Positions 1 to 23,337 of a DNA stretch of 23,337 bases are shown here, piece after piece. The DNA is taken from the IMG/VR virus record IMGVR_UViG_3300031951_001232, positions 1-23,337 of that record. One strand, given 5' to 3'. The DNA is from a virus. The notes below the pieces were generated by a model. That model ran no database searches, was not told the origin of the DNA, and saw only the letters and a program-made list of their open reading frames with translations. Numbering within the stretch: position 1 is the first letter of the stretch; the number at the start of each line of letters is the position of its first letter. The translations under genes were made by a program, and so were the position numbers.

Positions 1-657
1 AACAAAGAAATTGATATGCACATCAGCCATGTGGAATATGACATCAATGTAAATAAGAAGGCAATGGACAAGTTGGAGAAGCAACTTCGTGAATTGCACG
101 GAGAAATTAAGGTACTCGAAGCGACCAAGGCTGATATCCTCAATCAAATCAAGGAAGCTGAAGAACTGGAAGATACCTATGAGGCTTACAAGTATTATAT
201 GGAAGCCGTGGGTCGTGATGGGGTACCATACGAATTGATGTCACGGGCAATTCCAGCAATCGAATCCGAAATAAATAATATTTTAACACAGATTGCGGAG
301 TTCACGATTTCTCTTGAAGTGGACGGGAAGAACATTCTCGGGAAGCTGAACTACGACCACGAACGCATCTGGCCGTTGGAAAACTCGTCTGGAATGGAAC
401 GATTCATCAGTAGTCTCGCTATTCGGGTGGCATTGTTGAACGCCTCGAACCTTCCAAAGTCGAACTTTATGATTATTGACGAAGGGTTGGGTACCTTGGA
501 TGCAGAAAACCTGACGGCTATGCATACGATGTTCAGTATCTTAAAGGGTCAATTTGATTTCTTGGTAATTATCAGTCACTTAGATGTCGCACGAGATATG
601 GTGGACAAGGTAATTGAAATCAAGCGAGAGGACGGATTCTCGTATATTAATGTCTAA
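1..657 (+). CDS. gp46: gp46/SbcC/Rad50-like recombination ATPase subunit, 3' part
   Basis: The reading frame is open from base 1, so the gene begins upstream and only its C-terminal part (about 218 residues) is present; the Met at base 16 is internal. A charged helical stretch (bases about 16-300, end of the coiled coil) leads into the C-terminal ABC-type ATPase lobe. The lobe shows a degenerate signature motif SSGMERF (from base 385), a Walker B FMIIDEG followed by the D-loop LGTLD (bases about 466-501), and the H-loop IISHLD (about 568-585). In T4, gp46 pairs with the gp47 nuclease to resect DNA ends for recombination-dependent replication. No gp47 is visible here. The 41-base gap after the stop separates this replication/recombination gene from the structural genes. 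The Rad50/SbcC class is clear; the gp46 name rests on phage context. Confidence 0.85.
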   Translation, partial: NKEIDMHISHVEYDINVNKKAMDKLEKQLRELHGEIKVLEATKADILNQIKEAEELEDTYEAYKYYMEAVGRDGVPYELMSRAIPAIESEINNILTQIAEFTISLEVDGKNILGKLNYDHERIWPLENSSGMERFISSLAIRVALLNASNLPKSNFMIIDEGLGTLDAENLTAMHTMFSILKGQFDFLVIISHLDVARDMVDKVIEIKREDGFSYINV

Positions 658-661
658 CTCA

Positions 662-674
662 ACTATTTATATTG
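662..674 (+). promoter_or_regulatory. candidate late promoter element ACTATTTA upstream of the 699 gene
   Basis: The 41-base gap contains ACTATTTATATTG. The 8-mer ACTATTTA recurs in two other gaps, at 14932 and 20802, each 34-37 bases before a start codon. TATTTATA at 664-671 is also the exact reverse complement of the T4 late promoter core TATAAATA, so orientation is uncertain. Promoter activity is inferred from recurrence and spacing only. Confidence 0.4.
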
Positions 675-698
675 AGTTAGGACTCTAAACGAGACTGT

Positions 699-2513
699 AT
701 GGCAAAGACAAAAAAGACTATACAATTAAAAAACTTAGCACAATATGATGTATTAATTGAAGATACATCTGCGTCTTCTACATATTTTCAAGTAACGAAT
801 CTACCACCATCTTTTACTGGTGGTAGAAATTCGTTTTTGTTGGCAGGGTCATCCGCATTAAAATCTGCGTCTAATATTCAAATAGAAATACTAGATGCAG
901 ATGGAATACCTATTTTCCAAAACCCAATACAAAAATATGTACAAGGAAATTCTAGATTAGTTTCCGTCGAAGTTACAGAAAACACAGCTGTTGGGTTTGC
1001 TACTATCATTATATTGGGGCAAGCTACAGCATTACCAAATGGTCAACCAGTACCACCAGATTGGCAAAATTCATATAATGTTCGCTGGACTAAACAAATA
1101 CTAGTAGAGAGAAACTTAAGAAATTCCTCTCCACTTATATTAAGAGATACGCCAACGGTGCTTTCTGAAGAAAATAGATTGTATAGTGTATTAACTTCTT
1201 CGTATACAACAGCAAGTACACCGTTTACAGCAAGTTTGACTCCTACATTATATTCTGGGTTTCAAATTGGATATACAATTAAAGCAGAATCGCCAACAGT
1301 ATTTTCCGAAGATTATGTAGGTGGATATATAACAGGTTCTATGATTATAGACCAGGTAAGTGCAAGTTTGTATTTACCAATAACAGACATATTAAACACC
1401 ACAACTGCATTTAGTACTGGTGAATTAATTAAAACAACAGATGGTCGAATCGTAGACAAAATTTACTTACGAAGTGGTAGTTATACTACATCATTATTTG
1501 GGTCATCATCTGCAATAAAAACCACGGCCCAGTTGGTATATAATACATCAAGTATAAAAGATAATCATATTCCTGTATCGTATGCAAACCTTCGTTTAGT
1601 AAACTTGAATACAGTAAGTGGTGAAATATTTAAATTTAAAGTATATAGTAAAGTTTCTACTAATTTATCTGATTATAAATTGGTAGCAGAAGTACCAATA
1701 ACTACATCTGAGTTATTAGTAACCAGTTCTATTCGTGGTAATTTACCTATTGGCAATTTTTATGTAGTACCCACAGCATCAAATTGGTATTCTGATAGAT
1801 TAGAAACTAGTTCAAATGCGATATATACGATATCTGGGTCTGCTGCTTATTATAACCCAACTGTTACAAGTGTAAATCCGCCAATTACGATGTCTATTAC
1901 TGATAATGTATTATTACGGTCAATCCGTTCAGAAATACCAACATTTAATAATACAAACTATGCTGGATATCTATCGGCGAGTGGATACTTTATAGGAAAT
2001 AAAAAATCGGTACAACTATTCCCAACAACAGAATACACACTTCAGTTTGATGCATTCTATAAAAAAACAGTTGGTGCGGTAAATTTAACTGGTATAGAGT
2101 CAAAGGTTGATATTTATATCGTAGGGGTAGAAGGAACTAAAGTTATTGATAACAATCCTTTAGGACAAAAGATTGGTACATTAACACTACCTGCTGGAGC
2201 AGAAACATATTGGTATCAAGACCAAGAACTTAACTTTACACCACAATTAGCTACCGCTGGAAAAGTGGGTATCCGATTTGCTGTAAGTAACGGGTTTTGG
2301 TACTTTTCTGAAATATCATTAAAACCAGCATCGGATAGATTATTCGCACCAGATGAAGCACAGATTTTGGTACCGAACACTGAATATTTTAATGAATTGT
2401 TACAACATAAAATTGAATTCTTCGATATCAATAGCAATTCAACAGACATAGCTATAGAATCGATACCTACATTCTTCACAGGATCGAATATTGATTTGGG
2501 TACATTACCATGA
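699..2513 (+). CDS. putative virion structural protein, beta-rich, Ser/Thr-rich (604 aa)
   Basis: I do not recognise the family. The product is rich in Ser, Thr, Ile, Val, Tyr and Asn, has almost no Cys and shows no signal peptide. It has many short Thr/Ser runs such as TSSYTTAS (residues about 166-175) and SGSYTTSLFGSSS, the look of a beta-sandwich tail, fibre or head-decoration protein. An FTGGRNSFLLAG stretch lies near the N-terminus. Codon use differs from the capsid genes: ATA/ATT for Ile, AGA for Arg, TTT and AAT dominate, giving a low-GC stretch. The start at 699 follows the gap with the ACTATTTA element; the ribosome site is weak. Its stop overlaps the next start (ATGA), so the two genes are probably co-translated. 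A baseplate or fibre-associated role is inference. Confidence 0.6.
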   Translation: MAKTKKTIQLKNLAQYDVLIEDTSASSTYFQVTNLPPSFTGGRNSFLLAGSSALKSASNIQIEILDADGIPIFQNPIQKYVQGNSRLVSVEVTENTAVGFATIIILGQATALPNGQPVPPDWQNSYNVRWTKQILVERNLRNSSPLILRDTPTVLSEENRLYSVLTSSYTTASTPFTASLTPTLYSGFQIGYTIKAESPTVFSEDYVGGYITGSMIIDQVSASLYLPITDILNTTTAFSTGELIKTTDGRIVDKIYLRSGSYTTSLFGSSSAIKTTAQLVYNTSSIKDNHIPVSYANLRLVNLNTVSGEIFKFKVYSKVSTNLSDYKLVAEVPITTSELLVTSSIRGNLPIGNFYVVPTASNWYSDRLETSSNAIYTISGSAAYYNPTVTSVNPPITMSITDNVLLRSIRSEIPTFNNTNYAGYLSASGYFIGNKKSVQLFPTTEYTLQFDAFYKKTVGAVNLTGIESKVDIYIVGVEGTKVIDNNPLGQKIGTLTLPAGAETYWYQDQELNFTPQLATAGKVGIRFAVSNGFWYFSEISLKPASDRLFAPDEAQILVPNTEYFNELLQHKIEFFDINSNSTDIAIESIPTFFTGSNIDLGTLP

Positions 2514-5398
2514 AGCAATTAACTAAAGAACAACTTAGTTTCTTATTACAGTTTCCAACTGGACATAGACTCCAAGTTGGAGCGTTAAGTTATATCGAAA
2601 AGCACAAAATTCAAGATGTCGATATTTTGTTTGAAGCAACTAAAGCTACACAAAATATTATTGATGTATTTAATAAGAAGTTAGAAGTATTAGACGAAAA
2701 GAAAAGAAAGAAGTGTACCATCTATCCTACTGATTCTGGAAATAAGATTCGTAAAAAGTGTAAACAAGCTCACATTTGGGGTATTCACTATGCCCCAGTA
2801 TGGAATCGATATGTTCAACCAGAACCAACCACACCAGACACGGGTACCGATAGTGGTGATAGTGGGGCTGATGTCGGCGGTGGAGAAGCGGGCGGTGATG
2901 CTGGGGGTGTAGCAGAACGAAAGGGCATTGCTGGGTCACGATTTACATATCCAATGTCTAGTGGACCGGATGATGACTATCAACTAAAAGATGAAGCGAT
3001 GTCTAGCACTGAACGGATGCGTAGATTCAACAAGCGTCATCCAGAAAAGGTACGAAAGTATTTAAAGAAAACACAAGATGATCGTGTAGCTCGTAACCGC
3101 GACCGTCGTAAAGCAGTTGAAAAGCACGGAAAAGCTAAGATGAAGAACCACGATGTACATCATCCAAATGGTGCACAAAATGGTAACTGGAAGTTAGCGA
3201 AAAAAGACCACGGACGAGATAAGAAGAACGAAAATATAGAATATGTGTATTTGTCTGAATTAGCCGAAGGGTTTGTACCAAACGGCAGTTGGACTCTTAT
3301 ATACGAAGGTGGTGCGGCTGGACATATGGCACATCCATACGAAGACGACTCGTTATCATTTGCCGATGTCAAGGATATGGTCACTCGTGGACTTGTTGGA
3401 GACTTGGGAGCAGAAGAACCAGTAACCGAAAAGCTTGATGGTCAAAACATTATGTTTACCGTTAAAGAAGGTCAAGTATTCTTCGCCCGTAACAAGGGAC
3501 AAGTCAAGAACAAAGGACAAAATGCACTTGACGTAGCGGGTATCCGTAATATGTTCGCCGGTCGTGGGGATATCGAAAAGGCATTTACTGGGGCTGCAGA
3601 TGATTTACAAAGTGCAATTGATGCACTTCCAGAAGATGAACGAAATAAGATGTTCGCTGATGGTTCAAAATTTATGAATGTTGAAATAGTATTCCCAGAT
3701 ACTAAGAATGTTATTCCATACGACAAGTCGGTATTAGTGTTTCACGGTACGGTTGAATATGACAATGAAGGTAATGAAATTAAGCGGTCAGTCGAAGATG
3801 GTCGTGAATTGTCTGACCAACTTACCAAAGTGAATGCACAAAAGCAAAAGACATTTGGTATTTCTGGTCCAAAGACAATAAGTTTCAGCGATGCACAGAC
3901 AGTAGAAAATAAAAATGCATTGAAGAAAATCGGTGCACGAATTTCCCAATTACAGAAAGAATATGAATTAGACGATAAATCTACTATTGAAGATTATAAG
4001 ACAAAGTGGTGGGAAGATAAACTTATTCAAATTTCCCAAGAAACTGGTTTGGAATTTACTAAAGAAGAATTTGATGGTATGATTCGTCGATGGTCATTAG
4101 GTGATAAGAAATTTAAAGTTTCTGACATCGAAGACGCAGAAAAGAAAAAGTGGTTCCGTCAATTTGAAGGAAGTGAATTAAAAAGTATGCAACGGGAAGC
4201 TGTTCGTCCCCTAGAAAGTATATTTTTACAAGTTGGCGCGTTATCACTTCGTCGAGTTACAGACTTCTTATCAGCAAATAATCCAGAACTTGCCAAGAAG
4301 TTAAAGGCAGAAGTATTAGATACGATTAAACAAATCCAACAAACGGGCGATGCAAACAAATTAGCTGCGTTACAAATTCAATTAGAACGCTTACAAGATA
4401 TCGGAATGGATAAGATTGTTCCGACCGAAGGTATGGTCTTTATGTATAAGGGTAAGCCATACAAGTTTACTGGGACATTCGCACCGGTCAATCAAATCTT
4501 GGGTACATTGAAGTTCGACAAGGGTAAAGCACAGCTAGTAGATGAACCAGAAGAAACTCCAAAAGAAGAACCAACAACAAAACCAGCGGAAGGTAAGCAA
4601 CGCACTGTCGCAGTATTTACTGGTAGATTCCAACCATTCCACGCTGGTCACTATAGTATCTATAAGTCGATGGTAGACAAGTTTGGTAAGGAAAATGTAT
4701 ATATTGCATCAAGCGACAAGACAGAAGCTGGAAAGTCTCCGTTTAGATTCAATGACAAGAAAGAGATTATGACTCAGATGTTTAATATCCCAGAAGATAT
4801 GGTGGTTCAGGTTAAGAATCCATATGCACCAAAAGAAATTCTTGAAAAACTTCCACCAGAAACCGTTTATGTCACTGCGGTTAGTCAGAAGGATGCGAAA
4901 CGACTAGGTGGTAAGTATTTCAAACCATATGACGCAAAAAGTTCAAAGAAAGGATTCGCTGAACAAGGATACTTTATGGTCGCACCAGAACTGAAGGTTG
5001 ACATTGATGGAAAGAACATCAGTGGAACCCAACTTCGTGCAATATTTGGTAATCCAAACATTACTGATGAAGTCAAGCAAGAAATCTTTGCGAAGGTGTA
5101 TGGTAAGTTCGACCAAGACATTTTTAATAAAATAGTCAAAACAACCACTAAATCGGAAGAAGAATTGAAGATTACCAAACAATTCGCAGAGCCAGAAAAA
5201 GATAAAAAGAAAGTACAAGAACCAAAAGCACCACAGCAAAAGAAAACACCAGTGGGACAACAATCAACTGACCCAGATTTTTATAAGCCAGGCCAAACTT
5301 GGCAAACTGCCGGTGGTAACTTTGGTGGAAAAAATAAGCAAAATCAAGTAAGATATTTTGGGTCGGAAGAAAAAGCTAAAGTATTTGCAACCAAGTGA
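2510..5398 (+). CDS. multidomain protein: HNH-like patch, ligase-like nucleotidyltransferase and NMNAT-like cytidylyltransferase (962 aa)
   Basis: Starts inside the previous stop (ATGA). Residues 1-100 form a basic N-terminal region, then a Gly/Asp-rich linker (about 103-138). Residues 187-235 are very basic and include HDVHHPNG (from H214), reminiscent of HNH nuclease cores. KLDGQN at 308-313 fits motif I (KxDG, nucleotide-accepting lysine K308) of DNA/RNA ligases. VEIVFPD (about 391-397) and TEGMVFMYKGKPYKF (639-653) could be motifs III/IV and V. Residues 699-870 are a cytidylyltransferase-like domain: GRFQPFHAGH (705-714) is the nucleotide-binding HxGH signature of NadM/NMNAT-type enzymes, and ISGTQLR (837-843) the second (ISxTxxR) motif. 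The tail (926-962) carries a KPGQTW module shared with two other proteins here. Cytidylyltransferase genes occur in marine T4-like phages. The NMNAT-like domain is secure; the ligase-like assignment is likely; substrate is unknown. Confidence 0.8.
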   Translation: MKQLTKEQLSFLLQFPTGHRLQVGALSYIEKHKIQDVDILFEATKATQNIIDVFNKKLEVLDEKKRKKCTIYPTDSGNKIRKKCKQAHIWGIHYAPVWNRYVQPEPTTPDTGTDSGDSGADVGGGEAGGDAGGVAERKGIAGSRFTYPMSSGPDDDYQLKDEAMSSTERMRRFNKRHPEKVRKYLKKTQDDRVARNRDRRKAVEKHGKAKMKNHDVHHPNGAQNGNWKLAKKDHGRDKKNENIEYVYLSELAEGFVPNGSWTLIYEGGAAGHMAHPYEDDSLSFADVKDMVTRGLVGDLGAEEPVTEKLDGQNIMFTVKEGQVFFARNKGQVKNKGQNALDVAGIRNMFAGRGDIEKAFTGAADDLQSAIDALPEDERNKMFADGSKFMNVEIVFPDTKNVIPYDKSVLVFHGTVEYDNEGNEIKRSVEDGRELSDQLTKVNAQKQKTFGISGPKTISFSDAQTVENKNALKKIGARISQLQKEYELDDKSTIEDYKTKWWEDKLIQISQETGLEFTKEEFDGMIRRWSLGDKKFKVSDIEDAEKKKWFRQFEGSELKSMQREAVRPLESIFLQVGALSLRRVTDFLSANNPELAKKLKAEVLDTIKQIQQTGDANKLAALQIQLERLQDIGMDKIVPTEGMVFMYKGKPYKFTGTFAPVNQILGTLKFDKGKAQLVDEPEETPKEEPTTKPAEGKQRTVAVFTGRFQPFHAGHYSIYKSMVDKFGKENVYIASSDKTEAGKSPFRFNDKKEIMTQMFNIPEDMVVQVKNPYAPKEILEKLPPETVYVTAVSQKDAKRLGGKYFKPYDAKSSKKGFAEQGYFMVAPELKVDIDGKNISGTQLRAIFGNPNITDEVKQEIFAKVYGKFDQDIFNKIVKTTTKSEEELKITKQFAEPEKDKKKVQEPKAPQQKKTPVGQQSTDPDFYKPGQTWQTAGGNFGGKNKQNQVRYFGSEEKAKVFATK

Positions 5399-5404
5399 GG
5401 TTAT

Positions 5405-6049
5405 ATGTTTAAAAATCAAGATGCACTAAATGATGTTCGTCGTAAAGTAGCAGAAAAATTGAAGAGTGATGACCAACGATTGGTATTTGGTTGGCGAGGT
5501 GAAGCAGAACCCACTCGTAAAGAAGGTGATGTGTGGGAAGATATCAATGGTAAAAAGTGGACTATTAAAAATGGTATTCGTCAAACTGTTACTAAGTTAG
5601 ACGATGCCAAAACACCACATTGGTGTCCAAAGTGCAGTAAGCCAATGAATCATCGGTTTGATATCAAGTTCTGGCGCATCCGAGGTCATTGCTTTGATTG
5701 TAATGTAAAATTTGAAACAGAACTTCGTCGTCAGGGTAAGTGGAAAGACTTCGAACAAAAGATAATGTTGCGTAACTATATATCCGCTGCAAAAGATAGA
5801 CTTCAAGAGTTGCAACATTACCTCACTAACCTAAGTAAACCAGAATATTTGTTAATGAACGAAACTGAAAAAACTGTATTGATGTTTGAAAAATGGGATG
5901 TTGATTTAGACACTGTAAGAAAAGATTTAACGGACGAAATTGAATTGATAACAAAGAATTTAGCAGAAACCATAGAAAAGTACGGAACTGGAGAAGATAA
6001 TGAAACGGAAAACGAAGTCGTTACTGGAACGGACGAAACTAATAGCTGA
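5405..6049 (+). CDS. zinc-ribbon protein with N-terminal KxGDxW module (214 aa)
   Basis: Unknown function. C74PKC77 and C96FDC99 form a four-cysteine zinc ribbon separated by a basic, aromatic loop. Residues 39-57 (KEGDVWEDINGKKW...NG) resemble the C-terminal modules of the 962-aa and 397-aa proteins of this window. The rest is helical and charged, ending in an acidic, Thr-rich tail (from about residue 195). GAGGT at about 5396-5401 supports the start at 5405. I recall similar proteins next to the terminase gene in marine T4-like phages, which would fit a packaging or head role, but this is context only. The last 50 bases overlap the next gene in a different frame. Confidence 0.75.
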   Translation: MFKNQDALNDVRRKVAEKLKSDDQRLVFGWRGEAEPTRKEGDVWEDINGKKWTIKNGIRQTVTKLDDAKTPHWCPKCSKPMNHRFDIKFWRIRGHCFDCNVKFETELRRQGKWKDFEQKIMLRNYISAAKDRLQELQHYLTNLSKPEYLLMNETEKTVLMFEKWDVDLDTVRKDLTDEIELITKNLAETIEKYGTGEDNETENEVVTGTDETNS

Positions 6050-6668
6050 GACTATCACCGCTGTACTACCACTCGCTAAAATTGCATTAGTAGCGGCCGG
6101 TGTCTTAGCATTAGTAATGATGTTCAAGGTCAATAAGACCGAAGATGAGATGGACAAGTATATTGCTGAATACAAGGTATTTCAAGCAAAGGCTGAACAA
6201 GCTACAGAACTTGCTGACAGTTTGTCACAAGAAATTGTTATTGCCGATAATGAAGCTAGAGCGGCAGTCAGTCGAGCACAAGTACTTGGTCGTCAAGTCA
6301 ATTCATTGAAGAATGAAACATTAAGCATGGAAGAGCGAGCAACTGTTATGCAAGAAACACTTCTTGACACATTAGAATTGGCTCGTCAAATCCTACCATT
6401 GAAAGATTCTATTATCGCAAAACAAAAGAAAACGATTGACGCACAAGGTACCCAAGTCACCGAACTTGAAAGTGCATTATCAAGTAAGGACAATGCTTTG
6501 CGTATGGCAATGATGCGTGGGGACAGTCTCCAAGCAGTTATCAATCTCATTCCACCTGCCCCAAAGAATCCTAACCGTATGTTCGGTATTAAGTTACCGA
6601 GTCGAAAGGCATCATTCGCAGTTGGATTAGCAATGGGTCTTGGAGCGAGCATTCTTGTAATCAAGTAG
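6000..6668 (+). CDS. membrane-anchored coiled-coil protein (222 aa)
   Basis: No family recognised. A basic N-terminus is followed by a hydrophobic segment at about residues 20-42 (LPLAKIALVAAGVLALVMMF), then a long heptad-like, Ala/Glu/Gln-rich helical region (about 45-175), a Pro-rich break (IPPAPKNPN) and a second hydrophobic segment at the C-terminus (about 204-222, Gly/Ala-rich). Such N- and C-terminal membrane helices joined by a coiled coil recall spanin-like or envelope-associated phage proteins. No lipobox was seen. The start at 6000 lies 50 bases inside the previous gene, but GGAG at 5990-5993, six bases before the ATG, supports it. The gene ends seven bases before the terminase start. 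Confidence 0.7.
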   Translation: MKRKTKSLLERTKLIAETITAVLPLAKIALVAAGVLALVMMFKVNKTEDEMDKYIAEYKVFQAKAEQATELADSLSQEIVIADNEARAAVSRAQVLGRQVNSLKNETLSMEERATVMQETLLDTLELARQILPLKDSIIAKQKKTIDAQGTQVTELESALSSKDNALRMAMMRGDSLQAVINLIPPAPKNPNRMFGIKLPSRKASFAVGLAMGLGASILVIK

Positions 6669-6675
6669 AGGTTTT

Positions 6676-8265
6676 ATGAACGCAACAGCACAACAGTTAC
6701 GTGACAAAATTAAAGAAGAATTTAAGAAGTGTGCGATAGACCCATCATATTTCTTATCAAGGTATTCGTATATCCAACACCCGATTCGTGGTCGGGTGTT
6801 GTTTGATTTATACCACTACCAAAAAGATGCATTAAAAGATTTTGAAAATCACGATTATAATATTGTTCTCAAAGGTCGTCAGATTGGTATTTCCACATTA
6901 GTAGCAGGATACGCATTGTGGTTAATGTTGTTTCATAAAGATAAGAATATTCTTGTTATCGCAACCAAACAAGAAACTGCAAAGAACTTGGTGACCAAAG
7001 TAAAGTTTATGCATGATAATTTACCTGTATGGTTACGGGGTTCAATTGTTACAAATAACAAACTATCATTACAATTTGCAAACGGTTCTCAGATTAAGGC
7101 AGTAGCATCCAGTCCAGATGCCGGCCGTTCTGAAGCACTGTCACTTCTCATCCTCGACGAAGCCGCGTTTATTGATGCGGCTGATATAATCTGGACCGCA
7201 GCATCCAGTACACTGTCAACTGGTGGAAAGGCAATTCTGTTGTCTACCCCGAATGGCGTCGGTAATTTTTTTCACAAGATGTGGCAGCAAGCAGAAACAA
7301 AAACTAATAATTTTAATCCTATATTATTAGATTGGAAAGTACACCCAGAACGCGACCAAGCATGGCGTGACCGTCAAACGGAATTGATGGGAGAATTACA
7401 GGCAATTCAAGAACATGATGCATCATTCATCTTTTCTGGTAATACGGTTATCCCCGCAGAAATTATAGAGTTTTATAAATCGTCATTTGTCCAAGAACCT
7501 ATATCGAAAGAAGGATTTGATGGTAATCTTTGGGTATGGGAATACCCCAGCCCATCAAAGACATATATTGTTTCCGCTGACGTATCCCGTGGAGATGGTG
7601 AAGACTATTCCACTTTCCATGTAATTGATGTAGAAACATCTACCCAAGTTGCAGAATATAAGGGAAAGGTCGAAACTAAACAGTTTGGAAATATGTTAGT
7701 GTCCATCGCAACCCAATATAATGACGCCCTTCTCATCCCCGATAATAGTAGTATCGGATGGAACGCCATCCAACAGATTATTGATCGTGGATACCGCAAT
7801 CTCTTCTATATGTCTAGAGACTTACAATATGTGGATGTAGAACACCAGTTAAATAGAAAGTATTTAAAAGAAGATAAGATGACATCATTGGTGCCTGGAT
7901 TTATGATTTCTCAACGAACCAGACCACTGATTATCGCTAGATTAAAAGAATATATGTTGGATAATTCGTTTACTATTCGGTCAAGTCGGATGATTGCGGA
8001 ATTGGAGACATTTATCTGGAAGAATGGTAGACCAGAAGCGCTTGGCGGATATAACGATGACTTGGTTCTTGCTCTTTGTATAGGACTTTGGGTACGAGAC
8101 ACAGCCCTCAGATTACGCCAAGAAGGCATAGAATTGACCAAATTAGCGTTAGATAACACCAAATATCAAATGGGTAGTATGGTATACACAAATAAGAATT
8201 TAAATCACAATCCGTATGAGATGCAAATAGGTCAGGAAAAGGAAAATTTACGGTGGTTACTGTAA
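6676..8265 (+). CDS. gp17: terminase large subunit (gp17-like packaging ATPase/nuclease)
   Basis: The motor that drives DNA into the prohead through the portal and cuts the concatemer. The ATPase lobe has a P-loop KGRQIGIST (66-74), Walker B LLILDEA (catalytic E162) and a coupling motif LLSTPNG (188-194). The RNase-H-like nuclease lobe has SADVSRGDGEDYS (D302), LIPDNSS (D356) and NDDLVLA (D461/D462) as candidate metal ligands. At 529 aa it is shorter than T4 gp17 (610 aa). The usual Walker A lysine before Ser is replaced by Ile72, while Lys66 sits at the head of the loop as in lambda gpA. GAGG just before 6676 serves as ribosome site. No small terminase (gp16) is recognised in the window. Confidence 0.96.
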   Translation: MNATAQQLRDKIKEEFKKCAIDPSYFLSRYSYIQHPIRGRVLFDLYHYQKDALKDFENHDYNIVLKGRQIGISTLVAGYALWLMLFHKDKNILVIATKQETAKNLVTKVKFMHDNLPVWLRGSIVTNNKLSLQFANGSQIKAVASSPDAGRSEALSLLILDEAAFIDAADIIWTAASSTLSTGGKAILLSTPNGVGNFFHKMWQQAETKTNNFNPILLDWKVHPERDQAWRDRQTELMGELQAIQEHDASFIFSGNTVIPAEIIEFYKSSFVQEPISKEGFDGNLWVWEYPSPSKTYIVSADVSRGDGEDYSTFHVIDVETSTQVAEYKGKVETKQFGNMLVSIATQYNDALLIPDNSSIGWNAIQQIIDRGYRNLFYMSRDLQYVDVEHQLNRKYLKEDKMTSLVPGFMISQRTRPLIIARLKEYMLDNSFTIRSSRMIAELETFIWKNGRPEALGGYNDDLVLALCIGLWVRDTALRLRQEGIELTKLALDNTKYQMGSMVYTNKNLNHNPYEMQIGQEKENLRWLL

Positions 8266-8317
8266 ATACATTATACTTATATATTAGTATCATTATATAC
8301 CATTTTTGGGACAGAAT

Positions 8318-8704
8318 ATGAAGAAAGAAGAACTTAGACAAATGATTCGTGAAGAACTCAAATCTGTTTTAAGTGAACAAGCGTATCAATGGTGGTTGAA
8401 GCCAGCAGAATCAGAAACCGAAGACGCTCACCTAAACCCAAGTCAAGTTCACGAAGAAATATGTGAAGGAGAGGGATGTCTTGACGAAAAGTCTGTTCCA
8501 CAACCATACAATCGTAAAGGCGCTCGTAAAATGACCAGGTCCCAAGTTGAACTTCGTAAAAAGATTGGTCAAGCTATGATGCGGGATGAAAAGAAAGTTA
8601 GTAAGTTCCGTAAAAAGTATGGTGACGAATGGAAAGATTATCTTTGGGCATCCGCTTCTGCCGCAGCATTCAGACAAAGTGGTAGTAAAAAAGACAAAAA
8701 ATAA
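8318..8704 (+). CDS. small basic protein with MKKEELRQMIREEL N-terminus (128 aa)
   Basis: Conserved type of unknown function. I prefer the ATG at 8318 over an in-frame TTG at 8306, because GGGA at 8308-8311 would then serve as ribosome site. The N-terminus (LRQMIREEL) resembles that of the 15850 gene product and may be a prohead-targeting segment with a possible gp21 site after IRE (residue 12). The middle is acidic with two Cys (CEGEGC). The C-terminal half is basic: YNRKGARKMTRSQ, then KFRKKYGDEWKDYLWA, ending in a Lys tail. A 52-base AT-rich gap precedes it, and its stop shares a base with the next start (TAATG). A role inside the head or in DNA binding is inference. Confidence 0.7.
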   Translation: MKKEELRQMIREELKSVLSEQAYQWWLKPAESETEDAHLNPSQVHEEICEGEGCLDEKSVPQPYNRKGARKMTRSQVELRKKIGQAMMRDEKKVSKFRKKYGDEWKDYLWASASAAAFRQSGSKKDKK

Positions 8705-9897
8705 TGAAATATACACAATTTTTTAACTTTGAACAGTATCATCATCCCCATAAAAGACACGACCCGCCTGGGTCAGAAGATGCGGATGTGAATAATGATG
8801 GTAAAGTCGATAAAAACGACAAATATATGATGGCAAAACGAAGATTATATAAACAATATCAGTCAGCACAAAAAAGTAATAAAGAAACAGATTTTTCTAC
8901 ACCGCAGTTGGAGAATGATATGATTAGATTAATGGGATTAGTAGAATTACCATCCATAGTACGACTAAAAGAAGAATCACACGAAGAACCAACACCAGCT
9001 CCAACTGTAGCTGTTGATAAAAAGTCACAAGTTGCAATGAAACTTAAGAAACTTAAGGAAATGCAAATGACTCCAGACCAAGAAAAGAAAGTTGATGAAC
9101 TCTTGGCTCAATACGAAGAATTAACCGCTAAGCAAAAGCAACTTGACGTAGATAAGGACGGAAAGATTGAAGGTGATGACTTAGCAAAACTCCGTGCTGG
9201 TAAGAAGGCTGATGAAAAGCTTGACCCAGTAGGTAAAGAAGATGGTGACATAGATAATGACGGAGATAAAGACTCATCAGACAAGTATTTACAAGCTCGT
9301 CGTGATGCTATTGGTAAGGCAATGAAGAATGAAAACGAAGACCACGAAGTATCAATGGCATCCAAAACCCTCGACTCTATTATCAGACATGCAACTGAAT
9401 TGAAGGGTAAGATTGGAATGGAAGAAAAAGACATTCCAGCATGGATTCAAGACCACATCGCAGTGGCTGAAAACAACCTTGACCAAGCAAATACCAGTTA
9501 TCACGAATATGGTGACGAAGAAAAGACTGATATGCCAGTTGACAAGGACTTAGAAGCTATGAAGGAAACGGTCAACGAAGCAGCTCCAGAAGGTTGGGAA
9601 AAGACTGTTCTCGCTATGAAGAAGCATAAAGAAATTGACAATCCTTGGGCACTCGCACATTGGATGAAGAAGAAGGGATACCAATCACATAAGAAAGAAA
9701 CAGAAGAAGCAGTAACTATACAACCACAAGGTGGATTAGCAGCTGCTATTTCTGCATACAAAAATACACCAACACACAGTTCAAAGCAACATGCCAAAGT
9801 AATACCAGCACACAAGCCAGGTGACACTTGGAAAACTGACAGCGGTAAAACCGCAAAGAAAAATTCAGACGGAACTATCTCTTACACAGTGAATTAA
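8704..9897 (+). CDS. EF-hand/dockerin-type Ca-binding protein with C-terminal KPGDTW module (397 aa)
   Basis: Three 12-residue calcium-type loops are visible: D28-x-N30-x-D32-G...D36...D39, D148-x-D150-x-D152-G...E156...D159, and D182-x-D184-x-D186-G...D190...D193. The first and third are also alike after the loop (DKYMMAKRR and DKYLQARRD), suggesting internal duplication. The last loop position is Asp, as in dockerins, rather than the Glu of classical EF-hands. Residues about 296-330 (GWEKTVLAMKKHKEIDNPWALAHWMKKKGY) form a module I recall from many phage proteins. Residues 371-397 carry KPGDTWKTDSGK, shared with two other products. The N-terminus MKYTQFFNFE resembles T4 internal-protein leaders. 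No membrane segments. A virion-internal, Ca-dependent role is inference. Confidence 0.78.
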   Translation: MKYTQFFNFEQYHHPHKRHDPPGSEDADVNNDGKVDKNDKYMMAKRRLYKQYQSAQKSNKETDFSTPQLENDMIRLMGLVELPSIVRLKEESHEEPTPAPTVAVDKKSQVAMKLKKLKEMQMTPDQEKKVDELLAQYEELTAKQKQLDVDKDGKIEGDDLAKLRAGKKADEKLDPVGKEDGDIDNDGDKDSSDKYLQARRDAIGKAMKNENEDHEVSMASKTLDSIIRHATELKGKIGMEEKDIPAWIQDHIAVAENNLDQANTSYHEYGDEEKTDMPVDKDLEAMKETVNEAAPEGWEKTVLAMKKHKEIDNPWALAHWMKKKGYQSHKKETEEAVTIQPQGGLAAAISAYKNTPTHSSKQHAKVIPAHKPGDTWKTDSGKTAKKNSDGTISYTVN

Positions 9898-9898
9898 T

Positions 9899-10255
9899 AT
9901 GGTAGCCAAATTTATTTCTCTTCTACTTTCGAGTAGACAACAAGCTCACATCTTTCATCTTCAAACTCCTTCCTATGCAGCACACAAAGCATTGCAAGAA
10001 TATTATGAAGGAATTGTCGATTTAGTTGACACTTATGTAGAATCATATCAAGGTCGATATGGTATTCTCAAAGGATATATGCCAACCAATACTATTTTAG
10101 AAGATGACTCAGTAGTTAGTTATTTCGCAGGTTTACAAAAGTTCGTAGACGAAACCCGTGGTCAACTTCCACAAGACGGTGAACTTAATAACACCGTTGA
10201 TGAAATTGCTGGATTAATTTCTAGCACAGTTTATAAACTTAAGTTCTTAAAGTAA
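9899..10255 (+). CDS. minimal Dps/ferritin-like protein (118 aa)
   Basis: An all-helical protein. H17, H29, D44 and E48 have spacings 12, 15 and 4, identical to the ferroxidase-site residues of E. coli Dps (H51, H63, D78, E82). Ungapped alignment also matches the flanking QAH, the A-x-H and the D-x-x-DT-x-x-E contexts. At 118 residues it is much shorter than Dps (about 167) and lacks the long N-terminal extension. Helices C and D would be residues about 66-86 and 96-118. I recall a phage family of unknown function with the same SYAxHxAL...YYxGIVDLVD core. Dps proteins oxidise and store iron and bind DNA; whether this one does is untested. One-base gap after the previous stop. Gene call secure, ferritin-like fold likely. 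Confidence 0.72.
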   Translation: MVAKFISLLLSSRQQAHIFHLQTPSYAAHKALQEYYEGIVDLVDTYVESYQGRYGILKGYMPTNTILEDDSVVSYFAGLQKFVDETRGQLPQDGELNNTVDEIAGLISSTVYKLKFLK

Positions 10256-10256
10256 T

Positions 10257-10562
10257 ATGAAATACAGAGATTTTTTCCCAGAAGGCTATTCAGATGGCGC
10301 GGTATTTAAACAAACCAAAGCTGATTTTGGTCAAGAAAAGCCAGAAGAAATGCCAGAAACCGACCCGCAAGATTTAGCAATTCGTAGTGCACGTATCAGT
10401 GATATCTTAGAACGCAACATCCCAACCAGTCCAGAAAAGTGGGCGAAGGCAAAGGCAGCAGCTCGTTCCAAGTTCAAGGTGTACCCATCCGCATACGCCA
10501 ACCTTTGGGCAGCAAAGAAGTACAAGAGTATGGGTGGTGGATGGAAGAAGGGAAAGAAATGA
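10257..10562 (+). CDS. small basic protein with PEKWAKAKAAA...YPSAYANLWAAKKYK domain (101 aa)
   Basis: Function unknown. The C-terminal half (about residues 56-101) is a compact basic domain, PEKWAKAKAAARSKF then YPSAYANLWAAKKYK and a GGGW-Lys tail. I recognise it as a recurring element of small phage proteins. The N-terminus MKYRDFFPEG resembles the start of the 397-aa product (MKYTQFF), and both may carry a head-targeting leader. It begins one base after the previous stop and ends in an ATGA overlap with the next gene, so it is part of one translationally coupled run. Confidence 0.75.
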   Translation: MKYRDFFPEGYSDGAVFKQTKADFGQEKPEEMPETDPQDLAIRSARISDILERNIPTSPEKWAKAKAAARSKFKVYPSAYANLWAAKKYKSMGGGWKKGKK

Positions 10563-10885
10563 TTAAGTTAATGGACATCATACTTGATGATGTACAACCA
10601 GATGAAAAAGAAATGGTTGACGGTATTGTTGATATGCTCACTCAAGTAAAAGATGTTGATAATAGAAAAGAAATGGCCTTGGATAGACTAAAAGATTTTA
10701 AGCAAAGTAAAATCGATGTTGACCCAAAACAGTTTATGTCAAGAGTTGGTTTAGATGAAAAGTGGACAAAGAAATATAAAAAGTCCATTAACTGTAGTAA
10801 TCCAAAAGGTTTTAGTCAAAAAGCACATTGTGCCGCTCGTCGTAAAAGACAGAGTGGTGGAACAACTAAATCAAAACCAGTATGA
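10559..10885 (+). CDS. small basic protein with CSNPKGFSQKAHCAARRKRQ motif (108 aa)
   Basis: The start is the ATG at 10559, overlapping the previous TGA. A longer in-frame ORF from 10439 would run deep inside the preceding gene and is rejected. An acidic helical N-terminal half (MIKLMDIILDDVQPDEKEM...) precedes a basic C-terminal half. That half holds C-SNPKGFSQKAH-C and a GGTTKSKPV tail, a recurring motif of T4-like phage proteins. Two Cys and a His could bind a metal, but with too few ligands to be sure. It ends in another ATGA overlap. Function unknown. Confidence 0.75.
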   Translation: MIKLMDIILDDVQPDEKEMVDGIVDMLTQVKDVDNRKEMALDRLKDFKQSKIDVDPKQFMSRVGLDEKWTKKYKKSINCSNPKGFSQKAHCAARRKRQSGGTTKSKPV

Positions 10886-11211
10886 CGCGATTCGCCGATA
10901 TCCTAGTTGAAGTGTCTGTTGACCTTGACGAAAAGTATAAGACCAAGGGAAGTCTTGGTAAGTGGCTTCGTCAAAAGTGGGTAGACATTTCTCGTAAAGA
11001 CCCAAAGACCGGTAAGCATCCACCATGTGGAGCTTCGGCTGGTAAAGGGGAACGTAAGGGTGGGTCAGCAAAGTATCCAAAGTGCAGACCAGCCCGTTCC
11101 GCAGCAGCAATGAGTAAGGGTGAAAAACGGTCAGCAGTAGTTCGTAAGAGAAAGGCAGGAAATCCAGGTGGTAAACCAACAATGGTGTCCACATTTAAGA
11201 AGGAAGAATAA
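10882..11211 (+). CDS. small very basic protein with PCGxSAGKGxRKGG...YPKCRPA motif (109 aa)
   Basis: Strongly basic, Gly- and Lys-rich protein of a small conserved phage type that I recall under the DUF5872 label (from memory). KWVDISRKD at about residue 33, PPCGASAGKGERKGGSAKYPKC (about 48-69) and a Lys/Arg tail (SAVVRKRKAGNPGGKP) are the recognisable parts. The N-terminus MTRFADILVE followed by Val has the same length and ending as the 10-residue capsid-targeting peptide of T4 internal protein III (MKTYQEFIAE), so gp21 processing after E10 is plausible. After such a cut the product would be a basic peptide suited to bind packaged DNA. That role is inference. Confidence 0.75.
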   Translation: MTRFADILVEVSVDLDEKYKTKGSLGKWLRQKWVDISRKDPKTGKHPPCGASAGKGERKGGSAKYPKCRPARSAAAMSKGEKRSAVVRKRKAGNPGGKPTMVSTFKKEE

Positions 11212-11212
11212 T

Positions 11213-11629
11213 ATGGAAAATATTCAAGAAGCCTGTTGGGAAGGGTATAAGCAAGTTGGGATGAAGGACAAAAGTGGAAAGATGGTCCCAAACTGCGTTC
11301 CTATTAACGAAGAAGATATCATTGAAGAATATTGCCCACGATGTCTCGCTATGGAAATCATGCGAGCACAAGGTCAACCATTACAAGAAGCCGAATATCA
11401 CGGTCGTAAAGTCCCTCTTGGAAAACCGATGCGTGGCGACGTTAAGAAATTCAAGGTGTTCGTTAAAGACCCAAGTAGTGGTAATGTAAAGAAAGTAAAC
11501 TTTGGCGACCCAAATATGAGAATCAAGAAGTCAAACCCAGCTCGTCGTAAGTCATTTAGAGCACGCCATAACTGCGATACCCCAGGTCCACGTACCAAGG
11601 CACGCTATTGGTCGTGTAGAAAGTGGTAA
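11213..11629 (+). CDS. conserved small protein: CWEGYKQVGMKDKSGKMVPNCVP plus YHGRKVPLGKP domain (138 aa)
   Basis: The start at 11213 follows the previous stop by one base; an in-frame ATG at 11168 lies inside the upstream gene and is rejected. Two recurrent phage modules are joined: an N-terminal W-EGYKQVG...VPNC-VP segment (residues 9-30) and a basic C-terminal domain. The C-terminal domain has YHGRKVPLGKPMRG, KFKVFVKDP, FGDPNMRIKK and RKSFRARHNCDTPGP, ending in WSCRKW. I recall the latter as a domain of unknown function (DUF5754, from memory) in marine phages. CPRC in between may bind metal together with the C-terminal Cys. No function is known to me. Confidence 0.78.
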   Translation: MENIQEACWEGYKQVGMKDKSGKMVPNCVPINEEDIIEEYCPRCLAMEIMRAQGQPLQEAEYHGRKVPLGKPMRGDVKKFKVFVKDPSSGNVKKVNFGDPNMRIKKSNPARRKSFRARHNCDTPGPRTKARYWSCRKW

Positions 11630-11630
11630 T

Positions 11631-11846
11631 ATGAAAGTATCCAGAAAGATATCCGATGCTATATTGAAAAAGATGGGGTATACATTCGATCCTGATGAAT
11701 TTCATATGGGAATGAATGTAGAAATGGAACACCAAGATGTGACAAATGGAAACATGGTAAAAACAGCAAAAATAGCAGCCGCACACTTGACAGAAAAGCC
11801 AAATTATTATACATTACTAAAGAAGTATGTAGAAAAAAATAAATAA
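11631..11846 (+). CDS. DUF5661-like small protein (71 aa)
   Basis: Helical protein with the pattern FDPDEFHMGMNVEMEHQDVT...TAKIAAAHLTEKPNYYTLLKK. I recognise it as a family of small phage proteins of unknown function (DUF5661, from memory). The family-typical MEHQDVT and AAHLxExPxYY elements are complete, so the gene looks intact. Placed one base after the previous stop. AGA and ATA codons are more frequent than in the neighbours upstream. Confidence 0.72.
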   Translation: MKVSRKISDAILKKMGYTFDPDEFHMGMNVEMEHQDVTNGNMVKTAKIAAAHLTEKPNYYTLLKKYVEKNK

Positions 11847-11854
11847 GGGGTCAT

Positions 11855-12676
11855 ATGTTCGAATTAAAAACAGGTGAAATAGTATTTTACCCTAGGTTTT
11901 CTGTATGTAAAGTTGATGATATGGTTATAATAACCACAAAAAAAATAGCAAGTAGATTTTTTGAAGTGGCGACACTTAGTGTAAACGAAATAGTTGGATA
12001 CAATAGTAAAGTGGATAGAATTAAAGCTATAGATTACTTCTTATCCTCCGACCCTATCAATAGTTTTTATTTAAACGATATAGAAATTAGACATGAAAGA
12101 TTTGGAAGTGATACATTAAAGATACCTTTGAATGAGTTTTACGAAGAATTAAAAGTAAAAAACATATCAGATGTATTTTCCGTCGAGTATACCCAAGCTA
12201 ACAAAGTAGTTTTTATCACAAGAAATCCAACAGACAGATTTTATACAGGATTCATAGAATGGGTAGATTCTGAATTTGGAAAGGTTAGTAATGGATTGCA
12301 ACTTAGAGGTGATGTACCACAAGAGCAGGTTGACTCAGTATTAAACGAATATGTAAGAAAAATAGATTATAATATTTTTTCTGATGCACATATGTCATTG
12401 TGGAATACATTTCTAATTAATTTTCTTGTTACAAACAATATAGAAAAGTATGTTAAAATAGTAAATTTGGATAATCCTTCACATATGCAAATTTTTAAAA
12501 AGGATTATGTGTTCGAACAACCATCAAATAAGTCTTATCTTAATATGTGGTTGACAAATTCTGACAATAGAGAATCAATAGAAGAATTATACAATAAGTT
12601 TAAGTTTTATTTTGATTTAGAAACAGAATCGTATAATAAGTTATTGAATATAAATTATAAGCAATTGGAGAGATAA
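11855..12676 (+). CDS. sulfotransferase-like protein (273 aa)
   Basis: ITTKKIASRFFEV (residues 26-38) sits where the 5'-phosphosulfate-binding loop (PKxGxTSx) of PAPS sulfotransferases lies. VVFITRNPTDRFYTGFIE (118-135) is a good match to the second, 3'-phosphate-binding motif (xxRNPxxRxxSxxxx). DAHMSLWNTF (177-186) may correspond to the conserved His region. The family moves sulfate from PAPS to glycans or other acceptors; the acceptor here is unknown. The first loop is degenerate, so activity is uncertain. The gene is strikingly AT-rich, with ATA, AGA and TTT codons, and sits as an odd metabolic gene among head genes, which suggests a separate acquisition. GGGG at 11847-11850 serves as ribosome site. 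Confidence 0.6.
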   Translation: MFELKTGEIVFYPRFSVCKVDDMVIITTKKIASRFFEVATLSVNEIVGYNSKVDRIKAIDYFLSSDPINSFYLNDIEIRHERFGSDTLKIPLNEFYEELKVKNISDVFSVEYTQANKVVFITRNPTDRFYTGFIEWVDSEFGKVSNGLQLRGDVPQEQVDSVLNEYVRKIDYNIFSDAHMSLWNTFLINFLVTNNIEKYVKIVNLDNPSHMQIFKKDYVFEQPSNKSYLNMWLTNSDNRESIEELYNKFKFYFDLETESYNKLLNINYKQLER

Positions 12677-12677
12677 G

Positions 12678-13016
12678 ATGGGACAACTAAAAGATTTACT
12701 CAACGAAGTAACCAGTCAAGTTCCACGTAGAGTTCAATTGATGCGTGTGGAAGCGGTGTTGGAAAATATCGCACCAAAACTTAAGGAAGCTGACCAAAAG
12801 AAGCTTGCAGAAATTTATGTTGAATTAAAGCAATTGGCAGAAATGCTAAATGAAACTCCATATACTATCTTTAACGCAAGCCAATGGGGTTTGTTAGAAA
12901 TGGTATTAAAGGGTAAGGTAGCAGAATTTAAGTTACTCGCAGAAGATATCGCAGAAGATAATAAAGATGTCGATGTTTGGCCATTGGCTACAGCACTCGA
13001 CACCGTTCTCATATAA
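12678..13016 (+). CDS. small helical head-cluster protein (112 aa)
   Basis: No family recognised. Almost entirely alpha-helical, acidic overall, with Leu-rich amphipathic segments (ENIAPKLKEADQKKLAEIYVELKQLAEML). The N-terminus MGQLKDLLNE followed by Val copies the length and ending of a T4 capsid-targeting peptide, so it may be a prohead core protein cleaved after E10. It sits directly before the portal gene, where T4-type phages often keep small core genes (67 and 68 follow gene 20 in T4). Codon use returns to the head-gene style after the AT-rich sulfotransferase gene. Confidence 0.65.
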   Translation: MGQLKDLLNEVTSQVPRRVQLMRVEAVLENIAPKLKEADQKKLAEIYVELKQLAEMLNETPYTIFNASQWGLLEMVLKGKVAEFKLLAEDIAEDNKDVDVWPLATALDTVLI

Positions 13017-13026
13017 GTGAGGGGTT

Positions 13027-14913
13027 ATGGCAGATACTAGTGTATACGGTCGCCTACGGAAACTGTTTTCCACAAACACAGTTGTCCGAAATGTAGGTGG
13101 AAAGAAGTTAAAAGTCGCTGATACCGACAATATCCAGTCGTTTATTAATAGACGAGGTATTGACCGGTATCATCGTGTGTATTCATCAATGACTGGTGGA
13201 TATGGTGCAGCTGGTGGTCGTTACGAATCAGCTGCAGCATTCCAAGGGTCACGCTTACAATTGTTCCGTGATTATGACATGATGGATAATGACCCGATAA
13301 TTTCATCCGTAATGGACATTTACGCTGATGAATCTACTGTAAAAGACGAATTCGGTCAAGTACTCAGTATCCGCTCCAAGAACCAACAAATTCAAGATAT
13401 TCTCCATAACTTATTCTATGATGTATTGAATGTTGAATTCAATCTCTGGCCGTGGGTCAGAAACATGGCTAAGTATGGGGACTTTTTCTTATTCCTAGAT
13501 ATCGATGAAAAGTACGGTGTCGTGAATGTCATCCCGCTTTCTGTTTACGAAACCATCCGTGTTGAAGGGCAAGACCCAGGCAACCCATTCTCAGTTAAGT
13601 TCAAGATTGAAAATGATTTCTTGGCACTTGGTAAAAAGGAATTCGATAATTATGAAGTAGCACATTTCCGTCTTTTATCTGATACAAACTTCCTTCCATA
13701 CGGTAAAGCTATGATTGAAGGAGGTCGTCGTATCTGGAAACAACTCCAATTGATGGAAGACGCGATGTTAATTCATCGTATCATGCGTGCTCCAGACAAG
13801 CGTAAGATATTAGTTGATGTGGGAAATATTCCACCGGCAGAAATCGATACACATATGCAACGCATCATTGACCGTATGAAGAAAGTGCCACTTGTTGACC
13901 CAAAGACCGGTGACTACAATCTTCGTTATAATATGATGAATATCACGGAAGATTTCTATCTTCCAGTGCGTGGTAAGGATTCTGGAACCGACATTACGAA
14001 TCTTCCAGGCCTTCAATTCAATGCTATCGAAGACATTGAATATCTCCGTAACAAGTTAATGGCAGCATTCAAGGTACCAAAGTCATTCCTTGGGTACGAA
14101 GAAGATAATAGTGGTAAGGCATCGTTAGCAGCACAAGATGTTCGTTTTGCTCGCACCATCGAACGCATTCAACGCATTTTAGTGTCAGAACTTACCAAGA
14201 TTGCAATCATCCACTTATATGTTCAAGGATTTACAGACGAAGACTTAATTGATTTTGAATTAGAAATGACTTCACCATCAGTCATCTACGAACAAGAAAA
14301 GTTGAACTTGTGGAAGGAAAAGGTTGGATTGGCTAAAGATATCGCAGATAGTAAGTTCTTGTCACGTGATTGGATTTACCACAACATTCTTCAAATCGCT
14401 GAAGATGATGCTAAGGCAGAACAAGATAAGATTGTAAAGGATGTTGAGTGGGTTGGTAAGGCAGAAGCAGTACAACAACAAGCCGCACAACCACAACAAG
14501 CACCAGAGGGTCCAGAAGGACAACCAGCAGAACCAGACGCTGGTGTAGAACAACCAACTGAAGAACCTCAACAATTAGCTACGGTAGATGATGTACTAGC
14601 TTCTCTTGAGGATTCCTCAGATGAAGAAGAAACTGGAGATGAAGCTGAATTAGAAGAAGCAAAAATGGGCCGTCCAAAAGTAGGGATGAAATACGGTCAA
14701 GATAGTCATCCACGTGGTCGTGACCCAATTGGACATAAAGAAAATCTTGGAGCTTTGCGAGTAGGACAACAACGTAAACCATCTAGAAAGTCACCATTAT
14801 CTCTTGAAAATTACGAAGTTTCTAATCTTATTAAACAATTAAACGCTCATAAAATCGCACCAGAAACCTCTAGTATATTAAACGAAGATAACATTTTAGA
14901 CATCGAAAACTAA
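13027..14913 (+). CDS. gp20: portal vertex protein gp20-like (628 aa)
   Basis: Forms the dodecameric ring at the head vertex through which DNA is packaged, nucleating the prohead. The N-terminus (VYGRLRKLFSTNTVVRNVGGKKLK) and the core elements DNDPIISSVMDIYADE (88-103), VAHFRLLSDTNFLPYGKAMIEGGRR (211-235), a VDPKTGDY segment and FKVPKSFLGYEED (348-360) are those of marine T4-type portals. It is longer than T4 gp20 (524 aa): from about residue 478 there is a Gln/Pro/Glu-rich linker and acidic stretch, then MGRPKVGMKYGQDSHPRGRDPIGHKENLG (547-575) and a terminal helix. ELEEA at 541-545 matches the gp21 cleavage consensus. GAGGGG just before 13027 gives a strong ribosome site. Confidence 0.95.
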   Translation: MADTSVYGRLRKLFSTNTVVRNVGGKKLKVADTDNIQSFINRRGIDRYHRVYSSMTGGYGAAGGRYESAAAFQGSRLQLFRDYDMMDNDPIISSVMDIYADESTVKDEFGQVLSIRSKNQQIQDILHNLFYDVLNVEFNLWPWVRNMAKYGDFFLFLDIDEKYGVVNVIPLSVYETIRVEGQDPGNPFSVKFKIENDFLALGKKEFDNYEVAHFRLLSDTNFLPYGKAMIEGGRRIWKQLQLMEDAMLIHRIMRAPDKRKILVDVGNIPPAEIDTHMQRIIDRMKKVPLVDPKTGDYNLRYNMMNITEDFYLPVRGKDSGTDITNLPGLQFNAIEDIEYLRNKLMAAFKVPKSFLGYEEDNSGKASLAAQDVRFARTIERIQRILVSELTKIAIIHLYVQGFTDEDLIDFELEMTSPSVIYEQEKLNLWKEKVGLAKDIADSKFLSRDWIYHNILQIAEDDAKAEQDKIVKDVEWVGKAEAVQQQAAQPQQAPEGPEGQPAEPDAGVEQPTEEPQQLATVDDVLASLEDSSDEEETGDEAELEEAKMGRPKVGMKYGQDSHPRGRDPIGHKENLGALRVGQQRKPSRKSPLSLENYEVSNLIKQLNAHKIAPETSSILNEDNILDIEN

Positions 14914-14931
14914 CGAACTAGAAAAAATCAT

Positions 14932-14941
14932 ACTATTTAAT
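14932..14941 (+). promoter_or_regulatory. candidate late promoter element ACTATTTA upstream of the 14966 gene
   Basis: ACTATTTAAT in the 52-base gap after the portal gene, 34 bases before the next ATG. The same 8-mer and nearly the same spacing occur at 662 and 20802. Inference from recurrence; no transcript data. Confidence 0.4.
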
Positions 14942-14965
14942 ATATGATAAGGTATTTTTTCACTT

Positions 14966-15853
14966 ATGGCGGATTCTTTTATGAAATCTAGTATAAAGCA
15001 TAATAAGCTAAGAAACACAGGTATCCTTTTTGAACTATTAGCCCGTCAAATCACTTCTGATGTGATGGAAAATAAAAAGGAAGGTGTTGCTGTTAAACTT
15101 ATGCGTGAATTCTTCAATACCAAAAAAGAATTGGGGAAGGAACTTATGTTATACCGCGCATTTTTCAATGTTCAGAACCTATCTGAGCAAAAGGCGTTTC
15201 AATTGTTGAAGTTGGTCACAGAACAACGAAAGAATCTTGACCAAACTGCATTAGATACTCAAAAATACCTTTTAATTAAAGAAATTAAAAAGAACTTTGA
15301 TTTAAAAGAATTTTTCGCAGCTCGTATTCCATCATATAAAATTTACGCATCAATTTATAAGAATTTCGATGCAGCAACTAACGGAATCAACGACACAACT
15401 ACAATCGAAGAATTAGCGAATAGTCAATTCACTATCGTTGAACACTTGTCCGGCAAAGCTCCAAGTAAAGAAATTAGAGAACATAATGAACTTTCCAAGA
15501 TTATTCGTAGTCAAGACGATGATATTCGCTTCTTATCATATAAAATTTTAATTGAACGCTTTAACGAAAAGTACAAAGGATTGGATGAATCACAAAAGAA
15601 GTTGCTTCAAGAATATATCTATAATATCTCCAATACTTCAAAGTTAAAAAGCTATACTCAAACTGAAAGTCGTAGATTAGCAAAAGAAATCGCACAATCA
15701 TCCAATAAGGTTAAGGATAAAGTTGTTCGTATTAAGCTCGGAGAAGTGGTATCACAACTTCAAAAGGTACAAACCGCTACAGTTATCAAAGAAAATCATA
15801 TGACGGCATTACTTATTGGATATGAAATTCTTAAGGAGCTCAAAACACTATGA
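14966..15853 (+). CDS. conserved head-module protein between portal and protease (295 aa)
   Basis: Function unknown, but I recall the N-terminal KSSIKHNKLRNTGILFELLARQITSD pattern from marine T4-like phages in the same place. It is entirely helical and Lys/Glu-rich with no hydrophobic segment. The position between genes 20 and 21 is where T4 carries its core genes 67 and 68, so a prohead core or assembly role is a reasonable guess. The start could also be the Met at 14981 (MKSSIKH); 14966 is kept because it follows the promoter-like gap, though no strong ribosome site is seen for either. The stop overlaps the next start (ATGA). Confidence 0.72.
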   Translation: MADSFMKSSIKHNKLRNTGILFELLARQITSDVMENKKEGVAVKLMREFFNTKKELGKELMLYRAFFNVQNLSEQKAFQLLKLVTEQRKNLDQTALDTQKYLLIKEIKKNFDLKEFFAARIPSYKIYASIYKNFDAATNGINDTTTIEELANSQFTIVEHLSGKAPSKEIREHNELSKIIRSQDDDIRFLSYKILIERFNEKYKGLDESQKKLLQEYIYNISNTSKLKSYTQTESRRLAKEIAQSSNKVKDKVVRIKLGEVVSQLQKVQTATVIKENHMTALLIGYEILKELKTL

Positions 15854-16338
15854 CCAACGAAGAAAAACTCCGTGCAATTATCCGTAAGATGTTACAAGAA
15901 GAATTAGATGAAATGACTACTACCGGTAATGTAGCAGGGTATAACATTCCTATGGCATTTCAAGGGAATAATCCAAAGAACAAGGCACGCAAGAAGGGAA
16001 TTGCTACTCAATTAGGTATGCAATTAACACCACGCGGTGAAAAGGACTTAAACCGTCCAGCGGATAAAATGGAAAACCTTGCAGAAGCAAAGGTCAGATA
16101 TCACGAATATAAGAAAGATGAAAGTGCAACACCACACAAAAAGATTGCAAATGCAATTTCAGAAGTTAATCGCAATCTTGAAGAAGTAGAACGAGTCATC
16201 AAGATGAATACTCGTTTACAAAAAGAATCTGGAATTGCTAGTGAAGCGTTGTATCGTCGTACCCAACAAGGATTATTAAAGTTGGAAGCTCGGTTACTTC
16301 ACCTCGCCGGTAAAGTACGGGACATCAGAGGAAAGTAA
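15850..16338 (+). CDS. head-module protein with LRAIIRKMLQEEL leader and TTTGNVAGYNIPMAF motif (162 aa)
   Basis: The N-terminus (EEKLRAIIRKMLQEELDEM) is of the same style as the 8318 product. TTTGNVAGYNIPMAFQG (about residues 23-39) is a recurring motif of T4-like phage proteins, often just upstream of the protease gene. Residues 70-162 form a long charged helix with coiled-coil character. A LQEE site lies within the leader, so gp21 processing is possible. It is translationally coupled to the preceding gene by ATGA and is followed one base later by gp21. Likely a prohead core component; inference from place and leader. Confidence 0.7.
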   Translation: MTNEEKLRAIIRKMLQEELDEMTTTGNVAGYNIPMAFQGNNPKNKARKKGIATQLGMQLTPRGEKDLNRPADKMENLAEAKVRYHEYKKDESATPHKKIANAISEVNRNLEEVERVIKMNTRLQKESGIASEALYRRTQQGLLKLEARLLHLAGKVRDIRGK

Positions 16339-16339
16339 T

Positions 16340-16927
16340 ATGAAGAACTTATTAGTCGAATATAATGTAATTGAATACGGAAAAGATTTATTAGCTGAAG
16401 CGGCTGATGTGAGTAAGCCATTAATGTTAAAGAATGTTCTTCTCCAACGGGCTGAAGCAAAGAATCAAAACGGTCGTATTTATCCTCGTGAAATTCTACA
16501 GCGTGAAGCAGGCCTTTACAAAGAAAATTTCGTAACACAACGCCGTGCACTTGGCGAATTAGACCATCCAGAAAGTCCAGTTGTCAACTTAAAGAATGTA
16601 TGTTGTAATGTGACCGAACTTTGGTTTGAAGGTCAAGATGTTCGTGGTAACATTGAAATTCTTTCTACTCCATCTGGTAATATTGTTCGTGAACTTATCA
16701 AGAACAATATTCGTCTTGGTGTTTCATCCCGTGGAATGGGGTCAGTTCGTCAAATGGGCGAAAGTACCGTAGAAGTTCAAGACGATTTTAGTCTCATCTG
16801 CTTCGATATCGTCAGTAACCCAAGTACCCATGGTGCGTTCATCAACGAAAGTAAAAAGGAACAAATCGTTACCCCTTATTCTCGCATCGATTCACTCGTA
16901 TACGATTTCCTTAGTGAAGTAAAATGA
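16340..16927 (+). CDS. gp21: prohead core protease gp21-like (195 aa)
   Basis: Serine protease that degrades the scaffold and trims capsid proteins during head maturation. NQNGRIYPREIL (42-53), ELDHP with catalytic H76, and GVSSRG (127-132) with S129 or S130 as nucleophile are the family landmarks. FDIVSNPSTHGAFI (155-168) follows as in T4-type enzymes. IEYGKDLLAEAA near the N-terminus contains an LAE site (cut after E20) that would suit self-processing. Length is close to T4 gp21 (212 aa). It overlaps the metallopeptidase gene by ATGA. Confidence 0.93.
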   Translation: MKNLLVEYNVIEYGKDLLAEAADVSKPLMLKNVLLQRAEAKNQNGRIYPREILQREAGLYKENFVTQRRALGELDHPESPVVNLKNVCCNVTELWFEGQDVRGNIEILSTPSGNIVRELIKNNIRLGVSSRGMGSVRQMGESTVEVQDDFSLICFDIVSNPSTHGAFINESKKEQIVTPYSRIDSLVYDFLSEVK

Positions 16928-17487
16928 AATTAGCGAAGGAATTTGTTAAGTTCACCGTTAAAGAATTAGGATTAAAGTCATTACCTAAGAGCATTAAGTT
17001 TGAAGGTGATGATTATTCTGCGCAACATTTAACATTTGGAACATACAATCCTTCTACTGATGAAATTGTTGTGGTCAAGGGACAACGACATCCAATTGAT
17101 GTTCTTCGTACTCTTGCACACGAACTCGTACATCACAAGCAACGTGAAGATGGACAAGAATTAAATGGTGAAGATGGGTCAAATACTGAAAATGAAGCAA
17201 ACGCAAAAGCTGGTGAATTGATGAGAAAGTTCAGAACAGTTCGTCCAGAAATATTTAATGTTGGTCCTTGGGGGTTCCATACTAATATGGAAGGAAAGAT
17301 TCAATCTATCTTAAAAGCTGCAAAAACTGGAACGCCACAAAAGATTGAAGAAACATATGTAGACCAATATACAGCAAAATTATTAATTACAGTTGCTCAT
17401 AATTTATCCCTAAAGAATAGAAAAGAATTCTATAATGAGTCCATCGATAAGATGGTAGAATTAGCATATAAACTAGTTACTAAATAA
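16924..17487 (+). CDS. HExxH zinc metallopeptidase-like protein (187 aa)
   Basis: VLRTLAHELVHHKQ (60-73) holds the zincin motif H66-E67-x-x-H70. The likely third ligand is in TENEANAKAGEL (E89 or E91, 19-21 residues on), as in gluzincins. Upstream FGTYNPSTDEIVVVKGQRHPIDV fits the beta strand edge that precedes the active helix. No signal peptide, so the enzyme would act in the cytoplasm or prohead. It is coupled by ATGA to the serine protease gp21 and precedes bS21. I recall similar short zincins in marine phage head clusters, but no experimental role. It could act on host proteins or in head maturation. Confidence 0.8.
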   Translation: MKLAKEFVKFTVKELGLKSLPKSIKFEGDDYSAQHLTFGTYNPSTDEIVVVKGQRHPIDVLRTLAHELVHHKQREDGQELNGEDGSNTENEANAKAGELMRKFRTVRPEIFNVGPWGFHTNMEGKIQSILKAAKTGTPQKIEETYVDQYTAKLLITVAHNLSLKNRKEFYNESIDKMVELAYKLVTK

Positions 17488-17488
17488 A

Positions 17489-17496
17489 TCGGAGGT
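17489..17496 (+). promoter_or_regulatory. strong Shine-Dalgarno of the bS21 gene
   Basis: CGGAGGTA, with a six-base GGAGGT match to the anti-Shine-Dalgarno, lies five bases before the ATG at 17500. It is the longest such match noticed in the window and fixes the bS21 start. Confidence 0.8.
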
Positions 17497-17499
17497 AGT

Positions 17500-17718
17500 A
17501 TGTACGTTGAAGTTAAAGGTGATAAGCAATCAGATTTAGAACGAGCACTCCAACAATTCGTCAAACAAGTCAAAAAGGCTGAATTGATGGAAGATTTGAA
17601 GAAGAAGGAATTCTATTTAAAGAAATCAAAGAGACTCCAAAAGAAGAGTCAAGATGCGCTTCGTCGTAGAAAGCGTGAAGAAAGTAAAGCACAAAAGAAA
17701 CAGAATAATACCTTTTAG
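17500..17718 (+). CDS. rpsU: phage-encoded ribosomal protein bS21 (72 aa)
   Basis: MYVEVK...DLERALQQFVKQVKKAELMEDLKKKEFYLKKSKRLQKK is a full-length match to bacterial bS21: the N-terminal strand, the ERAL-x-x-F helix, a second basic helix and an Arg/Lys-rich tail. bS21 sits on the 30S platform near the anti-Shine-Dalgarno and helps start translation. bS21 homologues are known in phages, including pelagiphages. Here the gene lies between the metallopeptidase and the scaffold gene, has a very strong ribosome site and is followed by an intrinsic terminator at 17764. It would be made late, together with the head proteins. An effect on ribosome specificity is inference. Confidence 0.92.
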   Translation: MYVEVKGDKQSDLERALQQFVKQVKKAELMEDLKKKEFYLKKSKRLQKKSQDALRRRKREESKAQKKQNNTF

Positions 17719-17763
17719 TTAAAAATTGATGTTTTTAAAAACAACATAATATATATTATTTAG

Positions 17764-17792
17764 TACACCTCTATTGGGGTGTGATTTTGTTG
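17764..17792 (+). terminator. rho-independent terminator after the bS21 gene
   Basis: ACACCTC (17765-17771), loop TATT, GGGGTGT (17776-17782) form a seven-pair stem with one G-U pair, extendable by one more wobble. A T-rich run follows (ATTTTGTTGT). It sits in the 132-base gap before gp22. Confidence 0.7.
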
Positions 17793-17810
17793 TATATAAT
17801 CTATTTTAAT
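17790..17810 (+). promoter_or_regulatory. candidate promoter region upstream of gp22
   Basis: TGTATATAATCTATTTTAATG directly after the terminator resembles the ACTATTTA elements (CTATTTTA) and lies about 50 bases before the gp22 start. A promoter is expected here because the terminator upstream would otherwise cut off the scaffold and capsid genes. The exact element is inference. Confidence 0.35.
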
Positions 17811-17826
17811 GACTCCAATAGTCATT
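17808..17826 (+). promoter_or_regulatory. hairpin in the gp22 leader
   Basis: AATGACT (17808-17814) pairs perfectly with AGTCATT (17820-17826) around a CCAAT loop. The hairpin ends five bases before the shared CCTCATAGGAGA leader. It has no T-run, so it is not a terminator; it may protect the mRNA end or expose the ribosome site. Confidence 0.45.
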
Positions 17827-17830
17827 CAAT

Positions 17831-17842
17831 CCTCATAGGAGA
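17831..17842 (+). promoter_or_regulatory. shared leader and Shine-Dalgarno of gp22
   Basis: CCTCATAGGAGA is identical at 17831-17842 (gp22) and 19111-19122 (gp23). AGGAG is placed 9-10 bases before the ATG at 17851. Identity beyond the Shine-Dalgarno core suggests a common, optimised initiation region for the two structural genes. Confidence 0.75.
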
Positions 17843-17850
17843 GTACTAGT

Positions 17851-19110
17851 ATGGCAAAAGTAGAAATCACGAACAAACTTTTAAAGGAAGCTATTGCAGA
17901 CGCAGAAGCAGTTCGTCAAACTGCAATTGAAAATGCAAAGCTTTCATTAGAAGAAACATTCACACCCCAAATCAAGTCAATGTTATCCCGCCGTCTTCGT
18001 GCAGAAGCAGAAGGCATGGAACATGACGAAGAAGAAAAGGATGTAGAAACAAAGGAAGCACCAGAAGCTGAAAAGGAAGCTCCAAAGGCTCCAGTTGCTT
18101 CAACAGAAACAAAGATGGAAACTGCAACAGAAACACCACACGAACAAGGTGAACCAGAAGGCGGTGACCTCGCAGCAAGTTCAGACATCGGCGCAGGTGA
18201 CAATAAGGAACCATCCGATGCATCATTCGATTCAGCAGATGACGATATGAGTGGTGAAGATGCAGGCGAAAGTGATACCGATTGGTATGACGATTGGTCA
18301 GATGCAGATTTCGACCTTGACGAAGTAATCAAGGAACTTGAAGCAGACCTCAAGGAAGTTTCACACGACGAAGAAGAAAAGGAAGAAATGAAGGAAGAAG
18401 TAGAAGGTGAAGAACACGAAGAAGAAAAGGAAGACGAGAAGGAAGAAGAAAAGGCTGACGAATCATACCCAATGGAAGACCCAGAAGGTGGTGCAGAAAA
18501 GCCAGAAATTCCAGCTAAGTCTTCAGATATTGGAACAGAAGCTGCAGATACCGCAGCAGATGTAAATACTTTCGTAACCGAACCATCAGATGTAAATAAG
18601 ATGGAAGGTGAAGAAATGAATGGTCACGAAGAAGGCGAAGAAGAACTTGATTTGGAAGCAATTCTCAGAGAATTGGAAGCCGAAGATGAAAAGCATAAGG
18701 CATCATCTGAAAAAATGGCATCCCTTGAGAAAGAACTTGCAGAATATCGTCAGGCTGTTAAGCTCCTACGAGGCAAGCTACACGAAGTCAATCTTCTCAA
18801 CGCAAAACTCCTTTATACCAACAAAATCTTCCGTAAGGAAGGTTTGACTACCGAACAAAAGGTAATGGTCGTAGAAAACTTCGACCGCGCAACCACAGTT
18901 CGTGAAATCAAGATGGTATACACAGTTTTGGTCGAAACATTAACTTCAGCAGCAAAGGCAGTAAAGGCAACAAAAGCACCAAGTAAGGTGGTCACCGAAG
19001 GGTTCGCAAGTAAAGCAACCCCAAGTACCGCTCCAAAGACTGAAGCACCAGTAGTTATCGCAGAAAACTCTGTTGCAAAGCGTCTACAACAACTCGCAGG
19101 AATTATCTAA
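17851..19110 (+). CDS. gp22: prohead core scaffolding protein gp22-like (419 aa)
   Basis: Forms the core around which the capsid shell assembles and is then degraded by gp21. The N-terminal helix (MAKVEITNKLLKEAIADAEA) contains LKE before Ala14, a gp21-type site. Residues about 50-270 are extremely acidic and of low complexity (runs of Glu with Lys, SD/DD clusters). The C-terminal third returns to helix: SLEKELAEYRQAVKLLRGKLHEVNLLNAKLLYTN, then TTEQKVMVVENFDRATTVREIKMVY, which I recognise from marine T4-type scaffolds. At 419 aa it is much longer than T4 gp22 (269), mainly because of the acidic insert. Many LxE/IxE sites suit complete digestion. It directly precedes gp23 and shares its leader. 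Confidence 0.9.
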   Translation: MAKVEITNKLLKEAIADAEAVRQTAIENAKLSLEETFTPQIKSMLSRRLRAEAEGMEHDEEEKDVETKEAPEAEKEAPKAPVASTETKMETATETPHEQGEPEGGDLAASSDIGAGDNKEPSDASFDSADDDMSGEDAGESDTDWYDDWSDADFDLDEVIKELEADLKEVSHDEEEKEEMKEEVEGEEHEEEKEDEKEEEKADESYPMEDPEGGAEKPEIPAKSSDIGTEAADTAADVNTFVTEPSDVNKMEGEEMNGHEEGEEELDLEAILRELEAEDEKHKASSEKMASLEKELAEYRQAVKLLRGKLHEVNLLNAKLLYTNKIFRKEGLTTEQKVMVVENFDRATTVREIKMVYTVLVETLTSAAKAVKATKAPSKVVTEGFASKATPSTAPKTEAPVVIAENSVAKRLQQLAGII

Positions 19111-19125
19111 CCTCATAGGAGAATA
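19111..19125 (+). promoter_or_regulatory. shared leader and Shine-Dalgarno of gp23
   Basis: CCTCATAGGAGAATA starts directly after the gp22 stop, with AGGAG eight bases before the ATG at 19130. The first 12 bases equal the gp22 leader at 17831-17842. Confidence 0.75.
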
Positions 19126-19129
19126 ACCA

Positions 19130-20713
19130 ATGTCCGAAGTAAATTCACTCATCAACGAAGCCGGCTCAGCACACAAGGTTATCGTTGAACAATCCCGCCA
19201 ATTGGCAGGAAAGTGGGAAAAGTCAGGCCTTCTTGAAGGCTTGAAGGGAGCAGAAAAGCAAGGTATGGCAGTAATGCTTGAAAACCAAGCTTCACAACTT
19301 CTCCAAGAAAACTCATACACCAACCTCGCAGGCACCAATGGTGAACAATGGGCAGGTGTAGCACTTCCATTAGTCCGTAAGGTCTTCGGAAGTATCGCAG
19401 CAAAGAACTTCGTATCAGTCCAACCAATGAACCTTCCTTCAGGACTTGTGTTCTATATGGACTTCAAGTACGGAACCACTGTAAACGGAAAGACCTCAGG
19501 AACCTCACTCTATGGTAACGCATTAAGTACACCATTTGGTGGTTTCGGTAACACCGATACAGGCGGATTATACGGTGCAGGTCAATTCGCTTACTCAGTA
19601 AACGATGCAACCGTAACCGGTTTAACCACCGCACCAGCATCAGCATCATTCTCAGATGTAAACTTCAACGCAGACTTCGTAGCAACTGGCAGTCTTTCAA
19701 AGTACTCAATCTCAACCAGTTCATTCACCAATCTTGATAAGCTCGCAGTCCGTTCATTTGTTCCATCAGGTTCAGCAATCGACTTCGCAGCATTGGTTCT
19801 TCCAGAATTCACCAAGATTGTTGGTGCAAACGTTGTCTTCATCGTAAATGCAAACGTAGCATCAGGAAACCAAATCAACTCAGTTGCATACAGTAAGCAA
19901 CCAACCGATTCAACTCGTGGTGACTTCGAAGCAACCAGTGATACTGATTTGAACATCCCACAAATCGACTTAGAACTTAAGTCAGAAACAATCGTAGCAA
20001 AGACCCGTAAGTTGAAGGCAGTCTGGTCACCAGAACTTGCACAAGACTTAAACGCTTACCACAGTGTTGATGCAGAAGCTGAATTAACAGCAATGTTAAG
20101 TGATTACATCTCAACCGAAATCGACCTCGAAATCCTTGATATGTTAATCGCAGCTGTACCATCACAAACCACTGAATACTGGTCAGCACAAATTGGTACC
20201 GTATACAACCCAACATCTGGTGCATTCGCAGCATCATCATACACTGGTACTGCATGGACCAATATGACCTGGTTCCAAACACTCGGTCAAAAGATGCAAA
20301 AGGTATCAAACAAGATTCACCAACTCACCATGCGTGGTGGTGCAAACTTCGCAGTATGTTCACCAACCGTTGCAACAATCCTTGAAACCATCCCAGGCTT
20401 CATGGCAAACACCGATGGTGACAAGATGGAATTCGCAGGTGGCGTAACCAAGGTTGGTTCATTCCAAAACCGTTACACCATCTACAAGAACCCATACATG
20501 AAGGAAAACACATTGTTGATGGGCTTCCGTGGAAGTAACTTCCTCGAAACTGGTGCAGTCTACGCACCATATATCCCACTCATCATGACTCCGCTCGTGT
20601 ATGACCCAAACAACTTCACCCCACGCCGTGGTGTGATGACCCGTTACGCAAAGAAGGTTGTACGCCCAGAATTCTTCGGAAAGGTGTACATCGACGGATT
20701 AAACTTAGTCTAA
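19130..20713 (+). CDS. gp23: major capsid protein gp23-like (527 aa)
   Basis: Builds the hexons of the head. Family landmarks are VALPLVRKVFGSIAAKNFVSVQPMN-PSG (about residues 77-105, the T4 VQPMNSPTG site) and the C-terminal YAPYIPLIMTPLVYDPNNFTPRRGVMTRYAKKV. Maturation by gp21 should remove an N-terminal delta peptide. LLQE at residues 57-60, before Asn61, is the best site and close to the T4 position (after residue 65). An earlier INE before Ala11 also fits. Length matches T4 gp23 (521). Codon use is the most biased in the window (ATC, TTC, AAC, ACC), as expected for the most abundant virion protein. An intrinsic terminator follows. Confidence 0.97.
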   Translation: MSEVNSLINEAGSAHKVIVEQSRQLAGKWEKSGLLEGLKGAEKQGMAVMLENQASQLLQENSYTNLAGTNGEQWAGVALPLVRKVFGSIAAKNFVSVQPMNLPSGLVFYMDFKYGTTVNGKTSGTSLYGNALSTPFGGFGNTDTGGLYGAGQFAYSVNDATVTGLTTAPASASFSDVNFNADFVATGSLSKYSISTSSFTNLDKLAVRSFVPSGSAIDFAALVLPEFTKIVGANVVFIVNANVASGNQINSVAYSKQPTDSTRGDFEATSDTDLNIPQIDLELKSETIVAKTRKLKAVWSPELAQDLNAYHSVDAEAELTAMLSDYISTEIDLEILDMLIAAVPSQTTEYWSAQIGTVYNPTSGAFAASSYTGTAWTNMTWFQTLGQKMQKVSNKIHQLTMRGGANFAVCSPTVATILETIPGFMANTDGDKMEFAGGVTKVGSFQNRYTIYKNPYMKENTLLMGFRGSNFLETGAVYAPYIPLIMTPLVYDPNNFTPRRGVMTRYAKKVVRPEFFGKVYIDGLNLV

Positions 20714-20740
20714 TCCTCGTAGTAACGGTGGGAATAAATG

Positions 20741-20769
20741 GGGTGGCCGAAAGGTCACCCTTTTTATTT
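20741..20769 (+). terminator. rho-independent terminator after gp23
   Basis: GGGTGGCC (20741-20748), GAAA tetraloop, GGTCACCC (20753-20760) make an eight-pair stem with one G-U pair, followed by TTTTTATTT. It is a textbook intrinsic terminator, 27 bases after the capsid gene stop. Confidence 0.92.
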
Positions 20770-20801
20770 GCATTAAAAATACGAGTTAATGATTTAATAA
20801 A

Positions 20802-20812
20802 ACTATTTATTG
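20802..20812 (+). promoter_or_regulatory. candidate late promoter element ACTATTTA upstream of the gp13-like gene
   Basis: ACTATTTATTG lies downstream of the gp23 terminator and 34 bases before the ATG at 20836. It is the third copy of the 8-mer, again in a gap where new initiation is needed. Confidence 0.45.
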
Positions 20813-20835
20813 TAAGTCCCTAATTAGAGATTATT

Positions 20836-21990
20836 ATGGAAACACAAGAACCAATTTTCTATGATGGTAGTCCTTCAAATCCATTTGGAATAACTCCATT
20901 TGGATTTTATGATAGCGATTCTGAATTTCAAGCTGATGCTCCAAGAGCAGCTGAATTCGTTGCAAGAAAGCTAGGATGGCCTGTCGTAGAAGTGGAATTA
21001 ATTGATAAGCAGATTTATGCATGTTTCGAAGAAGCTATTACCACATATGGTAATCAAGTCAATCAATTTAATGCACGCGAACATATGATGACCCTACAAG
21101 GATTGTCAACAGCAACATCAGCAACCCAGCGTAACATTGTTGGTTCTGTTATTCCACAAGTTATCAAATTAGCGACAGATTATGGTGTAGAAGCACAATC
21201 TGGTGGTGATGTTGAAGTAAAACGAGGATATATTTCTGCATCCGCATTTACTCAATCTTATGATATTAAAACTTTGTGGGCAGATGTTAGTGAAAGTGGT
21301 AAGAAGTTAGAAATTCGTCGTATCTACCATTTCATGCCACCAGCAGTTGCTCGTTACTATGACCCATTCGCAACAACTGGTCTTGGGTTGACTAACTTGA
21401 TGGCAGAATTTGGATTTGATGGATATTCACCACCAGTCACATTCGTGATGATGCCAGCATACGAAGACCTTCTCCGTATTCAAGCAATTGAAATCAATGA
21501 TATGATTCGTAAGAGTCAATATGGGTTTGAAGTATCAAACAATATTATAAGATTTTCACCAGTATTTAAAGAATCAAAGATGGTATATTTTGATTATATG
21601 GTAGTAGACGATAAACAAGCAAATACATTCCAATCTGGGTCCAATGTAGCAAGTGATTTATCGAATGTGCCATATACTAATATCAATTACACAAACACCA
21701 ATGATATGTCAAGATTGTGGATATTCCGATATACACTTGCATTAGCAAAAGAACTTCTCGGCATTATCCGTTCCAAGTTTGAAAACATTCCATATCCAGA
21801 TGGACAAATTCGTTTGGATGGTGAAATTCTTAGAAGAGAAGCTATTGCTGAAAAGGAAGGATTAATTAAAGAACTTCGTGAAACACTTGAAGAAACTGGA
21901 ATGCAAGCGCAAATGAAGAAGCAAATGGAAAACTCGGAAAATATGCAAAAAATGTTTAAGAATGTTCCTACTCTCATTTACATAGGTTAA
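20836..21990 (+). CDS. gp13: neck protein, gp13-like (384 aa)
   Basis: FYDSDSEFQADAPRAAEFVARKLGWPVVEVELIDKQIYACFEEAITTYGNQVNQFN (about residues 24-81) resembles the N-terminal domain of marine T4-type gp13 neck proteins, which close the filled head. A beta-rich middle follows, with RRIYHFMPPAVARYYDP (about 157-173) and FVMMPAYEDLLRIQAIEINDMIR. The C-terminus has a helical LAKELLGIIRSKFENIPYPDGQIRLDGEIL segment and a Gln/Met/Lys-rich helix. It is longer than T4 gp13 (309 aa). In T4, gene 13 lies far upstream of 23; here it directly follows the capsid gene. Neck function is likely; the exact T4 equivalence is less certain. Confidence 0.68.
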   Translation: METQEPIFYDGSPSNPFGITPFGFYDSDSEFQADAPRAAEFVARKLGWPVVEVELIDKQIYACFEEAITTYGNQVNQFNAREHMMTLQGLSTATSATQRNIVGSVIPQVIKLATDYGVEAQSGGDVEVKRGYISASAFTQSYDIKTLWADVSESGKKLEIRRIYHFMPPAVARYYDPFATTGLGLTNLMAEFGFDGYSPPVTFVMMPAYEDLLRIQAIEINDMIRKSQYGFEVSNNIIRFSPVFKESKMVYFDYMVVDDKQANTFQSGSNVASDLSNVPYTNINYTNTNDMSRLWIFRYTLALAKELLGIIRSKFENIPYPDGQIRLDGEILRREAIAEKEGLIKELRETLEETGMQAQMKKQMENSENMQKMFKNVPTLIYIG

Positions 21991-21993
21991 TAC

Positions 21994-22452
21994 ATGGCAC
22001 GCTTTGTTACACAACGTGACTTTGAATTTATACAACACATCACTCGGGAATTGATTGACGAAACGATGGATGTGGCAGTCGTATTGTATAAGATTGTTGT
22101 TGAATCTGCTAAAGTTAATATTTACGGTGAAAGCACGGTAAAGCCACGATACACCCCAGTAAAAGTTAATGCAATTGTAAAATACGATAAAAATAGACCA
22201 GTAAGAGAAGAAGGATTTGGTGTTAATCAAGACCAACAAACTGAATTTAGATTTGCTCGTCGTATGCTACAAGATGTAAAGACCTATCCAGAAATTGGTG
22301 ACATAATTGGATATAATAATCATTTTTATGAAGTCCATAATATCACAGAAACACAACTTATTGCAGGTAAGCCAGGGTTTAATACCGCAATCATTTGTAT
22401 GGCACACTTAACTCGTCGTACAAGTATTGATATCGAAGAGGTACAAGTATGA
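21994..22452 (+). CDS. gp14: neck/head-closure protein, gp14-like (152 aa)
   Basis: The order VYGESTxKPRYTPVKVNAIVKYD (about residues 44-65), an acidic-to-FRFARRMLQDV segment (82-95) and YPEIGDIIGYNNHFYEVHNI (98-117) parallels the T4 gp14 elements that end in EGDLIYFPMDNSLFEI. It is only 152 aa against 256 in T4, lacking the C-terminal half. It lies between the gp13-like and gp15-like genes, as expected for the neck set 13-14-15, three bases after the former and overlapping the latter by ATGA. The similarity is at pattern level, so another head-closure protein remains possible. Confidence 0.5.
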   Translation: MARFVTQRDFEFIQHITRELIDETMDVAVVLYKIVVESAKVNIYGESTVKPRYTPVKVNAIVKYDKNRPVREEGFGVNQDQQTEFRFARRMLQDVKTYPEIGDIIGYNNHFYEVHNITETQLIAGKPGFNTAIICMAHLTRRTSIDIEEVQV

Positions 22453-23228
22453 GTGAAAACCCTATAAAACGAGTAGACTTACAACAAACCAGACTTACTC
22501 AACCACGGTCAAACGACATACCTGCGGGTAGTACACCACCAATAGCTGTAACTTTATTTACAATTGATAACGCAATTCTTCGTTATATGAACGAGCGTAT
22601 TAAGCCAGTGGTGACTCAAAATAATGTAGCAGTAAAAGTACCGGTCATTTATGGCAATCCAGAACGCTGGAAATCTGCTCAACGAGATGGTGTCATGCGT
22701 GACTCTATTGGAAAGATTCAACTTCCAATGATTATGATTCGTCGTACTGGGATGAAGAAATCTATTATTAATTCGCCTGTTAACAAATATCTTGAACGAA
22801 CCTTTGAAACTGGTTGGAATAGACGAACTCCATATGACCAGTTTGCAGTCAAAAATAATATCACTCCCAGTCGTGAATATTTGACAACCACACTTCCCGA
22901 CTATTACGAAATTACTTATCGTTGTATGATTTGGACCGAATATATGGAACAAATGAACTCCGTGGTCGAGAATGTATCATTCGAAACAGACCAATATTGG
23001 GGTGACCAAAACAACTATAAATTCCGTACTTCTGTGAAGTCATTTGAGCCTATGACAGAGTTACCGATTACAGAGGACCGTGTGGTACGCACTCAATTTG
23101 ATATGACCGTATACGCATATCTCTTACCTGAAAGTGCATTGGATAGATATAACAATAGAGATCTTACTACACAACGAAGATTTTCTGTTAAAAAAACAGT
23201 CGTTTTTACTGAAATAGAAAGTGAATAA
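22449..23228 (+). CDS. gp15: tail completion/sheath-stabiliser protein, gp15-like (259 aa)
   Basis: VKVPVIYGNPERWKSAQ (about 62-78), LPMIMIRRTGM (91-101) and the segment LPDYYEITYRCMIWTEYMEQMNSVVENV (148-175) follow the layout of T4 gp15. In gp15 a KVPITYA strand is followed by a hydrophobic strand and YELSIFTRYEDDMFQIVEQI. The later QFDMTVYAYLLPE matches the T4 WSLTFEVNGWMYPP region. gp15 caps the tail tube and sheath and joins the tail to the neck. Length is near T4 (272 aa). ATGA overlap with the preceding gene supports the start. Confidence 0.75.
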   Translation: MSENPIKRVDLQQTRLTQPRSNDIPAGSTPPIAVTLFTIDNAILRYMNERIKPVVTQNNVAVKVPVIYGNPERWKSAQRDGVMRDSIGKIQLPMIMIRRTGMKKSIINSPVNKYLERTFETGWNRRTPYDQFAVKNNITPSREYLTTTLPDYYEITYRCMIWTEYMEQMNSVVENVSFETDQYWGDQNNYKFRTSVKSFEPMTELPITEDRVVRTQFDMTVYAYLLPESALDRYNNRDLTTQRRFSVKKTVVFTEIESE

Positions 23229-23251
23229 TTGATGTTTAGGTAAAAAAACAG

Positions 23252-23264
23252 ATATTTATTATAC
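23252..23264 (+). promoter_or_regulatory. weak candidate promoter element before the last gene
   Basis: ATATTTATTATAC in the 66-base gap after the gp15-like gene, 43 bases before the next ATG. It matches the ACTATTTA elements at six of eight bases, so support is weaker. Confidence 0.25.
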
Positions 23265-23294
23265 GAGTTGTATTATACACAAAAAGAGGTTATT

Positions 23295-23337
23295 ATGTCT
23301 GAAATTACAAAAGAAGAATTAGAACAAATTAGTGTTT
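23295..23337 (+). CDS. start of a further gene, truncated by the window end
   Basis: ATG at 23295 with AGAGG at about 23285-23289 as ribosome site opens a frame encoding MSEITKEELEQISV up to the last base. An acidic, helical start; too short to assign. It does not look like the start of a marine T4-type tail sheath protein. Confidence 0.6.
   Translation, partial: MSEITKEELEQISV

Follow-up and report, generated by a model that had tools for sequence, protein, structure and literature searches.

The window is the whole stretch of DNA analysed, an entire IMG/VR record of 23,337 bases from a T4-like freshwater phage (recognised by its TerL, portal, protease S77 and Gp23). It contains, in order, an open reading frame (ORF) of 604 aa, a gene encoding a fusion protein of 962 aa, a 214-aa ORF with CxxC pairs, a 222-aa ORF and the terminase gene. 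The features of the window are as follows.

699 to 2513, plus strand: 604-aa ORF, probably structural, with a similar family upstream in 16 of 103 loci
2510 to 5398, plus strand: 962-aa fusion ORF, taken from the ORF list; its ATG overlaps the upstream stop (ATGA)
2510 to 2989, plus strand: N-terminal region of the fusion protein (aa 1-160), without a family match
2990 to 3253, plus strand: conserved basic segment (aa 161-248, the "HNH-like patch"), without a Pfam match and present in a subset of the family
3296 to 4525, plus strand: RNA-ligase-like covalent nucleotidyltransferase domain (aa 263-672), placed by alignments and predicted structure
3431 to 3433, plus strand: K308, the motif I lysine (EKLDGQN), invariant
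3683 to 3685, plus strand: E392, motif III candidate (MNVEIVFPDTKNVI), invariant in ligase alignment A4
4427 to 4432, plus strand: E640-G641, motif IV (EGMVF), invariant in alignment A4
4463 to 4465, plus strand: K652, the motif V lysine (YKFTG..NQ), invariant in alignment A4
4595 to 5224, plus strand: HIGH-superfamily NMNAT-like domain (aa 696-905), placed by Pfam, profiles and structure match
4640 to 4651, plus strand: HAGH (HxGH, aa 711-714), by motif reading
5018 to 5038, plus strand: ISGTQLR (ISxTxxR, aa 837-843), by motif reading
5225 to 5395, plus strand: C-terminal tail (aa 906-962), from the ORF translation
5405 to 6049, plus strand: 214-aa ORF with CxxC pairs, zinc-ribbon-like by eye; such a family lies downstream in 50 of 103 loci
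6676 to 8265, plus strand: terminase large subunit (phrog_2, 2.2e-50)
13027 to 14913, plus strand: portal protein (phrog_213)
16340 to 16927, plus strand: prohead core protease, Peptidase_S77, by domain match
19130 to 20713, plus strand: major capsid protein Gp23 (T4-like), by domain match

The fusion gene belongs to the late packaging/head cluster. Its neighbours were counted in 103 loci, the window included, as blast clusters of the ORFs within 6 kb of each gene; contig ends truncate many loci and all of these counts are lower bounds. A TerL-like ORF is located at most 6 kb downstream of the fusion gene in 47 loci. A zincin-like (HExxH-peptidase-like) ORF is found upstream in 29 loci and a zeta-kinase ORF in 5, and a Pol-beta-type nucleotidyltransferase ORF lies nearby in 7. 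All 44 blast matches of the zincin ORF fall in ORFs carrying HExxH, and the zincin is fused inside the ligase ORF in locus L147 and in the group L019, L020, L021 and L026. An RNA-repair operon was rejected as a description of the neighbourhood, since none was seen in the 103 loci, where the flanking genes are mostly head and packaging genes. Elsewhere in the window, a 397-aa ORF (8704-9897) contains several D-x-D-x-D-G-like stretches and matches phrog_4359, phrog_38880 and the start of phrog_764, and the 118-aa ORF that follows (9899-10255) matches phrog_858, a starvation-inducible transcriptional regulator. A motif resembling G-x-x-W-x-x-x-x-G-K seems by eye to recur in the tail of ORF 2510-5398, in ORF 5405-6049 and in the tail of ORF 8704-9897.

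The motifs KLDGQN, MNVEIVFPDTKNVI, EGMVF, YKFTG, HAGH and ISGT start at residues 308, 389, 640, 651, 711 and 837 of the 962-aa ORF, respectively. A first-pass annotation had described this ORF as joining a ligase-like nucleotidyltransferase to an NMNAT-like domain, and the description is borne out by the motifs, by a PF01467 match over the cut-off and by a predicted RNA-ligase fold. Its assignment of KLDGQN to motif I agrees with residue 308, a lysine that is invariant in the relatives, and its candidate motifs III to V correspond to an invariant E, EG and K in alignment A4. The HxGH plus ISxTxxR domain that it regarded as complete is present, with HAGH at residues 711-714 and ISGTQLR at 837-843. 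Its HNH-like basic patch is a real conserved segment, with 49 matches to aa 161-248 that all fall within ORFs of the fusion family, but the segment has no Pfam match, HNH included, at E ≤ 1, and the reading as an HNH nuclease was rejected.

Pfam and NCBIfam leave aa 263-672 of the window protein uncovered, and phmmer and profile searches of the ligase part against the PDB returned nothing useful; the ligase fold was identified via structure prediction. Two ligase alignments of 32 and 44 diverse rows were used, with residue 48 of A4 equivalent to K308. The E-K-x-D-G of motif I, the Arg that follows it, the motif III Glu, a later Arg, the motif IV E-G and the motif V Lys are exceptionless in both. 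The patterns of motifs I (EKxDG), III, IV (EGxxF) and V were detected in 103, 98, 103 and 102 of the 103 complete ORFs, respectively; the search patterns partly preselected KxDG and motif V, whereas motifs III and IV were free of such selection. An AlphaFold2 model built from the 44 rows (mean pLDDT 89.8, pTM 0.85) places a ligase fold around K308, as expected from the first-pass annotation, and contains a long helical stretch separating the motif III region from motif IV.

Comparison of this model with the PDB by Foldseek gave RNA ligases as all of the best 12 matches, with a top E of 3.4e-3 and no match reaching E ≤ 0.001. VIA-align places only RNA or tRNA ligases in its 20 best rows (Z 8.6-9.1). 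By themselves these scores are modest, as unmatched models typically reach 7-8, but they are read as meaningful because the matched rows form one superfamily and the motifs agree. The RNA ligase of Naegleria comes first, at Z 9.1 with an rmsd of 4.0-4.1 over 186-188 residues (4.0 over 186 for 6vt3), and Trl1, T4 Rnl1 and T4 Rnl2 score 9.0, 9.0 and 7.9, respectively. The viral DNA ligase 6imn scores 6.8, other DNA ligases score about 5.3-5.9 and capping enzymes 5.4-5.5. The modelling thus provides strong evidence that the first catalytic module has a predicted RNA-ligase fold, nearer to RNA ligases than to DNA ligases or capping enzymes.

The window protein itself has no match to Pfam RNA_ligase (PF09414) and does not reach its gathering cut-off. 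Matches below the cut-off were obtained for 5 of 11 members (best E 0.0038), for 4 of 58 further ORFs (best E 0.00036) and within the ligase ORF of two further records. Since fold and motifs agree and PF09414 is only weakly matched, the domain is called an RNA-ligase-like covalent nucleotidyltransferase and not a PF09414 member. It shares with T4 RNA ligase 1, Naegleria Rnl and the Trl1 ligase domain the nucleotidyltransferase fold, the KxDG lysine and the order of motifs III-V, but differs from them in staying under the PF09414 cut-off, in the helical stretch between motifs III and IV and in its fusion to a HIGH domain.

The second module is a HIGH-superfamily adenylyltransferase closest to NMNAT/NadM. 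Pfam CTP_transf_like (PF01467) matches aa 702-844 with 31.4 bits against a cut-off of 21, and phrog_395 "cytidyltransferase" spans aa 691-905. NCBIfam NadM/NMNAT models match far below their equivalog cut-offs (33 bits against 449), and on these values simple NadM was rejected as a family call. A HIGH profile of 20 rows finds the M. jannaschii NMNAT at 5.7e-8. A model of both domains (pLDDT 72.3) has a pTM of 0.41, at which the interdomain placement is unreadable; its HIGH part matches F. tularensis NadM (2r5w) at Z 11.4, M. jannaschii NMNAT (1f9a) at 10.5 and PPATs at about 10. A divergent HIGH group, A7, is joined to the first group by hhalign with a probability of 96.8, and its profile finds PPAT/NMNAT in the PDB. 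The window protein resembles NadM and archaeal NMNAT (2r5w, 1f9a) in GRFQPFHxGH, ISGTxxR, fold and Z (10.5-11.4), but it falls below the NadM equivalog cut-off, has no Nudix domain and is fused to the ligase-like domain. Only the family name points to the CDP-like product that had been suggested as one option, the closest structures being NMNAT/NadM and PPAT.

Both HIGH motifs are intact in the window protein (HAGH, ISGTQLR), whereas the first varies among the relatives. The HxGH position reads HxGH in 57 of 96 readable ORFs, TxGH in 4, TxAH in 6, xxHH in 28 and QRGH in 1, the last His being required by the reading pattern and hence constant by construction. This His is also invariant in HIGH alignments A6 and A7. 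The first His is replaced by Gly or Ala in the 28 ORFs with xxHH, and on the ligase tree the first residue switched between its states (H, T or other) no fewer than 12 times. Neither of the outcomes that would have contradicted the first-pass annotation was observed: the model has the ligase fold, and the homologues keep the second His of HxGH as well as K308, which is invariant.

Relatives were gathered mostly with the ligase domain alone and otherwise with the whole protein, and no ligase-only query contained the HIGH domain. Two viral scans gave at least 593 and at least 562 confirmed relatives, from each of which the best 80 loci were used and not a random sample. The domain is present over more than 330 aa in 188 of 190 ligase ORFs; reduction to 90% identity left 126, of which 103 were complete. 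The HIGH domain is located in the same ORF in 97 of the 103 by HMM, with 58 ligase-first and 39 HIGH-first, and in two more (L136 and L162) it is missed by HMM and seen by eye, which brings the total to 99. The same fusion thus occurs in other phages, in both orders. In L030 and L181 the HIGH domain sits in a nearby gene instead, and L161 and L163 have no HIGH domain within the stretches examined. That the ligase-like and HIGH fusion in ORF 2510-5398 is real and beyond chance is confirmed by the retention of the motifs across the 103 relatives and by the recurrence of a HIGH domain that was absent from the ligase-only queries.

The two domains are shown to be kept together across divergent phages, and the recurrence of the pair in many uncultured aquatic phages suggests that it may serve a real phage function. 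On a ligase-domain tree of 102 rows, 98 of them with an order (L003 was excluded for an internal deletion), the order changed at least 2 times against 30.9 in shuffles, a comparison in which only the minimum switch count is informative because near-copies cluster the order labels. Domain order was rejected as a clue to a fixed interface, as both orders exist. Linkers and inserts between the domains vary widely, and the pairing is therefore read as functional and not as a fixed interface. A tight form of the hand-over of a product to the ligase-like domain, which the first-pass annotation had suggested as one option, appears to be opposed by the two orders, the very different linkers and inserts and the separate genes. 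In the loci with separate genes, a protein with a C-terminal HIGH domain (L181 5561-7330, L030 7247-9217) lies near a stand-alone ligase-like gene. The L181-type protein is like the fusions in this C-terminal domain and carries an N-terminal KEKLNGTG and a sub-threshold RNA_ligase match, but its N-terminal part is undetected by the ligase profiles of the fusion family.

Extra domains were sought by Pfam scan in 39 members, namely 38 ligase ORFs and the neighbouring gene of L030. The scan detected zeta/AAA_33 kinase in 6, PolyA_pol in 2, PGDYG in 2, and HD, Nudix, M78 peptidase and ParB_N in 1 each. In 58 further ORFs the matches are mainly to CTP_transf_like (31) and RNA_ligase (4). A CCA-adding-type PolyA_pol and an RNA-binding part are found in the same chain in L024 (ORF 1073-5248) and L111 (ORF 829-6555); the HD domain is that of L024 and the Nudix domain that of L069. 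CCA-adding, HD and kinase modules are familiar from RNA-end repair, and their presence in relatives, though in a minority, is the reason for favouring RNA-end repair. In the fusion ORFs of L013, L015, L022 and L026, a repeat of about 45 aa (R-[VI]-x-N-P-x-T-G-R ... Y-x-x-x-H-P) was noticed by eye between or after the domains.

The family combines at least two disparate enzyme domains in a gene beside late virion genes, as is used to define polyvalent proteins. In the part of Iyer et al. 2017 (PMC5512222) covered here, polyvalent proteins are alike in having several unrelated enzyme domains per chain, late-gene neighbours and a link to HExxH peptidases, but the ligase plus HIGH pair is not named. 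The portions seen of PMC9503650, PMC7824862 and PMC5512222 describe NadM, NadR, RNA ligases and polyvalent proteins without a ligase plus HIGH fusion, and no description of such a fusion was recognised in the surveyed part of the open-licence PMC literature. Both folds are already known, and the ligase-like family is absent from the Pfam and NCBIfam models searched.

Across 50,697 phage records, Microcystis phage Mel-JY01, LR756508 and LR756500 were the only ones in which the ligase domain was detected. Mel-JY01 is a named, host-linked phage carrying the family; its homologue is WWT39297.1, and it offers a target for bench work. Prevotella Lak phages and PA5oct were rejected as relatives, as their tblastn matches fall mainly in the HIGH part. 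A Foldseek search of BFVD gave matches to uncultured-phage proteins called "cytidyltransferase-like" (TMq 0.91), and a weaker one to A0A0M6VVW4 of S-PM2 (E 3.3e-6, TMq 0.45). A 591-aa ORF of S-PM2 (LN828717), taken as A0A0M6VVW4 on equal length, carries Pfam DUF6267 at aa 5-398 and CTP_transf_like at 414-554. S-PM2 was rejected as a clean fusion because an older record splits the DUF6267 match into two pieces in two annotated features; in that record the HIGH match lies within a 437-aa open frame. A tblastn search with the S-PM2 protein matched 522 records, 201 of which cover at least 80% of it at one place.

In P-HM1, S-H9-2, S-RIM14 and S-P4, the DUF6267-type gene overlaps the next gene, a cytidyltransferase gene, by 4 to 14 bases, and in P-HM1 this downstream gene is T4-GC 190. 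The stretches of S-CRM01, MA01 and S-CAM7 have no cytidyltransferase gene after the DUF6267-type gene. In the part of Sullivan et al. 2010 (PMC3037559) covered here, T4-GC190 is listed among the core proteins of cyanophages and among the virion proteins identified by experiment. The virion of S-CREM2 contains a cytidylyltransferase according to the portion seen of PMC10665884, and no adjacent gene annotated as DUF6267 or ligase was found in the 5-kb stretch covered. In DUF6267, KxDG, EG and K motifs follow one another as they do in the ligase-like domain. The two families compare weakly by hhalign (probability 5.9, E 0.0064), DUF6267 (PF19782) has no Pfam match to the window protein at E ≤ 1, and profile A8 finds nothing in S-PM2. 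It is possible that DUF6267 and the ligase-like domain belong to one family, the good structural match standing against the weak profile comparison. The gene pair of DUF6267 (T4-GC 71) and T4-GC190 may be a distant parallel to the fusion; it is like it in motif order and in a HIGH domain that follows or is fused, but it usually consists of separate genes, which lie among replication genes in the S-PM2 stretch.

A late-expressed, probably virion-associated RNA-end enzyme with a fused adenylyltransferase is regarded as the best explanation, a tentative one to which a little less than an even chance is given. K308 would take AMP from ATP and pass it to the 5'-phosphate of a broken RNA, after which the break would be sealed. 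The simplest client would be a tRNA, of the host or of the phage, that a defence nuclease has cut. Less firmly, the HIGH domain might make NAD+ from NMN and ATP near the repair site, and this NAD+ might restore what host NADases had removed or end clean-up had used. In the manner of polyvalent proteins, the protein may be packaged and reach the cell together with the DNA. Besides fold, motifs and pairing, the late cluster and the possible cyanophage parallel, with T4-GC190 reported in virions, speak for the explanation as a whole. Both RNA repair and the synthesis of NAD are to be taken as putative activities of the fusion protein.

The variable HxGH, the few NadV genes, the few tRNAs and the presence of other ligases count against this mechanism, as do the modest structural scores, the PF09414 shortfall and neighbours that are mostly head and packaging genes. 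Of the two relatives scanned for tRNAs, Mel-JY01 has one and a 145-kb contig (which has a tmRNA) none; phage-encoded tRNAs are therefore no obvious client, and a phage tRNA array was rejected in that role. The tmRNA of the 145-kb contig G001 (L226 2782-3122, minus strand; Rfam RF00023, 128 bits) has the tag GNYNLALAA. Two huge phages hold other RNA ligases above the PF09414 cut-off, and the fusion is therefore not their sole ligase. NadV (PF04095), which usually accompanies NadM in phages, was found in 1 of 13 records of relatives, many of which are possibly fragments, the window record being itself a 23-kb fragment.

Plain NAD salvage or a counter-NADase role, in which a NadM-like domain is part of a late multi-domain protein and the ligase-like domain is an independent co-packaged repair module, is considered unlikely. 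The intact HIGH motifs of the window protein and the Nudix domain of L069 would suit it, and the extra unrelated domains of relatives fit polyvalent proteins as described in part of PMC5512222. It is opposed by xxHH in 28 of 96 relatives and by NadV in only 1 of the 13 records; in the part of PMC9503650 covered, every phage with NadM also has NadV. The ligase partner is moreover near-constant and the other domains variable, in a set that was collected by the ligase part and leaves HIGH domains without a ligase uncounted. Quite improbable is a role in virion morphogenesis or structure, with one or both enzyme folds serving as nucleotide- or DNA-binding scaffolds, for example in the packaging motor or neck. 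The gene lies near TerL, and T4-GC190 is counted among virion structural proteins in the portion of PMC3037559 seen, but all four ligase motif patterns are kept in 98 of 103 ORFs and the extra enzymatic domains of relatives are variable.

A cofactor-coupled RNA end modifier is judged equally improbable. The HIGH domain would make an NAD-like dinucleotide or join NMN to an A end that bears a 5'-triphosphate; its product would be attached or used by the ligase-like domain, either as NAD-type capping or as an NAD-fuelled ligase with NMN recycling. Two adenylyl-transfer modules in near-constant pairing and in either order, a HIGH domain nearest to NMN-using enzymes with little NadV, and the membership of capping enzymes in the ligase superfamily are all consistent with such an enzyme. 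However, the structure is nearer to RNA ligases (Z about 9) than to capping enzymes (5.5), no domain of the NAD-binding Ia type was recognised, and a fixed channel is at odds with the permuted order and the separate genes. Broader and very doubtful is the proposal that the pair represents one ancient and widely distributed phage system by which RNA 5' ends are chemically finished. In it, the HIGH domain would make or transfer an NMN/NAD-type adenylyl group that the RNA-ligase-like domain installs or uses, phage or host RNAs would be repaired or capped and become defence-resistant at the start of infection, and cyanophage DUF6267/T4-GC190 would represent a two-gene, virion-packaged version of this system.

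A widespread group of aquatic phages thus carries an RNA-ligase-like domain that the libraries searched do not name, almost always joined to an NMNAT-like domain. If active, the fusion would unite RNA repair and NAD metabolism in a single enzyme, and it might give a testable role to the "cytidyltransferase" core protein of marine cyanophages (T4-GC190, as presented in part of PMC3037559). A ligase-HIGH fusion was also observed in a bacterial chromosome contig, the 2.85-Mb CP070664.1 (L114) labelled as a WOR-3 bacterium.
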